DNA from: Candidatus Lindowbacteria bacterium RIFCSPLOWO2_12_FULL_62_27 | GTDB lineage: Bacteria > Lindowbacteria > 2-12-FULL-62-27 | Direction: 5' to 3' | Assembly (NCBI GenBank): GCA_001784175.1 | Contig: MFPR01000001.1 | Span: 1-64,000, forward strand | Length of the DNA stretch: 64,000 bases | Part shown: in pieces, positions 1 to 64,000 of the stretch | Numbering within the stretch: position 1 is the stretch's first letter | Layout of the letters: the number at the start of each line of letters is the position of its first letter | Notes under the pieces: model-generated | What the model was told of the DNA's origin: nothing | Databases searched by the model: none | Seen by the model: only the letters and a program-made list of their open reading frames with translations | Position numbers and translations under genes: made by a program

Positions 1-600
1 CGCTCACCTGGTTCACGATCGTGTCCGTCACGAACCCTCGCGTCGTCGAGTACGACCCGCCGTTCGCCAGATCATCCACCGCGCGCACTCGCCAGTAGTA
101 TGTGTCGTTGTACAGACCCGTCACCGTGTCCGCCGTGAACGCCTGGTCCACCGTGTCTGTAAACGCGATGTTCGTGAATCCCGTGTTCTTCGATACCTCC
201 ACCGCGTATGAATCCACCCCCACGCTGTCGCTCACCGCGCTCCAGCTCACCTGAAAGCCGATCACCGTCGTCTCGTGGCCGTCCGCAGGCAGGCTCGCGC
301 TCACCTGGTTCACGATCGTGTCCGTCACGAACCCCCGCGTCGTTGAGTACGACCCGCCATTTGCCGTACTGTCAATGGCCCGCACCCGCCAGTAGTACGT
401 ATCGTTGTACAGACCCGTCACCGTGTCGCTCGTCAGGCCCGTCGATCCGTCGATCGTGTCCGTAAACGTGATGTTCGTGAAAGATGTGTTCTTCGATACC
501 TCCACCGCGTAGCTGTCCACCCCCAAGCTGTCGCTCACCGCGCTCCAGCTTACCAGGAAATCGATCGCCGTCGTCTCGTGACCGTCCGCAGGCTGACTCG
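1..600 (-). repeat. Tandem ~300-bp coding repeats
   Basis: Unit boundaries lie at 1, 298 and 601, marked each time by CGCTCACCTGGTTCACG, so the units are 297 and 303 bp. They are multiples of three and encode the fibronectin-like domains of the gene read on the minus strand. Identity between the two units is very high at DNA level, which points to recent expansion or gene conversion. Confidence 0.9.
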
Positions 601-994
601 CGCTCACCTGGTTCACGCTTGTATCGAGCATGATCGTGCGCGTCGACGTCGTATCATGTTCAACATTGGTGGTGGTATCAATGGCGATGACGCGCCAGTA
701 AAACGTGTCTTCATACTTCAAAGGCATCGTTCCGCTGTAGGTGGCCGTACGGCTGTCTTCGAGGACGGTGGCGCACGAAGAATTGCTGCAAAGTTGCAGA
801 CGAAATGTGTCCAGAGCAGAAGTCCCGCTCAGGCCGGAGACCCATGAAAAAACGATCGAATTTTTCGTCGTGTCATGGTTATCATCAGGCGCTGACAAAG
901 CCAGCGTGACAGCAGAGGCGTCAGGGGTCAGAGTAAACAGCAGAACCATCCCGATCCCACCAAGCACGATTGAACGCAACACTTTGTACTTCAT
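1..994 (-). CDS. Secreted protein with tandem fibronectin-III-like repeats (partial, runs off left edge)
   Basis: An open frame begins at ATG 994 and runs without a stop to base 1, so about 331 residues of the N-terminal part are visible. Residues 1-28 form a signal peptide: a basic start (MKYKVLR), a hydrophobic core and an A-S-A end. Next comes a divergent beta-sandwich unit, then two near-identical repeats of 99-101 residues and the start of another. Each repeat has a VSWSAVSD strand, a SYAVEVSKNT strand and a YYWRVRAxD strand, the usual pattern of fibronectin type III or similar surface domains. A cell-surface or extracellular adhesion role is inferred. The nearby plus-strand frames are shadows of this repeat coding. 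Confidence 0.8.
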   Translation of the reverse strand, partial: MKYKVLRSIVLGGIGMVLLFTLTPDASAVTLALSAPDDNHDTTKNSIVFSWVSGLSGTSALDTFRLQLCSNSSCATVLEDSRTATYSGTMPLKYEDTFYWRVIAIDTTTNVEHDTTSTRTIMLDTSVNQVSASQPADGHETTAIDFLVSWSAVSDSLGVDSYAVEVSKNTSFTNITFTDTIDGSTGLTSDTVTGLYNDTYYWRVRAIDSTANGGSYSTTRGFVTDTIVNQVSASLPADGHETTVIGFQVSWSAVSDSVGVDSYAVEVSKNTGFTNIAFTDTVDQAFTADTVTGLYNDTYYWRVRAVDDLANGGSYSTTRGFVTDTIVNQVS

Positions 995-1629
995 CGGAGT
1001 TAGCATAATACCTATCGTCATATAGAGCAGACGAATGAAGTATTTAATTGCACACTTAACCAAAAGACACTGTACAAGAAATACGATAAAAGGCCAGATA
1101 GAAACCGACAAGTTGACCTTCGAATGTCAGGAATGTCAATCCTTATTTTTGAAAACCATTTCGAGCGGGGTTTTGAACAGAAATACGGCACACCCGTGTC
1201 CATCCCCAAGCCCTCGCGAAACAGATCGGCAGGCGGCATGACCATAACGGCCTGAGAGATTGGGAGCTTATTCATAGCCCGGCAGGGACGCGCGTTCTAT
1301 ATATATCAATATTAATATTGTGACGTAGATCACAACTCGGTTGGCTATGTACACTGCCCAATATCTCGATTGGAGGGAATTTTGGAATCGAGCAATCACA
1401 GATGTGCTGACAATCTCGCGTTGGCCTTCCATTCTTATTGACAATAATCATGAGTCCATTTACATGGCCTCTTGCGGCACATGCAATGGGCCAACACGGT
1501 ATAACGTTAACTTCGCAAAAATACTGCGGAATGTCAAGACGAAAATGAAAAAATGTGGGCCAACAAGCCGTAAAATTTTTAATGTTGATAAACTGTTTAT
1601 AACCGGCCGGCAGTACGCTGGTCGATCAC
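995..1629. other. AT-rich intergenic region without a convincing gene
   Basis: This 635-bp gap is clearly richer in A+T than its flanks. Small open frames exist (for example plus strand 1341-1658), but they lack a good ribosome-binding site and resemble no family, and the longest runs into the 3' end of the neighbouring gene. The gap holds a 14-bp AT palindrome and a CRP-type palindrome at 1307-1335. It probably carries the promoter and long leader of the minus-strand repeat-protein gene. Confidence 0.5.
1307..1335. promoter_or_regulatory. CRP/FNR-family-type operator next to an AT palindrome
   Basis: Bases 1318-1335 read TTGTGA-N6-TCACAA, a perfect match to the CRP half-site pattern TGTGA-N6-TCACA. 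It overlaps by three bases a 14-bp palindrome, CAATATTAATATTG, at 1307-1320. On the minus strand a TATATA-like -10 lies just downstream, around 1298-1305, so activation of the gene starting at 994 is possible, with a leader of about 290 nt. A second copy of the same operator pattern lies at 29110-29127. Regulator identity is inferred. Confidence 0.55.
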
Positions 1630-2991
1630 TCAGTACTTATACTCCGACCCCCCAATAAACTCCCTGATCAGCGCTGTTTTCGGGATTTCATGCTCGTCCG
1701 CCTCTGTAATACTTCCGATAGATTCAAACAATTTCCATATCCGGTCTGCGCGTTCCCCGGCATCCATCCGGTCCGCGCGTCCGGCATACTCATCCTTCCA
1801 CCCCCTGAACGTATCGAGCCATCGACGTTTCATCACCGGAAGCTCGTACGGCAGTCCGCCATTGACAATATAGTCGACCGAATTCACGAACGGCACGATG
1901 TGGTCAAGTTCCGAATCCCGCACATACCGCCAATGCTCGATCGTGAACTTCGGATCCACGTACCGCTGGTCCTTGTCGCGCGTCATGCGCCTAAGAAGCC
2001 GCAGGTCCGCCCACCGGATGTATCGGCCCCCGGCATCACGCATTTGCAGAAGCGTCTCGATATACAGCCGGAACTTCTCGTCGTTGGGGATCTCGCCGGT
2101 CATGTCGCGGTACAAACCGTGAAGCGAATCGATCAGAAGAATTTCGTCCCTCGCGAGTTTCATCTCATGGTGGTTGTCGATCCGCTTGCCGGCCTTGTAG
2201 TCGAATTTGGGCACCGACACGGTCTCGCCGTTCAGGAGCCGCTTGAGATGCCGGTTGATCATATCCAAGTCCAGCGCCTGGGGCGTCTCGTAATCATAAT
2301 CTCCGTATTCATCCCTCGGGTGGGCGTCCAGATCATGGAAGTAGTGATCAACGTGAAACGGCACGAACCGGAATCCCTCTTTGGCGAGGTGCCGGCTGAT
2401 TTTGATGGTGGTGGTGGTTTTGCCGGAAGAGGAAGGTCCGGCGACAATGACCACCCGGATTTCCTTTTTCCGGGCCAGGATCGCGTCGGCCGCATGCACC
2501 ACGTCCAGTTGATAGGCGTCCTCCGACTCCCGGACGATCGTTCCGAATTCCCCGCGCCCGATCCGGTCATTCAAGGCCTGCACGGTGTGAAGCTGATGGT
2601 CGATCGCCCAGTTCAGAACGTGCCAGACTTTTTTCCAAGGAATGGGATCCCCCTTTTTCGGGTCCCGCGCCTCCCGGCCCGTCCGTTTCCGCGCGCGCTC
2701 CGCCCGGTAGAGAATATAGGCTTTCGCGATTTTGGATTTCCCGCTTTCGATCAGCACCTTTTCGACGACGTCCTGAATCTCCTCCACCGCCGGGTACGGC
2801 TGGGAGGACGGCGTCCGGCCGATCGCCGCGATGACCTGCTCGGCCATCCGATCCGCCTCGTCCCTCGACCGCTCGCCCACGGCGACAGCCGCGCGGAAAA
2901 TGGCGTTGGAAATCCGGACCCTCGTGAACGGCACGATGCGGCCGTCCCGCTTGACGATGTGACTCAAATCCCTGGCCGTGGCGCTTTCCAT
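1630..2991 (-). CDS. ATP-cone domain fused to uridine kinase-like P-loop kinase
   Basis: The protein has 453 residues. Residues ~10-100 form an ATP-cone (IVKRDGRIVPFTRVRISNAI), the nucleotide-sensing domain of ribonucleotide reductases and NrdR. The C-terminal part is a uridine kinase/phosphoribulokinase-type domain with Walker A GPSSSGKTTTT at about 185-195 and a FHVDHYFHD motif typical of uridine kinases. Phosphorylation of a nucleoside or related substrate with ATP/dNTP feedback is inferred. The start at 2991 is preferred to ATG 3000 because it has an AAAGGA site eight bases upstream, while ATG 3000 sits inside that site. The gene is divergent from 3060-5234. Confidence 0.75.
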   Translation of the reverse strand: MESATARDLSHIVKRDGRIVPFTRVRISNAIFRAAVAVGERSRDEADRMAEQVIAAIGRTPSSQPYPAVEEIQDVVEKVLIESGKSKIAKAYILYRAERARKRTGREARDPKKGDPIPWKKVWHVLNWAIDHQLHTVQALNDRIGRGEFGTIVRESEDAYQLDVVHAADAILARKKEIRVVIVAGPSSSGKTTTTIKISRHLAKEGFRFVPFHVDHYFHDLDAHPRDEYGDYDYETPQALDLDMINRHLKRLLNGETVSVPKFDYKAGKRIDNHHEMKLARDEILLIDSLHGLYRDMTGEIPNDEKFRLYIETLLQMRDAGGRYIRWADLRLLRRMTRDKDQRYVDPKFTIEHWRYVRDSELDHIVPFVNSVDYIVNGGLPYELPVMKRRWLDTFRGWKDEYAGRADRMDAGERADRIWKLFESIGSITEADEHEIPKTALIREFIGGSEYKY

Positions 2992-3059
2992 GACGCCCAT
3001 CCTTTACCATACGGATTGAGACTTGAAAACAGTGCGCGCGTCAGTCACTCTTTTGGTCC

Positions 3060-5234
3060 ATGAACCCCGGCGCGATGACCTGGCTCCTCTCCATATTATA
3101 TATGGCGCTCTTTGCCCCCCTGCCAGGCCGGAACGCAGCCCATGCCGGATGGGACAAAACGGCCGAACGCGTGGTTCAGGACGTCAGCGACAGCGTTCAC
3201 GCCCGGGAGGCCAGGGTCACCTACATTGACGATGACGGGCAACGCATCTACTTCGCCGGCCTGTCGCCTACGGAGGCTGAAACGGGGCTTGCCGTCATCT
3301 TTTACGGCAAAGCGCAGAACGGCGACGCAGACTGGGCCGAGCTGGGCGCCGGCATCATCGAGGCGTCCCAACCGCCCCTCACGTGGGCCTCCGTCGACAG
3401 CTTGATCAGCCGGCGCATCCGGAAAGACGATCTGGTCCGGCTCGATCCGCTGCTCGGCGGGATATCGCTCGGCCCGATCTGGTTGGAATCTCCCGGCGAG
3501 ACGCCGCGGGTTCATTCGGTTTGCGCCATTTTTGAAACACTGCTGTCACACCTGCTCGATCGCAAAGGCATCAAGCACGTTTGGGCGCCATCGACCGGCC
3601 AATGGCCGGACACGAGCGCGGTCCTGAAAGACGCGGCCGTCATGGACGCGCGCGGCGCCCGCATGCCGTTCGCGCTCGCCGGCGCCATCCGCAGGAGCGG
3701 GGCCGACCTGTCCGTCCGGATGGCGCTGTATCATGTTCCCACGGGCGTTGCTCGATTCGAGCAGGAGTACCCGTTGGATGCGATTGCGGGATGGGACCCC
3801 GACTTGGAGCGGCTGAAATGGCAGTCGTCGGCCGTGACGCCGGCGGCCGAGGCGCCCGAGGACACGCACAGCGTTCCGCCGCCCGGCCTCCTTCGGCTTT
3901 CGCTGGCAACTTCGCCCACCGGTCAAGACGGCCGGCTGGGATGGCCGCCGCGCACGCCGGCGGACGGCCTCCTGGCCCGCGCGATTTCGGTCACGCTGCC
4001 GGAAATTTCCGTGGCCTATCGCTTGGAGGGCGACCACACCCACTGGTTCATTCTGCCGGCGGAACTGCGGGACATGCCCGGCGCTGTCAACGCGAATCGC
4101 ATCGCGGCGCTTCTGAACGATCGCCGGACCGATACCACGGCGAAATTTTTGCTGCCTGATTTTCGTTTCTCGGCCCATTCCGAGACGGAGCTTGTTCTGG
4201 AATGCGGAGCTCCTTTCGTGGAAGTTCCCGCCATCCTGTCCGATCCGGCGTTCCGACTGCTCGATCCTGCCGGTGCGGATCCGGACATGGGGTTGGGACG
4301 CTGGCGAATTCATTCCGGGACCCTCTCTGAAATCATCCTGGCCCGCAGGCCGCCGCGCCCGTGGCTCAAGGCCGCGGAGGACAGGCCGGAAACGATCGTC
4401 CTCTCGATCGACACCGACCCCCGTGTCCGGCAGGCGAGATTCGAACTCGGCGAAACGGACCTGCACGAGCTGACGGACGCCGATTTTTTGAAGTACACGG
4501 GAGCGGTCGCCTACCTCAATCGCATTGTGCAGAGCCGGCTGCCCGCCCTTCATGTGTTGTTGTTCAATCTGTCGGCGGCGCCGATGTCCGACGCGAAATT
4601 CCGCCAGGCTGTGGACCTCGCGCTGGACCGGCGCGCGACGCTGGAGGTGCTGCTCAACAATCGCGGAACGGTCGCGCCCGAATTTTTGCCGGCGCCGATC
4701 GGTTGGACCGGCGGGGGCGCCCACAGCAGGGCGTATGTTCAAAAAACCACGGCCGCGGCCAGAGAGCGCGCGAAGGACTTCAGGCGCCCCATCCGGCTCG
4801 CCCTCCTTACGCCCGAGGAGGACCCCGTGTTTTCGATCATCGCCGAACGCATCCAGGCGGATCTTCGGGCCATTTCCGTCGCCGTCCAGATTCAGCGCGT
4901 GCCATGGGCGGAGTATGACCGGCGGCTGGCCGGCCGCCAGTTTGATCTGGCCCTGGCCGCATTCTTCCCGACCGAGCCGGCCGGACTGTGGCTGTCCCGG
5001 CGATTTGCGGAAGACGGCCCGGAAAATTACTGCGGCTATCGAAACAGCACCTTCGACGCGCTCGTCTCCATCCGCGCGGCGCCGCAGGTGGCTCAGGATT
5101 GGCTGATGCAGGAGCGCCCGGCGCTGCCGATGTTCTGGGTGTACCGCCACGCGGTGCTGGGCAAACGGGTCCGATCGGCCGATTTGAAGGAAGGGCCGTT
5201 CTTTTCCATCGACGGCATCCGGCTGTTGCCCTGA
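3060..5234 (+). CDS. Exported protein with family-5 solute-binding-like C-terminal half
   Basis: This 724-residue protein starts with a signal-peptide-like segment (MTWLLSILYMALFAPLP then AHA at about 30); ATG 3075 is an alternative start. The first ~230 residues are not recognised. From about residue 270 it resembles peptide/nickel-type solute-binding proteins of ABC importers: ALDRRATLEVLLNNRG, the passage around FSIIAERIQADLRAISV, and YDRRLAGRQFDLALAAF match the usual C-terminal lobe. No ABC permease lies nearby. Instead an NtrY-like sensor kinase starts four bases after the stop, so it may act as a periplasmic sensor partner. That role is inference. Confidence 0.6.
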   Translation: MNPGAMTWLLSILYMALFAPLPGRNAAHAGWDKTAERVVQDVSDSVHAREARVTYIDDDGQRIYFAGLSPTEAETGLAVIFYGKAQNGDADWAELGAGIIEASQPPLTWASVDSLISRRIRKDDLVRLDPLLGGISLGPIWLESPGETPRVHSVCAIFETLLSHLLDRKGIKHVWAPSTGQWPDTSAVLKDAAVMDARGARMPFALAGAIRRSGADLSVRMALYHVPTGVARFEQEYPLDAIAGWDPDLERLKWQSSAVTPAAEAPEDTHSVPPPGLLRLSLATSPTGQDGRLGWPPRTPADGLLARAISVTLPEISVAYRLEGDHTHWFILPAELRDMPGAVNANRIAALLNDRRTDTTAKFLLPDFRFSAHSETELVLECGAPFVEVPAILSDPAFRLLDPAGADPDMGLGRWRIHSGTLSEIILARRPPRPWLKAAEDRPETIVLSIDTDPRVRQARFELGETDLHELTDADFLKYTGAVAYLNRIVQSRLPALHVLLFNLSAAPMSDAKFRQAVDLALDRRATLEVLLNNRGTVAPEFLPAPIGWTGGGAHSRAYVQKTTAAARERAKDFRRPIRLALLTPEEDPVFSIIAERIQADLRAISVAVQIQRVPWAEYDRRLAGRQFDLALAAFFPTEPAGLWLSRRFAEDGPENYCGYRNSTFDALVSIRAAPQVAQDWLMQERPALPMFWVYRHAVLGKRVRSADLKEGPFFSIDGIRLLP

Positions 5235-5238
5235 GATC

Positions 5239-6885
5239 ATGAGACTTCATGTCCGGTTGGGAATTCTCTTTGGGAGTCTCCTGGTCCTGGTATTTGCGGC
5301 GCTGGCGGCGATTCTCTACTGGCAGGCGCGGTCCGCCTTTGTCCGCCGAAGCGCCGAGCAGGCGGACCGCGTGACGGAGACGGCGTTGAAGATCGGCGAC
5401 CGGCGCGCACGGGAATTGAACGAATCGGTGGCTCAACTGGCCGGTGATTTTCAAATCGGAATCCTCATGCGGGACGCGCGGTCGGCCGGCGCGTCGCAGA
5501 AGCGGCTCATCGATCTTTTGTCCGCGCGCGTCAGGGACGGCGGACTTCACGAGCTGACGGCGGTCTCTCCCGACGGCGTCGTGCTCGGCCGGGGCCATCA
5601 GCCGGCCGATTTCGGCGACGCGGCCGAATCCGCGCCGCTGTCCGTCCCTTATTTCCGGCCGCAGTCTTCGATGCTGAGAATTCGTCTTCCGGTCCGGCTC
5701 CACAGCCGCGGCGCCGGGCACATCGAAGTCGGGCTGGACCTGGCCGACGATTTGTCCGAAATGGGAAGGCTCTTTGGCGGGCAGGTCTCGCTGTCGGCAG
5801 CGGGGGCGGCAGGAAGCGCCGGCGCGCCGGCGACGCGACACGCACCCGGGCAGTTTCGCTTCGCCTCGTCCGCCGAATGGCGGCTTTCGGACGGAACCGT
5901 GCTCGCCGACTTGATCTTCGAAAGCACCGACGAGGAGAGCCGGCAGATGTTCCGGAACCTCATCGCGCGCGGCGCCGCGGTCCTGCTCGTGGCGCTCCTC
6001 GCCGCAGGCATCGGCGTGGCGGCCGTGGCACGCAGCGTGTCGCGACCGGTCCGGCAGTTGGCGCAGGCGGCGGCCGAGATATCGCGCGGGCGGCGGCAAC
6101 TGGAGCTGCCGCCGGCCGGCGGAAGCGAGGTCGGGGAACTGGCGGACGCCTTCGCCCGAATGGCGTCGTCGCTCGATGAGTCCCAGAAGAAACTTCTCGC
6201 CGCCGAACGGCTCGCCGCCTGGCAGGACGCCGCGCGGATGCTCGCGCATGAAATCAAAAATCCTCTGTCGCCCATCAAGACCACCGCCTCCACGCTCGCG
6301 CGCGCCGCGCAGGACAAGGACCCCGGCCTCGGGCGGCTGGCCGAACGGGGATCGGTCACGATCCTTTCCGAAATCGGCCATCTCGAAAAATTGCTGTCGG
6401 AATTTTCCGCGTTCGCGCGATTTCCGTCTCCCCATCCCGCGCCGGGCGACTTCAACGCCGCGGTCCGCGCCGCGGTCGAACAGTTCCGAGAAAAAGTCCG
6501 CCACATCCGTTGGGTCGAACGCTACGGCGACGGCATTCCGCCGGCGCTGATCGACGCGGGCATGTTCGCGGAAGTGGTCCGCAACCTGATCCTGAACGCG
6601 GCGGAAGCCGGGGCCCAACTCATTCATCTGCAAACCGCGCGCGACGCCCGGCACGCGGTGCTCACGCTGTGCGACAGCGGCCCGGGCATCGACGCGGGCC
6701 GGCGCGGGTCGCTCTTTACGCCCTATTTCACCACCAAGTCCGGCGGCGCAGGACTGGGGCTGGCGGTCAGCCGGAAAATCATGATCGAACACGGCGGCGA
6801 CCTCACGCTCCTCGACGCGTCGCCCTTCGACGACGCGCGCGGCGCGGCCTTTCGAGCGACGTTGCCGCTGGCGGCGGGGCGATGA
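5239..6885 (+). CDS. NtrY-like membrane sensor histidine kinase
   Basis: The protein has 548 residues. It has a membrane helix at ~6-28, a periplasmic sensor region of ~210 residues, a second helix at ~243-263, and a HAMP linker (SVSRPVRQLAQAAAEISRG). A HisKA domain follows with phospho-acceptor His337 in MLAHEIKNPLSPIK, then a HATPase domain with N-box NLILNAAEAG, DSGPGID and a GAGLGLAVS lid. The domain order and HEIKNPLSPI motif are those of NtrY-type kinases. The stop overlaps the next start (ATGA), so kinase and regulator are translationally coupled. It follows a periplasmic binding-protein-like gene, suggesting that protein feeds it a ligand signal. Confidence 0.9.
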   Translation: MRLHVRLGILFGSLLVLVFAALAAILYWQARSAFVRRSAEQADRVTETALKIGDRRARELNESVAQLAGDFQIGILMRDARSAGASQKRLIDLLSARVRDGGLHELTAVSPDGVVLGRGHQPADFGDAAESAPLSVPYFRPQSSMLRIRLPVRLHSRGAGHIEVGLDLADDLSEMGRLFGGQVSLSAAGAAGSAGAPATRHAPGQFRFASSAEWRLSDGTVLADLIFESTDEESRQMFRNLIARGAAVLLVALLAAGIGVAAVARSVSRPVRQLAQAAAEISRGRRQLELPPAGGSEVGELADAFARMASSLDESQKKLLAAERLAAWQDAARMLAHEIKNPLSPIKTTASTLARAAQDKDPGLGRLAERGSVTILSEIGHLEKLLSEFSAFARFPSPHPAPGDFNAAVRAAVEQFREKVRHIRWVERYGDGIPPALIDAGMFAEVVRNLILNAAEAGAQLIHLQTARDARHAVLTLCDSGPGIDAGRRGSLFTPYFTTKSGGAGLGLAVSRKIMIEHGGDLTLLDASPFDDARGAAFRATLPLAAGR

Positions 6886-8234
6886 AACGCCGCATCCTGA
6901 TCGTCGACGACGAAACCGGCATCCGGGACAGTCTCTCGATCGGTCTTGAACGCGAGGGCTGTGAAGTCGCCGAAGCGCCCGACGCGGAAGGCGCGCTGTC
7001 CGTGGCCGGCGCATTTCATCCGGACCTCGCGCTCGTGGATGTGAGACTGCCGGGCCGGGACGGTCTCTGGGTCCTGCAGCATCTCAGGGAGGCCGGTGTT
7101 CCGGTCGTGATGATCTCCGGCAACGCGACGCTTCGGGAGGCCGTGGAGGCGGTGAAACAGGGGGCGTTCGATTTCCTGGAAAAACCGCTCTCGATTGACA
7201 AAGTCCTCGTCACCATCCACCGGGCGCTCGACTACGAGCGCATCAAAACCCGCGTCGCCATCCTCTCGGAAAAGGCCGGACCCGCCGAACCCGTCGGAAA
7301 CTCGCCGGTGTGGAGCCAGGCGCTGGACACGGCGGAGCGCGTGGCGCCGACCGACGCGGCGGTCCTCCTCATCGGCGAGAGCGGCACCGGGAAGGAACTC
7401 GTGGCCGGATGGATCCACGCGCACAGCGCCCGGGCCGAGGGCGCCTTCGTCCCGGTCAACATGGCGGCCATGCCGGAGACGCTGATTGAATCTGAACTCT
7501 TCGGCCACGAAAAAGGCGCGTTTACCGGCGCGGCCGCAACCAGGAAAGGCAAATTCGAACTCGCCGCGGGCGGGACGCTCTTTCTGGACGAGATCGGCGA
7601 ATTGCCGGTGGCCCTTCAGCCGAAACTCCTGCGGGCGCTCGAATCCGGCGAGATCCAGCGGCTGGGCGGTGAGGGTACGCGGAAAACGGACGCGCGGATC
7701 ATCGCGGCGACCAACCGGGATCTTGCGGCCGCCGTCGCCGCGGGGAAATTCCGGGAGGATCTTTTTTTCCGGCTGAACGTCATTCCCATTCGACTGCCGC
7801 CCCTGAGAGATCGCGGCGATGACGCGAGGCTGCTCGCGGACATCTTCCTGGAAAATTTCTGCAAACGGCACCGCCGGCCGCTCATGCGATGGACGCCGGA
7901 GGCCCGCGACCTCTTGCGACGGGCGCGCTGGCCCGGCAATGTGCGCGAACTCAAAAATCTGTGCGAGCGGCTGGCCATCCTTCACGAGGGAGACATCCCG
8001 GCGGCGGTCGTGGAAGACATGCTGTCGTTCCCGGCGCAGAGCGGGACGGTTGGAGGAGCGGCGGAAGGAGAGCTTCGGGCGAAGCTCGACAAGGTCGAGG
8101 CCGACATCCTGCGCGAAACCCTCGCGGCCTGCGGCGGCAACCACACCACCGCGGCCCAGCGGCTCGGAATCTCCCGCAGCCAGCTATACCGCAAACTCGA
8201 ACGGTTGGGAATTAAAACAGAGTTGACCGGCTAA
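6882..8234 (+). CDS. NtrC/NtrX-family sigma54-dependent response regulator
   Basis: The protein has 450 residues and starts at the ATG that overlaps the kinase stop. The receiver domain (1-120) has acidic residues DDE at 9-11, phospho-acceptor Asp53 in LVDVRLPG and Lys101 in LEKPL. The AAA+ domain has Walker A GESGTGKE at 165-172, GAFTGA at 212-217 (the sigma54-contacting loop), Walker [13 protein letters not shown] and [11 protein letters not shown] Fis-type helix-turn-helix ends the protein ([24 protein letters not shown]). It should activate sigma54 promoters when phosphorylated. Its 3' end is duplicated downstream at 9353-9530, on the far side of a toxin-antitoxin module. Confidence 0.93.
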
Positions 8235-8289
8235 ACGTACACGTCCACGTTCCGGCCGAGTCCCATGGAGCGGTTGAGGTCCCAAATGG
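8112..8289. repeat. 178-bp direct repeat, copy 1 (regulator 3' end)
   Basis: This segment is repeated at 9353-9530 with a constant offset of 1241 bp, no gaps and 12 mismatches by eye (about 93% identity). It covers the Fis helix-turn-helix coding end of the response regulator, its stop codon, and about 55 bases beyond it that on the minus strand encode the C-terminus of a small protein ([15 protein letters not shown]). Most mismatches in the regulator part are synonymous. The repeat ends immediately before the toxin-antitoxin promoter. Confidence 0.9.
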
Positions 8290-8290
8290 C

Positions 8291-8331
8291 GTGGACAAAT
8301 GTTTGACAAATGTCCACATGCGGGGTAGGAT
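8291..8331 (+). promoter_or_regulatory. Promoter and operator of the toxin-antitoxin operon
   Basis: TTGACA at 8303-8308 and TAGGAT at 8326-8331 are separated by 17 bases, a good sigma70-type promoter. The -35 box lies inside an imperfect inverted repeat, 8291-8317, whose GTGGACA and TGTCCAC arms flank two direct copies of ACAAATGT. This is the usual layout for autorepression by the antitoxin, which is the first gene downstream. The predicted transcription start, near 8338, argues for a start codon at 8342 or 8351 rather than further upstream. Confidence 0.6.
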
Positions 8332-8341
8332 GGAATCAGCC

Positions 8342-8698
8342 ATGGGACGAATGCAGGTTGCCGAAAGAGGTGATCCCAAACAGGTGTTGCGGCAATGCGC
8401 CGCGATGGGCCTTGACCTGAAGACCGTGTCATTTTGTCTGGGGGTTCATCCGAAGACGGTCGAGCGGTGGCTGGATGGCCGATCCGACCCGAGCGAGCCG
8501 GCTGTGCGGTCGTTGGAAAAGCTGGATGCGATTTGCCGGACGGCGAGGCGGTTGCTGAAGCCGGCAGCCGGCCGGACATGGTTTGCGGCGCCGAACAAGA
8601 CCCTTGGAGGCGAGCCGCCGCTTGCGCTGATTCGGCGGGGTGAATTGGACCGCGTCCGAACCGTTCTTGGCATGCTGGAGTGGGGAATCTACTCCTGA
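8342..8698 (+). CDS. Xre/MbcA/ParS-type antitoxin (DUF2384)
   Basis: This 118-residue protein has an Xre-like helix-turn-helix (LDLKTVSFCLGVHPKTVERWLDGRSDPS, about 24-51). Its C-terminal toxin-binding module has the family pattern W-x3-PN-x2-LGG-x2-P-x9-G-x2-D-x-V in TWFAAPNKTLGGEPPL and RGELDRVRTVLGML. It should neutralise the RES toxin encoded next and repress its own promoter, whose operator overlaps the -35 box. In-frame starts exist at 8330, 8342 and 8351; 8342 is chosen because upstream candidates fall in or before the promoter. The gene lies between the two copies of a 178-bp direct repeat, which suggests acquisition with or by that event. Confidence 0.88.
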   Translation: MGRMQVAERGDPKQVLRQCAAMGLDLKTVSFCLGVHPKTVERWLDGRSDPSEPAVRSLEKLDAICRTARRLLKPAAGRTWFAAPNKTLGGEPPLALIRRGELDRVRTVLGMLEWGIYS

Positions 8699-8725
8699 TC
8701 CGTCCGCCGCTCCGGATGCCTCTTG

Positions 8726-9235
8726 ATGGCTCTTCGGCCTAAACTACAGGCTCTCTCATCCCTCAACCCCGTTCCCTTCACGGGGAAGGTATACCGCGTT
8801 GTTCGTGCGGGCCACAGAAATCAAATCCTTTCCACGGAAGGCAACCGCCATTTCGAGGGCCGCTATCATATGGCGGGCGAAACGGGGATGCTCTACACGT
8901 CGTTGAATAAGGACACGGCGAAGGATGAGGTTCTGCGCCACGCCGCAGCGGATATGATTCAGGATCCCCTCGTGTGCGCGGAGATTCAAATCCGCATGAA
9001 CCGTGTCTTGGATCTCACCCGCCGCGCGACATTGAACAAACTTGGAATCTCCCGGTCCGACCTGACGACGTTCGACCTCGTTCTTCCCCAAGCGATCGGC
9101 CTTCAGGCGCGGCGCGCCGGATTCGAGGGCATGATCGTGCCTTCCGCAACAGGGGAGGGGCACAATCTGGTCATTTTCGAAGACAATCTCGGCGAGGGCT
9201 GCCGAATCGAGATCGGGGAAATACAAAAAGTCTGA
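8726..9235 (+). CDS. RES-domain toxin (NAD+-degrading family)
   Basis: The protein has 169 residues and is of normal length for RES toxins. It shows the family's conserved elements: VYRVVRAGH with the key Arg, an EGRYH motif, LYTSLNKDTAKDEV with Tyr and Glu, and a C-terminal Ser/Asn region. Characterised Xre-RES systems use the RES protein to break down NAD+, so the same activity is expected here. The start at 8726 follows a TTG at 8723, and ATG is preferred. It lies 27 bp after the antitoxin stop, in the same operon. No frame damage is visible, so the module appears intact. Confidence 0.87.
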   Translation: MALRPKLQALSSLNPVPFTGKVYRVVRAGHRNQILSTEGNRHFEGRYHMAGETGMLYTSLNKDTAKDEVLRHAAADMIQDPLVCAEIQIRMNRVLDLTRRATLNKLGISRSDLTTFDLVLPQAIGLQARRAGFEGMIVPSATGEGHNLVIFEDNLGEGCRIEIGEIQKV

Positions 9236-9324
9236 TCCGGTTAAATCTGATTCGACGACGTGTGGGAGCCGTGCCTGTGTTTCAGCCCGGCCCGCGTCCG
9301 ACGGAGTTCGGCAAAAGTCAGCGT

Positions 9325-9475
9325 GCGTTTACTGGCGCGGCCGCAACCAGGACGCGAAACCCTCGCGGCCTGCGGCGGCAACCACACCACCGCGGCCCAG
9401 CGGCTCGGAATCTCCCGCAGCCAGCTTTACCGAAAACTCGAACGGTTGGGGATCAAGACAGAACAGACCGGCTAA
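9325..9475 (+). pseudogene. Remnant of a second NtrX-like regulator
   Basis: Bases 9325-9352 match 7518-7545 of the intact regulator (27 of 28 bases, encoding AFTGAAATR). Bases 9353 onward match 8112 onward (encoding [18 protein letters not shown] to the stop TAA at 9473-9475). The two pieces are joined directly, so about 566 bp present in the intact gene are missing and the reading frame shifts at the join. There is no regulator sequence upstream of 9325. The remnant is therefore non-functional and records an earlier, longer duplicate of the regulator gene. Confidence 0.85.
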
Positions 9476-9530
9476 ACGACCACGTCCACGTTCCGGCCGA
9501 GTCCCAGGGAGCGGTTGAGGTCCCGAATGG
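9353..9530. repeat. 178-bp direct repeat, copy 2
   Basis: This is the partner of 8112-8289 (about 93% identical, no gaps). Here the minus-strand small gene continues upstream of the repeat boundary into a complete frame with its own promoter, while in copy 1 the same gene is cut off at the boundary. Copy 2 thus preserves the original right-hand junction (regulator end facing the small gene), and copy 1 preserves the intact regulator. Confidence 0.9.
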
Positions 9531-9657
9531 ATTCGGCGTAGGAGCCGACCGTCTGCGGCGAATGAGGCCCGTTGACAGGCGGCTGCGTCAAATCCGCCGG
9601 CAACTGCACCGGTCTGCTTTCGTTGGTCGGAACATCAACCCGCGCTACGGGATCCAT
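9472..9657 (-). CDS. Small 61-residue protein of unknown function
   Basis: The frame begins at ATG 9657, with AGGAGG at 9669-9674 and a good promoter just upstream (see 9682-9710). The sequence is polar and Pro-rich at the N-terminus and ends SIRDLNRSLGLGRNVDVVV. Its stop overlaps the stop of the regulator remnant on the other strand. The duplicated 3' end at 8112-8289 encodes [18 protein letters not shown], so the C-terminal motif GLGRNVDV is kept while third positions and a few residues drift. That supports a real coding gene. I do not recognise the family. Confidence 0.55.
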   Translation of the reverse strand: MDPVARVDVPTNESRPVQLPADLTQPPVNGPHSPQTVGSYAESIRDLNRSLGLGRNVDVVV

Positions 9658-9681
9658 GGGGATCGCCACCTCCTCGAAGAC

Positions 9682-9710
9682 AGTTTACTCCATCGCGAGT
9701 GTTGATTCAA
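9682..9710 (-). promoter_or_regulatory. Sigma70-type promoter of the 61-residue gene
   Basis: On the minus strand TTGAAT (9710-9705) and TAAACT (9687-9682) are separated by 17 bases. The expected transcription start is near 9675, giving a leader of about 18 nt that contains the AGGAGG ribosome-binding site. The promoter is divergent from the aldehyde oxidoreductase operon starting at 9749. Confidence 0.6.
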
Positions 9711-9748
9711 GTCGCCGCCTATGGTCACATGAACCAACCATTGGGCGC

Positions 9749-10363
9749 ATGGACAAGCAAAAGGATGGAATCAGCCGTCGGACATTTCTGAAATCAGGGG
9801 CCGCCGCAATTGGCATGGCGGCGGCCGGCGCAGGCCGGGTCAGCGCGGAGGCCGGCGAGGCTCCGGAGGCACTCGGGCCCGGGCCGGTTCCCTGCGCGCT
9901 CTCGGTCAACGGCCGGGAAGTCCGCATCGAGATCGAGCCGCGCGTGACGCTCCTTCGGGCGCTGCGCCATTATTCGGACTACACAGGTCCCAAAGAAATC
10001 TGCGATCGCGGCGCATGCGGCGGCTGTACCGTCCTTCTGGACGGAAAGCCCGTCGCGAGCTGCATGATGCTCGCGCTGGACGCGCAAGGCCGGCCGATCA
10101 CGACCGTCGAAGGGCTCGCCCGCGACGGCAAGCTCCATCCGGTTCAGGAAGCCTTCAAAACTTGCGACGCCTACCAGTGCGGCTACTGCACGCCCGGCAT
10201 GCTCCTGTCGACCGTCGCGCTCCTCAAGGAAAACCCCGCGCCGAGCCTCGACGAGATCAAGCGCGGACTCGAAGGCAACCTGTGCCGGTGCGCCGCCTAC
10301 AACCATATTTTTGACGCCGTTCAGATGGCGGCGAAAAAAATGTCCGCATCGCCCGCAAAATAA
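9749..10363 (+). CDS. Tat-exported [2Fe-2S] subunit of a molybdenum hydroxylase (PaoA-like)
   Basis: The protein has 204 residues. A twin-arginine signal (SRRTFLKSGAAAIGMAAAGAG, Arg10-Arg11) marks it for export of the folded complex. The plant-type [2Fe-2S] site is CDRGACGGCTVLLDGKPVASC, and the second cluster site of the xanthine oxidase family is CGYCTPG plus LCRC. A Tat signal on only this small subunit is known from E. coli PaoABC, where it carries the whole heterotrimer to the periplasm. The start at 9749 is chosen because it gives the Tat signal; longer in-frame upstream codons belong to the divergent promoter region. The molybdenum-subunit gene begins two bases after the stop. Confidence 0.92.
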   Translation: MDKQKDGISRRTFLKSGAAAIGMAAAGAGRVSAEAGEAPEALGPGPVPCALSVNGREVRIEIEPRVTLLRALRHYSDYTGPKEICDRGACGGCTVLLDGKPVASCMMLALDAQGRPITTVEGLARDGKLHPVQEAFKTCDAYQCGYCTPGMLLSTVALLKENPAPSLDEIKRGLEGNLCRCAAYNHIFDAVQMAAKKMSASPAK

Positions 10364-10365
10364 AG

Positions 10366-12447
10366 ATGGCTCGCCTGCGTCTGAAAGTCGGCTTTGTGGG
10401 TGGATACGAGGAGATCGAAGTCGACGTTCCGGACGACGGGCCCGTGCCGTGGGACGCGGACTCCAAACTCGCCGTCGTTTCCAAGTCCCACCCGCGGATC
10501 AATGCCGCTGACATCCTCACCGGCCGGGCGCGATTTGCCACCGACATCAAGCGACGCGGGATGCTCTACGCCAAAATCCTTCGATGCCCCTACGGACACG
10601 CGAAAGTTGGGCGCGTGACGGTGCCGGATATCGCCGGCGTCCGCCATGTGGAGAAGAAGGAGGGCAAAGAGTGTTTCTTCGCCGGAGACGACGTCGCGAT
10701 CGTGGTGGCCGACACGCAGGAGATCGCCGAGGAGGCCGGCCGGCGGGCCGAGGTCGACTACGAAATCCTGCCGCACGCGGTGACGATGGAGGACGCAATC
10801 GAGGGACCGGGGGTTTTTCGCGGCGGAAATCGGATGCGCGCCCAGACCCGGGATGAGGGGGATGTCGATCAGGGGTTGAAAGAGGCGGCCGTGGTGTTGG
10901 AGCGGACCTACAAGACTCAGGCGCAGACGCATTCCTGTCTCGAACCTCACAGCGCCGTCGCAGAGTTCAATTCCGGGGGGGTGACGGTCTGGACGTCGAC
11001 CCAGAGCGTCCAGGGCAACCGGGAACAGATCACCGAAGCGCTCGATTTGAGCGCCGGCCAAGTCCGCGTGATCGCCGAGTATGTCGGCGGCGGATTCGGA
11101 AGCAAATTCGGCGCGCAGAGCGGCGCGACCGTGGCGGAACTTTCCAGGAAACTGGATGCGCCCGTGAAACTCCTGCCGGACCGGGCGGAAGAGCACGCGG
11201 CCAACGGCAACCGGCCGCCGTCGATTCAGAAAGTCAAAGCGGGCATCCGAAAGGACGGCGTCGTCACCGCATGGATCGTCGACTCGTACGGGTCCGGCGG
11301 ATACGCCGGTGGCGGCGGCGGGCCGGCGAATCCTCTGAAATATTTGTATCCATTCACGAACTGGCGGAAGACGCACGTCGACGTTCGGATCAACGGCGGC
11401 GCAGCCTTGCCCTTTCGCGCGCCCGGCCATCCCCAGGGCGTGTTCGCCATCGAATCGATGATCGACGAGCTGGCCGCGCGCGTCGGGATGGATCCGCTCG
11501 AGGTTCGGAAAAAAAATGATACGAGTCCCGTCCGGCGCGCCCAGTTCGACGCGGGCGCGAAGCGGATCGGATGGAGCCGGCGCGCACAGCCGACCGGTTC
11601 CGAACAGGGCCCCCTCAAACACGGGATCGGGATGGCCGGCGCCACGTGGGGTGGGCAGGGCGGTCCGCCGGCGGAGATCACCGCCGTCCGGCATGCCGAC
11701 GGCACGTTCGAGTTTCACAGCGGCGCGCAGGACATCGGCACGGGCATCCGGACCGCGATCGCCGTCATCGCGGCCGAGGAATTGGGCGTCCGGCCGGCGG
11801 ACATCAAGGTGAAAATCGGCGACAGCGATCTTCCCTATGGACCCGGAAGCGGTGGAAGCGTGACAGCGCCGTCCGTTCTGCCGGCCGTTCGGGAGGCCGC
11901 GCACAAATTGAAACAGGAGATCGCGAAACAGGGCGCCGGCGCTCCGGGCGGAAAAATAACCGTGACCGGATCGAGGCCGGAGGATTTCCGCCGGTACCGC
12001 GGCGGCGTCGCCGGATGCCAGTTCGCGGAAGTCGAAGTCGACACCGAAACCGGCATGGTGCGTGTGCTGAAGGTTGTGGCGGTGCAGGACTGCGGCCGCA
12101 TCGTGAACCGGCTCACAGCCGAAAGCCAGATTCAGGGCGGAGTCCTGCAAGGCATCAGTTACGCCCTGTTTGAGGAGCGGGTGCTGGACCGGCAGAAGGG
12201 CGCGATGCTGAACGCGGATTTCCTGAACTACAAGATCCTCGGACCGCGGGACACGCCCGACATCGACGTCGTCCTCTTCGAAGTCTCCAACGCCGGCAAC
12301 ACCGTCGGGCTCCTCGGCCTGGGCGAGCCGCCCACCGTCCCGACCGCGGCGGCCGTGGCCAACGCCGTCGCGAACGCCATCGGCGCGCGAATCTACGAGC
12401 TGCCCATCACGCCCGACAAGGTCCTGGGAGCGTTGAACAAAATATGA
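10366..12447 (+). CDS. Molybdopterin-binding catalytic subunit of aldehyde oxidoreductase (PaoC-like)
   Basis: At 693 residues it is close to PaoC length. The N-terminal part has the aldehyde oxidase a/b hammerhead pattern (LTGRARFATDIKRRGMLYAKILRCPYGHAKV). Cofactor-binding segments include GGGFGSKFG (241-249), the passage around FRAPGHPQG, GAQDIGTGIRT and GSGGSVTAPS. The catalytic glutamate is in GLGEPPTVP (about Glu654). It oxidises an aldehyde or N-heterocycle, passing electrons through the iron-sulfur clusters to FAD; the substrate cannot be read from sequence. Its stop overlaps the next start (ATGA). Confidence 0.92.
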   Translation: MARLRLKVGFVGGYEEIEVDVPDDGPVPWDADSKLAVVSKSHPRINAADILTGRARFATDIKRRGMLYAKILRCPYGHAKVGRVTVPDIAGVRHVEKKEGKECFFAGDDVAIVVADTQEIAEEAGRRAEVDYEILPHAVTMEDAIEGPGVFRGGNRMRAQTRDEGDVDQGLKEAAVVLERTYKTQAQTHSCLEPHSAVAEFNSGGVTVWTSTQSVQGNREQITEALDLSAGQVRVIAEYVGGGFGSKFGAQSGATVAELSRKLDAPVKLLPDRAEEHAANGNRPPSIQKVKAGIRKDGVVTAWIVDSYGSGGYAGGGGGPANPLKYLYPFTNWRKTHVDVRINGGAALPFRAPGHPQGVFAIESMIDELAARVGMDPLEVRKKNDTSPVRRAQFDAGAKRIGWSRRAQPTGSEQGPLKHGIGMAGATWGGQGGPPAEITAVRHADGTFEFHSGAQDIGTGIRTAIAVIAAEELGVRPADIKVKIGDSDLPYGPGSGGSVTAPSVLPAVREAAHKLKQEIAKQGAGAPGGKITVTGSRPEDFRRYRGGVAGCQFAEVEVDTETGMVRVLKVVAVQDCGRIVNRLTAESQIQGGVLQGISYALFEERVLDRQKGAMLNADFLNYKILGPRDTPDIDVVLFEVSNAGNTVGLLGLGEPPTVPTAAAVANAVANAIGARIYELPITPDKVLGALNKI

Positions 12448-13391
12448 ACCGCTTTGAATATGTTGCGGCCCCGGATGTCGGTGGCGCTCTGGCTGCGAGG
12501 CGGCCCGATGCCGCATTCAAGGCCGGCGGGATGGACCTCCTGGACCTGATGAAATCGTCCATCCGCGCGCCCGGACGGCTCGTCAACCTCCTCACAATCG
12601 ATGAACTGAAGGGCATCGATGTGGACACATCCGGCGCCACGATCGGCGCGCTGGCCACGCTCGCGGAAATTGCGGACCACCCCGATCTCGCCCGGATGTT
12701 TCCGGCGCTGGCCCTCGCCGCCGGCCATGCCGCCACACCGCAGGTCCGGAATGTCGCGACGATCGGCGGGAATATTCTTCAACGGCCGCGCTGCTGGTAC
12801 TTCAGGATGGCCCAGTACCCGTGCCTGAAAAAGGGAGGCGATACATGTTTCGCAATGGATGGCGAAAACAAGTATCACGCCATTTTCGAGAACAGCCTCT
12901 GCGCGATGGTCCACCCGTCCAACACGGCCGTGGCGCTCCTGGCGCTGGACGCGGTCGTGCGGACGGCGGGGTCGGGAGAAATTCCCATACGGAAATTCTT
13001 CGTGACGCCGGATCAGGACATCCTGCGGGAATCCGCGCTGGCCGAGGGTGAACTCGTCACCCAACTGTTCATACCGGCCACGGGCGCCCGCAGTCACTAT
13101 CTCGAGTTCCGCGAGCGCCAGTCCTTCGACTGGGCGCTGGTCAGCGCCGCAGCCGCCGCTGAGCTGGAGGGGCAGACGCTCAATAACGCGCGCGTGGTTC
13201 TCGGCTCAGTCGCGCCCATCCCTTGGCGGATCGACCTCGGTGAGATCGCCGCGACGGACGAGGCCTTGGACCGGGCGGCCGACGAGGCGGTTCGGGGCGC
13301 AACGCCGCTGGCGAAAAACAAATACAAAGTCCAGCTTGCCCGTACCGCGATCCGCCGGAGTCTGCGGGAACTCGCGCGGGCAACGGAGTAA
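12444..13391 (+). CDS. FAD- and probably [4Fe-4S]-binding subunit of aldehyde oxidoreductase (PaoB-like)
   Basis: The protein has 315 residues. FAD-binding motifs of the CoxM/XDH middle-subunit family are present: KAGGMDLLDLMK near 27-37 and ATIGGNI at 105-111. The loop after it carries four cysteines (117, 127, 135, 153) in QRPRCWYF, YPCLKKGG, DTCFAMDG and SLCAMVHPSN. That arrangement is the extra [4Fe-4S] site described for the PaoB type and absent from ordinary CoxM. The gene order Fe-S, Mo, FAD differs from paoABC (Fe-S, FAD, Mo). The three subunits are translationally linked and should form one periplasmic heterotrimer. Confidence 0.9.
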   Translation: MNRFEYVAAPDVGGALAARRPDAAFKAGGMDLLDLMKSSIRAPGRLVNLLTIDELKGIDVDTSGATIGALATLAEIADHPDLARMFPALALAAGHAATPQVRNVATIGGNILQRPRCWYFRMAQYPCLKKGGDTCFAMDGENKYHAIFENSLCAMVHPSNTAVALLALDAVVRTAGSGEIPIRKFFVTPDQDILRESALAEGELVTQLFIPATGARSHYLEFRERQSFDWALVSAAAAAELEGQTLNNARVVLGSVAPIPWRIDLGEIAATDEALDRAADEAVRGATPLAKNKYKVQLARTAIRRSLRELARATE

Positions 13392-13393
13392 TC

Positions 13394-13603
13394 ATGGAAA
13401 ACGGGAGCGCCTGCAGGTATCTTCGCTGCAAGGAAATGTACCATCGATCAAGCGTTACTGAACCCGCAGAGGATCACGGCACGACTGTTTTCTGGTGCCT
13501 TCGCACATTCAGGCCGCTCGGCCCTGACGACGACCCCTGCACGCGCGCGGCGTGCCGAGCCGGCCGGGCCTGTTACCAGGCATCCACGCGGACCGCCGTA
13601 TGA
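13394..13603 (+). CDS. Small Cys-rich protein
   Basis: This 69-residue protein starts two bases after the FAD-subunit stop and overlaps the next start (ATGA), so it sits within the operon. It has six cysteines (7, 12, 35, 49, 54, 60) in ACRYLRCKEMY, FWCLRTFRPLGPDDDPC and ACRAGRACY. The spacing looks like a metal- or cluster-binding site, but I cannot name the cofactor. The short form and the LGPDD-x2-C-x-C-like pattern fit a recurring family of uncharacterised bacterial Cys-rich proteins. A link to cofactor handling for the oxidoreductase, or to the next gene's product, is only suggested by position. Confidence 0.7.
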   Translation: MENGSACRYLRCKEMYHRSSVTEPAEDHGTTVFWCLRTFRPLGPDDDPCTRAACRAGRACYQASTRTAV

Positions 13604-14580
13604 ACATCGTCACCCTGGCGCGGGGTCACAAGTTGTTTTTCGAAGGCGACCCGGCGCGGGATATCTTTTTTCTGACCGCCGGAAAGCTGACCGTGATGAA
13701 AGGCAACACGTTCATTTGCGAATTGGAGCCGCCCGCGTTTATCGGGGAACTCGGATGCATCCTCAGCCTCCCGCGCACCACGACCGTCTACGCCTGCATC
13801 CCCACAACCCTCGAGGCGCGCGCCGGAAGGGAACTTCTGGAAAGGATGACCTTGAAAGACGACCATGGCTGGAAATTCCTCCAGGCACTGAGCCGGCGGT
13901 TCGACCTGACGAAGGCCCGGGTCCTGGAATATCAGTTCACCATTCTCGACGAATGCCGCAAGATCCTTTCCGTCCTGATCGCCGATCAGCAGGTAGCCGA
14001 CAAGCGATTGAAGCCGGCGGACGTCAAAAAACTGCGGCCGGAAGCCGAGCGGCTGCTGGCCGAATCCGTCCGGAAGGAGGATCCGGTTTTCGATTTCGAC
14101 GTTCTGAAAAGCACCGCGCGCAGGTACCGGGTGGACGGCAAATTCGAGTCTGTCCTGTCGGCCCAGTTCCGGTCGTTCACGCCGCTCGATCTGAAACCGT
14201 TCCGGATTCCGAATTTCGACACCTATTTGAATTTCGAGTCCGCCGCGCGGGACATCGCCGAAAAAGTCGTCGTCCTCACCCGCTACATGGCCGACTTCGT
14301 CACGCTCGAACTGCCCACCTTCGAAAGCGACGCCATCCGGGCCGAAAAAAAAGTTCCGTTCGGCCGGCGCGGAGAGCTTCTGAAAAAACTTTTCGTTGAT
14401 GCCCGGCCTCCTGCGCCGGATGAATCGTCCGTACAACTGCGGGCCGATTTCGAAAGCGCCCTCCAGGCCTTCTCGGCCGACCCCACCCACGAGACGCGGT
14501 CGCTCTTTCCGCTCGCCCGATGTTTCGATCTCGATCAGGCGTACCTCAAAAATTTGCCGGCGGTCCTCAAAGAGAGATGA
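13600..14580 (+). CDS. Cyclic-nucleotide-binding-domain protein without DNA-binding domain
   Basis: The protein has 326 residues. Residues 1-115 form a cNMP-binding beta-roll (HKLFFEGDPARDIFFLTAGKLTVMKG) with a phosphate-binding cassette GELGCILSLPRTTTVYA that keeps the key Glu and Arg. The remaining ~210 residues are largely helical and contain no helix-turn-helix, so it is not a CRP-type transcription factor; the region is not recognised. It is coupled by ATGA overlaps to the genes on both sides. A cytoplasmic nucleotide-responsive effector is inferred. Confidence 0.75.
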   Translation: MNIVTLARGHKLFFEGDPARDIFFLTAGKLTVMKGNTFICELEPPAFIGELGCILSLPRTTTVYACIPTTLEARAGRELLERMTLKDDHGWKFLQALSRRFDLTKARVLEYQFTILDECRKILSVLIADQQVADKRLKPADVKKLRPEAERLLAESVRKEDPVFDFDVLKSTARRYRVDGKFESVLSAQFRSFTPLDLKPFRIPNFDTYLNFESAARDIAEKVVVLTRYMADFVTLELPTFESDAIRAEKKVPFGRRGELLKKLFVDARPPAPDESSVQLRADFESALQAFSADPTHETRSLFPLARCFDLDQAYLKNLPAVLKER

Positions 14581-15473
14581 ACGGAAATCGAATGGCGCTG
14601 TCAGCCGTCCTGTGCGGCGCGTTGCTGGCCCTGGTGTTGGAGACGCCGCTGGAGGGAAAATCGAGAGCGCGGAAGGAAACGAATCGCGGCGGGAGCGCCG
14701 GCAAGGGCGCAGGACTCCAACTCGTGCCTGACTATCTGGTTTCCAAGGCCGATGGCGCCTATTTCCAGTTGCAGAACATGACCGTGCAGGTCGCATTTGC
14801 CAATTTGACCGACGCCCCAAAAATGACGCTCAACGTTCTCTGCCGGCTGGACCCCGAACGCATGCCGCTCGAATATGACAGGGTCGCGCGAGTGCGCAGC
14901 GTCAAGTTCAACAATGGATGGAAACCGGCGCCGGAGGAATTTCTGTCCATGAGGGAGCACCAGAGCCGGTCCAAGGTGCGCGAAAGCAACAACACGTTTT
15001 ATTTTCAGATTCAACTTCCTCTTCCCGCGCGCGCCGCGAACGCCATCGAGCGGCTCGAAGGCACGCTGACCGTTTATGACGACGACTCGCCCAGGGACAC
15101 CGCATTTCTGTCGTTCACTGATCCGGAGGATGCCCGAGGGACTGCGCAAGCGGGACCGTTCCGGCTGACGCTGAAGGAAATCACGGAAGAGGAGGAAGAG
15201 GGAGGCAAGACGGCGGTGATCGAAGGCCTGAAAAACGATGCTTTCCGCGGAGCCCTGAACCATCTATACGAGTGGCTGCTCGTCCTGCAGAACGGGAAAA
15301 AAATTTCCGCCGCCGGACAGTCCGCCGGGCAATCCCGCGCGCGCGCAACCTTTCGGCCCTATTTTGAGGTCCCGGGCAAAGTCGGCGCCATCAAGGGCGT
15401 TCTCGTATCCTGGTCCAAAGAAACATCCGAACGGGAAATCCCGTTCGTCTTCGAGGAAATCCCTCTGCCCTGA
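14577..15473 (+). CDS. Exported protein of unknown function
   Basis: The protein has 298 residues. The start at 14577 (ATGA overlap with the preceding stop) gives a short signal-type N-terminus, MNGNRMALSAVLCGALLALVLETPLEG. The rest reads as beta-rich (VQVAFANLTDAPKMTLNVL, NTFYFQIQLPLPARAA, ATFRPYFEVPGKVGAI), with a paired internal resemblance between the first and last thirds that could be two immunoglobulin-like modules. No catalytic motif was seen. It is the last gene of the operon that starts with the aldehyde oxidoreductase and is followed seven bases later by panE. Confidence 0.6.
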   Translation: MNGNRMALSAVLCGALLALVLETPLEGKSRARKETNRGGSAGKGAGLQLVPDYLVSKADGAYFQLQNMTVQVAFANLTDAPKMTLNVLCRLDPERMPLEYDRVARVRSVKFNNGWKPAPEEFLSMREHQSRSKVRESNNTFYFQIQLPLPARAANAIERLEGTLTVYDDDSPRDTAFLSFTDPEDARGTAQAGPFRLTLKEITEEEEEGGKTAVIEGLKNDAFRGALNHLYEWLLVLQNGKKISAAGQSAGQSRARATFRPYFEVPGKVGAIKGVLVSWSKETSEREIPFVFEEIPLP

Positions 15474-15479
15474 ACGCGG

Positions 15480-16418
15480 ATGTACCATATCTTCGTCGTC
15501 GGGGCCGGAGCGGTCGGCGGATATTTTGGCGCGCGCCTCGCTGCGGCCGGCGAGCCGGTGACCTTCGTATGCCGGGGGAAAACGCGTGAGGCCATCCGCC
15601 GGGGCGGTCTGCGAATCGAAAGCGTCGCCGGCGACCTGCATCTCAGGCCGCCCACGGTGGAACGGCCGGACGGGTCGGTTCAGGCGGACCTGATTCTGTG
15701 GGCGGTCAAGGAATATCACAACCGCGAGGCATTCGAATCCGTCCGGCCCCTCGTCGGTGAGCGCACGACGGTCCTCTCGCTCCAAAACGGCGTCGATCCG
15801 GTGGACGAACTGGCCGATGCGTTCGGCGCCAGGAAAATCGTCGGCGGATTTGCCGGCCTTGCCGCGGGCGTGGTCGAGCCCGGACGGATTCGCCACACGG
15901 CCATGGGACAGATCACGCTCGGAGAACTCGACGGCGCAGTCTCCGAACGCGTCCGCGCGATCGCACAGAGGCTCGAAAAGGCCGGCGTGCCCCACCGCGT
16001 TTCAGAAAACATCCGACGCGATCTGTGGGGCAAACTTGCCTGGAATGCCGCATTCAATCCGCTTTCAGTGATTCTGCGCGCGACCGTCGAGGAACTCCTG
16101 AACGATCTGGCCGCGTTGTCGATCCTCAAACGCGCGATGGAGGAGGTTGTCGCGGTCGCGAAAGCGGAGGGGCATGAACTTTCGCCGCGCCTCCTGCAGG
16201 CCTATCTGAATCCGCCGGAGCCGGCGAAGGGCTTTCTCACGTCCATGCTTCAGGATTTTCTGAAAGGCCGGCCCATGGAAGTCGACGCGATCAGCGGCGC
16301 CGTCGTCCGCTGCGCGCGACGTCGGAACGTCAGCGTGCCCGTGAACGAGATGTACTACGACCTTCTGCGATATTGGGACCTGCGGCCCGACGCACGATTT
16401 CACCTGTCCGCCAGTTGA
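15480..16418 (+). CDS. panE: 2-dehydropantoate 2-reductase
   Basis: The protein has 312 residues, normal for the ketopantoate reductase family. The NADPH-binding loop VVGAGAVGGYFGARLAAAG is at 4-22. The catalytic lysine lies in WAVKEYHN, the substrate Asn in LQNGVD, and a second conserved Lys/Asn pair in LWGKLAWNAAFNP. It reduces ketopantoate to pantoate in pantothenate/CoA synthesis, though paralogues acting on other 2-oxo acids look similar. It overlaps the convergent gene 16330-17622 at the 3' end by about 90 bp. The start has no strong ribosome-binding site and is chosen for the Rossmann N-terminus. Confidence 0.88.
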   Translation: MYHIFVVGAGAVGGYFGARLAAAGEPVTFVCRGKTREAIRRGGLRIESVAGDLHLRPPTVERPDGSVQADLILWAVKEYHNREAFESVRPLVGERTTVLSLQNGVDPVDELADAFGARKIVGGFAGLAAGVVEPGRIRHTAMGQITLGELDGAVSERVRAIAQRLEKAGVPHRVSENIRRDLWGKLAWNAAFNPLSVILRATVEELLNDLAALSILKRAMEEVVAVAKAEGHELSPRLLQAYLNPPEPAKGFLTSMLQDFLKGRPMEVDAISGAVVRCARRRNVSVPVNEMYYDLLRYWDLRPDARFHLSAS

Positions 16419-17622
16419 ACAGCACCGTGCCGCCGGTTCCGGGCGGCACACGAAAGATGCGCCGCGGAAGAATCGCGGCCTTCTCCACCGCATCCTTCGC
16501 CGGCATCCCAATGGACCGGCATCGCTTCAGATATTCCGGAAACGTCGAGGTCAGTCTCGGATGTTCGCGCACCGGCGGAAGGCCGTCCGTGCCGACGCAT
16601 CCGAACGGCAGTTTGAGCAGCTCGTCGATCAGCCGGTCATCCTGGGAGTAGATCAGCATCGCCGGGTGCGGCTCCTCCCGGACTAATTTCACAATCAGAT
16701 CCAGCGGCCGCCGGGTGACTTCGGCGACCCTTCGGCCGTTATATTCAGGATATTTTTCTAGGGACGCGAGTTGAATCCCGGCCCACCCGCACATCAGCAC
16801 GTAATTTTCCCAGTCGCGATCCCGGAACCGGCGCTCGAAGGTTCTCGGATGCAGGCGCGCCAGCGCCGAGCCGGGCAAAGACGATATTTCCGGCGGCAGA
16901 ACGGCGGAAAGAGCGGTACAACCGTACGCGTACGGATAATGATCAAACGTCACTCCAAATCGCTCGTGCGCCTGCCGAATCCTGCGGATCAAGCGTTCGG
17001 CCAGCGGCCAGAAAGGCCGGCCGGAGATTTTCAAATGGGAGATATGGAGGCGGCACCGCGCGCGGCCGGCAATCTCCAGGACCTCATCGATGCTTTCCAA
17101 AACCGTCGATGACTCGTTTCGCAAGTGGACGGTGAGCAGCGGCGTCTCGCGGCTGATTTCATTCAGTTCCTCCGAATCGGCGCCCACCACCGGCAGATAC
17201 GCAAGTCCGAGGGAGAGTCCTGCCGCGCCAGCCTCCACGGACCGGGCCACCGCCGATGCGGCGCGTTTGCGCTCGACCGCATTCAGTTTCTTCGGCCGCG
17301 GGCCGAACAGCGCGGCCCGGAGGGCGTTGTATCCCTGCAGAACCACGATATCTTTCCGTGGAACCAGGCGGCGGTAGGCCCGGATGGACGGAAACCGCCG
17401 GGTGGATGGTCCCATCACCGCGTCGAAGAGCCGGCGAACGGGCGCGCACCCCCGCGGAAGATTCGGAAAAGGGCAGATCCCACAATTGCCGATTACCTGC
17501 ACGCCGATGCCTTGGTTTCGTTTGTCCGCGCGTTCGGGATCGCCGAGAAGCGCGAGATCGTCATGCGAATGCGTGTCGACGAACGAGGGACACTCGTATA
17601 TATCCGGTGCGACTGATTTCAC
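16330..17622 (-). CDS. D-aminoacylase-family amidohydrolase lacking its usual N-terminus
   Basis: About 430 residues from GTG 17622, which overlaps the upstream stop (GTGA); GTG 17634 is an alternative. Core motifs of N-acyl-D-amino-acid deacylases are present: FVDTHSHDDLALL (metal-binding HxH), QVIGNCGICPFP, a TVHLRNES motif, LHISHLKISG and CVGTDGLPP. Family members usually begin with ~50 residues of beta-sandwich before the HxH; here the HxH comes ~18 residues after the start, so that part is missing. Zinc-dependent hydrolysis of N-acyl-D-amino acids is the family activity. Whether this short form folds is uncertain. Confidence 0.7.
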   Translation of the reverse strand: MKSVAPDIYECPSFVDTHSHDDLALLGDPERADKRNQGIGVQVIGNCGICPFPNLPRGCAPVRRLFDAVMGPSTRRFPSIRAYRRLVPRKDIVVLQGYNALRAALFGPRPKKLNAVERKRAASAVARSVEAGAAGLSLGLAYLPVVGADSEELNEISRETPLLTVHLRNESSTVLESIDEVLEIAGRARCRLHISHLKISGRPFWPLAERLIRRIRQAHERFGVTFDHYPYAYGCTALSAVLPPEISSLPGSALARLHPRTFERRFRDRDWENYVLMCGWAGIQLASLEKYPEYNGRRVAEVTRRPLDLIVKLVREEPHPAMLIYSQDDRLIDELLKLPFGCVGTDGLPPVREHPRLTSTFPEYLKRCRSIGMPAKDAVEKAAILPRRIFRVPPGTGGTVLFNWRTGEIVRRAAGPNIAEGRSTSRSRAR

Positions 17623-18800
17623 GGAACCATCCACCGGCAAACCGCCGCGCCGGCCAGGCCGACGTACGTGCCGATTGCGCCTCCCAGGAGCGCCAGAATC
17701 ACGCCGACGTGCGTGAGCGACGGCTGATAAACGCCGGCCACGATCGGCGTCGACACCGGCCCGCCGATGCACGCCTGGCTGGCGGTCGCCAGATAAAACA
17801 TCGGCAGGCGCCACAGCCGGCCCAGCAAATACAGGATCGTGCCGTGCGTGAGAACCATGATCACTCCAAACGCCATGAACGCGGGAGATTGAAGGATCGC
17901 CCGAAGATTGGTCTGCGCGCCGTAGGACGTGAGGAGGAGCAGCAGGATGGTTGTGCCAAGCCCGGATGCGCCGGCCGATTCCCAGCGTCGGACCGGCGTC
18001 ACGGAAAAGATCAAGCCGGCGGTGGTCGCGAGAATGACCGTCCACGCCATCGCGCTCAGATTCAATCCCGGCGCGGCCTTCGCCAGAATTCGCCCCAGCC
18101 ACAGCGTCAGTTCTCCGGACACGACAGCCGTGAGGACCATCGCCAGCCGGATTTTCAAGACGGGAGCGGAAGCGTCCGGTCCTGAATGGACGCCGGCGGA
18201 AGAAACGGCTTGATCCAGCGTCCGGCGGTCGGCGCCCGCCGTCCGGTCGATCGCATCTTGATATCCGGCCATCGCGATCAGGATCGCCATCCACCCGTAC
18301 GCGATGACGGTGTCCACAATGATCAGCGGCGCCAGCAGAGACTCGGGCATCGACAGCGCCTCTTTCACCGCCATCATGTTGGCGCTCCCGCCCGTCCAGG
18401 ATCCGAGCAGCGCCCCGGCGGCCATCCACGAATCAGGCGGAAGGCGTGACGAGAGGACAGCGAACCCCGCAACCGCCCCCGCCACCATGCCGATCGTTCC
18501 GGCGCCCATCGCCAAGAGCGCCTGCCGGCCAAGCCGCGCGAGTTCCCCCCAGGGCGACCCGAGGAGGAGCAAGACCAGGCAGGGCGGCAGAATGTGCTGG
18601 GACATCCATTTGTACAGCGTCGAATGCGGCGGCAAAAGCCCCGCGGTCGAAGCGAGGATCGGGAGGAAATAGCAGTAGAACGGCACCGGCAGGAATTTGA
18701 AAAACGCGCGGCCAGCCGAGGTTTTGGAAAATACCGTCAGCAGGGCCACCAACCCCACCAGCGTCGCCCCCAGTACGGCCGGATGCTCCATCATGCGCAT
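17619..18800 (-). CDS. DUF819-family integral membrane protein
   Basis: This 393-residue protein has about ten hydrophobic segments, including FYCYFLPILASTAGLLPP, GTIGMVAGAVAGFAVL, WTVILATTAGLIFSV and AFGVIMVLTHGTILYLLGRLW. Glycine/asparagine-rich stretches GSWTGGSANMMAVKEAL and ACIGGPVSTPIVAGVY occur in both halves, typical of DUF819 (YjcL-like) proteins with an inverted-repeat transporter fold. Substrate unknown. It lies upstream of, and coupled by GTGA to, the amidohydrolase gene, so it may import that enzyme's substrate or product. A 54-bp palindrome separates it from the permease gene upstream. Confidence 0.8.
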   Translation of the reverse strand: MRMMEHPAVLGATLVGLVALLTVFSKTSAGRAFFKFLPVPFYCYFLPILASTAGLLPPHSTLYKWMSQHILPPCLVLLLLGSPWGELARLGRQALLAMGAGTIGMVAGAVAGFAVLSSRLPPDSWMAAGALLGSWTGGSANMMAVKEALSMPESLLAPLIIVDTVIAYGWMAILIAMAGYQDAIDRTAGADRRTLDQAVSSAGVHSGPDASAPVLKIRLAMVLTAVVSGELTLWLGRILAKAAPGLNLSAMAWTVILATTAGLIFSVTPVRRWESAGASGLGTTILLLLLTSYGAQTNLRAILQSPAFMAFGVIMVLTHGTILYLLGRLWRLPMFYLATASQACIGGPVSTPIVAGVYQPSLTHVGVILALLGGAIGTYVGLAGAAVCRWMVP

Positions 18801-18817
18801 GCGCGAGCCCGCACCCT

Positions 18818-18871
18818 CAAAGTGATATCATGATATCATGATAGCTATCATGATATCATGATATCACTTTG
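18818..18871. repeat. Perfect 54-bp palindrome built of GATATCAT units
   Basis: The sequence is identical to its reverse complement over 54 bases, centred between 18844 and 18845 with AGCT at the centre and no loop. Each arm contains two copies of GATATCAT and a GATA. It includes the stop codon of the permease gene (18864-18866) and ends 18 bp from the start codon of the DUF819 gene. Such a sequence can extrude a cruciform or make a long RNA hairpin between the two minus-strand genes. It lacks the T-run of a standard terminator. It could also be an operator array. Confidence 0.95.
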
Positions 18872-20243
18872 CGTGGGCAGCGGGTTCCCGGGGGTGGTAT
18901 TTTTGCCAGAGGTAGTAGACGGGGATCCCGAGAAGGCACACGAGGAGGCCGACGACGACCTTGTTGGTTTCGAGATCGAGCCCGAACACGTCGATCGCCA
19001 CTTTTTCTCCCCACCTCGTCCGGATCCGGCTGACCAGCATCCAGATCGAGATGAGCACGTAGAGGGCCGGGATCCACGGGTAGCCCCAGCACCGGTAGGG
19101 ACGCGGAAGGTCGGGGTATTTTGCACGCAAGACGAAAATCGACGCGACCGTCAGGCACAGGAAAATGACGAGGGGCACCGACAGGAACGTCAGGATGTCG
19201 TCGAAATTCGCGCCGAAAAACAGGATCAGGCCGCAGGACCAGATCCCCGAAAACACGATGGCCCCCGATGGCGTCTGATACCGCTCGTGGACCTTCACGC
19301 CGAAATCGAAAAACAGGTGGTCCCTCGACATCGCAAAGAGCGTGCGCGGATTCGTGAGGATCGAGGCGCTCAGGCACCCGAGCGCCGAGAACGCCACCAG
19401 GAGGGCGATGAGCCGACCCGCCGTCGGTCCCAGGAGGACCTCCGCCGTCGTCGCCGCGACCGAGGACAGGGCCGGCATGTCGAGCAACGGGATGGCGTAG
19501 AGATAAATGAAATTCATCGCCACGTAAATCACCGACGTCAGAACCGTGCCGATCAGAAGCGACATCGGGATGTTCCGGCTCGGATTTCTCACCTCCTCCG
19601 ACACGAACACCGTCGCGTTCCAGCCCGAGTAGGCGAAGGCCATCGGCACGAGCGCCGCGCCGATGCCCGTCCACACGTCCGCCGTCGGCGCCGTCAGCCC
19701 CCCGGCGAAATGTTCCGGGTGGCCGCTTCCGATCGACGCGCCCAATCCGATCAGCGCCGCCATCGCCACGATTTTCGCCAGGGTAATGGCGTTGGTCACG
19801 CCCGCGCCGAATTTGACGCCGATGTAGTTCAGGTACGAAAGAACGATCACGGACGCGAGCGCAAATATTTCGATCCACCGGCTGTCTTTCGGGAAGCCCA
19901 GTTGTTCCGCAAAGCCGATCGCCAGGAGCGCGACCGTGCCCGTGCTCGTGACCAGCACGAAGGCCCAACCGAACAGGAACGCCACCAGCGGCCCGTAGGC
20001 CACCCTTAAGAAAACGTAGTTTCCGCCCGCGTACGGATAGGCCGCGCCCAGCTCGCCGTACGTGAGCGCCCCCGCCGTCGCGAGAAACCCCCCGATCGCC
20101 CAAGCGACCAGGACCCAGGCGGCGGACGGAAGCTGCGCGGCGATCCCGCCGGGCGTGAGGAAGATTCCGACGCCGATGATGTTTCCCACGACCAGCATGA
20201 TGCAGGTAAAGAGGCCGAGTTCCCGCTTGAGTTCCACCGGCAT
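18864..20243 (-). CDS. APC-superfamily amino acid permease
   Basis: The protein has 459 residues and about 12 hydrophobic helices. The N-terminal helix carries the APC signature GNIIGVGIFLTPGG, and helix 6 has AFAYSGWNATVFVSEEVRNPSRNIP, the substrate-binding stretch of LAT/AAT-type carriers. Secondary transport of amino acids is expected; specificity cannot be read. ATG 20243 is chosen over TTG 20249. The reading frame ends inside the 54-bp palindrome. It is followed on the same strand by the DUF819 gene and the amidohydrolase, which could form an uptake/processing set. Confidence 0.87.
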   Translation of the reverse strand: MPVELKRELGLFTCIMLVVGNIIGVGIFLTPGGIAAQLPSAAWVLVAWAIGGFLATAGALTYGELGAAYPYAGGNYVFLRVAYGPLVAFLFGWAFVLVTSTGTVALLAIGFAEQLGFPKDSRWIEIFALASVIVLSYLNYIGVKFGAGVTNAITLAKIVAMAALIGLGASIGSGHPEHFAGGLTAPTADVWTGIGAALVPMAFAYSGWNATVFVSEEVRNPSRNIPMSLLIGTVLTSVIYVAMNFIYLYAIPLLDMPALSSVAATTAEVLLGPTAGRLIALLVAFSALGCLSASILTNPRTLFAMSRDHLFFDFGVKVHERYQTPSGAIVFSGIWSCGLILFFGANFDDILTFLSVPLVIFLCLTVASIFVLRAKYPDLPRPYRCWGYPWIPALYVLISIWMLVSRIRTRWGEKVAIDVFGLDLETNKVVVGLLVCLLGIPVYYLWQKYHPREPAAHAK

Positions 20244-20301
20244 ACTCAACTTATCGGCAAATGACGTTGCGTAAAATACTTTCCCGCGCTATATTTCATG
20301 A

Positions 20302-21381
20302 ATGGCCGAGGACGTGCAGGTGGTGCGTGCGCAGCTCATGAAGAAGGAGAAAATGGTCAAGGACATCGCCCGGACCGACGGCCGGCCCTCCTACCAGTTT
20401 CTCAGCACGGTGAAGAAGGAACTCGAGAAGGAAAAAAACGCGATGGCAGCCAAATTCTACCTTCTCTTCAAGATCGCCCAGCCGTTTTCGCCCGGCGGCG
20501 CCGGCGTGCCGACGGAGATCACCAGGACCATGCACCTCCAACTGCAGAAAGTCATCGACGACCAGCTCAAATACGTCAACGGCTGGCTGTCCGTGTCCGA
20601 ACAGAAAGCCCGGTCCCAGGACCGGGGCCTCGCGCCCAACAGTTCCATGATCAAGGACATCATTCAGGAATACATCATCACAAAAGACCTTCTGAAACAG
20701 AAAATTCGCGGCTTTGTCCTGAACCGCCGCGCCGGCGTCATCCAGACCCGGCTGGACGACACGGTGCGCGAGATGAAGGGCAAGGGCGGCGTCGAAGCCT
20801 TCGCGGGACAGACGCCGGTCGAGGAATTCTTAAAAAAGCAGGAGACCGGCATCGTTGTGGAGCTGGTGATGGAGGAGATGGCCGAGCGCACGCGGGAGCT
20901 GGACCGGACCGTGAACCGCATCGTGGAATGGCGGGCCAAGGTGAGCGCCCGGCCGCCCACCCCGGACTCATCCGAGTCGGGACTGGCCGAGCAGGAGTCC
21001 CAAGGACTCGTCCGGACCCTGATCGACGAAATCACGAGACTCCGCGAAAAGGAAAAACTGGTGGGCGGCTCGGAGAGCGGGATCATCAATCTCGCCGAAG
21101 GGCGCGCGGAACTGGCGCGGCTGAAGTCGATCATTCACGAGCAGAACCTGCACGTCGGCGTCCTCGGAAAACTGATCGCATCCGCCATCCCGGTCGAAGG
21201 CAAAGCCCCACGCCAGCCGGAGGAAATTCTTCAGAACAACGAGGCGGTGCTCAACACGACGGACAAGATCGAGACGCTGATCAAAGACGAACGGAACGTC
21301 TACATGAACTTCCGGAAATGGGAGGCGCCCCCCGGCCAGTTCCAGGAGGAAATTTCCCAGGCGATCCAGTTGGTCTCATAG
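20302..21381 (+). CDS. Predicted coiled-coil protein of unknown function
   Basis: This 359-residue, mostly helical, highly charged protein is rich in Glu, Lys, Gln and Arg. It has no signal peptide or membrane segment. Heptad-like stretches include LMKKEKMVKDIARTD, KQKIRGFVLNRRAGVIQTRLDD and LARLKSIIHEQNLHVGVLGKLI, suggesting long coiled coils. It stands alone between the permease (divergent) and RNase R (convergent, 6-bp overlap). I do not recognise the family; cytoplasmic structural or regulatory roles are possible. Confidence 0.6.
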   Translation: MAEDVQVVRAQLMKKEKMVKDIARTDGRPSYQFLSTVKKELEKEKNAMAAKFYLLFKIAQPFSPGGAGVPTEITRTMHLQLQKVIDDQLKYVNGWLSVSEQKARSQDRGLAPNSSMIKDIIQEYIITKDLLKQKIRGFVLNRRAGVIQTRLDDTVREMKGKGGVEAFAGQTPVEEFLKKQETGIVVELVMEEMAERTRELDRTVNRIVEWRAKVSARPPTPDSSESGLAEQESQGLVRTLIDEITRLREKEKLVGGSESGIINLAEGRAELARLKSIIHEQNLHVGVLGKLIASAIPVEGKAPRQPEEILQNNEAVLNTTDKIETLIKDERNVYMNFRKWEAPPGQFQEEISQAIQLVS

Positions 21382-23364
21382 GACCGCCGACAGGTCGAGC
21401 TGCCGGAGCGGCAGGTCGACCTTGTCGACCCGGACGCGTATCTCATCGCCGACCCGGTACCGCTTGCCGGTCCGCCGGCCGACCAGGCTCGCCGAAATCT
21501 CCGACAAAAGATAATGATCGTCCCGTATCGACGACACGTGCAGGAGCCCCTCCGCCGTGTTCGGAAGCTGCACGAACATGCCGAACGACACGACGCCCGA
21601 CACGATGCCGGTGTAGACCTGCCCGATCCGGCTCTGCATGTCCTCCAGGAGTTTGACCTTCACCGACTCCCGCTCCGCCTCCGCCGCCTTGATTTCCTGC
21701 TCGGTGCTGATCTTGGCAGCCTCGGCCAGGCGGGCTTCGAGTTTTTTCAATTCACTCTTCGGAGGGACTTGATTCAGCAGGACCGCCGTGAGCATCCGGT
21801 GGACCGTGAGGTCGGGATAACGCCGTATGGGCGAGGTGAAGTGGCAGTAGCAGGGCGATCCCAGACCGAAATGCCCGATGTTCTTGGTGGAATAAATCGC
21901 CTTGGGCATCGACCGCAGGAGCTGATAATTCACGACTTTCTCCCATGGCCCGCCCTTGACCGACGCCAGGAGTTCCTGCAGCCGCCGGGAGATTTCCCTG
22001 GATATCTCCGCCTCCGATCCATGGACCTTCATCCGCAGCTTCATCTTGATGCCGAGGTTGTGAAGAAACTGCTCCAGCGCAAGGAGCTTCTCCGGCGCCG
22101 GCCGGTCGTGGACACGATATATCGCCGGCAACCGCTTGGCCGTGAGATATTCGGCCACGGCCACGTTCGCGCCGATCATGAACTCTTCGATAAGCTGGTG
22201 CGAGATCGTGTGGGTCAGCACGCGGACGTCCTTGACTTTCCCCGCGTCGTCCAGGATCAGCTTGACCTCGGGGAGATCGAAGTCGATGCTTCCGGCCTTC
22301 GAGCGCTTCTCGCGTATCCCGCGCGACAGCGCGGCCAGGTCCGGCAGAAACTCGAAGCCGGCCGGATAGCGCCCGTGCCCCAGAATGTCGTCCACCTCGT
22401 CGTAGTGGAACCGCCGGCCCACGCGGATCACGCTGCGCGCAAAATCGGCCCCGCGCAATGAGCCGTCCGGGGCGTAGTTCAGAAAAACCGAAAGCGTCAG
22501 CCTGTCCTCGCCGGCGTTCAGGCTGCAGATCCCGTTCGAGAGTTTGGGCGGCAGCATCGGAATGACGCCGTCGACGAGATAGATGGAGGTCGCCCGTTTC
22601 GACGCCTCGTCGTCGAGCGCCGATCCGGGGGTGACGTAGCGAGACACATCGGCGATATGGACGCCCACCCGAAGCGTCTGGGGATCCGGCCGCTCAAAAG
22701 AAATGGCGTCGTCCAGGTCCCGCGCGTCGATCGGATCGATGGTGAGCACCGAAAGACGACGCAGGTCCGTCCGGCCCCGCGCCGCGTGCGCGTCGACATG
22801 GTCCGGCAGGCCTTCGGCCGACCGCATCACCGGCATGGGAAATTCCCGGGGCACATCGTATTTCACCGAAACCGTTTTCAACTCCACTTCGGGCGACCCC
22901 CCCGGCCCGATGACTTCGACCACGGTCGCCCGCAGGGGCCGGTAGTCGACCATTTCGGCGTGTACCCGGTCGCCTTCCTGCCCGCCATGAATGTCGGCCG
23001 GATCGATCGTGATCGGTTCATACACCCGGTAGGCGAGCGGCAGAAGATAATAAAACACGCCGTGCCGCCGCAGTTCCCCGATCAGCCGCCTGATTCCCCG
23101 CTCCAGAATTTCCACCACGCGGCCTTCCGGCCGGCGCCCCGGCCGCACGTGCCCGCCGACCCGGACGGCCCGCACGCGGTCCCGATCCTGCGCGCCGCCG
23201 AGAGCCGCGCCTCTCAAATACAGATCCTCCTGCCCGGGATCGTCCGCGATGAAAAATCCCGACCCCGCATCCACGCGGCGGACCATGCCGAGAAGTTCTG
23301 CCTTTTTCGATTCATGCCGGCGGTCCGGCCGGGGACCCTGACGCTGCCGATATCGTTTCGCCAT
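21376..23364 (-). CDS. rnr: Ribonuclease R
   Basis: The protein has 662 residues. After a short basic N-terminus (MAKRYRQRQGPRPDRRHESKK) comes a cold-shock-like region. The RNB catalytic domain has the Asp cluster TIDPIDARDLDDAISFE and NYAPDGSL, and an S1 RNA-binding domain ends the protein (IGQVYTGIVSGVVSFGMFVQLP). It is a 3'-5' exoribonuclease degrading structured RNA. It is shorter than E. coli RNase R (about 810), mainly because the N-terminal helix-turn-helix and one cold-shock domain are reduced. ATG 23364 is preferred over an upstream in-frame start because the upstream residues are non-homologous. Confidence 0.9.
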   Translation of the reverse strand: MAKRYRQRQGPRPDRRHESKKAELLGMVRRVDAGSGFFIADDPGQEDLYLRGAALGGAQDRDRVRAVRVGGHVRPGRRPEGRVVEILERGIRRLIGELRRHGVFYYLLPLAYRVYEPITIDPADIHGGQEGDRVHAEMVDYRPLRATVVEVIGPGGSPEVELKTVSVKYDVPREFPMPVMRSAEGLPDHVDAHAARGRTDLRRLSVLTIDPIDARDLDDAISFERPDPQTLRVGVHIADVSRYVTPGSALDDEASKRATSIYLVDGVIPMLPPKLSNGICSLNAGEDRLTLSVFLNYAPDGSLRGADFARSVIRVGRRFHYDEVDDILGHGRYPAGFEFLPDLAALSRGIREKRSKAGSIDFDLPEVKLILDDAGKVKDVRVLTHTISHQLIEEFMIGANVAVAEYLTAKRLPAIYRVHDRPAPEKLLALEQFLHNLGIKMKLRMKVHGSEAEISREISRRLQELLASVKGGPWEKVVNYQLLRSMPKAIYSTKNIGHFGLGSPCYCHFTSPIRRYPDLTVHRMLTAVLLNQVPPKSELKKLEARLAEAAKISTEQEIKAAEAERESVKVKLLEDMQSRIGQVYTGIVSGVVSFGMFVQLPNTAEGLLHVSSIRDDHYLLSEISASLVGRRTGKRYRVGDEIRVRVDKVDLPLRQLDLSAVL

Positions 23365-23464
23365 GCGCGTGATCGTATATTGCGCGCCTCTCGAAATCAA
23401 ACCACGCCCGACCCCGACGCCTTGACGCCGTCCCGCACGCAAGCCACGATGCCGCGCATTGGGC

Positions 23465-24193
23465 ATGCTCAACAAAATCATCGATCGGCTGAAATACGAA
23501 ATCAAAACCGTCCGGCGCCTTCTCTATCATCGCCTGTACGTGTCGCCGAAATCCGAGAAAGAGGTCGTCGAGCGGTTCCATCAGTTGTTTTACAACGCGC
23601 ACCTCTTCGGTGAAACCTGGGGCAAAACCCGCTGGCTGGGCGTGCCGACCCTGAAGTGCCCGCTGGACATGTGGGTCTACCAGGAAATCCTTTTCGAGGA
23701 GCGCCCGGACCTGATCGTGGAGTGCGGCACGGCGAGCGGCGGCAGCGCGCTGTACCTGGCGTCGGTTTGCGACCTCATCGGCCACGGCAAAATCCTGACG
23801 GTCGACCTCGACGAACAACCGGACCGCCCGGGCCACCCGCGCATCACGTATCTGCGCGGTTCGTCGACCTCCGGCGACATTCTCGACCAAGTCCGCGCCG
23901 CAATCCGGCCCGCCGACCGGGTGCTGGTCATTCTGGACTCGGACCACCACCAATCGCATGTGCTGGAGGAGCTGCGGCTCTACGGTCCCCTCGTTTCCCC
24001 GGGCAGCCGGCTCATCGTGGAGGACACGAACCTGAACGGCCACCCGATCGACCCGGAGTTCGGCCCGGGGCCGATGGAGGCCGTGGAGGAATTTCTCAAG
24101 ACGCATCCGGAGTTTGAGGTCGATTCCTCGAAGGAAAAGTTCCTGATGACGTTCAATCCCCGCGGCTATTTGAAAAAAATCGGCCCGGCCTGA
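23465..24193 (+). CDS. CmcI/RhmT-like SAM-dependent methyltransferase family (cephalosporin hydroxylase family)
   Basis: The protein has 242 residues. A Rossmann-type segment LIVECGTASGGSALYLASV holds the S-adenosylmethionine loop. Further family marks are KILTVDLDE, RGSSTSGDILDQV and LVILDSDHHQSHVLEEL (acidic metal-site region), then VEDTNLNGHP. The annotation cephalosporin hydroxylase is historical; most members are probably O-methyltransferases of sugars or secondary metabolites. ATG 23465 is preferred over TTG 23459. The gene stands alone between RNase R (divergent) and the site-2 protease. Confidence 0.8.
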   Translation: MLNKIIDRLKYEIKTVRRLLYHRLYVSPKSEKEVVERFHQLFYNAHLFGETWGKTRWLGVPTLKCPLDMWVYQEILFEERPDLIVECGTASGGSALYLASVCDLIGHGKILTVDLDEQPDRPGHPRITYLRGSSTSGDILDQVRAAIRPADRVLVILDSDHHQSHVLEELRLYGPLVSPGSRLIVEDTNLNGHPIDPEFGPGPMEAVEEFLKTHPEFEVDSSKEKFLMTFNPRGYLKKIGPA

Positions 24194-24219
24194 TACACTC
24201 ACCCTGAAGGAGGCGTCTC

Positions 24220-24870
24220 ATCGAATCGTTTCAAGCAATCCAGTTCGTCACCATGATCTCCATCGTGCTTCTGGCCGTCACGGTCCACGAGGCGTGCCAT
24301 GGCCTCGCGGCCTTCCGGCTCGGCGACGACACCGCGTATCTCTCCGGACGACTGACCCTCAATCCGGTGGCGCACATCGACCTGTTCGGGAGCCTGGTCC
24401 TGCCCCTGGCCTTGTATTTTCTGAGCAACGGCGCCTTCACCTTCGCCTGGGCGAAGCCGGTGCCGGTCAACCCTCTGCGGTTCCGCCGCGACATCAGCAT
24501 GCGGACCGGCATGGCGGCCGTGGCCGCCGCAGGGCCGCTGTCGAATATACTCCTGGCCGTTCTCTTCGCCGTCCTGTACCGCGTCGGCAGCGTGGCCGAC
24601 AACCCCTACAGCCAGACCCTGGCCTACCTGGCGATCCTGGCGGTCAGCATCAACCTCTATCTCGCCTTTTTCAATTTCATTCCCATCCCTCCGCTCGACG
24701 GCTCCAAGGTGATGCTGCATTTTCTTTCGCCCAACGCCGCGCACATGATGCTGAGACTCGAACCCTACGGATTTTTCATCGTCCTTTTGCTTTTTTACGC
24801 CACCCCGCTCGGCAAGCTGGTGGCGCTCCTGACCGCCGGCGCGGTCGCGCTCCTGCTCGGGATCGGATGA
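24220..24870 (+). CDS. M50-family site-2 protease with an apparent AUC start codon
   Basis: About 216 residues, with 5-6 membrane helices. The zinc motif HEACH is at 23-27 and the third-ligand motif NFIPIPPLDGSKVM is in the C-terminal half, as in short rhomboid-like M50 proteases that cut within membranes. The first ATG (24253) would cut into the first helix. In the same frame, ATC at 24220 lies six bases after a perfect AAGGAGG (24207-24213), and the extra residues ESFQAIQFVT match the usual N-terminus of this family. Either AUC is used as start or one base differs from ATG. Confidence 0.85.
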   Translation: MESFQAIQFVTMISIVLLAVTVHEACHGLAAFRLGDDTAYLSGRLTLNPVAHIDLFGSLVLPLALYFLSNGAFTFAWAKPVPVNPLRFRRDISMRTGMAAVAAAGPLSNILLAVLFAVLYRVGSVADNPYSQTLAYLAILAVSINLYLAFFNFIPIPPLDGSKVMLHFLSPNAAHMMLRLEPYGFFIVLLLFYATPLGKLVALLTAGAVALLLGIG

Positions 24871-24882
24871 GGCCGTGACGCC

Positions 24883-25896
24883 ATGAAAGACCGCGTGTTG
24901 TCCGGCATGCGACCCACGGGGCGGCTGCATCTCGGCAACTATTTCGGCGCCCTGAAAAACTGGGTGGAGCTTCAGGACCGCTACGACTGTTTTTTCTTTG
25001 TGGCCGACTACCACGCGCTGACCACGGCCTACGAATCGCCGGGGGACATTCATGCGAACGTCGAGGAAATGGTGCTCGATTTCCTGGCGGCCGGCCTCGA
25101 TCCCGACCGCTGCACCCTCTTTGTCCAGTCGATGGTCCCGACCCACGCCGAGGCGCACCTTTTGTTTTCCATGATCTCTCCCCTCGCCTGGCTTGAGCGC
25201 ACGCCCAGCTACAAGGAGATGATCGAGGCCCTGAAGGACCGCGACCTCAGGACCTACGGATTTCTCGGCTATCCGGTCCTTCAATGCGTCGACATTCTCT
25301 TGTATTATCCCAAGTACGTGCCGGTCGGCGTCGATCAGGTGGCGCACATTGAGCTGACGCGCGAGCTGGTCCGGCGGTTCAATTTCCTTTACAAGACGAA
25401 CCTTCCGGAACCCCAGCCGCTCCTCACCGCGTCGCCCAAGGTTCCCGGCGTGGACGGTCGGAAGATGAGCAAATCCTACGGCAACACCATCGAGCTGTTC
25501 GGCGGCGCGGCGGAAACGCGGAAGCGGATCATGTCGATCAAGACTGATTCGACGCCGGTGGACGCGCCGAAGGACCCCGCGACCTGCAACGTCTTCGCGC
25601 TCCTTTCGCTGTTCTGCGACGACGCCGAACGGGCCGACTGGGAACGCCGCTATCGCGCGGGCGGCCTGAGTTACGCGGAGGCGAAACGGGCCCTCGCCGA
25701 AAAATATGAGTCCCGCATGGGGACCATGCGGGCCCGCCGGGAGGAGCTGGCGAAAGACCGGCGGGCGGTTTGGGACGTGTTGCGGAAGGGCTCGGAGAAG
25801 GCGCTCGAAATTTCCGGCCGGGTGTTGCGAGACATGCGCTCGGGCATCGGACTGAATTACGACAAAGGAGGTATCCATGGCAGATCTGGGTCGTGA
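24883..25896 (+). CDS. trpS: Tryptophanyl-tRNA synthetase
   Basis: The protein has 337 residues, typical of bacterial TrpRS. Class I motifs are the HIGH-like RLHLGNYFGALKNW near 13-26 and GRKMSKSYGNTIELF. FFVADYHALTT and the VPVGVDQVAHIELTRELVRRFN segment form the Trp/ATP pocket. It charges tRNA-Trp. It starts 12 bases after the protease stop. Its last 20 bases overlap the start of glpX, whose ribosome-binding site AAAGGAGG lies inside trpS. Confidence 0.95.
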   Translation: MKDRVLSGMRPTGRLHLGNYFGALKNWVELQDRYDCFFFVADYHALTTAYESPGDIHANVEEMVLDFLAAGLDPDRCTLFVQSMVPTHAEAHLLFSMISPLAWLERTPSYKEMIEALKDRDLRTYGFLGYPVLQCVDILLYYPKYVPVGVDQVAHIELTRELVRRFNFLYKTNLPEPQPLLTASPKVPGVDGRKMSKSYGNTIELFGGAAETRKRIMSIKTDSTPVDAPKDPATCNVFALLSLFCDDAERADWERRYRAGGLSYAEAKRALAEKYESRMGTMRARREELAKDRRAVWDVLRKGSEKALEISGRVLRDMRSGIGLNYDKGGIHGRSGS

Positions 25897-26866
25897 ACTG
25901 ACGCTGGAGGCCGTGCGGATCACGGAACCGGCGGCGATCGCCGCCGCCGAAAAAGTGGGCGCCGGCGATTCCGACGGCGCCGACCAGGCCGCCGTCGATG
26001 CGATGCGGCGTGTGCTGAACCAGGTGCAGATCGTCGGCACCGTCGTGATCGGCGAGGGCGAAAAGGACGAAGCGCCGATGCTCTACATCGGCGAGCAGGT
26101 CGGAACCGGTTGCGGCCCGGCCGTCGACATCGCCGTCGACCCGCTGGAGGGCACGACGATCGTGGCGGAGGGCCGGCAAAACGCGCTCTGCGTGCTGGCG
26201 ATCGGCGAGCGCGGCGGATTTTTGAACGCGCCGGACGTGTACATGATGAAAATGGCCGTGGGCCCGCGGGCTGCGGGTGCGATTGACCTGCGCAAGAGCG
26301 TGTCGGCAAACTGCAAGGCGGTGGCGAAGGCGCTCGGCAAGCCCATGCAGTATCTGACCGTCGTGGTCCTGGACCGGCCAAGACACCAAAAAATCATTGC
26401 CGAGCTGCGGTCGCTGGCCGTGCGCATCAAGCTCATCAGCGACGGCGACGTTTCCGCGGCGCTGTCGACCGCCGTTCCCGACACCGGCGTTGACATGCTC
26501 ATCGGCATCGGCGGCTCGACGGAGGGCGTGCTGGCCGCGGCCGCCATGCGATGCCTGGGCGGCCAGATCCAGGGCCGGCTCCAACCGATCGGCGCCGACC
26601 AGGTGAAGCGGATCAAGGCGATGAAGATCGCGGATCCGGACCGCATCTACAACACGGCCGATTTGGCCGCCGGCGACGACGTCATCTTCTCCGCCACCGG
26701 CGTCACCGACGGCGATTTTCTCAAGGGCGTACGATACGGCGAGCACTGGATCTACACGCACTCGATGGTGCTCCGCGCCAAGACCGGCACCGTCCGGTTC
26801 GTCCAGGCGCAGCACCGATACGAAAAGGCGAGGGTAAATGACCGCGATGCCGGACGAACTGCCTGA
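25877..26866 (+). CDS. glpX: Class II fructose-1,6-bisphosphatase
   Basis: At 329 residues it matches the GlpX family in length. The metal-binding signatures GTVVIGEGEKDEAPMLYIGE and VDIAVDPLEGTTI are present, followed by SDGDVSAAL and GIGGSTEGVLAAAA. It removes the 1-phosphate of fructose-1,6-bisphosphate in gluconeogenesis or a reductive pentose cycle. The start ATG 25877 is preceded by AAAGGAGG at a normal distance. With ppdK (29267) nearby, the region supports gluconeogenic carbon flow. Confidence 0.95.
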   Translation: MADLGRELTLEAVRITEPAAIAAAEKVGAGDSDGADQAAVDAMRRVLNQVQIVGTVVIGEGEKDEAPMLYIGEQVGTGCGPAVDIAVDPLEGTTIVAEGRQNALCVLAIGERGGFLNAPDVYMMKMAVGPRAAGAIDLRKSVSANCKAVAKALGKPMQYLTVVVLDRPRHQKIIAELRSLAVRIKLISDGDVSAALSTAVPDTGVDMLIGIGGSTEGVLAAAAMRCLGGQIQGRLQPIGADQVKRIKAMKIADPDRIYNTADLAAGDDVIFSATGVTDGDFLKGVRYGEHWIYTHSMVLRAKTGTVRFVQAQHRYEKARVNDRDAGRTA

Positions 26867-27776
26867 CCCACCCATGGCGCCGCGCGCAAAAAAGCGGAAG
26901 TGGCTTGGCCTGATTCTGATCCTGGCCCTGCTCGCCGGATTTCTTATGATCGTGGCCGGCCCACGCGTACCGGGCATGGGCCTCCCCGGCAGTCCGGAGA
27001 TCGGGCAGATCAACCTGGTCTCGCCGATTTTTTCCTCCGAGGATCTCCTCGCGTGTTTTCACGTGGCGGACCAATCGGAGAAACTCAAGGTGCTCATTCT
27101 TCGCGTCGACAGCCCCGGCGGATTTGTCGGTTCGTCCCAGGAAGTCTATCGCCGCGTCCGCCAGTTCAAAGAGTCGCGCAATCTTCCCGTGATCGTTTCC
27201 GTCGAAAACGTGTGCGCGTCGGGCGCCTACTACATCGCGGCCGCCGCCGACACGATTCTCGTCAATCCCGGGTCACAGGTGGGATCGATCGGCGTGATCA
27301 TCGATCTTTTGAACGTCCGGGACCTCATGGACAAATTCGGCGTGGACGCGCGGACCATCAAAACCGGCCGATACAAGGACGCCGGCGACCCGACCCGGCG
27401 CCTGTCCGAGGAGGACGACCGCGAGGAGCGGCGGTACTTCCAGTCGCTGATCGATCCGGTCTTGGACCAGTTCGTGAAGGACGTGGCCGAGTCGCGGCGC
27501 ATGCCGGAGGCGGCGGTGCGGAAGGTCGCGCATGGCGGCGTCTTCACCGGCGAGCAGGCCGTCCGGCTGGGACTGGCCGACGAGGTCGGCAATTACGTCG
27601 ACGCCATCAGTCTTGCCGCCCGCCTCGCGGGCCTCGATCCGCGCAAAGCCGCGGCGACGATCATCGCGCCTCCGGATCGGCGGGGCCTGATCGAGCGCCT
27701 TCTGTTCGGCGAATCGGCGCGGGCCGGCCTGTTTCGATCTTGGGGCCGGAAGTATTCTCTGGCGTTTCTTCCATGA
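26838..27776 (+). CDS. sppA: Signal peptide peptidase
   Basis: The protein has 312 residues, the short (Bacillus-type) SppA form. One N-terminal membrane helix (about 21-44) follows a basic segment. The serine nucleophile is Ser128 in NVCASGAYYIA, and the general base is Lys180 in TGRYKDAGDPTR. DSPGGFVGSSQEV is the oxyanion region. It degrades released signal peptides at the membrane. The start overlaps glpX by 29 bp; ATG 26847 is an alternative. Its stop overlaps the next start (ATGA). Confidence 0.92.
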   Translation: MTAMPDELPDPPMAPRAKKRKWLGLILILALLAGFLMIVAGPRVPGMGLPGSPEIGQINLVSPIFSSEDLLACFHVADQSEKLKVLILRVDSPGGFVGSSQEVYRRVRQFKESRNLPVIVSVENVCASGAYYIAAAADTILVNPGSQVGSIGVIIDLLNVRDLMDKFGVDARTIKTGRYKDAGDPTRRLSEEDDREERRYFQSLIDPVLDQFVKDVAESRRMPEAAVRKVAHGGVFTGEQAVRLGLADEVGNYVDAISLAARLAGLDPRKAAATIIAPPDRRGLIERLLFGESARAGLFRSWGRKYSLAFLP

Positions 27777-28285
27777 GCCCCGTCCGCGCGTTCAAAGGCG
27801 TGTGGCCGGTGATTCCGGGCAGCGCCTACGTCGACGAGACAGCGGTCGTCGAAGGCGCCGTCACGCTCGGCGAGGAGTCGTCGATCTGGTGCGGCGTGGT
27901 GCTCAGGGGCGACGTCAACCGCATCGTGATCGGCGCGCGGACCAACGTCCAGGACAACGCCGTGATCCATGTCCGCAGGCGCGCGCCGACCTTCATCGGC
28001 AACGAGGTGACCATCGGCCACCTGGCGCACCTTCACGCATGCACCGTCGCCGACCGCTGTCTGATCGGCAGTGGGTCGATCGTGCTGGACGAGTGTGAAA
28101 TCGGCGAAGGCGCCGTCATCGCCGCCGGCGCGCTCCTGTCCCCAAAAACGATCGTCCCACCCCGCACGCTCATGATGGGCGTTCCGGCCAAACCCAGAAG
28201 GGCCATCACCGATGAGGAATTCCAGGAGATCCTTTACTCCTCCCAGAATTACGTCCGCTACGCCGGCGAACACAAAACGGCTTGA
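27773..28285 (+). CDS. Gamma-class carbonic anhydrase family protein
   Basis: The protein has 170 residues, a left-handed beta-helix of hexapeptide repeats (IWCGVVLRGDVNRIVIG). The three zinc-ligand histidines are expected in NAVIHVRR, VTIGHLAH and HLHACTV. A C-terminal helix (TDEEFQEILYSSQNYVRYAGEHK) completes the fold. It belongs to the YrdA/PaaY-like subgroup, in which carbonic anhydrase activity varies. ATG 27773 overlaps the sppA stop, so it is translationally coupled. The following gene overlaps its 3' end by 74 bases. Confidence 0.9.
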   Translation: MSPVRAFKGVWPVIPGSAYVDETAVVEGAVTLGEESSIWCGVVLRGDVNRIVIGARTNVQDNAVIHVRRRAPTFIGNEVTIGHLAHLHACTVADRCLIGSGSIVLDECEIGEGAVIAAGALLSPKTIVPPRTLMMGVPAKPRRAITDEEFQEILYSSQNYVRYAGEHKTA

Positions 28286-28907
28286 CCTTTTCCTGATCCG
28301 GCACGGCCGGTCCACGTGGAACCGGATCGGCCGCGTCCAGGGACATCAGGACCCGCCGCTGTCCGTTGAGGGACGCGACCACGCCCGGCAGGTCGCAGCG
28401 CACATGAACAGGCGGTTCGGGCCCTTTGACCCGAAGTCCGCCGTCCTTGTGTCGAGCCCGCTCCGGCGCGCCCTCCAAACCGCCCGCGTCCTTTCGGACG
28501 CGTTGCGCCTGACGGTGGTCCCCCGCCGGGACCTGCGGGAGGCGGGCCTGGGCGAGTGGGAAGGCCGCCGGGTGGACGACATCCGGCGAACCGACCGGCG
28601 CCGGCTGGAGCAGTGGTACCAAGACCCGACCCGGGTCCGGCTGAAGGGGGGGGAACCCATCCCGGCCTTCCAGCGGAGGGTCCAAGGGGAGATGCAGAAG
28701 CTGCTATATATATATGGAGAGGCGCAGTCCCTGATTCTGGTCACCCACGGGGGTTGGATCTCGACGCTCCTGACCGACGTTGTGGGCATTCCCATCGGCC
28801 GGCTGTGGACGTTCGTCCTGGACAACTGTTCCCTGACGCGCCTTCTGTGGGACGGCAAGAAGCTTCATCTTCGGAGTTTCAACGAATCGCTGAATATCCA
28901 TCCGTGA
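28212..28907 (+). CDS. Histidine phosphatase family protein (phosphoglycerate mutase-like)
   Basis: Up to 231 residues. The catalytic RHG motif is in LFLIRHGRSTWN, with the proton donor Glu in LREAGLGEWEG and the second His in LVTHGGW. The only standard start in frame before the RHG motif is ATG 28212, inside the previous gene, giving a ~25-residue lead. Family members are cofactor-dependent mutases or broad phosphatases acting on small phosphoesters (for example alpha-ribazole phosphate); the substrate is not evident. It is followed by a hairpin-rich 359-bp gap. Confidence 0.85.
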   Translation: MRNSRRSFTPPRITSATPANTKRLDLFLIRHGRSTWNRIGRVQGHQDPPLSVEGRDHARQVAAHMNRRFGPFDPKSAVLVSSPLRRALQTARVLSDALRLTVVPRRDLREAGLGEWEGRRVDDIRRTDRRRLEQWYQDPTRVRLKGGEPIPAFQRRVQGEMQKLLYIYGEAQSLILVTHGGWISTLLTDVVGIPIGRLWTFVLDNCSLTRLLWDGKKLHLRSFNESLNIHP

Positions 28908-28910
28908 GAA

Positions 28911-28973
28911 TCCCTGTTGCTGGATTGGGGGATTTGCCATCCCAGGCAAATCCTGACCCGGAGGCAACAGGGA
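28911..28973 (+). terminator. Nested RNA hairpin after the phosphatase gene
   Basis: An outer perfect stem pairs TCCCTGTTGC (28911-28920) with GCAACAGGGA (28964-28973). An inner perfect stem pairs GGATTTGCC (28930-28938) with GGCAAATCC (28945-28953) around a six-base loop. It starts three bases after the stop codon. There is no T-run, so a factor-independent terminator is doubtful. It may protect the transcript's 3' end or be another structured RNA. Confidence 0.45.
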
Positions 28974-29109
28974 TAATCCATCCATGGATAAAAAATGGGG
29001 CCCAATTCCATTCTGAGGAACCAGGCCCCTGGGCGCTTAGAGGGTTGGTATTTTTTTCGCTGATCTGTTCTCATCCTACCGCAGGCTTTCAAAATGGCAA
29101 GGAAAAACA

Positions 29110-29127
29110 TTGTGATCTTGGTCACAA
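29110..29127. promoter_or_regulatory. CRP/FNR-family-type operator upstream of ppdK
   Basis: TTGTGA (29110-29115) and TCACAA (29122-29127) are separated by six bases, the same full palindrome as at 1318-1335. It lies about 140 bp before the ppdK start. CRP-type control of pyruvate/PEP interconversion would make metabolic sense, but which family member binds is unknown. Confidence 0.55.
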
Positions 29128-29266
29128 TCTTTTCAGAGCCTGTTTTTACAAGTCACTGAGCGTTTGGAGATTGTATTTTCGGCCATCCGTCACTTGACCC
29201 GTGCCTTCGCGTCACGTACCATCCGCAGGAAATTTTGCGGTTCATTAGAATTCAAAGGAGATGGCC

Positions 29267-31975
29267 ATGGGTAATAAGTTTGTTTATTTTTTTGGCGGCA
29301 AGAAAGCCGAAGGCGCCGCCGGCATGAAGAATCTGCTCGGCGGAAAAGGCGCGAACCTCGCCGAGATGGTGAACGTCGGAATTCCGGTTCCGCCGGGATT
29401 TACGATCACGACCGAGTGCTGTGCCGAGTATTTTGCGCGCGGCGGCAAGTTCCCGGGCCATCTGAAAGCGGAAGTCGACAAGGCGATGAAGCGGGTGGAG
29501 AAGGAAATCGGGATGGAGTTTGGCGGCCGCGCCAATCCGCTCCTGGTGTCCTGCCGGTCCGGCGCGAGAAAATCGATGCCCGGCATGATGGAGACGGTCC
29601 TCAATGTCGGTCTTTGTTCGTCCACCATCCCCGGACTCGTCGCCCGGACGAAAAATGAGCGTTTCGTGTACGACGCCTACCGGCGGCTCATCACGATGTA
29701 TTCGGACGTCGTCATGGAAAAGGCCGAGGACATCGAGCCGCAAGAGGGCAAGGGTATCCGGCAGCAGTTGGACAGACTTCTGGACGATCTGAAGAAAAGA
29801 AAAAATTACCGGCAGGACACGGACCTGACCGCGGAGGATTTGAAGGGATTGTGCGAGTCGTACAAGAAGCGGATCAAGGAAGTTCTCGGCAGGCCCTTCC
29901 CGGACGACCCGATCGAGCAGTTGTGGGGCGGCATCGGCGCCGTGTTCAAGAGCTGGAACGGCCGGCGCGCGGTGGCCTACCGGAACATCGAAGGCATCCC
30001 GCACGAGTGGGGGACCGCCACCAACGTTCAGGCGATGGTCTTCGGCAACATGGGCGACACGTCGGCCACCGGGGTGGCCTTCACGCGCAACCCGGCCACC
30101 GGCGATTCCAGGTTTTACGGGGAATGGCTGGTCAACGCGCAGGGCGAGGACGTGGTGGCGGGCATCCGCACGCCGTCGCCGATCAACGAAGCGACCAAGA
30201 ACGATCAGAACCGGAGTCTCGTGTCGCTCGAGAAAGCGATGCCGGGCCTCTACCGGCAACTCGACGGCATCCGCAGAAAACTCGAAAAACATTATCGCGA
30301 CATGCAGGACCTCGAGTTCACGATCCAGGACGGCAAACTCTACATGCTCCAGACCCGGTCCGGCAAACGCACGGGCACGGCCGCGCTGAATATCGCGATG
30401 GACATGCTCCGCGAAAAACTCATCGACAGGAAAACCGCTGTCACGCGGGTCGAGCCGCACCAGCTCGACGAGCTTCTTCATCCCATCATCGATCCGGCGG
30501 CCGAAAAAAGCGTAAAGCCGGTCGCGAAGGGCCTCCCGGCGGGGCCGGGCGGCGCGTGCGGGCAGATCGTCTTCACGGCGGCCGCTGCGGTGGAATGGAC
30601 CCAGCGCGGCAGGAAAGTCGTGCTGGTGCGCGAGGAGACCAACCCGGAGGATGTGGAGGGCATGCGCGCGGCGGTCGGCATCCTGACGGCGCGGGGCGGC
30701 ATGACGAGCCACGCGGCGCTGGTCGCGCGCGGATGGGGCAAGTGCTGCATCGTCGGGGCGGCCGACATTCATGCCGACGCGCACGCGCGGACGATGAAAG
30801 CCAACGGCCGCATGTTCAAGGAAGGGGACACCGTCACGCTGAACGGTACGAGGGGACTCGTGTACGAAGGCAGGCTCAACATGATCGACGCAACGGAGAA
30901 CCCGCGGTTCCAGGAGTTCATGAAAATGGCCGATGCGTTCCGCACGCTGGGCGTCCGCGCCAACGCCGACACCCCGGAGGACGCGCGCGTGGCCCGAAGT
31001 TACGGCGCGGAAGGCATTGGCCTTTTCCGGACGGAACACATGTTCTACGGCAAGGGCAGCGACGAGCCGCTCTTTTTACTCCGCAAGATGATCCTGAGCG
31101 CGACCGAGCAGGAGCGGCGGAAGGCGCTATCGGAGCTTTTCGTGCACGTCAAGAAAGACATCAAGGCGACGCTGGAGGCGATGGAAGGATTTCCGGTGAC
31201 GATCCGCCTGCTCGACCCGCCTTTGCATGAATTTGTCCCCCGCGACGCCGACAAGCAAAAAGCGCTCGCGGACGCCCTTGGCATTCAGCCGGCGGACGTG
31301 CAGAAGCGGGGCGAGGAACTGCACGAATCGAACCCGATGATGGGGCACCGCGGGGTCAGGCTGGGCGTCACGTATCCCGAAATTTCGGAAATGCAGATTC
31401 GCGCCATTTTCGAGGCCGCGGCGGAGCTCATTCAGGCCGGCAAGAAGTGCCATCCCGAGATCATGGTGCCCGTGACCTGCGACGTGAAAGAACTCACCCA
31501 CCAGAGGGCGATCGTGCGGAGGGTGTACACAGAGGTTTGCAAGGCCAAGGGAATCAAATCCATTCCGTACTTGTACGGAACGATGATCGAGATTCCGCGC
31601 GCAGCGCTTATGGCGGACCGCATGGCGGAGGAATCCGAATTTTTCTCGTTCGGCACGAACGATCTCACGCAGATGGGGTTCGGGTTCAGCCGCGACGACA
31701 TCGGCGGATTCCTCCCGGATTATCTGAAGCAGAAGATCCTTCCGGCCGACCCATTCCAGACGATCGACCAGGCCGGCATCGGCCAGCTCATCGAGATGTC
31801 GGTGAAGAAAGGCCGCGCGACGAAAAAGGATTTGAAAGTCGGCATCTGCGGCGAGCAGGGAGGCGATCCGGCCTCGGTCGAGTTCTGCTTCAAGGCGGGA
31901 TTGAACTACGTGAGCTGCAGCGCCTATCGCGTCCCGATCGCGCGGCTGGCCGCGGCGCACGCCGCCCTGCGCTGA
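29267..31975 (+). CDS. ppdK: Pyruvate, phosphate dikinase
   Basis: The protein has 902 residues, full length for bacterial PPDK. The N-terminal ATP-grasp domain is marked by GGKGANLAEM and SGARKSMPGMMETVLNVGL. The swivelling phospho-histidine domain holds His482 in GGMTSHAALVARGWGKCC. The C-terminal PEP/pyruvate TIM barrel has GLFRTEHMFYG, NPMMGHRGVRLG and the GICGEQGGDP catalytic region. It interconverts pyruvate+ATP+Pi and PEP+AMP+PPi. ATG 29267 is chosen because AAAGGAG lies six bases upstream; ATG 29261 touches that site. Confidence 0.97.
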   Translation: MGNKFVYFFGGKKAEGAAGMKNLLGGKGANLAEMVNVGIPVPPGFTITTECCAEYFARGGKFPGHLKAEVDKAMKRVEKEIGMEFGGRANPLLVSCRSGARKSMPGMMETVLNVGLCSSTIPGLVARTKNERFVYDAYRRLITMYSDVVMEKAEDIEPQEGKGIRQQLDRLLDDLKKRKNYRQDTDLTAEDLKGLCESYKKRIKEVLGRPFPDDPIEQLWGGIGAVFKSWNGRRAVAYRNIEGIPHEWGTATNVQAMVFGNMGDTSATGVAFTRNPATGDSRFYGEWLVNAQGEDVVAGIRTPSPINEATKNDQNRSLVSLEKAMPGLYRQLDGIRRKLEKHYRDMQDLEFTIQDGKLYMLQTRSGKRTGTAALNIAMDMLREKLIDRKTAVTRVEPHQLDELLHPIIDPAAEKSVKPVAKGLPAGPGGACGQIVFTAAAAVEWTQRGRKVVLVREETNPEDVEGMRAAVGILTARGGMTSHAALVARGWGKCCIVGAADIHADAHARTMKANGRMFKEGDTVTLNGTRGLVYEGRLNMIDATENPRFQEFMKMADAFRTLGVRANADTPEDARVARSYGAEGIGLFRTEHMFYGKGSDEPLFLLRKMILSATEQERRKALSELFVHVKKDIKATLEAMEGFPVTIRLLDPPLHEFVPRDADKQKALADALGIQPADVQKRGEELHESNPMMGHRGVRLGVTYPEISEMQIRAIFEAAAELIQAGKKCHPEIMVPVTCDVKELTHQRAIVRRVYTEVCKAKGIKSIPYLYGTMIEIPRAALMADRMAEESEFFSFGTNDLTQMGFGFSRDDIGGFLPDYLKQKILPADPFQTIDQAGIGQLIEMSVKKGRATKKDLKVGICGEQGGDPASVEFCFKAGLNYVSCSAYRVPIARLAAAHAALR

Positions 31976-31984
31976 CGAAGTACC

Positions 31985-32034
31985 GGCCGGCGTCGGAGAC
32001 GCCGGCACCTGGGGCGCCGGAGGCGCTGATCCGG
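31985..32034. repeat. Dispersed double-hairpin repeat, copy 1
   Basis: A 50-bp element is repeated at 54766-54815 with 47 of 50 bases identical. It contains two adjacent hairpins: CCGGCGTC/GACGCCGG with a three-base loop and GCGCC/GGCGC with a GGA loop. This copy lies between the ppdK stop and the RNase HI coding region and may have displaced that gene's start codon. Confidence 0.7.
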
Positions 32035-32703
32035 ATTTTCGCCGACGGCGCCTCGAGCGGCAACCCCGGCCCGTCAGGCTGGGGCGCCGTGATCCGGACG
32101 GGGCGGCGCGTCAAAGAGATCGGCGGGTCGGACCCGCACTCCACCAACAACGTCATGGAGCTCTTGGCCGTCATTGAAGGCCTGCGCGCAACGCCGCCGC
32201 ACGCCGCCGTCAGCGTCCACTCCGACAGTTCCTACGTGATCGACGGCATCACGCGGCACATCCGCGTGTGGCGGGGAAACGGATTTTTGACGACGTCGAA
32301 AAAACCGGTCGAACATCGCGAGCTCTGGGAGGAACTCGACGACCTGGCGGCGGAACGCAAGACGCGGTTCGTCAAAGTGCCGGGGCACGCAGGCGTTCGG
32401 GAGAACGAACGCGCCAATGACATCGCGCAGGCCTTTGCCCAAGGGCGGCGGCCAAAGCTGGCGGACAAGGAAACGGACGACACGGAAACCCGGCCGGCCC
32501 TCGCGCTGACGGCGCTCGATGGAGCGCCGGCGGCGTTTCCGACGTACATGGTCAGCGACCGCGGCCAGATTTCCTTTTACGGCGCGTGGGACGACTGCCG
32601 GCGCGTGGTCGAGGGCCGGCGCGGCGTCTTGTACAAAAAATGCAAATCCCGCGAAGAATTGGAATACACGTTGGAAAAATGGGCCGCGCGTGCTATGGAC
32701 TGA
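32026..32703 (+). CDS. rnhA: Ribonuclease HI with C-terminal viroplasmin-like domain
   Basis: About 225 residues. The RNase H catalytic acids are in RIFADGASSGNPGPSGWGA (Asp), NNVMELLAV (Glu), HSDSSYVID (Asp) and NERANDIA (Asp). From ~residue 175 the segment YMVSDRGQISFYGAWDDCRRVVEG plus VLYKKCKSREELEYTLEKWA resembles the hybrid-binding (Cauli VI/viroplasmin) domain, which usually sits at the N-terminus. No ATG, GTG or TTG precedes the RNase core in frame after the ppdK stop; CTG 32026 or ATC 32029, just after GGAGG (32019-32023), are the best starts. It removes RNA from RNA-DNA hybrids. Confidence 0.85.
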   Translation: MIRIFADGASSGNPGPSGWGAVIRTGRRVKEIGGSDPHSTNNVMELLAVIEGLRATPPHAAVSVHSDSSYVIDGITRHIRVWRGNGFLTTSKKPVEHRELWEELDDLAAERKTRFVKVPGHAGVRENERANDIAQAFAQGRRPKLADKETDDTETRPALALTALDGAPAAFPTYMVSDRGQISFYGAWDDCRRVVEGRRGVLYKKCKSREELEYTLEKWAARAMD

Positions 32704-32709
32704 TCTCGC

Positions 32710-33570
32710 ATGAGAATCTCAGAGATGCTGGCGCGCGACGGCCGCACGTTTTCGTTCGAATTTTTCCCGCCCAAGACCCCGGAAGGGGAGAAGAACCTGT
32801 ACGAAACCATCGAGGTCCTCCGTGAGCACCATCCGTCCTTCGTGTCGGTCACCTACGGCGCCGGCGGCAGCACGAGGGCCAAGACCGTGGAGATCGTGTC
32901 GCGGATCAAGAACGAGATCGGGATTGAAGCCATGGCGCACCTCACGTGCGTCGGCGCCGCCCGGGGCGAAATCCTGAGCGTGCTGGACAAACTCAAAAAG
33001 GAGCGCATCGAAAACGTTCTCGCGCTGAGGGGCGATCCCCCCAAGGGCGAAACCGGATTCACGCCGCATGCGGACGGATTCCGGTACGCCAGCGAGCTGG
33101 TCGCGGCCGTCCGGGAGCACGACGATTTCACGATCGGTGTCGCCGGCTACCCGGAGGGTCATGTGGAGTGCGAGAGCAAGGAGAAGGACCTGGAGAACCT
33201 GAAGCGGAAGGTGGACGCGGGCGGGGAGTTCATCATCACGCAGTTGTTTTTCGACCCCAAGGACTATTTCGATTTTGTGGCCAGAGCCCGCGCCATCGGC
33301 ATCCGCGTCCCGATCATCCCGGGCATCATGCCGGTCACCAATTTCGCGCAGATCCAGAAGTTCACGCAAATGTGCGGCGCCCACCTGCCGGCCGAAATGC
33401 GGGCGGCGCTCGAACCGATCCAGCACGACCCGGCGCAGGTGCAGGCCTTCGGTGTCGAATACGCGGTGCGCCAGTGCCAGGAACTCCTCAACCGCGGCGC
33501 CCCCGGCATCCATTTCTACACCCTCAACAAATCCCCCGCCACGCGCGCGATTTTCTCCCGGCTGTTTTGA
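32710..33570 (+). CDS. metF: 5,10-methylenetetrahydrofolate reductase
   Basis: The protein has 286 residues, bacterial MetF length. Family motifs are FSFEFFPPKTPEGEKNL with the catalytic Glu, VTYGAGGSTR, AHLTCVGA, LALRGDPPKG and GAEFIITQ-like GGEFIITQLFFD. It reduces methylene-THF to methyl-THF with FAD for methionine synthesis and one-carbon metabolism. It begins seven bases after the RNase HI stop and is followed by a clear promoter for the next gene. Confidence 0.95.
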   Translation: MRISEMLARDGRTFSFEFFPPKTPEGEKNLYETIEVLREHHPSFVSVTYGAGGSTRAKTVEIVSRIKNEIGIEAMAHLTCVGAARGEILSVLDKLKKERIENVLALRGDPPKGETGFTPHADGFRYASELVAAVREHDDFTIGVAGYPEGHVECESKEKDLENLKRKVDAGGEFIITQLFFDPKDYFDFVARARAIGIRVPIIPGIMPVTNFAQIQKFTQMCGAHLPAEMRAALEPIQHDPAQVQAFGVEYAVRQCQELLNRGAPGIHFYTLNKSPATRAIFSRLF

Positions 33571-33593
33571 ACCGCACTTTTCCATTCTCCCGT

Positions 33594-33622
33594 TTGACTT
33601 CGTCACCATTGCCCGTTAGAAT
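33594..33622 (+). promoter_or_regulatory. Sigma70-type promoter for the PilZ gene
   Basis: TTGACT (33594-33599), a 17-base spacer and TAGAAT (33617-33622) form one of the best promoter matches in the window. The expected transcription start is near 33629, about 37 bases before the ATG at 33666. Confidence 0.65.
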
Positions 33623-33665
33623 TTGGCTGTGACCGCGTGACTGCGGTGAAAGGGGTGGCTTGCGG

Positions 33666-34403
33666 ATGGGGGAGGACCCAGGGGTGAGAGGTGTGATCGC
33701 CGCCGACGGCTTGGCCGACATTTCCCGGCGGGCATCGGCGCCGGCGGAGGCGCCGGACCCGTGCCATTATTATCTGGGGCAGGACCGCGCGATCTACGGT
33801 CCTGCCGATCTCATGGCGATCGCCGGGTGGATCGGGGAGGGCCGTGTGACGGCGCGGGACTGGATTTTCGTGCCGTCGATGTGCGACTGGATGCCGATCC
33901 TAGAGATTCCGGAGTTGGCCGCGTGTTTTTACAGCGAGTCGGACCGGCCTCCGGGCCCGCCGCCCGCGCTCGCCGTCGATTTTGTCCGGAAGCACTACTC
34001 CGCCGGAAGGCTGGATCCTTCGGACCCGACCAAACCCGAAGTCCTCGAGAAACGTCAGTGGGTTCGCATTCCCCTCAGCGCCGTCATGAAATTCTCCCGG
34101 GTACAACAGGTCAACGGCAACGGTTCCGCGCAGTTTGAGGCCTGCACCGTCAATCTTTCCGAGGGCGGTCTGGGCTTCGAATGGATGGAGCCGTTGGCCG
34201 CCGGCGAGAAGCTCTACGTGCGCGTTGAATTTTCTCCTTCCGTTCTCCATGGTTCCGCCCAAGTGGTTCATTGTATTCAGCGCGGGCCGGCGGTCTACCG
34301 GATCGGCGTCGCGTTTTCAAATCTGCCCGAATCCGAGCGTTACAAGATCCGCGCCCACATCCTGACCCACCTCCAGTCCGCCGCACGCCGCCCTCCGGCT
34401 TGA
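33666..34403 (+). CDS. GYF_2-like plus PilZ domain protein (c-di-GMP effector)
   Basis: The protein has 245 residues. Residues ~38-85 (HYYLGQDRAIYGPADLMAIAGWIGEGRVTARDWIFVP) match the GYF_2-like domain often fused to bacterial signalling proteins. Residues ~130-235 form a PilZ domain with KRQWVRIP, NLSEGGLGFEW and a beta-barrel end HCIQRGPAVYRIGVAF. Only one of the two usual Arg residues in the RxxxR c-di-GMP motif is evident (QWVRI), so binding should be tested. ATG 33666 follows AAAGGGGTGG; TTG 33660 is less likely. It has its own promoter. Confidence 0.8.
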   Translation: MGEDPGVRGVIAADGLADISRRASAPAEAPDPCHYYLGQDRAIYGPADLMAIAGWIGEGRVTARDWIFVPSMCDWMPILEIPELAACFYSESDRPPGPPPALAVDFVRKHYSAGRLDPSDPTKPEVLEKRQWVRIPLSAVMKFSRVQQVNGNGSAQFEACTVNLSEGGLGFEWMEPLAAGEKLYVRVEFSPSVLHGSAQVVHCIQRGPAVYRIGVAFSNLPESERYKIRAHILTHLQSAARRPPA

Positions 34404-34452
34404 AAATTCTCCCGGCGTCGGATAGGGTGACGCTGGACGGGGAGGTGAGCGG

Positions 34453-34686
34453 ATGGACACAAGTGTGGTGCAGCGTCGCATCGAAGAGGCGTTGCCGGGA
34501 TCGAAGGTCGAAGTGCTGGACCAGGGCGGCGGGGACCACCTGCAGGTGACGGTGGTTTCGGCGGCGTTTGCCGGCAAGAGCCGGATGCAGCAGCACCAGA
34601 TGATCTACGGCCTCTTTCGCGAGGAGATGCAGACCGAGGCCATCCACGCGCTCGCACTCAAGACGTTCACGCCCGAAGAGGCGTAG
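34453..34686 (+). CDS. BolA/IbaG-family protein
   Basis: The protein has 77 residues, full length for the family. It has the BolA fold pattern: an N-terminal helix ([19 protein letters not shown]), a [29 protein letters not shown] core with the conserved His and Arg, and a C-terminal [13 protein letters not shown]. BolA proteins pair with CGFS monothiol glutaredoxins through a shared [2Fe-2S] cluster, and such a glutaredoxin is encoded next. The start is preceded by GGGGAGGTGA. Confidence 0.92.
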
Positions 34687-34714
34687 TGACAGAATTGTAA
34701 AGGAGGTCTTGAGA

Positions 34715-35044
34715 ATGGAAGAGATCCAAGAGCGAATCAAGAAGGACATCGAAGCGAATCCGATCCTTTTGTACATCAAGGGCACGCGGGAGCAGCCGAT
34801 GTGCGGATTTTCCGCGCAGGCCGTCCACGTGTTCGAGCGGCTCGGCGTGCCGTTCGAGACCCGGAACGTCCTCGACGGTTCGGGCCTCCGGGAGGCCCTT
34901 CCGCAGGTTTCGAACTGGCCGACGTTCCCGCAGGTCTTCGTCAAGGGGGAGCTGGTGGGCGGGAGTGACATCGTGACGGAGATGTACGAAAAGGGAGAGC
35001 TTCAGCCACTGGTCGAAAAGGCGCTTGGCTCAACCAAGAACTAG
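34715..35044 (+). CDS. grxD: Monothiol CGFS glutaredoxin (Grx4/GrxD type)
   Basis: The protein has 109 residues with the active site CGFS in GTREQPMCGFSAQAV, the GSH-binding WPTFPQVFVKGELVGGSDI region and a C-terminal helix. It carries or delivers [2Fe-2S] clusters with glutathione and a BolA partner. ATG 34715 follows AGGAGG at an eight-base spacing; TTG 34709 is less likely. Adjacent bolA and grx genes strongly suggest a working pair. Confidence 0.93.
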   Translation: MEEIQERIKKDIEANPILLYIKGTREQPMCGFSAQAVHVFERLGVPFETRNVLDGSGLREALPQVSNWPTFPQVFVKGELVGGSDIVTEMYEKGELQPLVEKALGSTKN

Positions 35045-35056
35045 AATCGGGGGTAC

Positions 35057-36928
35057 ATGACGGAACCGGCGACAGCACAGGGCGGCGTGACGCGCGATGA
35101 GGCGATGGCAGTCGCTGAGGCCGCGCGTGAGACGGAGTGGAAGCATCCCTCCTTTGTCGCCGAACTCTTCATGGGCCGGTTCCGGCCCGGGCTGATTTTT
35201 CCCTATCCGCTTCAATCCGAATCCGACAAGAAAACCGGCGACGAATTTCTGGCGAAGCTCGAGAAGTTCCTGCGGGAGCATCTGGACCCCGACGAGGTCG
35301 ACCGGACGCACGAGATCCCGGTCGAGGTCATCAAGGGCCTGGCGGACCTCGGATGTTTCGGGATGAAAATTCCGACCTCGTACGGCGGGTTGGGCCTCTC
35401 GCAGGTCAATTACAACCGCTCCATCGCGCTGGTCGCGTCGTATTGCGCCTCGACCGCCGTCTGGCTTTCGGCGCACCAGTCGATCGGCGCGCCCCAGCCG
35501 CTCAAGCTGTTCGGGACGGAAGAGCAGAAGAAAAAATATTTTCCGCTGTTCGCCAAGGGATTCATTTCGGCCTTTGCGCTGACCGAGCCGGACGTCGGGT
35601 CGGACCCGGCGCGGATGTCGACGACCGCGACGCCCAACGCCGACCGGTCCGAGTGGACGATCAGCGGCGACAAGCTCTGGTGCACGAACGGTCCGGTGGC
35701 CGACATCATGATCGTGATGGCGCGCACGCCCGACCGGATGGTGGACGGCAAAGCGCGGCGGCAGATCACGGCCTTCATCGTGGAGCGAAACACGCCGGGG
35801 GTTGAAGTAGTCCACCGGTGCGAATTCATGGGGCTGAACGGCATTCAGAACGGGCTCATCCGGTTCAACAACGTCCGGGTGCCGGCGAAAAACATATTGT
35901 GGGATGAAGGCCGCGGCCTGAAACTCGCCCTGACCACCCTGAACACCGGCCGCCTCACGATTCCGGCCGCCTGCACCGGCACCGCCAAGCAGAGCCTCCG
36001 CTGGGTGCGGGAGTGGTCCAACGAGCGCGTCCAGTGGGGCGCGCCGATCGGCCGGCACGAGGCGATCGCGCAGAAAATCAGTTGGATGGCCGCGACCACG
36101 TTTGCGATGGAGGCCGTGACATACTACACCTCGGGCCTGGCCGACCGCGGCGACGCGGACATCCGGCTGGAGGCGGCGATTGCCAAACTGTTCTGTTCGG
36201 AAGCCTCCTGGAAAATTGCGGACGAAACCGTGCAGATCCGGGGCGGGCGCGGCTATGAAACCGCGCGGAGTCTCCGCGCGCGCGGCGAAAAGGCGATCCC
36301 GGCCGAGCGGGCGCTGCGGGACGCGCGGATCAACACGATCATCGAGGGATCGAGCGAGATCATGCGGCTCGTCATCGCGCGCGAGGCCGTGGACCGGCAC
36401 ATGCAGGTGGCCGGCAGAATTTTGCAACCGGGCCTCGCGGTGCAGGACCGGGTGCGGGCGGCGGGCAAGGCCGCGCTGTTCTACGCGGTGTGGTATCCCA
36501 CGCGATGGTTCCATCTTGCCTGGCCGCCCCGATACCTCTTTCTTGGCCGGTCATTGGCCTCGCACCTCCGGTTCGCCCACCGGCACACGCGGCGGCTGTC
36601 TCGCGCCATCTTTCACGCGATGCTTCGCCATGGCCCCGGCCTGGAAAAGCGGCAGGCGGTGTTGTACCGCATCGTCGACATCGGCGTGCATCTCTTTGCG
36701 ATGACCGCCGCCGTTTCGTACGCCCGCACGCTCGCGCGCCAGAATCCGGCCGACCGAACGCCCGTGGATCTCGCGGATCTGTTCTGCCGGCAGGCACGCA
36801 GGCAGATCCGCAGCCTCGATTGCGCCATCTGGTGCCACGACGACACCCGATCGTACCGGGTCGCCCGGCAGGTTCTGGACGGCCGGATGACCTGGCTGGA
36901 AAAAGGGGCGATCGGGGAGACGCCGTGA
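35057..36928 (+). CDS. Acyl-CoA dehydrogenase with long C-terminal extension
   Basis: The protein has 623 residues. The ACAD core (about 60-430) has LTEPDVGSDPARMSTTA (FAD/substrate loop), GLNGIQNGLIRFNNVRVPAKN and QWGAPIGRHEAIAQKISWMA. The probable catalytic Glu lies in NTIIEGSSEIMRL, the position used by short-chain and VLCAD-like enzymes. An extension of about 180 residues follows, as in VLCAD/ACAD9-type enzymes; it has hydrophobic and amphipathic helices that could attach to the membrane. It should oxidise longer acyl-CoAs in beta-oxidation. Its stop overlaps the next start (GTGA). Confidence 0.88.
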   Translation: MTEPATAQGGVTRDEAMAVAEAARETEWKHPSFVAELFMGRFRPGLIFPYPLQSESDKKTGDEFLAKLEKFLREHLDPDEVDRTHEIPVEVIKGLADLGCFGMKIPTSYGGLGLSQVNYNRSIALVASYCASTAVWLSAHQSIGAPQPLKLFGTEEQKKKYFPLFAKGFISAFALTEPDVGSDPARMSTTATPNADRSEWTISGDKLWCTNGPVADIMIVMARTPDRMVDGKARRQITAFIVERNTPGVEVVHRCEFMGLNGIQNGLIRFNNVRVPAKNILWDEGRGLKLALTTLNTGRLTIPAACTGTAKQSLRWVREWSNERVQWGAPIGRHEAIAQKISWMAATTFAMEAVTYYTSGLADRGDADIRLEAAIAKLFCSEASWKIADETVQIRGGRGYETARSLRARGEKAIPAERALRDARINTIIEGSSEIMRLVIAREAVDRHMQVAGRILQPGLAVQDRVRAAGKAALFYAVWYPTRWFHLAWPPRYLFLGRSLASHLRFAHRHTRRLSRAIFHAMLRHGPGLEKRQAVLYRIVDIGVHLFAMTAAVSYARTLARQNPADRTPVDLADLFCRQARRQIRSLDCAIWCHDDTRSYRVARQVLDGRMTWLEKGAIGETP

Positions 36929-37485
36929 ATGGGCGATCCTACGAATCCTGGCGGGATGAACTCCACCGATTTTTGAGCGGCGCCGAACGGGTGCTTGTGA
37001 TTCCGTACGAGGGCCCGGACCTGAATCCCCGGCGGTTCTGGCACCGGCTGGCCAAGCGGCATCCGGTGCGATTCTTCTTCCAGACCGCCGTCGTTGCGCT
37101 GACAACCTACCTGCCGGCCGGCGAATTCAAGAATTCCCTGTTGCGGCTGATCGGCATGAACATCGGCCGGGACGCGTTCATCGCCTCCGGCGTTTTATTT
37201 GATCTGGAGTTTCCGACCCTCGTCACGATCGGTCCCGGCGCGATCATCGGCACCATGACGAAGATCCTGACGCACGAGGTCACCGTGCGGTCCATCCGCG
37301 TCGGCCGGATCGACATCGGCCGGCAGGCGGTGATCGGCGTCGGCTGCGTGATTCGGTCGGGCGTGCGGATCGGCGACGGGGCCGTAGTTTCGATGCAGTC
37401 GTTTGTGCACAAGGACGTGGAGGCCGGCGTCTTCGCCGGCGGCAAGCCGGCGGAATTCATCAAGAAGCTCGACGGCCTGGTTTGA
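36925..37485 (+). CDS. Hexapeptide-repeat acyltransferase-like protein
   Basis: The protein has 186 residues from GTG 36925, which overlaps the dehydrogenase stop. The N-terminal ~75 residues include a short hydrophobic stretch (FFFQTAVVALTTYLP). Residues ~80-180 form left-handed beta-helix repeats (IGMNIGRDAFIASGVLFDLEFPTLVTIGPGAIIG, GVGCVIRSGVRIGDGAVVSMQSFV). An active-site His is likely in KILTHEVTV. It resembles acetyltransferases of the maltose/serine O-acetyltransferase group; acceptor unknown. The overlap with both neighbours suggests one operon for acyl or lipid handling. Confidence 0.78.
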   Translation: MNGRSYESWRDELHRFLSGAERVLVIPYEGPDLNPRRFWHRLAKRHPVRFFFQTAVVALTTYLPAGEFKNSLLRLIGMNIGRDAFIASGVLFDLEFPTLVTIGPGAIIGTMTKILTHEVTVRSIRVGRIDIGRQAVIGVGCVIRSGVRIGDGAVVSMQSFVHKDVEAGVFAGGKPAEFIKKLDGLV

Positions 37486-38342
37486 CTCCGGGCCGCCGGC
37501 GCCTCTGCGTATTCGTCTGTCTTTGCGGCCTGACGCTGGGAGGATGCACGATGTTTGAAGGTCCGATCACATCCATGATTTTTTTTCCCGACCCGGTATT
37601 GGAATATGAGCCGAAAGACATTGGACTTTCGGCCGAGACGGTAACCTTGAACGTATCGCAGGGCGTCGACCTCTATTGCTGGTATATCCCGGCGTCGAAA
37701 AATCGTCCGGTCCTGCTCTACCTTCACGGCAACGCCGGCAACATTTCGCACCGGCTGTCCATCGCCAAAGGCTGGGCCGACCGCGGCTTTGGATGTTTTA
37801 TGCTCGACTATCGCGGCTACGGCCGCAGCAGCGGCCAGATCCACCATGAAAAGGATATGACCGACGACGCGCGGGCCGCCTACGGCTGGCTGCGGCAGGA
37901 GCGCGGGATTCCGGCGGAAAAAATCGTCTTGTACGGTGAATCGATCGGCTGCGCGCCCTCGATCGATCTTGCGCTCGCAGAGACCGCCGGCGCCCTCGTA
38001 CTCATGGCGCCGTTTACCACCCTGCCCGACATGGCGCGGGTCCATTACGGATTCCGCGCGCCCGGATTTCTCGTGAAGAATTTCATGTTCGACAACGAAT
38101 CGAAAATCGCCTCAGTGAAGTCGCCGATCTTTCTCATCCACGGCACCGCCGACGAAATCGTCCCCTTCGAAATGGGCCGGAAGATATTCGAGCGCTCCGC
38201 CTCCACGAAGGAGTCGTACTGGGTCGAAGGCGGCACGCACAACGACCTGCCCCAATCCGCCGGCGCCGCCTTTTGGGACCGCCCGGCGGACTTTTTAATT
38301 AGAACTCTGGGGCCGCATCTGCTAGAATCCGGCGCATTGTGA
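37482..38342 (+). CDS. Lipoprotein alpha/beta hydrolase
   Basis: The protein has 286 residues from TTG 37482 (TTGA overlap with the previous stop). A lipoprotein signal RLCVFVCLCGLTLGGC places the lipidated Cys at ~22. The hydrolase has the oxyanion LHGNAGN, nucleophile Ser in LYGESIGCAPS, acid Asp in LIHGTADEIVPF and His in VEGGTHNDLP. It resembles BEM46/ABHD13-like serine hydrolases with small ester or acyl substrates. It is the last gene of the dehydrogenase-acyltransferase group and acts outside the cytoplasm. Confidence 0.87.
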   Translation: MTPGRRRLCVFVCLCGLTLGGCTMFEGPITSMIFFPDPVLEYEPKDIGLSAETVTLNVSQGVDLYCWYIPASKNRPVLLYLHGNAGNISHRLSIAKGWADRGFGCFMLDYRGYGRSSGQIHHEKDMTDDARAAYGWLRQERGIPAEKIVLYGESIGCAPSIDLALAETAGALVLMAPFTTLPDMARVHYGFRAPGFLVKNFMFDNESKIASVKSPIFLIHGTADEIVPFEMGRKIFERSASTKESYWVEGGTHNDLPQSAGAAFWDRPADFLIRTLGPHLLESGAL

Positions 38343-38388
38343 AACTGCGCTGAACATGAAATTCGACAAAGGATGAGGTGAAACGAGG

Positions 38389-40128
38389 ATGAAAAAATCG
38401 CTGGGAATCCTGCTGCTCCTGGTTGCGGTCCTTCTGGCCTACGCCGCATTTCGGCCGGTCCGCGCGCCCAAGGATGAAATCCTGCAGGGCGGAAAGAATA
38501 TGCGGCCCTACAACATACTGATTCTGACATCCGAAAGCTTCAACCTGCGGCATCTGGGCTGTTACGGCTATCCGAAACCGACGTCGCCGACGATCGACCA
38601 GTTGGCGAAGGAGGGCGTGCTGTTCACGCAGATGGTGAACGCGTCGGCCTGGACCAACGAGAGCCTCATCTCGCTCTTCACCTCGCTCGAATCCGGCATT
38701 CACAACGTGATCACGCGGTCGAGAAACATCGATCCGAAATGGTACACGCCGATCGAGATTCTGCGGGACCTCGGCTATGACGCGCCACGCCTGCAGGGCT
38801 TTCAGGGCGACCAGAATCACAGTTTTGTCGGGTTCGACGACGTCGAGTGGCGGAAGACCTTCGACTGGTTCGACATCAACTCCGGCAAAATCGAGCAGCC
38901 GTTTCTCATCTTCTGGCATTTTCTGCCCGCCCACCTTCCCTACGACGCCGGCGACACGTACGAAAAAATGTTTTTCCGAGAGGACATGATCCGGTCGGCC
39001 GCCAGCCGGGAGCGGATCGCGCGGGTGCGGAAGGACTCCGTCATTTTGAAGTCGTCCGTCACGTTCCAGCCCGAGGACTCGGCGGCGATCCATGCGCTCT
39101 ATGACGCCGAGATCCGCCGGTTCGACGATTTTGTCAAGGAGGCGATCGCGAAACTCAAGCGGGAGGGGCTGGACAAGAACACGATCGTCCTCATCGGCTG
39201 CGACCACGGCGAGGAGATTCTGGAGCACGGACATGTGGGCCACAGCTCGACCACCGGGGCCGGCCATATGTACGACGAGTTGATCCACGTGCCGTTTATC
39301 ATGTGGGCGCCCGGCATTCTGCCGGAGGGCAAGGTGATCTCCGCGCAGATGCGGACCATCGACGTCATGCCGACGCTGTTCGAGCTCGTCCACGTCCCCG
39401 TCCCATCCTATTTCCGGGGCCAGTCGATGCTGGGCGTCATCACCGGCCGGGAGGCGCCGGCGGACCGGCCCGCCTACGTGCAGACCTCCAAGTGGGGATT
39501 CGGCGAGCCCGACCCGTTCAACGTGAAGGACTACATCTATTGCGTCCGCACGCCGCGCTGGAAATTCGTCTCCTTCGTCTCGAACAAGGAGCCGGTGCGG
39601 GAAGAGTTGTTCAATCTGGAGGAGGACCCGTACGAGCAGAAGAACCTGATTGAACAGCACGTGAAGGAGGCCAATGAGTTTCGCGTCCAGCTGACGGCGC
39701 GGCTCATCGAATACACGAAAATCAAACCCCCCAAGATCGACGTCCCGGTCGCGCGGACGCCCGGGGAGAAGCTCCTGGACTTTTTCGGGCTCACGCGGGC
39801 GTACGATTTTTCCGGAGTTCCGCATCCGAAATGGATTCATCCGGCGGACAACCTGGCGTGGGCCTACGCGAAGACGAACGGCCAGATCCGGCTGGAATGG
39901 GAGGGCGTGAAGGGCTGCCCCTACGTGATCGAATATGAACTCGGGACCGGAGACTATCACCTGACCGGCGAGGTCAAGGTCGACGGCAACGTCAAGGATT
40001 TCGGCGAGTTCACGCCTCAGTACTGGAGCACGTACCTCGTCGTGCGAAATCCCTTCAAGCTGCGCGTGTCGCCGGACAAGACTCCGCGCGACTGGAGCGA
40101 GTGGGTCACGTTCCGGTTTGAACCGTAA
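38389..40128 (+). CDS. Membrane-anchored sulfatase-fold protein without the formylglycine cysteine
   Basis: The protein has 579 residues. A signal anchor lies at 1-22 (KKSLGILLLLVAVLLAYAAF). The alkaline-phosphatase/sulfatase fold is shown by NILILTSESFNLRHLGCYGYPKPTSPTIDQLAKEGVLF and the metal site GCDHGEEILEHGHVGH. Where classic sulfatases have C-x-P-x-R, this one reads SAWTNESLISLFTSL, so the usual formylglycine cannot form and a Ser/Thr nucleophile is likely, as in phosphodiesterase or phosphotransferase relatives. A ~120-residue C-terminal beta-rich domain ends the protein. The next gene overlaps its 3' end. Confidence 0.82.
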   Translation: MKKSLGILLLLVAVLLAYAAFRPVRAPKDEILQGGKNMRPYNILILTSESFNLRHLGCYGYPKPTSPTIDQLAKEGVLFTQMVNASAWTNESLISLFTSLESGIHNVITRSRNIDPKWYTPIEILRDLGYDAPRLQGFQGDQNHSFVGFDDVEWRKTFDWFDINSGKIEQPFLIFWHFLPAHLPYDAGDTYEKMFFREDMIRSAASRERIARVRKDSVILKSSVTFQPEDSAAIHALYDAEIRRFDDFVKEAIAKLKREGLDKNTIVLIGCDHGEEILEHGHVGHSSTTGAGHMYDELIHVPFIMWAPGILPEGKVISAQMRTIDVMPTLFELVHVPVPSYFRGQSMLGVITGREAPADRPAYVQTSKWGFGEPDPFNVKDYIYCVRTPRWKFVSFVSNKEPVREELFNLEEDPYEQKNLIEQHVKEANEFRVQLTARLIEYTKIKPPKIDVPVARTPGEKLLDFFGLTRAYDFSGVPHPKWIHPADNLAWAYAKTNGQIRLEWEGVKGCPYVIEYELGTGDYHLTGEVKVDGNVKDFGEFTPQYWSTYLVVRNPFKLRVSPDKTPRDWSEWVTFRFEP

Positions 40129-41356
40129 AGCCGCCGTTCTGTTTTTCTGCGCTGTAGCCGCCGCCTGCGCGCGACCCGCCCCCGTGTCCGACCGGCGGTC
40201 CACCGTGGAGCCCGGGATCGAGGTGTTGCTCGAACAGCCGCGCGTCACGCTCGGCGACCGGCGCGCGGGCCTGCTGACGCACGCCGCCGGGATCACGCGG
40301 GATCTTGTATCGAGCGTGGACGCGATGAAGGCGAAGCCGGAGATCCGGCTGACCGCGCTCTTTTCACCCGAACACGGCATTCGCGGATCGGCGGCGGCCG
40401 GCGAGCAGGTGCAGGGCGGGCGCGATCCCGCGACGGGCCTGCCGATTCATTCGCTGTATGGAAAAACAAAAAAACCGACGCCGGAGATGATGGCCGAGGT
40501 CGATGTCCTCATCGTCGACCTGCAGGACATCGGCTCGCGAAGTTACACGTACATCTCGACGCTCTATTACGCGCTGGAGGCCGCGGCGGAGCAGAAGAAG
40601 CGCGTGGTGGTCTGCGACCGGCCGAACCCGATGGGCGGGCTGGTGGTGGACGGTCCGGTGCTGGACCCGGCGTTCCGGTCGTTCATCGGCGTCGCCGCGA
40701 TTCCGGTCGTGCACGGCATGACGATCGGCGAGCTGGCCTGGCTGTTCAACGCGGAATTTCACATCGGCTGCGACCTTCAGGTGATCCCGATGCGTGGCTG
40801 GCGGCGGTCGATGCTGTTTCGGGAAACGGGACTCTTTTGGGTCCCGCCGTCGCCGCACATCCCGACGCCCGAAACGCCGCTCTTCTATCCCATCACCGGC
40901 CTCATCGGCGAGATGGGCACGCTCTCGGAGGGCGTGGGCACGCCGATGCCGTTTCACCTCGTCGGCGCGCCATGGATGGACGGTCGTGCGCTTCAGGCGG
41001 CCCTGCCGCCTCTCACCGGCGTCGCCTTCCGGCCGCTGACCGTCAAGCCGTTTTATTTCAGATACGTCGGCGCCGAGGTCCACGGAGTCCAGATTTACGT
41101 CACCGATCCGCGCAGGTACCGGCCGGTCGAAACGGCCGTACACCTGCTCGCGCAGGTCCGGCGGCTCTGGCCCGCCGAATTTCAATGGCATCCGGCCGGC
41201 AAGCCCGATCAGCTCAAGAACGTCGACTCGGCCTGGGGCACCGACCGGATCCGCGCCATGATCGCGGCCGGCCGCCCGGCGGAGGACGTCATCAAATCCT
41301 GGCAGTCTGACCTGAGAAGCTTTCGCCGCGTGCGGCAGAAGTATATAATGTACTGA
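40118..41356 (+). CDS. namZ: NamZ-like exo-beta-N-acetylmuramidase (DUF1343)
   Basis: The protein has 412 residues from TTG 40118, overlapping the previous gene. A lipoprotein-type signal FFCAVAAAC puts a Cys at ~18. DUF1343 motifs are LLTHAAGITRD, FSPEHGIRGSAAAGEQV, VDLQDIGSRSYTYISTLYYAL, DRPNPMGG and GEMGTLSEGVGTPMPF. NamZ removes terminal N-acetylmuramic acid from peptidoglycan fragments. With an export signal it would act in the periplasm in cell-wall turnover. Confidence 0.88.
   Translation: MNRKAAVLFFCAVAAACARPAPVSDRRSTVEPGIEVLLEQPRVTLGDRRAGLLTHAAGITRDLVSSVDAMKAKPEIRLTALFSPEHGIRGSAAAGEQVQGGRDPATGLPIHSLYGKTKKPTPEMMAEVDVLIVDLQDIGSRSYTYISTLYYALEAAAEQKKRVVVCDRPNPMGGLVVDGPVLDPAFRSFIGVAAIPVVHGMTIGELAWLFNAEFHIGCDLQVIPMRGWRRSMLFRETGLFWVPPSPHIPTPETPLFYPITGLIGEMGTLSEGVGTPMPFHLVGAPWMDGRALQAALPPLTGVAFRPLTVKPFYFRYVGAEVHGVQIYVTDPRRYRPVETAVHLLAQVRRLWPAEFQWHPAGKPDQLKNVDSAWGTDRIRAMIAAGRPAEDVIKSWQSDLRSFRRVRQKYIMY
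41344..41349 (+). promoter_or_regulatory. Possible TATAAT -10 box for the primase-like gene
   Basis: A perfect TATAAT at 41344-41349 sits nine bases before the ATG at 41358, inside the 3' end of namZ. Transcription starting at or near the ATG would give a leaderless message, and no ribosome-binding site is visible. The matching -35 region (TTTCGC) is poor, so this remains tentative. Confidence 0.35.
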
Positions 41357-41357
41357 T

Positions 41358-42680
41358 ATGCTGGATCAGGTCGAATATTACCGGGATCCGGCGGTGCGCA
41401 GGCGCATCGCGCAATTTGTCGAAGCGTCGAGCTACATCGTCGGCTACGGCGAATCGGAATTATGGCGCGGCAATACAAAGGGATTCTATGCGTCGCCCGT
41501 GTCCGGCCTCGGCCGGATGCTCGACCGCGGACTCGACATCCTCATCTGCCTTCAGCAGCGGCGCGCGACGCTCGGCATCACCGACATCGAGTATTACAAC
41601 CCGAGGTTTCCGGGCGAAGCGCACCTGAATCCGCAGCGGGTGTTCCGCCTGATCGAGCCGGTCTACGAATGCATCCAGACCGTCTACCGCCGGTATGGCA
41701 TCCCCGTCGTGGCCGTTTTCACCGGGCAAGGCTATCATTTCTGGTCGCAGTTCCCGTTCGGCCCGAAACACCGCCGGCTGGAGGAGCTGGGCCGGCTCGA
41801 GCCGACCGTGGCGCGCGCCTATGCGCGCAGGCGCATCCCGTCCGAAACGGCGCTCGGATTTTCCGGCATGGGCCGCTTGCATCTGTTCCTGGCGGGAGAA
41901 ATTCTCCGGGAAATTTCGACGGCGCGGCGCACCGGCCAACGGATGCTCCCGGTGTATTTCTCCGACGTCCATCCACCGTTCGGCCGGGAGGCGGTGTCGA
42001 TCGACCTCACGAGTTACGCGGATCCGGTTTACATGCGCGACGCGCGCGTTCCGTTTTCGTCCTATCAGAAGCACCGGGTTCTGACGGACAAGGTCGGCCG
42101 GAAGAACGCAGCGAAAATTCCCATCGAGATTTTGATCCCGCGCTCGGCGCCCGGCGGGCCGAGCCTCTCCGTCGAAACCTGCCTGCACCTCCGCCGCCAT
42201 TTCCGCCACGCCGCCGATCTGGCCGACCGGACGGACACGCGGCCTCCGGACGCGTCGGATGGCTGGCTGAACGTGATCGAGGCGTATCAGAAATCGAGGA
42301 TCGGCGCGTTCTTCCATTATTATGACGGCGGGCCGCGCCGCCCACCGAAGTTCTCGTACCGGAACCTCCCGCCGTGCATCCGCCACGCGCTGAATCCGTG
42401 GCAGCTCCTGGAGCCGACCCAGGCCCAAGCGGCGGTCCGGGTCCTGGACAAGATGGGTTTCCATCCAATGGAAATCGCCGAACTCTTCTACAGAAAATAC
42501 CGCCGCACGCCCTTCGGCCATTACAACCCCCAGCGCCGCGCGGCGTTCTGGGTCGAAAGCTACGCCGCCCTCATCCACGCCGGCCTCGACCCCAAACGCG
42601 ACCTCACCTGCAGGGATCACCAGAACCGCGACCGTTGCGTCAAGCCGAATTGCGGGTGGAATCTGGCGAAGTATCGGTAA
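41358..42680 (+). CDS. Protein of unknown function with archaeo-eukaryotic primase-like motif pattern
   Basis: The protein has 440 residues and is not recognised as a named family. Three spaced motifs resemble the AEP/PrimPol catalytic set. D-x-E is in GITDIEYYNP (Asp76, Glu78). The G-x-G-x-H-x-W-type motif is FTGQGYHFW (122-129). An hD-L-x-x-Y segment ending in R-x-P-x-S-x2-x-K is SIDLTSY plus RVPFSSYQKH (215-239). The C-terminal 26 residues carry Cys418, His421, Cys427 and Cys432, a possible zinc site. It may be a divergent primase, PrimPol or related nucleotidyltransferase, but fold support is needed. No helicase or phage genes flank it. Confidence 0.5.
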   Translation: MLDQVEYYRDPAVRRRIAQFVEASSYIVGYGESELWRGNTKGFYASPVSGLGRMLDRGLDILICLQQRRATLGITDIEYYNPRFPGEAHLNPQRVFRLIEPVYECIQTVYRRYGIPVVAVFTGQGYHFWSQFPFGPKHRRLEELGRLEPTVARAYARRRIPSETALGFSGMGRLHLFLAGEILREISTARRTGQRMLPVYFSDVHPPFGREAVSIDLTSYADPVYMRDARVPFSSYQKHRVLTDKVGRKNAAKIPIEILIPRSAPGGPSLSVETCLHLRRHFRHAADLADRTDTRPPDASDGWLNVIEAYQKSRIGAFFHYYDGGPRRPPKFSYRNLPPCIRHALNPWQLLEPTQAQAAVRVLDKMGFHPMEIAELFYRKYRRTPFGHYNPQRRAAFWVESYAALIHAGLDPKRDLTCRDHQNRDRCVKPNCGWNLAKYR

Positions 42681-42688
42681 GAAACGGG

Positions 42689-44083
42689 TCAAACCCAGCG
42701 GACGGAATCGTCCTCCAGTATTTTGACGATGCGCAGGTCGAGGCGCCCCGAGAGATCCAGCACGTGCTGTTCGGAGGCCATGAGGGGACGGCCGTTTTTG
42801 TCCTTGCGGAGCCGGACGACCGGGCGGAAGACGTTTTTGGGGTTGGTCGACACGACGACCGCGTGTTCTCCGGAGGACAAGAGGACGAGGTAGCCTTCGG
42901 GGAAAAATCCGACAAGCTGACAGAAGATTTCGACGATCGATCGGTCGTACAGATTTTGTTTGCCCATGAGCTGGCGCATGGCGTCATCCGGAAAGTGCGC
43001 GTCGCGGAAGGCGCGGTCGGCGGTGGAGGCGGCGTAGACGTCGCAGATTTGGACGATCCGCGCGGAGAGGTCGATGTCCTTGCCCTTGAGCCCCTGGGGA
43101 TAGCCGCTGCCGTCCAGCCGTTCATGGTGCTGGCCGGCGATCCGCGCCCAGAGTTCGCGCGTGCCGGGCGTGGCGAGGATCAACTTCCGGCTCTCCTCCG
43201 GATGGCGCCGGATCTGCGATTGTTCCTTCTGCCAGAGTTCCCTGTCCAAGACCCAGTACCGTTCCGGCATGGCGAGCATGCCGATGTCGGAGAGGAGTCC
43301 GCCCATGGCGGTGTCCTGAACTTCCTGGGACGAAAGTTCCATCTGAATGGCCAGATACATCGAAAAGACGCCGACATTGACCATGTGGGCCATGAGATAC
43401 TGACCGGCCGCCTGCGCGCGGGAGAGGAGGGTGGAGAGGCCCTGCCGGGAAAGGATTTCCATCGTGATATTTTTGGTGAGGATGTCGAGCGTATCCGGCG
43501 TCAATTTTTTTTCAAGGTAAATCTGTTCCGTGACGTCCCGCACCGCCGCGCTGAAGAGGTTGGCCGGATGAAACACGACGTCCTTGGTGAGCGGCTTGGG
43601 ATCGCCGAGGGCATCATCCATTTTCTTGTAAGTTTCGCCGTGTTTTTGCTCCAGCTTTTTCTTCCGGTCCGCCCGTTTTTCCTTCCAGTCCTTCCGCGTC
43701 TTGTCGAGCTGCTCCATCATGACGTCCCTGTGGGTGGGCGCCTCTTTGGGCGGGGTTTCCGCGGGCATGCGGTCCAGCACCACCGCGGGCCCGCCGGGAT
43801 CAATGGTCGACACGTCGACCTCGTCGATCATGGCGGTGACGTCCGTCGGCATCGCTTCAATTCTGTCGAGGGTTTTCTTCAACATTTCCGAGTCCGACTT
43901 CGCAAACTCCACGTCGGACACCTGGAGGGTCCGGATGCCCCGGCGTTTCAGAAAGTCAATGTGCGTTTCCTCGAGGAGCGTCCCGGACTTGAGGAGCGTC
44001 TGGCCGGCGGCCGACACGACCGGCCCGGCCAGTTTCATGCCGGGTTCGGCCAGTTCGATCTTGATGGTGCTCAGTTTCGCCAT
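42689..44083 (-). CDS. HD-GYP-type protein with degenerate HD site
   Basis: The protein has 464 residues. An N-terminal domain (1-60) of the DUF3391/PilZ-like type with KSGTLLEETHIDFLKRRGI is followed by a charged linker (~110-155). The C-terminal half has the HD-GYP pattern AGQHHERLDGSGYPQGLKG (HHE...GYP at 319-329). The defining HD dyad is replaced by Ser265-Asp266 in GGLLSDIGML. Loss of that His normally abolishes metal-dependent c-di-GMP hydrolysis, so it may bind rather than cleave the nucleotide. The gene converges on the primase-like gene. Confidence 0.82.
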   Translation of the reverse strand: MAKLSTIKIELAEPGMKLAGPVVSAAGQTLLKSGTLLEETHIDFLKRRGIRTLQVSDVEFAKSDSEMLKKTLDRIEAMPTDVTAMIDEVDVSTIDPGGPAVVLDRMPAETPPKEAPTHRDVMMEQLDKTRKDWKEKRADRKKKLEQKHGETYKKMDDALGDPKPLTKDVVFHPANLFSAAVRDVTEQIYLEKKLTPDTLDILTKNITMEILSRQGLSTLLSRAQAAGQYLMAHMVNVGVFSMYLAIQMELSSQEVQDTAMGGLLSDIGMLAMPERYWVLDRELWQKEQSQIRRHPEESRKLILATPGTRELWARIAGQHHERLDGSGYPQGLKGKDIDLSARIVQICDVYAASTADRAFRDAHFPDDAMRQLMGKQNLYDRSIVEIFCQLVGFFPEGYLVLLSSGEHAVVVSTNPKNVFRPVVRLRKDKNGRPLMASEQHVLDLSGRLDLRIVKILEDDSVRWV

Positions 44084-44089
44084 GACGCC

Positions 44090-45508
44090 CTACCGCCTCC
44101 AGATTTTCCGCTCGTAATAATCGAGCCCGGTCCGCTTCGCCGCGCGCCGGATCTGCCGTTCGGCCAGCCCGTTGGCCCTGCGGGTCAGCCGGCCCTCGTC
44201 GACCCGCGTGAGTTTCCCGCGCGCAACGACCACCTCGCCGTTGACGACGACGGTGTCGGCCACGTGCGAGTCGCCGGCGTACAGGAGCGCCGCGACCGGA
44301 TCATGCATCGCGCCCGCATAGCCGAGTTTGTCCATATCCCACAGGACCACGTCCGCCAGCCGGCCCTTCTCGATGCGCCCGGCGTCGTCGAATCCCAACA
44401 CGCGCGCCCCGCCCGACGTCGCCATCCGGAACACGCTCTCGGTCGTGATCGCCGACGCGCCGCCGAGGACCCGGTGCAGAAGCAGCGCGCTGCGGAGTTC
44501 CCCGAGCATGTCGGAGCTGTCGTTGGACGCCGAGCCGTCCACGCCAAGTCCGACCGGCACGCCGGCGGCGAGCATTTGCGGAACGGGCGCGATGCCCGAT
44601 CCGAGCCGCTGGTTGGACGCGGGGCAGTGCGCGACGCCGGTGCCGGTCTTCGCCATCCGCCGAATTTCCCGGCCGTTCAAAAAAACCGCATGCGCGAACC
44701 ACACGTCCGGACCCACCCACCCGACGCTTTCCATATATTCAAAGGGGCGCATCCGATGCGTTTTCAAGCAGAACGCCTCCTCATCCCTAGTTTCGGCAAG
44801 ATGCGTGTGTAACCGAACCCCTTTTTTCCGCGCAAAGTCCGCGGTCTGTTTGAGGAGGCCGCTCGTCACCGAGAAGGGAGAGCAGGGCGCCAAGCCGATC
44901 CGGCACATCGAATCGGGGGAAGGGTCGTGGTATTTCCCGATCACGCGCTCGCAGTCGGCCAGAATGTCCTCCTCGCGCTGAACCACATCGTCGGGCGGCA
45001 GGCCCCCCCGGGACCGCCCGCGGGACATGGAGCCGCGCGTGGCCAGAAACCGGATCCCGATTTGCCGCGCGGCGCGGATTTCCTCGTCCAAAAGTTCGCC
45101 GCCGGCCTTGCGGGGGAACACATAAAAATGGTCGGAGGTGGCCGTGCATCCGGTCAGGAGCAGTTCCCCCAGCCCCACGAGCGCCGAGGTGCGGACGATT
45201 TCGGGATCGACCTCGCGCCAGATTTCGTAGAGCGTGACGAGCCAGTCGAAGAGTTCGGCGTTCTGGACGTACGGGACATTGCGCTGAAATGTTTGATAGA
45301 GGTGATGATGGGTATTGACGAACCCCGGCGTCGCGACTTTCCCGGCGCCGTCGATCACGCGGCCGGGCGCGCGCGGCCGGAGCCGGCGGCCGACGCCGGC
45401 GATCCGGTGGCCCTCGATGTAAATGTCGGCGCCGGGGAGTTCCGTGAAACGGTCGTCGAAGGTGGCGACGAGGCGGCAATTCTTAATGAGCAGCGTATTC
45501 CGCCTCAT
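44090..45508 (-). CDS. 8-oxoguanine deaminase (amidohydrolase superfamily)
   Basis: The protein has 472 residues. The zinc motif is VNTHHHLYQTFQRNVPYVQNA, then LGELLLTGCTATSDHFYVFP, LHTHLAETRDEEAF, FAHAVFL and GVDGSASNDSSDM with the catalytic Asp. The whole N-terminal block, including NAELFDWLVTLYEIWR, is characteristic of 8-oxoguanine deaminases, which turn oxidised guanine into urate. Related enzymes act on guanine or isoguanine. The start overlaps the end of the 5'-nucleotidase gene by 26 bp, fitting a purine-salvage or repair pair. Confidence 0.9.
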   Translation of the reverse strand: MRRNTLLIKNCRLVATFDDRFTELPGADIYIEGHRIAGVGRRLRPRAPGRVIDGAGKVATPGFVNTHHHLYQTFQRNVPYVQNAELFDWLVTLYEIWREVDPEIVRTSALVGLGELLLTGCTATSDHFYVFPRKAGGELLDEEIRAARQIGIRFLATRGSMSRGRSRGGLPPDDVVQREEDILADCERVIGKYHDPSPDSMCRIGLAPCSPFSVTSGLLKQTADFARKKGVRLHTHLAETRDEEAFCLKTHRMRPFEYMESVGWVGPDVWFAHAVFLNGREIRRMAKTGTGVAHCPASNQRLGSGIAPVPQMLAAGVPVGLGVDGSASNDSSDMLGELRSALLLHRVLGGASAITTESVFRMATSGGARVLGFDDAGRIEKGRLADVVLWDMDKLGYAGAMHDPVAALLYAGDSHVADTVVVNGEVVVARGKLTRVDEGRLTRRANGLAERQIRRAAKRTGLDYYERKIWRR

Positions 45509-47003
45509 GCGGCATGACCGATCGTTTTTTCTGGAAGTACTTGTTCGGCGAATACGCGAGGAGGTTCGAGACCTTGCCGGTGTAGACGCACGCGAAGTCG
45601 GAGATCTGCCCCGCGAACCGCGAGATTTCGTTCCCGGCCGAAAACTCGGACCCCCAGTACTTGTTGTAGCGCCGGAACAGGTCGCGGTTGCGGACGTTGA
45701 TCTTGATCATGACGTCCGACAGGTGCTTCTCGAGTTTGATGACCTCGAGAAACGTCTCGCGGGTGCGCCGGTCGAGCCGCGCGAGGTCCGATTGGGTTTT
45801 GCGCGCGAAGTTATGTATCTTGTCCGCCCGGGCCTTTGCGATGTTGTTGTACGACTTTGTGATCTTCAGATAGGTCGCATCGCGTTCCTGGAAGAGTTTG
45901 AAGAGTTCGGTCCGGAGCCGTCCCTCCTTCTGGTTGGTTTTTATTTCCGCCGCAAGTCCCGGCACGATCATGGCCGTGCGCCAGTTGAACTGCCGTTTGG
46001 TCCGGAGGATGTCGTCGTAGGTGTGATCGCCGAAATAGAGGATGCGGTCGCCCGACACGCCAAGCCGGGCGACGAGGTCCTGGGCATTGCCGCCCTTGAA
46101 GAGGACGGCCGGCTCGGCGCTGTCCAGGGGGATCGCCGGATCGGGGCGTTTGTAAAAGCTCGGTTTACCGGCCTCGAGAATCGACAGGTCGAAATAGTCC
46201 CTCCAGGTCGGATACTTCGGAAGTTTTCCGTTCAGGAGAAATCCGAGTACGACGTCGGCGTAGTCGAGGGCCGAATTGGTGAGGAGGAACAACCTTTTCC
46301 CGGCCATCCTGAATTTGTGGAGCGTCAGCGCGAGGTTCGGGTCCTCGTCGAAGTACTGCTCCGGGCTCGCGACCACCTTTTGCTTGATGCTCCCGTCGCG
46401 GTGGGCCTCATCGATGCAGGCGCGGACGTCGATGAAGGCCTGGGCGTAGGATTTGTTCGGAATTTTCTTCCCGTCAATCAGATCGACCAGCTTGATGAAG
46501 AGCCAGACTTCGGGGATGGAAAAAAGCGTGTCGACGCTGTAGTGCTTGTTCGGGTCGAACCGCAGGACGTCCTCGCTGTAGTCCTTGAGGATGTCGGAAT
46601 GCGACAAAAGCCGCGTGCCGTGATAGGCGACGGCCACGTAATTGTATTTGTCCAGCTTGAGGACGTTGCCCTTGTCCTTGTCGACGATCAGGCCGCGCAC
46701 GCAGCCCGCCGGATCATATTCGATCGCGGCCACGCTTTCCGGGTATCCGGGCCGCGCGAGGAGTTTTCGGACGGTGGCCGTGAAGGCGAGTTCCTCAATC
46801 GGGCGTTTCTTGTAGAGCGCCAGGGTGTGGTCCATGTCGAATCCGATGGCGCGGACGCCGGAGAGCTTGAGGCTCCGGCTGATGTACACCTTGTGGACCC
46901 GGTCGATCCGCTGGTCGCTCCGGAGCAGTCCCTCGAGGTCCTCGGAGAAGAGCCCGGACTCGTCGTCGAGGAAGTGGGAGTCCCGGACCAGCGCGTCGGT
47001 CAT
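45483..47003 (-). CDS. HAD-superfamily 5'-nucleotidase (cytosolic purine nucleotidase-like)
   Basis: The protein has 506 residues. The HAD nucleophile motif is GFDMDHTLALYK, followed by FLLTNSALDYADVVL and the acidic motif ILYFGDHTYDDILRTK. Length and the KVYISRSLKLSGVRAIGFDMDHTL lead match the HAD-IG family related to human NT5C2. It should remove phosphate from purine nucleoside monophosphates. It lies directly upstream of 8-oxoguanine deaminase with overlapping ends, so the two may process (oxidised) purines in sequence. An ABC-exporter gene pair lies just upstream. Confidence 0.88.
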   Translation of the reverse strand: MTDALVRDSHFLDDESGLFSEDLEGLLRSDQRIDRVHKVYISRSLKLSGVRAIGFDMDHTLALYKKRPIEELAFTATVRKLLARPGYPESVAAIEYDPAGCVRGLIVDKDKGNVLKLDKYNYVAVAYHGTRLLSHSDILKDYSEDVLRFDPNKHYSVDTLFSIPEVWLFIKLVDLIDGKKIPNKSYAQAFIDVRACIDEAHRDGSIKQKVVASPEQYFDEDPNLALTLHKFRMAGKRLFLLTNSALDYADVVLGFLLNGKLPKYPTWRDYFDLSILEAGKPSFYKRPDPAIPLDSAEPAVLFKGGNAQDLVARLGVSGDRILYFGDHTYDDILRTKRQFNWRTAMIVPGLAAEIKTNQKEGRLRTELFKLFQERDATYLKITKSYNNIAKARADKIHNFARKTQSDLARLDRRTRETFLEVIKLEKHLSDVMIKINVRNRDLFRRYNKYWGSEFSAGNEISRFAGQISDFACVYTGKVSNLLAYSPNKYFQKKRSVMPHEAEYAAH

Positions 47004-47005
47004 GA

Positions 47006-48757
47006 TCAGGCCGCGGCTTCCTCGAGCCTGAAGAGCGCCGCGTAGACGCCGCCGCGGCGCAGGAGTTCCTCATGATCGCCGGACTCGACCAGCCGGCCCC
47101 GGTGGAGGACGAGAATCCGGTCGCAGGCGCGGACGGTCATCGGCCGGTGCGCGATCACGAGGGTCGTGCGGCCGGCCGAGACCTCGCGAAAGGCGCGCTG
47201 GAGGCGCGACTCGGTCATCGGATCGATCGCCGCCGTCGCTTCGTCGAACAAGAGAAGGTCCGGCTGAAAGACGAGGCACCGCGCGAGCGCGATGAGCTGC
47301 CGCTCGCCCACCGAACACGTCGCGCCGCGCTCCGCCATGCGCGACGCCAGGACGCGGTCTGACGCCGTCAGCCCGCAGGTGGTGAGCGCGCGCCGGACCC
47401 GGTCCTCGGAGACCTCCGGATCGCCCAGCGTGACGTTTTCGGCCAGCGTGCCGGAGAACATGAACGGTTCCTGCGCGATGTATCCGACGCGCCGGCGCAG
47501 CGCTGGCGGATCGTAGTCCGTCACCGGCACGCCATCCAGCGTGACGGTCCCGGCGCCGGGGCGGTAGAATCCCATGAGAAGCGACGCGAGCGTGGACTTG
47601 CCGGCGCCCGTCGCGCCGACGATCGCCACGCGCTCGCCCGGACCGACCTCGAAGGAGACGCGCTCCAGCACGTCGATCCCCTTTGAGTACGCGAACGTCA
47701 CCTGATCGAACTTCACGCGCCCGGCGAACCGCGTGACGGGCCGCGCCAGCCGGGGCGCCGGCTCCGCCGGCTCGTCGAGGAGGCCGAAGACTTTTTCCAT
47801 GGCCGCGAAGGCCGCCTGAAGAATATTGTATTTTTCCGCGAGGTCCCGGATCGGCTTGTAAAACATTTCGAGGTAGGCGAGGAACGCGACGAGTTCGCCG
47901 AAGGTCATCTGTCCCGCGAGGATGCCGCGCGCGGCGAACGCGATGAGGACCGCCGTCGAGAGCGTGCTGATCATGTCGACCACCGGGTTGTACACGGCAA
48001 AGAGCCGGATCGAGTCCATGTGGGCCTCGTAGTGGTCCGCGTTCACGGCCGCGTGCCGGTCGGCGGTTTCGGATTCGGCGTTGAAGGCCCGGAGGACGCG
48101 CATGCCCTGGACGCGCTCGTTGAGAAACGCGTTCAGCCGCGCGAGTTTCAGTCGGATCGTGCGAAACGATTCGCGGACGCGCGCGCGGAAGATCGCCGTG
48201 ATGAAGACGAGGGCCGGCAGAAACAGAAAGGCCATGAGCGCAATCTTGAGGTTCATCCACATCATCACGCACACGATCCCGGCCAGAATCACCACGTCCG
48301 ACAGGATCGCCACCACGCCCGAGGACACGAGCTCCGACAGCGCCTCGATGTCGTTCGTCAGCCGCGTCACCGTGCGGCCCACGGGCTGGGTATCGAAGAA
48401 TCGAAGCGGGAGTTTTTGCAGATGCGCGTAGAGCTGGTCGCGGAGTTTGAAGCAGACGTTCTGGCCGACCTGCCCGATGGCGGCGGTCTGAACGTACTGG
48501 CAGACGAACGCGGCGGCCAGCGCGCCTGCGAAGAGCCCGGCGATTTTCCAGAGTTCTTCGAACCGGCCCGGCAGGATGTACTGGTCGATGCCCTGCTTGA
48601 TGAGCCACGGCCCCGCGACCTGGGCCGCGCCGGCGCCGACCATGGCCGCAATCGCGACGGCCAGAAGCGGCAGATGCTCGCGGAGGTATCCGGCGAACCG
48701 CCGACACATCTCAAGGTCGCCCTTTTGAAATCCGCGGCGCTCTTCTTCGGCGTCCAT
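47006..48757 (-). CDS. ABC exporter half-transporter, consensus-ATPase subunit
   Basis: The protein has 583 residues: six membrane helices (about 25-325) and a nucleotide-binding domain. Walker A is GATGAGKSTLAS and Walker B LLLFDEATAAID keeps the catalytic Glu. The signature is the unusual CSVGERQLIALARCL instead of LSGGQ, and the switch His is in VIAHRP. The partner encoded upstream has the opposite pattern (intact signature, altered Walker B). The two thus complement each other as in TM287/288-like heterodimeric exporters. Substrate unknown; drugs, lipids or peptides are usual. Confidence 0.92.
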   Translation of the reverse strand: MDAEEERRGFQKGDLEMCRRFAGYLREHLPLLAVAIAAMVGAGAAQVAGPWLIKQGIDQYILPGRFEELWKIAGLFAGALAAAFVCQYVQTAAIGQVGQNVCFKLRDQLYAHLQKLPLRFFDTQPVGRTVTRLTNDIEALSELVSSGVVAILSDVVILAGIVCVMMWMNLKIALMAFLFLPALVFITAIFRARVRESFRTIRLKLARLNAFLNERVQGMRVLRAFNAESETADRHAAVNADHYEAHMDSIRLFAVYNPVVDMISTLSTAVLIAFAARGILAGQMTFGELVAFLAYLEMFYKPIRDLAEKYNILQAAFAAMEKVFGLLDEPAEPAPRLARPVTRFAGRVKFDQVTFAYSKGIDVLERVSFEVGPGERVAIVGATGAGKSTLASLLMGFYRPGAGTVTLDGVPVTDYDPPALRRRVGYIAQEPFMFSGTLAENVTLGDPEVSEDRVRRALTTCGLTASDRVLASRMAERGATCSVGERQLIALARCLVFQPDLLLFDEATAAIDPMTESRLQRAFREVSAGRTTLVIAHRPMTVRACDRILVLHRGRLVESGDHEELLRRGGVYAALFRLEEAAA

Positions 48758-48770
48758 CCGGCGCTCCTCC

Positions 48771-50531
48771 CTAGACCGCGGCCTCGAGCCGCTCTTTCAG
48801 TTCCTGGGCCTCGACGAACCGCGCGTACATCCCGCGCCGCGCCAGAAGCTCCGCGTGCGTACCCGTTTCAACCGTCCGGCCCGCGTCGATGAAAACGATC
48901 CGGTCCATCCGCGCCAGCGTCTGGACGCGGTGCGTGATCATCAAAACCCCGCGGCCGGCCAGCAGGGTCTTCATGCGCTCAAACACCCGCTCCTCCGTGT
49001 CGAGATCGACGCAGGAAAAGGGATCGTCAAAAATGTAAAAGTCGGCGTCCTTGAGGAGCGCGCGGCCCACCGCGACGCGCTGGCGCTGTCCGCCGGAAAG
49101 GGTGATGCCGCGTTCGCCGACCCGGGATTTGAGCCGGTCGGGAAAGCGATCGATCTCGTCCTTCATCTGGACGATGTCGGCGATTTGCGCGACCGATTCT
49201 TCCGGAATGTTGCGGGACCCGAGCTTGAAATTGGAAAGAAGGGATTGAGAAAAGAGAAATCCTTCCTGCGGAACGTAGGAGATGCGTTCGCGGAGCGCGC
49301 GGGGATCTATGCGCGTGACGTCGACCCCATCGAGAAAAATCGCGCCGGCGGGCGGCTCGTAGATCCTGAGAACGCGCGACACGAGAGAACTTTTGCCGCA
49401 CGCCGTCCGGCCCGCGAGGCCCACCCATTCGCCGCGCCGCAGAACCAGCCGGACGCCGTCGAACCGGAACGGCTCGGAGGAATCGCCGTGCGCCGCGCCG
49501 AATCCCACGTCCTGAGTCAAGTCCCGGACCTCGAGCGTGCGAAACGCGGGGGCAGGTTCGAGATCCTCCCGGCCGCCGGCCGCATCGGAGACTTCGAACA
49601 CGCGATTCAGCCGGCCCATGGACGCGCGGGCGCGCTGGACGAGATTGATGATCCATCCGAGCGCCATGAGGGGCCAGGAGAGCATCGCGACGTATTCGGT
49701 GAACGCGACGAATTGCCCGAGGGTCAGCCGGCCCCGGATGACCTCGAGGCCGCCGAACCACAATACCAGCACCGTCGCGGCGCCGGCGAGAACCTTGAGC
49801 AGCGGATAAAACAGTCCCTGGAGGCGCGTCACATACATGATTTTGCGGCGATAGGCGTCGGCCGCGCCGGTGAAGGCGGCCTGGCGGTTCTGTTCCTGGC
49901 CGTAGGCGCGAATGACGCGAACGCCGTAGAGATCCTCCTGGAGCCGGGCAGAGAGGTCGCCGAACTGGTTCTGCGTTTCCTCATGCGCGTCGTGGAGCCG
50001 GATGCCGAGCTTGAGCATGGCGAGGGTGATGAGCGGCAGAGGCACGGCGACGAGGAGGGTCAGGGGGACGCTGAGGGTGAACATGAGGAAAATCGAAAAC
50101 GAAATGAGGACGACCGCATCCCCGAGCGACATGAGTCCAAACCCCAGAAACTGCCGGACGACCGCGATGTCGTTCGTGGAGAGCGACAAAAGGTCGCCCG
50201 ACCGCGACCCGTCCAGAAACGGTTGCGGCGCGCGGAGCAGCTTGCGGAAAAAATCGTCGCGCAGGTCCCGCTCGATTTTCCGCGACGCGCCGAGGAGCAG
50301 AAGCCGCCAGAGGTAGCGGATCGCGACGATCAGAACGGCCAGGCCCGCGAGCCACGCAAGCGCGCGATGAACTTCCGAGAGGTTCCGGATTTTCAGCGCG
50401 TCCACCGCGTGAGCCATGAGGAGCGGAAAGATAAGCTGGATCACGTCCACCGCCACGAGGCACGCCAAGCCGGCCGAAATTGCCGCCCGGTATTTTTTGA
50501 CGTACGGCCAGAGCCGATGCAGGGTTCTCAT
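48771..50531 (-). CDS. ABC exporter half-transporter, degenerate-ATPase subunit
   Basis: The protein has 586 residues from ATG 50531, starting MRTLHRLWPYVKKYRAAIS; further upstream in-frame residues are not homologous. Six membrane helices are followed by a nucleotide-binding domain with Walker A AGRTACGKSSL, canonical signature LSGGQRQRVAVGRAL, and Walker B FYIFDDPFSCVD with Asp replacing the catalytic Glu. The H-loop is ITHRV. Only one of the two ATP sites in the heterodimer should be fully catalytic. It is separated by 13 bp from the partner gene. Confidence 0.92.
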   Translation of the reverse strand: MRTLHRLWPYVKKYRAAISAGLACLVAVDVIQLIFPLLMAHAVDALKIRNLSEVHRALAWLAGLAVLIVAIRYLWRLLLLGASRKIERDLRDDFFRKLLRAPQPFLDGSRSGDLLSLSTNDIAVVRQFLGFGLMSLGDAVVLISFSIFLMFTLSVPLTLLVAVPLPLITLAMLKLGIRLHDAHEETQNQFGDLSARLQEDLYGVRVIRAYGQEQNRQAAFTGAADAYRRKIMYVTRLQGLFYPLLKVLAGAATVLVLWFGGLEVIRGRLTLGQFVAFTEYVAMLSWPLMALGWIINLVQRARASMGRLNRVFEVSDAAGGREDLEPAPAFRTLEVRDLTQDVGFGAAHGDSSEPFRFDGVRLVLRRGEWVGLAGRTACGKSSLVSRVLRIYEPPAGAIFLDGVDVTRIDPRALRERISYVPQEGFLFSQSLLSNFKLGSRNIPEESVAQIADIVQMKDEIDRFPDRLKSRVGERGITLSGGQRQRVAVGRALLKDADFYIFDDPFSCVDLDTEERVFERMKTLLAGRGVLMITHRVQTLARMDRIVFIDAGRTVETGTHAELLARRGMYARFVEAQELKERLEAAV

Positions 50532-50577
50532 AGGAAAGAGGAAGATTAACCGCTGCGCAACTGAATGTAAAGGTCGA

Positions 50578-51171
50578 TCAGGCCAAAAGGTCCACGCGCG
50601 GGCCGACCGAATCGGGCGGAGGAATCCGCGGCAGCACATAGGCCTGCGGAACGAAGGGCCGGGTTTCGCCGGCCACCGTCTCCTCAATCAGGGCGCGGGT
50701 CGCCGCCGCTTCCGGATTGAACTGAACCTTGATCCAGACCGGCGTCTGGCCGGTGTCCTCGAGTTCGGTTCCGCTCGTGCGGTTGTGGGACGGATCAAGG
50801 TCTTTGGGAGGGTCCGACAGGCGGTCGATCTCGCCGGACAAGTACTGGGTACGGTAGTGGGACGGGACGCGGTCGACGGGAGAGAACTTGCCGTGATCGA
50901 GTATCTCGATGCCGTTTTGAATTTCAAACAGCGTATCCGATCCGATGCCCGTCTGCCCCAGGTTGGACGTCCCGGTCTTCAGGTCAAGCGTCCGGCCGGG
51001 CGTGACGGCGTTCGGGCCAAGCTGCTCCGACTTCGTCGTGTCCTTCAAAGGGCTGGTCCTGACCGGCAGGTCGCCGACCGTCATGGACGCGCCGGCGAGC
51101 GTGACCGGCGGTCCGAGAAGCGAAAACGTCGCGTCCCTATAGAACGGATTTTCTGCGGCAATCTTTACCAT
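50578..51171 (-). CDS. Hypothetical 197-residue protein
   Basis: The frame starts MVKIAAENPFYRDATFSLLG and has no signal peptide or membrane helix. It is rich in Pro, Thr, Asp and Gly and looks poorly ordered (SPLKDTTKSEQLGPNAVTPGRTLDLKTGTSN). The C-terminus reads FVPQAYVLPRIPPPDSVGPRVDLLA. No motif is recognised. A small GC-rich hairpin (GCGGCC/GGCCGC) lies just upstream at about 51182-51197. Position 47 bp upstream of the ABC exporter suggests cotranscription. Confidence 0.55.
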   Translation of the reverse strand: MVKIAAENPFYRDATFSLLGPPVTLAGASMTVGDLPVRTSPLKDTTKSEQLGPNAVTPGRTLDLKTGTSNLGQTGIGSDTLFEIQNGIEILDHGKFSPVDRVPSHYRTQYLSGEIDRLSDPPKDLDPSHNRTSGTELEDTGQTPVWIKVQFNPEAAATRALIEETVAGETRPFVPQAYVLPRIPPPDSVGPRVDLLA

Positions 51172-51256
51172 CCTGGTTTTATGCGGCCGTCGGCCGCGCT
51201 CCCTCCGTAGATGTACCCCTCCGTCGGTTAGATTGTGCCGAAGCGGGGCGGGGCTG

Positions 51257-52045
51257 TCAAGTTTTTATCGCGGTGCATCCAGTCATCGTCCCCCCGTCAA
51301 AATGGAAGCATACCGCGGCGGCGGCGGCCGACACGTTGAGACTGCCGACCCGGCCGCGCATGGGGATGCAAAAGAGGCCGTCGCAGATCGATCGTATCTG
51401 CGGGCGGATGCCCCGGCCCTCGCTGCCGAGAACAAAGACCACGGCGGGGCCCAGGCTCAAGCGCGACAAGGGCGCCGGCGCGCGCGCATCAAGGCCGGCG
51501 ATCGCCACTGATTTTGATTTCAAGGTCTTCAATGTTTCATGCAGGCTCGACACCGGAAACAGCGGCAGAAAATCGAGCGCGCCGGCCGAGGCCTTGTAGG
51601 CGGCGCCGCCCAGGGGCGGGGCGGTTTTCGTTTCGAAGAGAACGCCCGCAAGGCCGAAACATTCCGCCGTCCGGCAGATGGCTCCGAAATTCTGGGGGTC
51701 GGTCACTTCGTCCAAGGCCAGCCAGGCGATTTTGGATTTTGGATTTTGGATTTTGGATTTGCTGAGCAAACCGAACAAATCAGAGACATTCCTTAGCCTG
51801 AGAGGGTCCGCCTCCAGCGCCACGCCTTGATGGACCGCGTGGTTTGTGAGGCGGTCGAGCTGGCCGGGGTCGACCGGGGTGATGGCGGCGGACCGCCCGC
51901 GGGCGAGTCTGGAGAATTTGTCGGCGACGTCCCGGCTCAAGCGGCGGTCGATCCAGAGCCGCGCCGGGCGGCGCGGACTTTTCTCCAGAAAAAGCTGGAC
52001 CGGCCGGCGGCCGTAGAGGACGTCGAACTTATTTCCGGATCGCAC
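51257..52045 (-). CDS. SpoU-family (TrmH/RlmB-like) RNA 2'-O-methyltransferase
   Basis: The protein has 262 residues from GTG 52045, overlapping the cysS stop. The substrate-binding N-terminal domain (VLYGRRPVQLFLEKSP, HQGVALEADPL) is joined by a simple-repeat linker to the SPOUT domain. That domain has LALDEVTDPQNFGAICRTAECFGL, VFVLGSEGRGI and SLNVSAAAAAVCF, the three knot motifs of RlmB, which methylates G2251 of 23S rRNA. The linker KSKIQNPKSKIA is encoded by a 7-bp tandem repeat. Exact target, RlmB or another 2'-O site, is uncertain. Confidence 0.88.
   Translation of the reverse strand: MRSGNKFDVLYGRRPVQLFLEKSPRRPARLWIDRRLSRDVADKFSRLARGRSAAITPVDPGQLDRLTNHAVHQGVALEADPLRLRNVSDLFGLLSKSKIQNPKSKIAWLALDEVTDPQNFGAICRTAECFGLAGVLFETKTAPPLGGAAYKASAGALDFLPLFPVSSLHETLKTLKSKSVAIAGLDARAPAPLSRLSLGPAVVFVLGSEGRGIRPQIRSICDGLFCIPMRGRVGSLNVSAAAAAVCFHFDGGTMTGCTAIKT
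51728..51761. repeat. Heptanucleotide tandem repeat in the RNA methyltransferase gene
   Basis: Four full copies of GATTTTG (51728-51755) and a shortened fifth (51756-51761) lie in frame and encode the linker KSKIQNPKSKIA on the minus strand. Because the unit is seven bases, gain or loss of one copy would shift the reading frame and remove the catalytic domain. A gain or loss of three units would keep it. Confidence 0.85.
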
Positions 52046-53453
52046 GCGGTCCCTGAGGCGTGTCCTGAATCTGGTATCCCATTTCCAGGAGTTCCATTCG
52101 GAGGCGATCCGCGTCCTTGTATCGCTTCTCTTTCCGCGCACGTTCGCGTTCGGCCAGAAGTCCGCTGACCCGGTCCGCGTTGTCGTCCGGCACGGCCGGC
52201 GGTTCGGGGTCGATGCCCAGAACGTCGCGGGTCACCTGCTTCAAAAACGCCTCCAGCCGGCGGAGCCCCTCAAGCGTCGTGCCGTCCGGAAGGCCGTCCC
52301 TTCCGCTCCGCTCGTGCAGGCGGTTCACCTCGCTGAGAACCCGAAAAATCGTGCCGACCGCCTCAGCCGTGTTGAAATCGTCATCCATCGCGGCCTCGAA
52401 CTCCGCGCGCGCGCGTTCCGGATCGATCGGTTCCGCCGGCCCGCCGGCCGGATTCGGGTTTGCGGCGAGCAATTCCTTCAGGCGCCGGTATCCCTCCCTC
52501 AGGCGCGACAAGCCGGCCGTCGCGTCCTCAAGTTTTTTGGCCGTAAACGTCAGGGGGCTGCGGTAATGGGTCGAGAGAATGAAAAACCTCAGCGCGTCGG
52601 GCGGGCAGCGGCGGTAGAGTTCCTCCAGCGTGCGGAAATTTCCCATCGATTTCGACATTTTTTCGCCGTCGACCGTCACGAATCCGTTGTGCAGGAAATA
52701 CCGGACGAAGGGCCGGCCCGTATCGGCTTCGCTCTGGGCGATTTCGTTTTCGTGGTGCGGGAAAATAAGGTCCTGGCCGCCGCCGTGGACGTCGAGCGTC
52801 ACGCCCACATATTTTTGAGACATCACCGAGCACTCGATGTGCCAGCCCGGCCGGCCGTCGCCCCAGGGGCTCGGCCAGAACGGCTCCCCGGCCTTCGCCT
52901 TCTTCCACAGCGCAAAATCGAGCGGATCGCGCTTCTTGTCCGAAATCTCGACCCGCGCGCCCGCCAGGAGCGAATCCTCGGAGCGTTTTGAAAGTTTGCC
53001 GTAGCCGGAAAAGGATTTGGTCGAGAAATAAACGTCCCCGTCGGCTTCGTACGCGTGGCCCTTGTCCATCAGCCGCCCGATCATCCCGATCATGCCGCCG
53101 ATCTCCTCCGTCGCCCGCGGATACCGGTCGGCCCGCCGCACGTTCAGCCGGTCGAAGACTTCAAAATATTTCGCCTCATAGGTCCGCGTCAGCTCCGCCG
53201 CCGGCACGCCGCGTTCGGCCGCCCGGGCGATGATCTTGTCGTCGATGTCGGTGAAATTCTGAACGTAGGTGACCGCCATGCCGCGGTATTCAAGGTAGCG
53301 GCGGATGACGTCAAACGCGATGTAACAGCGGGCGTGTCCGAGATGGCAGTCGTCGTAGACCGTGACGCCGCAGACATACATTCCGACCTTGCCGGCGGCG
53401 AGCGGCTCGAACGGCTCTTTTTTACCGGAGAGCGTGTTGTAAACGTGTACCAC
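52029..53453 (-). CDS. cysS: Cysteinyl-tRNA synthetase
   Basis: The protein has 474 residues. Class I motifs are the HIGH-like HLGHARCYIAFDVI and GEKMSKSMGN. The zinc site includes YVCGVTVYDD, the Cys in IECSVMSQKY and the His residues of GGGQDLIFPHHENE. It charges tRNA-Cys. It is two bases from ispF, upstream on the minus strand, the common cysS-ispF neighbourhood. Its 3' end overlaps the methyltransferase start, as often seen for cysS-rlmB pairs. Confidence 0.96.
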   Translation of the reverse strand: MVHVYNTLSGKKEPFEPLAAGKVGMYVCGVTVYDDCHLGHARCYIAFDVIRRYLEYRGMAVTYVQNFTDIDDKIIARAAERGVPAAELTRTYEAKYFEVFDRLNVRRADRYPRATEEIGGMIGMIGRLMDKGHAYEADGDVYFSTKSFSGYGKLSKRSEDSLLAGARVEISDKKRDPLDFALWKKAKAGEPFWPSPWGDGRPGWHIECSVMSQKYVGVTLDVHGGGQDLIFPHHENEIAQSEADTGRPFVRYFLHNGFVTVDGEKMSKSMGNFRTLEELYRRCPPDALRFFILSTHYRSPLTFTAKKLEDATAGLSRLREGYRRLKELLAANPNPAGGPAEPIDPERARAEFEAAMDDDFNTAEAVGTIFRVLSEVNRLHERSGRDGLPDGTTLEGLRRLEAFLKQVTRDVLGIDPEPPAVPDDNADRVSGLLAERERARKEKRYKDADRLRMELLEMGYQIQDTPQGPRAIRK

Positions 53454-53454
53454 G

Positions 53455-53937
53455 CTAACGCGGGTGGATGTCCGTCAAGAGTGCGACAGCGGAAGCGGCG
53501 ATCGCGGCGCTCTGGCCGATGGAGTCCAATCCTTCGTTTGTTTTGAACTTGACGTTCACATCCGCCGGCGCAAGCTCCAGCATGGCCGCCAGCGACTCGC
53601 GGATGCGGTCGCGATGCGGAGAGAGTTTCGGCTGTTCGGCATGGACCGTAGAGTCGACGTTGACCGGCCGCAGGCCCTTCTGCCGGACCATCGCCATGAC
53701 CCGCTCCATGAGCGCCCGGCCCCGCAGATCCTTCCAGCGGCCCTCGTGGTCCGGAAAATGCTGGCCGATGTCGCCGAGGCCGGCCGCGCCCAGGATCGCG
53801 TCGGCCACCGCGTGGACCAGCACGTCCGCGTCCGAATGGCCGACCAGTCCCCGGTCATAATCGACCCGCACGCCGCCCAGCCAGAGGTCGCGGCCGGACG
53901 CCAGCCGGTGGAGATCGTATCCGTATCCGACGCGCAC
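53455..53937 (-). CDS. ispF: 2-C-methyl-D-erythritol 2,4-cyclodiphosphate synthase
   Basis: The protein has 160 residues from GTG 53937. The metal-binding DxH is in GYGYDLHRL, with GLVGHSDADVLVHAVADAILGAAGLGDIGQHFPD and the C-terminal KFKTNEGLDSIG, all IspF signatures. It forms the cyclodiphosphate in the non-mevalonate isoprenoid pathway. ispD is not adjacent. The GTG start sits one base after the stop of the preceding gene, so translation is probably coupled. Confidence 0.95.
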   Translation of the reverse strand: MRVGYGYDLHRLASGRDLWLGGVRVDYDRGLVGHSDADVLVHAVADAILGAAGLGDIGQHFPDHEGRWKDLRGRALMERVMAMVRQKGLRPVNVDSTVHAEQPKLSPHRDRIRESLAAMLELAPADVNVKFKTNEGLDSIGQSAAIAASAVALLTDIHPR

Positions 53938-53938
53938 G

Positions 53939-54346
53939 CTAGGAGCCCTGTGAGAGGCGTTCGGCCTCTTCGATGTAATACTGGATTTTCTGGTCGCCGG
54001 GTTTGAGCGCGATCGCTTCGCGGAAATACTGCAGCGCGGTGGCGTAGTCCTTCGCCTTGAGCGCCTGAACGCCGAGCCGCGACAGATCGGAGAAATTTGT
54101 TTCGCGTTCGCCCGATTCGGGAAGGATTTCGACAAAATCGAGGGAGGACCATGGAAAAAATGTCTGAAGGTCGACCGATCCGACCGGCACCTCTTTCTGG
54201 CCGTCCTCCTTCATCGCCTTGCGGTGCCACCGGCCGGTGACTTGGAGGCCGGTGTAGTCGAGGGAGGCGACGCGTCCGATATAAGCCGTTCCGGGACGTT
54301 CGCCCGGCCCGCTCATCAACACGCGAACGGCGCTTCCTTCCAGCAT
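53939..54346 (-). CDS. Small TPR-type protein
   Basis: The protein has 135 residues. The N-terminal half is beta-rich (SAVRVLMSGPGERPGTAYIGRVASLDYTGLQVTGRWHRK). The C-terminal part has about one and a half tetratricopeptide units (LGVQALKAKDYATALQYFREAIALKPGDQKIQYYIEEAERL). No signal peptide is visible. It lies between a response regulator and ispF and may be a scaffold in the signalling cluster. Function is not known. Confidence 0.7.
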   Translation of the reverse strand: MLEGSAVRVLMSGPGERPGTAYIGRVASLDYTGLQVTGRWHRKAMKEDGQKEVPVGSVDLQTFFPWSSLDFVEILPESGERETNFSDLSRLGVQALKAKDYATALQYFREAIALKPGDQKIQYYIEEAERLSQGS

Positions 54347-54357
54347 TTCCGTCGACT

Positions 54358-54729
54358 TCAGGCGGCCGGCGACCCGAGGATGCCGTTGACTTTGGTGACC
54401 AGCTCGTCGAGGTCGACGGGCTTGGTGAGAAAATCGGCGATCCCCGCGCTGACCACGCCGAAATCATTCTTCATCTGCTCGTAGGCGCTGCACATGATGA
54501 CCGGCGTGGTGTAGCCGGCATCGCGCAGCGCGGCGACAAACTCGACGCCGTGCATTTCGGGCATCTTGATGTCGGTGATGATGAGATCGACCGGCGATCC
54601 GCGCACGACCGTGAGGGCCTTGCGGCCGTTGTCGACCATCAAGACCTCGTAGCCCTCCTCGGTGAGGGTCTCGTGATAGATCTCACGAAGTTTTATTTCG
54701 TCCTCGACCACCAGAATCTTCTTCGCCAT
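54358..54729 (-). CDS. Single-domain response regulator (CheY-like)
   Basis: The protein has 123 residues and is a receiver domain only: acidic pair Glu9-Asp10 in LVVEDEIKL, phospho-acceptor Asp53 in LIITDIKMPEMHG and Lys104 in FLTKPVD. No output domain is present. It lies 18 bp downstream of a soluble histidine kinase, its likely phosphodonor, and probably acts by protein contact. Confidence 0.93.
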   Translation of the reverse strand: MAKKILVVEDEIKLREIYHETLTEEGYEVLMVDNGRKALTVVRGSPVDLIITDIKMPEMHGVEFVAALRDAGYTTPVIMCSAYEQMKNDFGVVSAGIADFLTKPVDLDELVTKVNGILGSPAA

Positions 54730-54747
54730 CTTAAACCCCGTCTCCTC

Positions 54748-56592
54748 TCAACCGCCGGCCGTCTCGGCCGGCGTCTGAGACGCCGGCACTTGGGGCGCCG
54801 GAGGCGCTGACCCGGCCGGCGCTGCCGGCAGAAGCACCTTGAACGTGGTGCCCTTCCCGACGACGCTCTCGACTGTGATCCGGCCTTTGTGTTCCTCGAC
54901 GATCCGGTGGACGATGGAAAGGCCCAGCCCCGTGCCGTCGCTTTTGGTCGTGAAAAAAGGCGCGAATATTTTTTCCACGTGCTTCTCGTCGATCCCGGCG
55001 CCGGTGTCGGCGACCAGCACCTGAACGAAGTCCTTCCCCTCGCCGACCACGGTCCGCGAGGTGGTAACCATCAGTTTTCCATTTGTTGACATCGCTTGCA
55101 AGGCATTTTGATAGAGATTCAGGAAGACCTGCTTCATCTCGGCCATGTCGACCTGCACGTCCGGAAGGAGTTCGTCGAGGACGAACTCGAGCCCCACGCC
55201 GGCCTCCTTGTAATTTCCCTCGACGATGTAGCCGACGTCCCGGACGACTTTGTTGATCGACACGCGCGCAAGCTGCAGCGCGCCGTCCTTGGACATGTCC
55301 ATCATGCCGGCGACGATCCGGTTGATCCGGTCGACCTCCTCGATGATGGACTTGGTTTTGACCAGGAGCGGTTCAGCCTCCGGCAGTTTCTGCAGCTTGC
55401 GGTTCAGAAGCTGGATGTTGCCGCGGATGGCCGACAGGGGGTTTCGGATTTCATGCGCCGCGCCCGCCGCAAGCTGCCCGACCACGGCAAGCCGGTCGGA
55501 CCGGCGGACCTGCAGCTCCAGTGTTTTGATCGGGGTGAGGTCGGTAAAAATCCCGAGCGCGCCGATGACGCGGTCCTGGTCGGCGAGGATGGGCGAGGCG
55601 CTGACGCCGAGGATCTGGCGGTGTTCGCCAAAATTCAGCTCCAGCTCAATGTTTCTGCGGTCCTGGCCGGTCGAAATCGTGTCCGACAGCAGGCGCGCGA
55701 AGGAATCGAGACGCGGGACCTCCGAGAGCTGCCGGCCGAGGATGTCCGGCGCCGCCATATTTAATATGGAGAGGCCGGACGGATTCAAGGTCGTCACGCG
55801 GCCGTCCAGATCGACCGCCAAAAGGCCGCTCGTCAGGCTGATGAGAATGTTTTCATTATACTGTTTCATCTGGAGCACCTGGTCGACGAGCCGCGCGTTC
55901 TCCAGCGCAACGGCCGCCTGGGAACACAGCATTTGTACGCGTTCCTGATCGGACTGCGTGAATTCGTCGACTGCCCGGGGCGTGAGCAGAAGCAGGATGC
56001 CGATGACCTGGTTGCCGGCGTTCATCGGGACATAGACCGCCGTCGGGTATTTTCCCTCGGCCGGCATCGCGATGGTCGTGTGCGCCCGGATCACCCACTG
56101 GAGGAATCCGGCTGTTTTCTGCCGGTCGATCTCGCGCGCGTCCGCCTCGGTCGTATCCCACGCGCCCGTGAGGGTGAACCCGAGTTCCTCCGACCCCTGA
56201 TAGAGCGCCGAGCCGCCGAAGGGGATGACCTTGTCACGGATCGTCGATCGGAGAAGCTCGACGATTTCGTCCCGCGTCTGCGCCAGGGCGATGGCGGCGG
56301 AGAGGCTCCTGAGATTCTCGATCTCGTCCCGGCTTTTCGAAAGCTCATCGAGCGCGTCCTGCTGCAGGCGCGCCGTCTCGGCTTTTTCGACCAGCCTGGC
56401 CCGCACCTGGTTCAAGAGGACGTTCAACGGTTCCGTCAGCGAAAACCCGCTGACCCGGACGTCGGTCGAGACCGGCCGCGAAAAATCCTCCCGCGCGACC
56501 TGATCCACCTCGTCGAACAGCGCCTTGATCTGCCGGGCGATGTCCGCCAGCGACCGGCTGATGGATGGCGTGGACTGGGGTAGAGGACTCAT
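54748..56592 (-). CDS. Soluble GAF-PAS histidine kinase
   Basis: The protein has 614 residues and no membrane helices. A helical N-terminus with coiled coil (~60-100) precedes a GAF domain (~95-235) and a PAS domain (~245-360, NILISLTSGLLAVDLDGRVTTLNPSG). HisKA has His380 in AAGAAHEIRNPLSAIRG. The HATPase has an N-box, ADTGAGIDE and DGTGLGLSIVHRI. The Ala/Pro-rich C-terminal tail is encoded partly by a dispersed double-hairpin repeat. ATG 56592 overlaps the HDOD stop, so kinase and HDOD protein are co-translated and probably share a pathway with the CheY-like regulator. Confidence 0.92.
   Translation of the reverse strand: MSPLPQSTPSISRSLADIARQIKALFDEVDQVAREDFSRPVSTDVRVSGFSLTEPLNVLLNQVRARLVEKAETARLQQDALDELSKSRDEIENLRSLSAAIALAQTRDEIVELLRSTIRDKVIPFGGSALYQGSEELGFTLTGAWDTTEADAREIDRQKTAGFLQWVIRAHTTIAMPAEGKYPTAVYVPMNAGNQVIGILLLLTPRAVDEFTQSDQERVQMLCSQAAVALENARLVDQVLQMKQYNENILISLTSGLLAVDLDGRVTTLNPSGLSILNMAAPDILGRQLSEVPRLDSFARLLSDTISTGQDRRNIELELNFGEHRQILGVSASPILADQDRVIGALGIFTDLTPIKTLELQVRRSDRLAVVGQLAAGAAHEIRNPLSAIRGNIQLLNRKLQKLPEAEPLLVKTKSIIEEVDRINRIVAGMMDMSKDGALQLARVSINKVVRDVGYIVEGNYKEAGVGLEFVLDELLPDVQVDMAEMKQVFLNLYQNALQAMSTNGKLMVTTSRTVVGEGKDFVQVLVADTGAGIDEKHVEKIFAPFFTTKSDGTGLGLSIVHRIVEEHKGRITVESVVGKGTTFKVLLPAAPAGSAPPAPQVPASQTPAETAGG
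54766..54815. repeat. Dispersed double-hairpin repeat, copy 2
   Basis: This is the partner of 31985-32034 (47 of 50 bases identical). Here it lies inside the 3' end of the histidine kinase gene and encodes the Pro/Ala-rich tail GSAPPAPQVPASQTPA on the minus strand. Both copies are in coding sequence at a protein terminus, where an insertion is least harmful. Confidence 0.7.
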
Positions 56593-57449
56593 AGCATCTC
56601 GAGAAACACTTCCGCTTTTTCGATCTCCTTTTCCGACACGTTCTTCAACTGCTCGATGTCGGACGCGTTGAGCTTGAAATCGGCCACCGCGGCCTTGTCG
56701 AGGACCGGCACCTTGTTGTCGCCGCCGTTGCCGATCTTGAGCGCGCGGCAGAGGATGTCGGCGAGGTGGACGATGCCGGTGAGCTGGGGATTGTATTTCG
56801 ACAGGCCTGGCGCGTGATGGTAGGCGAGCGGTTCCTGCAACTTTTTCGGAAGGTTCCATTTCTGGGACACGATGTAGGCGACGTTGGCGTGGTTGAGCCC
56901 CAGCAATCTGGATTCGGCCTCATACAGCAGCATGTCGTTCGCGCGGACCAGGCCCATCACCGCCTTGAACTCCTCGTGCACAAACTGGTCGAGAACAATC
57001 TTGCCGACGTCGTGGATCAGCCCCGCCGTGAACGCCTCCTCCTTGTCCGCGTACCGGGTCTTTTCGGCGAGGAGCCTCGACAGAACCCCGACGCCGAGGG
57101 AATGTTCCCAGAAACGCCGCCGGTCAAACAGTTCATCTCCGCTGTTGTCCCGGAAGAGCTGAAAGACGGTGGCGGTGAGGGCGAGGTTCTGGATGGCGTT
57201 GAATCCGAGGATGGTGGTGGCATGGCTGATCGACGAGATCTGGGAAGGAAATCCAAAATAAGCGGAATTGACCATCTTCAGAACGCGCGCAGACAGAGAG
57301 GGATCGGTCGCGATGGCCGCACCAACCTCCCGGGCGGAGGTTTTCGGGTTCTGAACCATCGCGTTGATCCGGGCCACGACGACCGGCAGGGTCGGCAGTT
57401 TCTCGATCTTGGCGATCAGCTCTTTGATTTTGGATTTTTCCATCACCAT
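56589..57449 (-). CDS. HDOD-domain signalling protein
   Basis: The protein has 286 residues (ATG 57449; ATG 57443 is also possible). The HDOD domain covers most of the protein: LPTLPVVVARINAMVQNPKTSAREVGAAIATDPSLSARVLKMVNSAYFGF, then AFTAGLIHDVGKIVLDQF with an intact HD pair, and LAYHHAP. HDOD proteins often relay signals in motility, biofilm or cell-cycle control, usually with kinases. A promoter-like pair lies upstream. The gene leads the HDOD-kinase-regulator-TPR operon. Confidence 0.9.
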   Translation of the reverse strand: MVMEKSKIKELIAKIEKLPTLPVVVARINAMVQNPKTSAREVGAAIATDPSLSARVLKMVNSAYFGFPSQISSISHATTILGFNAIQNLALTATVFQLFRDNSGDELFDRRRFWEHSLGVGVLSRLLAEKTRYADKEEAFTAGLIHDVGKIVLDQFVHEEFKAVMGLVRANDMLLYEAESRLLGLNHANVAYIVSQKWNLPKKLQEPLAYHHAPGLSKYNPQLTGIVHLADILCRALKIGNGGDNKVPVLDKAAVADFKLNASDIEQLKNVSEKEIEKAEVFLEML

Positions 57450-57493
57450 AACAGCGCCGGTATGCCGCCTTTCTCGACATTCTCCCAATGAAA

Positions 57494-57520
57494 TGTATAA
57501 CAAGACCTTCGCCCTGTCAA
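57494..57520 (-). promoter_or_regulatory. Putative promoter of the HDOD operon
   Basis: On the minus strand TTGACA (57520-57515) and TATACA (57499-57494) are perfect or near-perfect boxes, but the spacer is only 15 bases. It reads away from the kup riboswitch. Confidence 0.4.
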
Positions 57521-57576
57521 ACTACGGCGACCGCAGCCTTGCATTCGGCCGGGAGCCTTGGCATAGTCCCCTCTTG

Positions 57577-57700
57577 CGCCGAATGATCCCGCCCGGCGGG
57601 ATCAACGGGGGACCCAGGATCCGGGGCGAACGCCGCACCCCATGGTGCGGGCGGGCAATCTTCTCCAGCCCGAGCCCGGCAGCTAACTCCGCAGGCGCGT
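57577..57700 (+). ncRNA. ydaO/yuaA-type c-di-AMP riboswitch controlling kup
   Basis: The leader of kup carries the conserved blocks of the ydaO motif in order: GGGGGACCCA at 57607-57616, GGGGCGAA at 57623-57630, GGGCAATCTTCTCC ending at 57666, and CCCGAGCCCGGCAGCTAACTCC ending at 57690. The kup ribosome-binding site (GGAGGAG, 57701-57707) follows directly, so c-di-AMP could act on translation or transcription. In known cases the ligand switches off K+ uptake genes. A weak promoter, TTGCAT (57539-57544) to CATAGT (57562-57567) with 17-base spacing, would start the transcript just before the element. Confidence 0.85.
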
Positions 57701-57713
57701 GGAGGAGAACGGA

Positions 57714-59648
57714 ATGGCGCAGGATTCAACATCCGCAGGCGGCGCCGATCCCACGGGGCCGCCCCCCACGGAAAGCTCCGAGCCGCAGGAAAAACTGTGG
57801 CCGCTCGTGCTGGCGGCGCTCGGGGTCGTCTACGGCGACATCGGCACCAGCCCGCTCTACGCGATCAAACTCTGTTTTTCCGGACACCATGGCATCTCGC
57901 CGAGCGAAGAGAACATCATCGGCGTTATGTCGCTCGTGTTCTGGTCCGTCAGCTTCGTGGTCGCCTTCAAGTACCTCTGGTTCGTTCTGCGCGCGGACAA
58001 TCACGGCGAGGGCGGGATCCTGGCGCTTCTGGCGGTGGCCAGTCGACGCAAGGACCGGACCGGCAACGGCCCGCCCACCGCCATGATCATCCTGGTGCTC
58101 TTCGGCGCCGCGCTTCTATTCGGCGACGGGATCATCACGCCCGCGATCTCGGTGCTCAGCGCCGTCGAAGGCCTGAGCGTCGCGACCAAGGCCGCCGAAC
58201 CGTACGTTCTGCCGATCACGACCGGCATTTTGCTGGCGCTCTTTCTGATCCAAAAGAAAGGGACGGGCAACATCGGCCGGGTCTTCGGGGTCGTCATGAT
58301 CGTATGGTTCTCGAGCCTTGCGGTGATCGGCCTTGCGCACATCCTCCGGCATCCGCATGTGCTCCGGGCCATCCATCCGCTGTACGCAGTGGAATTCGTG
58401 ACGCGATCGGGCTCGGCCGTCCTGTGGGTTCTGGGCGGCGTGTTTCTCTGCGTGACCGGCACGGAAGCGATGTACGCCGACATGGGCCATTTTGGCCGGC
58501 CGGCGATCCGCCGCGGCTGGTTTGGACTTGTGATGCCGAGCCTGGTGTTGAACTATTTCGGCCAGGGTGCGCTCCTCCTCGGACATCCGGAATACGCGGA
58601 GTCGCCCTTTTATTACATGGTGCCCCGATGGGGGCTGTATCCGATGGTCGTACTCGCAACCGCCGCGACGATCATCGCGTCCCAAGCGCTCATTTCCGGC
58701 GCGTTTTCGCTCAATCGACAGGCGATGCAGCTCGGCTACTGTCCCCGGCTGACCGTCGTTCACACCTCTTCGGCCCATGAGGGGCAGATTTACATTCCGG
58801 AAGTCAACTGGACGCTGATGGTGTCCTGCATCGCACTCGTGTGGGGATTCCGAACGTCTGAGAACCTCGCCGCAGCCTACGGCATTGCCGTAACCGGCGA
58901 CATGGTGATCACGACCTGCATGTTCTACGTCGTGACTCGCCGGACCTGGGACTGGGCGTGGTGGCGGGCGGCGATGCTCGCGGCGGCGTTTCTCGCCGTG
59001 GACCTGACCTTCTTGACCGCCAACTCCCTCAAATTCTTTCAGGGCGGCTGGGCGCCGATCCTGATGGCCCTCTGCATTTTCACCTTGATGACCACATGGA
59101 AGGACGGCCGGAAACGCTTGGCGAAGCATTTCGCGGCCAAGATCATGCCGCTGGAGGAATTTCTGAAAAAAATCACGGAGCGGAAGACCCCGCGCGTGCC
59201 GGGCACCGCCGTGTTTCTCACGGCAAACCCCACCGGCGTCCCCCCGATCCTCGTCCATCACTGGGAACACATCGGATCGCTCCACGAGCGTATCGTGCTC
59301 CTGTCGATCATGGGTTCCAACGTCCCCCGCGTGGCGGCCAAACACCGTCTGGCCGTCCGGGATATCGGGCAGGGATTCCATCAGGTGTCGTCCGTCTACG
59401 GATACATGCAGACACCCAACGTGCCGGTGGTCCTTCAAAGCTGCGAGTATCTCGGCCTGCCGATCGACCCGAAAACCGTCACCTATTTTCTGGGCCGCGA
59501 AACGCTCATGCCCTACGGCCGGTCCGGCATGCCGTACTGGCGAAAAGTCCTGTTCATTCTGATCTCCCGAAACTCCCGCAGCGCCACCGCCTATTTCGGC
59601 ATCCCGGCCGGACAGGTCGAGGAACTCGGGATGCAGGTGGAACTTTGA
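57714..59648 (+). CDS. kup: Kup-family potassium uptake protein
   Basis: The protein has 644 residues. Its N-terminal membrane half (12 helices) has the Kup signature LGVVYGDIGTSPLYAIK and VSFVVAFKYLWFVLRADNHGEGGILALLA. A cytoplasmic C-terminal domain of ~190 residues ends the protein. Kup carriers bring in K+ with H+. ATG 57714 is set by GGAGGAG six bases upstream. The c-di-AMP riboswitch in its leader fits known control of K+ importers. A DUF1538 membrane protein and a PII-like protein follow. Confidence 0.94.
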   Translation: MAQDSTSAGGADPTGPPPTESSEPQEKLWPLVLAALGVVYGDIGTSPLYAIKLCFSGHHGISPSEENIIGVMSLVFWSVSFVVAFKYLWFVLRADNHGEGGILALLAVASRRKDRTGNGPPTAMIILVLFGAALLFGDGIITPAISVLSAVEGLSVATKAAEPYVLPITTGILLALFLIQKKGTGNIGRVFGVVMIVWFSSLAVIGLAHILRHPHVLRAIHPLYAVEFVTRSGSAVLWVLGGVFLCVTGTEAMYADMGHFGRPAIRRGWFGLVMPSLVLNYFGQGALLLGHPEYAESPFYYMVPRWGLYPMVVLATAATIIASQALISGAFSLNRQAMQLGYCPRLTVVHTSSAHEGQIYIPEVNWTLMVSCIALVWGFRTSENLAAAYGIAVTGDMVITTCMFYVVTRRTWDWAWWRAAMLAAAFLAVDLTFLTANSLKFFQGGWAPILMALCIFTLMTTWKDGRKRLAKHFAAKIMPLEEFLKKITERKTPRVPGTAVFLTANPTGVPPILVHHWEHIGSLHERIVLLSIMGSNVPRVAAKHRLAVRDIGQGFHQVSSVYGYMQTPNVPVVLQSCEYLGLPIDPKTVTYFLGRETLMPYGRSGMPYWRKVLFILISRNSRSATAYFGIPAGQVEELGMQVEL

Positions 59649-59673
59649 CGGCCAAGATTCAGCCATTTTTGTC

Positions 59674-59701
59674 TTGACAACATGAAACGCCCTAATGTAC
59701 G
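59674..59701 (+). promoter_or_regulatory. Possible promoter between kup and the DUF1538 gene
   Basis: A perfect TTGACA (59674-59679) is followed after 16 bases by TGTACG (59696-59701), a poor -10. It could allow the DUF1538-PII pair to be transcribed separately from kup. Confidence 0.35.
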
Positions 59702-59736
59702 CAGGGGGAGTTGAAAACCGGCATAGAGGGGAGAGC

Positions 59737-61434
59737 ATGAGCGCTACCGGACAAGTTCAGAACCCGCAGCCCGTCGCAGTCACCTACAACGTCAAGCTTA
59801 CGCCCCGCTTGGTGCTGGCCATTGTCGGTCCGTACGTCTTCGACAAAATCGCCGAACAAGTCAAAGCCATGATCCCAATCTGCCTGTTTCTGGTCGTGTT
59901 TCAGATGCTCGTGTTCCGGATGGCGATTCCGGACGCGGTGGGCATCTCTCTGGGGCTGTGCGGCGTCATCATGGGACTCATGTTTTTCATCGACGGCCTC
60001 CGGATCGGCGTCATGCCGCTCGGGGAAAACATTGGCTCGACATTGCCGGCCAAGGCGAAACTGCCGGTGATTCTCACCGCCGCGTGTCTCCTCGGCGCCA
60101 TGGCCAACATGGCCGAGCCGGCCATCGGGACACTCCGGATTCTCGGGCAGAAGATCCCTTACGAAAAGGCGCCGTTGCTTTTTGATTTTCTGAACAACCG
60201 CACCGAGTTTATCCTGTGGGTGGTTTCGCTCGGCGTGGGAGTCGGCGCCATGAACGGCATATTCCGGTTTGTGAAGGGCTGGTCGCTCAAGTTCACCATC
60301 GTACCGGGGCTGTCCATCGCCGTCATTCTGACCATCATCTCGGCGTTTGACGAGCAGGTGAAACACATCCTCGGAATGGCTTGGGACGCCGGCGGCATCA
60401 CCACCGGCACCGTCACCGCCCCGCTCGTGCTGGCGCTCGGCGTCGGCATGGCGTCGGCCCTGGGCAAGAGCGATTCCGGGATGAGCGGGTTCGGCATCAT
60501 CACGCTCTGCTCGATCTGGCCCATCGTGGCGATGCTGTCCGTGGCGCTGTACTGCTCATGGACCGGCAATTACATGACGCCGGATCAATATCAGGCGTTT
60601 GTCGCCGCGGGGGCGGGCGGCGCGACGGAATCCGCGTCGACGAATATCCTGGCCCTGATCGGCGAAAATTTTCTGGCCTCGGCCCAGGTGATTATCCCCC
60701 TGATCGGCCTTCTGGTCATCATCCAGAAATTCGTGCTGAGAGACGAGATCCGGAATGTCGACCAGGTGGTCGCCGGCGTCATCTTCACGCTCATCGGTCT
60801 TATGCTGTTCAAGATCGGCCTGGCGACCGGACTCAATCCGTTCGGGGAGAAGGTCGGGCACGACGCAGCCATTTCGTTTTCGAATTCCGGATTTGAGGCA
60901 TTCCTGCCGGCCGGCGCGGCGGACGGGCGGTACGGCAAGCTGTGGGGCACGATCATCGTGATGTTTTTCGGCTTTCTCGCCGGCTACGGCGCGACGCTGG
61001 CCGAGCCGGCCCTGGTCACGCTCGGGCTTACGGTGGAAGACCTCACGGCGGGAGCGTTCAAAAAATATCTGCTGATGCATTCCGTGGGATTCGGCGTCGG
61101 CATCGGGCTTGTCATCGGAGTTGCCAAGATCATTTACGGCTGGAACGCCATGGCCATCGTCCTTCCGAGCTACGCGCTTGTGCTCTTCCTCACCATGATC
61201 AGCGACGAAAAATACGTGAACTTCGGCTGGGACAGCGGCGGCGTCACCACGGGAGACATCACGTCGCCCGTCTTGATTTCGCTCGGATTGGGCGTCGCCG
61301 GCGGGGCCGGCGGGTTTGACGGATTCTGCCTGATCGCCATGGGGTCGGTCTGGCCGATCATTTCGGTTTTGACGCTCGGACTCATCATCAACAAGACGAC
61401 ACCTTTCGTGCAGGCGCAGAAGGCGCGGGGATAA
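59737..61434 (+). CDS. DUF1538-family membrane protein (duplicated transporter-like fold)
   Basis: The protein has 565 residues from ATG 59737 (GGGGAGAG upstream). About 12-14 helices form two related halves. The first has NIGSTLPAKAKLPVILTAA, LLGAMANMAEPAIGTLR and WDAGGITTGTVTAPLVLALGVG. The second has FFGFLAGYGATLAEPALVTLG and WDSGGVTTGDITSPVLISLGLG. The repeated AEPA and DSGG(I/V)TTG motifs suggest an inverted-repeat transporter with paired substrate hairpins. Substrate unknown; the kup neighbour suggests a cation. A PII-like gene follows. Confidence 0.85.
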   Translation: MSATGQVQNPQPVAVTYNVKLTPRLVLAIVGPYVFDKIAEQVKAMIPICLFLVVFQMLVFRMAIPDAVGISLGLCGVIMGLMFFIDGLRIGVMPLGENIGSTLPAKAKLPVILTAACLLGAMANMAEPAIGTLRILGQKIPYEKAPLLFDFLNNRTEFILWVVSLGVGVGAMNGIFRFVKGWSLKFTIVPGLSIAVILTIISAFDEQVKHILGMAWDAGGITTGTVTAPLVLALGVGMASALGKSDSGMSGFGIITLCSIWPIVAMLSVALYCSWTGNYMTPDQYQAFVAAGAGGATESASTNILALIGENFLASAQVIIPLIGLLVIIQKFVLRDEIRNVDQVVAGVIFTLIGLMLFKIGLATGLNPFGEKVGHDAAISFSNSGFEAFLPAGAADGRYGKLWGTIIVMFFGFLAGYGATLAEPALVTLGLTVEDLTAGAFKKYLLMHSVGFGVGIGLVIGVAKIIYGWNAMAIVLPSYALVLFLTMISDEKYVNFGWDSGGVTTGDITSPVLISLGLGVAGGAGGFDGFCLIAMGSVWPIISVLTLGLIINKTTPFVQAQKARG

Positions 61435-61454
61435 CGCAATCAGAGGAGGCATCC

Positions 61455-61808
61455 ATGTCGGAGGATAAAAAAAGCAAGGCGTTAAAAATGATCATTGCGA
61501 TCGTGCAGCGCGGGAAGGCGGACACTCCGGTCAACGCGGCCATCAAGGCGGGCGCGCCGGCCGCGACGGTCTTTTTCGGCCGCGGCCAGGGCATGCGCGA
61601 GCGGCTGGGTATTTTGGGTGTCGCGGTCCAGCCGGAGAAGGAGATCATTTTCGTCATTCTGGAGGAATGGCTCGTCGACCAGGTGCTGGCCGCGATGGTA
61701 AAGGCCGGCCACCTGGACAAACCCGGCATCGGGTTCGTCTTTGTCGTCCCGGTCGACCGTGCCGTCGGATTCGTCGAGGCGGAGGAACTGGCGAAGTCAT
61801 CGGCCTGA
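61455..61808 (+). CDS. PII-like signalling protein
   Basis: The protein has 117 residues with the PII ferredoxin-like fold pattern: KALKMIIAIVQRGKADTPVNAAIKAG, then a short T-loop region VFFGRGQGMRERLGILGVAVQPEKEIIFVIL and a B/C-loop IGFVFVVPVDRAVGF. The T-loop lacks the uridylylation Tyr of GlnB. It follows the DUF1538 gene by 20 bp with GAGGAGG-type binding site, so it probably senses a nucleotide and regulates that membrane protein, as GlnK does for AmtB. Confidence 0.85.
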   Translation: MSEDKKSKALKMIIAIVQRGKADTPVNAAIKAGAPAATVFFGRGQGMRERLGILGVAVQPEKEIIFVILEEWLVDQVLAAMVKAGHLDKPGIGFVFVVPVDRAVGFVEAEELAKSSA

Positions 61809-61812
61809 TCGT

Positions 61813-64000
61813 TTGAGTTCGGACCTGCTGGATCGCCTGAAGGCGATCAAATCGGACCTGATGGACGTTTATCGCGCCAAGTTCGATCCGGGCCGCATCG
61901 AGGCCCTCGTCAGAAGTACGCCAGACCGCATGAAACCTTTCAAGCGCCATCCTCTCTTCACCAGCGCCGGCGGGCGGCTCGCCCAATTCGAAGAAGGCCT
62001 GCGCGCGCTCGAACGGGCCGCGCCGCCGATGCGGGAAACGCTATTTTGGCCGGCCCTCGATACCTTTTCCGACCTCTGCCGGCTCGCGCTCCAGTCCGAC
62101 ATCCAGTACCTGCCGGGCATCGGGCCGGCCCGGGCGGAGCACTTCAGGAAAAAAAATATCGACACCGTGCTCGACCTCCTGCTGACCCCGCCCAGAAATT
62201 ATCAGGACCGCCGGTCGGTCTCGTGGGTCTCCGAGTCCCAGGTGGGAGAGCAGGTCACGCTGTTCGCGCTGGTGCGGCGGTTCAACGTCATCCGGTCGAG
62301 ATACCGCCGGGGCGCAGCCCGGCTCGAAATGTCGGTCCAGAAATGCGCGGCGGAAGTCCGCCCGCAGGATTCCCTGCTCAACGATTCGCTCCTGCCGCCG
62401 GACGACCGCGGGCCGGAGCCGCCGGCACAGGAAAGTTTGACGGTGATTTTTTTCGGCCAGCCGTATCTCGAAAAGGTTTTCAAGGCCGGCGACCGGGTCT
62501 TTTTCAGTGGCCGCCTGGAGCTGTATCGGGGTCGGCTGCAGCTCATCAATCCGGAATTTGAAGTTGAGCGGGACGAGGAGGCCGCCGAGGCCGGGGAGGC
62601 CGGGCCGCCACGATTGGGTGTCATTCCTATATATTCTCTCACGGAGGGCATCACGCAGCGGACGTACCGGCGCCTTGTGTTCCGCGCGGTTCACAACTAC
62701 GCGGACCTGTTCGTCGAACACATCCCGCAAAAAATCCGGGACGCGCAGGCGCTGCCGGCGGTGTCCGACGCGATTCACGGCCTGCATTTTCCGGCGGAGC
62801 CCGAGGACATCGGCCGCGCGAGGCGCCGGCTCCGCTTTGACGAGCTTTTCCTGTACCAGCTCGTCGTCCTCCACTTGCGGTCGGAGCTTGAGACCCTCTC
62901 GAAAAACCGCGCGTACAGCTCCCGCGACCTGGAGGAGCGGTACTTGAAGGCGTTTCGAGGCGATCTGACGCGGGCGCAGAGCCGGGCCTGGGAGGAAATC
63001 CGCGCCGATCTGGACCGCCCGGCCGTGATGAACCGCCTGCTGTTCGGAGACGTCGGGTCGGGCAAGACGCTCGTGGCGGAGCTGGCATGCCTCCATGTGA
63101 TCGGTTCCGGCCATCAGGCGCTGATTCTGGCGCCGACCGAGGTCCTGGCCGAGCAGCATTTCTCGACGCTGCAGCGGGACCTCGAGCCGCTGGGCGTGCG
63201 GGCGGGGCTTTTGAAGGGCGGCATGAGCGCGGCCAAAAAACGGGAATTGAAATCCGGACTCGCCGATGGAACCATCCAGATCATGGTCGGGACGCATGCC
63301 CTGATTCAGGAGGACGTCGCCTTGCATTCGCCTGCCCTCTTCGTCATCGACGAGCAGCACCGCTTCGGCGTGCTCCAGCGCGCGGCGCTGCACGAAAAAG
63401 GATTGAACGCCGACCTTCTCATCATGAGCGCCACCCCGATCCCGCGGACGCTCCAGATGACGCTCTTCGGCGACCTCAATGTCTCCTTCCTCGACGAACG
63501 GCCGCCCGGCGCGCCGCCGCCGCCGAACACGGAGCTGATGCCGGATATCCCGGAGTCGCGCGCGGCCGCCAAAAAAATCATCCTGGCCGCGCTCGAGGCC
63601 GGCGACCGGGTCTACGTCATTTATCCGCTGATTGAGGAATCAGAGGTCATGGATGTCCGGGCCGCGACGGTGCAGAAGGACAGGATTGAAAAAGCGTTCC
63701 CAAAGGCCCGCGTGGGCCTTCTGCACGGCCGGATGGCAAGCGAGGAGAAGGAGTCGGCGTTCCGCAAATTCCGCGACGGCGACATGGACATCCTCGTGTC
63801 GACGACGGTCATCGAGGTCGGCATCGACGTTCCGAAGGCGAACCTGATCGTCATCGAAAACGCCGAGCGATTTGGCCTCTCCCAGCTCCATCAATTGCGC
63901 GGCCGCGTGGGCCGGCACACCCGGCAGGGGCTCTGTGTGGCGTTACACTCATCGAACGCGGGCGCTGAAACCATCGAACGGCTCAGGATTTTCGCCCGGA
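61813..64000 (+). CDS. recG: ATP-dependent DNA helicase RecG (partial, runs off right edge)
   Basis: About 729 residues are visible from TTG 61813 (ATG 61861 is the first ATG). The N-terminal ~115 residues are an extra helical extension, as in longer RecG proteins. The wedge OB-fold begins near DIQYLPGIGPARAEHFRKKNI and VLDLLLTPPRNYQDR. Helicase motifs are GDVGSGKT (412-419), DEQHRFGVLQR (box II), SATPIPRTLQMT (III), TTVIEVGIDVP (V) and QLHQLRGRVGR (VI). It remodels stalled replication forks and branched DNA. The sequence ends before the C-terminus. Confidence 0.95.
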   Translation, partial: MSSDLLDRLKAIKSDLMDVYRAKFDPGRIEALVRSTPDRMKPFKRHPLFTSAGGRLAQFEEGLRALERAAPPMRETLFWPALDTFSDLCRLALQSDIQYLPGIGPARAEHFRKKNIDTVLDLLLTPPRNYQDRRSVSWVSESQVGEQVTLFALVRRFNVIRSRYRRGAARLEMSVQKCAAEVRPQDSLLNDSLLPPDDRGPEPPAQESLTVIFFGQPYLEKVFKAGDRVFFSGRLELYRGRLQLINPEFEVERDEEAAEAGEAGPPRLGVIPIYSLTEGITQRTYRRLVFRAVHNYADLFVEHIPQKIRDAQALPAVSDAIHGLHFPAEPEDIGRARRRLRFDELFLYQLVVLHLRSELETLSKNRAYSSRDLEERYLKAFRGDLTRAQSRAWEEIRADLDRPAVMNRLLFGDVGSGKTLVAELACLHVIGSGHQALILAPTEVLAEQHFSTLQRDLEPLGVRAGLLKGGMSAAKKRELKSGLADGTIQIMVGTHALIQEDVALHSPALFVIDEQHRFGVLQRAALHEKGLNADLLIMSATPIPRTLQMTLFGDLNVSFLDERPPGAPPPPNTELMPDIPESRAAAKKIILAALEAGDRVYVIYPLIEESEVMDVRAATVQKDRIEKAFPKARVGLLHGRMASEEKESAFRKFRDGDMDILVSTTVIEVGIDVPKANLIVIENAERFGLSQLHQLRGRVGRHTRQGLCVALHSSNAGAETIERLRIFAR

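Follow-up and report, generated by a model that had tools for sequence, protein, structure and literature searches.

Among the described archaeo-eukaryotic primases (AEPs), those nearest in fold to the protein treated here are repair enzymes. Mycobacterial Prim-PolC (MsPrim-PolC, PDB 6sa0/6sa1/5op0), a small, single-chain, chromosomally encoded bacterial enzyme, fills gaps of 1-3 nt in excision repair, doing so best with endonuclease IV, and in mycobacteria it works there with EndoIV and LigC (PMC5663958). The polymerase domain of LigD (Prim-PolD) is also an AEP repair polymerase. Archaea and eukaryotes have a primase of two chains, PriS and PriL; the C-terminal domain of the latter (PriL-CTD) resembles the photolyases (PMC5700102). 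Fusions of PriS with PriL are known from N. equitans, the plasmid pTN2 and a Bacillus provirus (PMC3973330). In a 2018 survey PriL was nearly exclusive to the primases of chromosomal replication, and the bacterial AEPs identified there were nearly all borne on mobile elements; nearly all of the AEPs newly described from bacteria belong to the PrimPol-PV1 families (PMC5862659).

The family to which the present gene belongs seems to break both of these rules: its members are AEPs encoded on bacterial chromosomes, and the one accessory part they have resembles the Fe-S portion of PriL. The product of the gene is best explained, with a probability of roughly 75% for the explanation as a whole, as a chromosomal, single-chain, AEP-type primase-polymerase aided by a PriL-CTD-like domain.

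The gene and its surroundings

The window is the whole stretch of DNA that was analysed, 64,000 nucleotides in length. The gene lies in it behind the following neighbours:

35057-40128 (+): acyl-CoA dehydrogenase, hexapeptide protein, alpha/beta hydrolase and sulfatase genes, the context of the run (Pfam matches, gaps between genes)
40118-41356 (+): NamZ (exo-beta-N-acetylmuramidase), the upstream gene (PF07075, E 5.7e-86; PF20732, E 3.4e-40), with its stop 1 nt before the primase ATG
41358-42680 (+): predicted AEP primase-polymerase gene, 440 aa plus stop, ATG start (open reading frame, homologues, purifying selection, AlphaFold2 model)

The reading frame is open throughout, and both its GC and its third-position GC (GC3) are like those of its neighbours. 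A second genome within the same bacterial family carries an orthologue that is 71% identical, against which dN is 0.24 and dS 1.17, synonymous changes thus exceeding non-synonymous ones about 5-fold (dN/dS ~0.2), and a 41% identical paralogue lies on a different contig of the same genome; this is a real gene under purifying selection. Pfam, NCBIfam, PHROGs and PADLOC gave no meaningful match to the 440-aa protein, nor does any family in them name its homologues, while sub-threshold matches to HTH_IclR (E 0.011) and PSI/plexin were discarded. A PDB sequence search with the protein alone and with a 44-row profile returned no match, so that similarity to Prim-PolC is not detectable at that level, and the PriS model PF01896 (DNA_primase_S) had no match in the protein, among its relatives or in the genome as a whole.

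The primase gene closes a tightly packed same-strand run (35057-42680), in which it follows the genes for acyl-CoA dehydrogenase, hexapeptide protein, hydrolase, sulfatase and NamZ, in that order; successive genes are separated by -4, -4, 46, -11 and 1 nt. The preliminary description had drawn attention to a TATAAT just before the ATG and had suggested separate, perhaps leaderless expression. Those letters are indeed present (41344-41349), but they fall inside the last codons of the NamZ gene, and no -35/-10 pair (sigma70-like site) was found around them; because the gene sits at the end of an operon-like run, with the TATAAT within the gene upstream, a leaderless promoter is not supported. 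A convergent gene of HD-GYP type (42689-44083, minus strand) ends right after the primase stop; its nearest NCBIfam model, a NosR-type c-di-GMP phosphodiesterase, scores far below the cut-off. Elsewhere the surroundings differ, with MoeB upstream in the nearest relative (L003) and a 16S rRNA methyltransferase-like gene beside the paralogue (L002). The host genome has dnaG. No Ku was found in it, and no ligase is present among the identified neighbours of the primase.

The catalytic domain

The N-terminal two thirds or so of the protein carry the following features:

41358-42254 (+): N-terminal AEP catalytic domain, residues 1-~299 (VIA-align Z 17.1 to Prim-PolC 6sa1, 16.0 to LigD-Pol 2fao, 11.8 to PriS 1g71)
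41583-41591 (+): motif I, D76-x-E78, predicted metal ligands (D76 in 47/47 rows; E78 in 45, replaced by D in 2)
41721-41741 (+): motif II, T122GQGYHF128 with H127 (47/47), corresponding to the sxH motif of AEPs
42003-42005 (+): motif III, D216, predicted third metal ligand (47/47)
42045-42074 (+): R230VPFSSYQKH239, PriS-like segment predicted to contact nucleotide and phosphate (R230, F233, S234 and K238 each 47/47)

The general AEP motif set (motif I hhhDxD/E, motif II sxH, motif III hD) is matched by D76xE78, TGQGYH127 and D216 in all 47 homologous rows, a set that includes a few near-identical ones; the residues invariant across it are D76, T122-G123, G125-Y126-H127, D216, R230, F233-S234, K238, C340 and C418. 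Conservation of this kind, far beyond chance, bears out the motifs from which the preliminary description had proposed a divergent AEP (D76-I-E78, T122GQGYHFW129, D216LTSY220 and R230VPFSSYQK238), all of which lie where it had placed them. The acids read DxE in this family, as against D140/D142/D231 in Prim-PolC, an enzyme whose 5'-phosphate pocket consists of N20, K23, Y25, K35 and P65. In diverged second copies of the gene the last segment reads RAPASLHKKN (L075), close to the R-x-PGS-LHGKTG of archaeal PriS.

Using AlphaFold2 with 44 homologues, a model of the whole protein was obtained with a mean pLDDT of 93.9 and a pTM of 0.92. Residues 1 to ~300 of this model contain the two-module catalytic fold of AEPs and align by VIA-align to many of them at Z 10-17: to Prim-PolC at Z 17.1 (252 residues aligned, 3.5 A), to LigD-Pol at 16.0, to the CRISPR-related AEP CAPP at 13.5, to P. 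furiosus PriS at 11.8 and to human Pri1 at 11.5, with ranks 1-10 taken up by Prim-PolC and LigD-Pol. Foldseek alone placed CAPP at the top with a modest best E of 0.008. The AEP assignment put forward in the preliminary description is thereby upheld, with the correction that the nearest folds are Prim-PolC, LigD and PriS and not human-type PrimPol, which aligns at a Z of ~7. The PrimPol-PV1 supergroup, CAPP and human PrimPol share the AEP core with the present protein, though they are associated with mobile elements or CRISPR, or have zinc domains of the PriCT/UL52 type; no helicase, CRISPR or mobile-element context was found for this family. The LigD polymerase domain differs in being joined to a ligase domain, which is missing here. 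Given the fold matches together with the conserved catalytic residues, the 440-aa protein is almost certainly an enzyme of the AEP superfamily.

By analogy with these enzymes, D76, E78 and D216 would hold two metal ions, and H127 and the R230...S234...K238 segment would hold the phosphates of the incoming nucleotide. The domain would thus extend a 3' end by successive nucleotides, and may also join the first two.

The four-cysteine C-terminal domain

The remainder of the protein is helical and contains four conserved cysteines:

42255-42677 (+): C-terminal helical domain, residues 300-440, PriL-CTD-like (weak PF04104 matches in homologues; helix order in the model)
42375-42377 (+): C340, first predicted 4Fe-4S ligand, in an LPPC motif (47/47)
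42609-42611 (+): C418, second predicted 4Fe-4S ligand (47/47)
42636-42638 (+): C427, third predicted 4Fe-4S ligand (46/46 rows reaching that position)
42651-42653 (+): C432, fourth predicted 4Fe-4S ligand (46/46 rows reaching that position)

A Cys/His cluster at 418, 421, 427 and 432 had been proposed to end the protein. All four residues are present and the three cysteines are conserved, but position 421 varies (H, M, H, F in aligned homologues), and the predicted fourth ligand is instead C340, 78 residues before C418, which had not been listed. With tandem paralogues counted, 56 of the 60 family rows aligned have the full set of cysteines; the exceptions are an A-type copy cut at a contig end and three Elusimicrobia paralogues that lack the cluster, of which one is a fragment.

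In order and spacing the four cysteines match the 4Fe-4S domain of PriL-CTD. The LPPC around C340 has its counterpart in the FPPC of human PriL at the same place, the distance between the first and second cysteines is 78-86 residues in the family vs ~78-80 in human and yeast PriL segments, and the 9/5 spacing of the last three resembles the C-x10-C-x5-C of P. abyssi PriL. The sole Pfam match among C-terminal pieces is to PF04104 (DNA_primase_lrg), in L019 (E 0.005), L011 (0.014) and L012 (0.005), all three sub-threshold (best 16.6 bits vs a gathering cut-off of 22.4), and the window's own protein has no match to it. In linear register the first cysteine of L019 and L012 falls at PF04104 positions 108-112, that of human and yeast PriL being at 111, while L011 is ~8 columns out of register unless gapped. 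The helices of the AlphaFold2 model (339-344, 353-365, 370-381 and 391-407, then the three cysteines) follow an order that fits PriL-CTD. In BFVD an archaeal-virus "DNA primase large subunit" matched across the protein at rank 6 (E 0.012). The PriL-CTD itself is not among the whole-protein fold matches; as those lists are filled by matches of the N-terminal domain, this counts neither way. An earlier AlphaFold2 model built from 4 sequences only was poor (pLDDT 55.6), with meaningless fold-search results save a weak match to a class II photolyase (Z 4.7), which is suggestive only, and so on account of the likeness of PriL-CTD to photolyases (PMC5700102). A PriL-CTD consensus, used only as bait, pulled real PriL segments from the PDB; against phages and plasmids it retrieved nothing.

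The alternative is that the four cysteines belong to an unrelated zinc-binding helical domain that has come to look like PriL-CTD by convergence. In keeping with this, the sequence similarity to PriL lies below curated thresholds, and an hhalign comparison of the C-terminal profile with short human and yeast PriL pieces scored 17.5 vs a maximum of 17.7 for random-segment controls, which is not above chance; the LPPC motif, the distance between the first two cysteines, the helix order and the sole Pfam match all favour PriL-CTD, however, and convergence appears rather improbable. The C-terminus is quite likely a PriL-CTD-like Fe-S domain, its cluster being a prediction from the sequences and the model. 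Because of this cysteine arrangement and the sub-threshold PriL match, the enzyme probably unites "PriS + PriL-CTD" in a single chain.

With C340, C418, C427 and C432 as ligands, the domain would bind a 4Fe-4S cluster and, like the C-terminal domain of PriL, keep the nascent primer's 5' end, or that of a gap, beside the active site. Compared with the archaeal and eukaryotic primases, the PriS-like fold, motif II, the RxPFSxxQKH segment and the PriL-CTD-like cysteines are shared, but here they lie in one chain, too short to accommodate more of PriL than its C-terminal part, with no PF01896 match and none to PF04104 above the cut-off, in a bacterium that has dnaG. PolpTN2 of Thermococcus nautili pTN2, like the proteins of N. 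equitans and phBC6A51, also joins PriS-like and PriL-like domains in one chain, and has four conserved cysteines (PMC3973330); unlike the present protein it is plasmid-borne, 945 aa long (L050), has PriCT-1 and winged-helix domains (PMC5862659) and is without the motif II His. A relationship to it was considered and dropped, hhalign against the family profile giving a probability of 0.6% and no similarity. As for Prim-PolC, a four-cysteine C-terminal domain is not among its features in those parts of its description that were available.

Distribution and likely role

A scan of GTDB contigs yielded 43 loci, nearly all metagenome-assembled, with titles naming Elusimicrobia, Auribacterota, Hydrogenedentes, Dependentiae, Schekmanbacteria, Chloroflexi, Clostridia, the PVC group and unclassified bacteria. 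The family occurs in 18 of 386 whole genomes, a patchy distribution. No relatives were found in IMG/VR viral contigs, 50,697 phage records or 72,556 plasmid records, which, with the chromosomal, metabolic neighbours, agrees with the non-phage context originally noted, and no paper describing a chromosomal bacterial family of this kind was found in the open-access literature. In the tree the window protein and its orthologue form a clade next to the Dependentiae copies, a join for which the tree program warned of long branches.

Several genomes, including the host of the window, have two separate copies. In 11 loci a second copy follows directly on the first (L012:9407-10831, L020:9395-10924, L021:4081-5520 and eight others); these tandem copies have a T-x-SG form of motif II and are separate from the A-type in the tree, and one possibility is that the pairs form a two-enzyme or heterodimeric system. 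Some B-type second copies, found in genomes of Elusimicrobia and their relatives, have lost the four cysteines but retain the catalytic acids, namely two full-length Elusimicrobia tandem copies (L006:9511-10833 and L009:3494-4822) and three other second copies (L073-L075). Such paralogous pairs, the Cys-less copies included, offer natural comparisons. Two homologous stretches, L028:8001-9392 and G134:C92:26446-27837, have one in-frame stop each, which may be a sequencing error, a true end or the mark of a decaying gene.

Just downstream of the primase in 15 loci, in Chloroflexi, Elusimicrobia and others, lies a TIM-barrel gene of the AP_endonuc_2 family (PF01261; for example L004:2900-3739, L015:9396-10229 and L047:9509-10330, with 12 other loci), behind which hisS and aspS, named from their sequences, follow in some loci though not in all. 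All nine Nfo-type metal-ligand positions, at which E. coli endonuclease IV binds its three metals, are invariant in 14 of 14 aligned TIM-barrel proteins. By NCBIfam the proteins score nearest CbiR, sugar epimerases and Nfo, below every cut-off. This conserved neighbour parallels the functional link between Prim-PolC and endonuclease IV, and suggests that bacteria of poorly studied phyla have an additional pathway of gap repair. No such gene lies next to the window primase, nor did a BLAST-level search of the host genome find one, so that a repair role for the window protein rests on the family association.

Most likely the enzyme serves short-gap synthesis or repriming in DNA repair or damage tolerance and not routine replication, since dnaG is present and the family is chromosomal and patchy, since the nearest folds are those of the repair enzymes Prim-PolC and LigD-Pol, and since many relatives adjoin an endonuclease-IV-type phosphodiesterase. 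An accessory role in the host is likely, given dnaG and the absence of mobile-element signs. Gap filling in repair is tentatively favoured as the main role, at a little under even odds. Its main rival is repriming at stalled forks by a damage-tolerance PrimPol, which would make de novo primers downstream of lesions, its PriL-CTD-like domain binding the initiating nucleotide, with priming more important than gap filling. The PriL-CTD module is the source of the initiation ability of eukaryotic primase (PMC5700102), the residues that priming AEPs use for catalysis are all in place, and dnaG takes care of routine priming; the nearest folds are nevertheless those of gap fillers, and by hand alignment the essential initiating Arg of human and yeast PriL (R306/R355) has no invariant Arg counterpart, position 357 being Q in 52 of 60 rows and R in 5, and repriming is considered unlikely as the principal activity. 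That the gene serves an integrated mobile element as its replication primase, as in the PrimPol-PV1 families, would suit the patchy distribution and the fact that AEPs of those families are nearly all encoded on such elements, but it is hard to reconcile with neighbours such as acyl-CoA dehydrogenase, sulfatase, NamZ and HD-GYP here, and hisS, aspS and MoeB elsewhere, with the lack of a helicase domain, with a GC3 like that of the neighbours and with the want of relatives among the phage, plasmid and viral sequences searched; it is very improbable. Just as improbable is an AEP-fold protein that has ceased to be a polymerase and become, for instance, a nucleotidyltransferase or regulator: a fold does not by itself show function, but all 47 rows keep the three acids, the His of motif II and the R/S/K segment, and the gene is under purifying selection.

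Taken more broadly, there is perhaps an even chance that these genes represent an undescribed family of minimal PriS-PriL-CTD primases on bacterial chromosomes, inherited vertically or transferred repeatedly, often in paralogous pairs and often beside an endonuclease-IV-type enzyme. They would then form a system for repair or repriming that depends on Fe-S and differs from the LigD, LigC and mobile-element AEP systems known in bacteria.

A second DNAG_N match, besides the normal dnaG on C28, was seen at G000:C12:71929-72222 (L052); it lies in a 1075-aa open frame that is perhaps a mobile-element primase-helicase.
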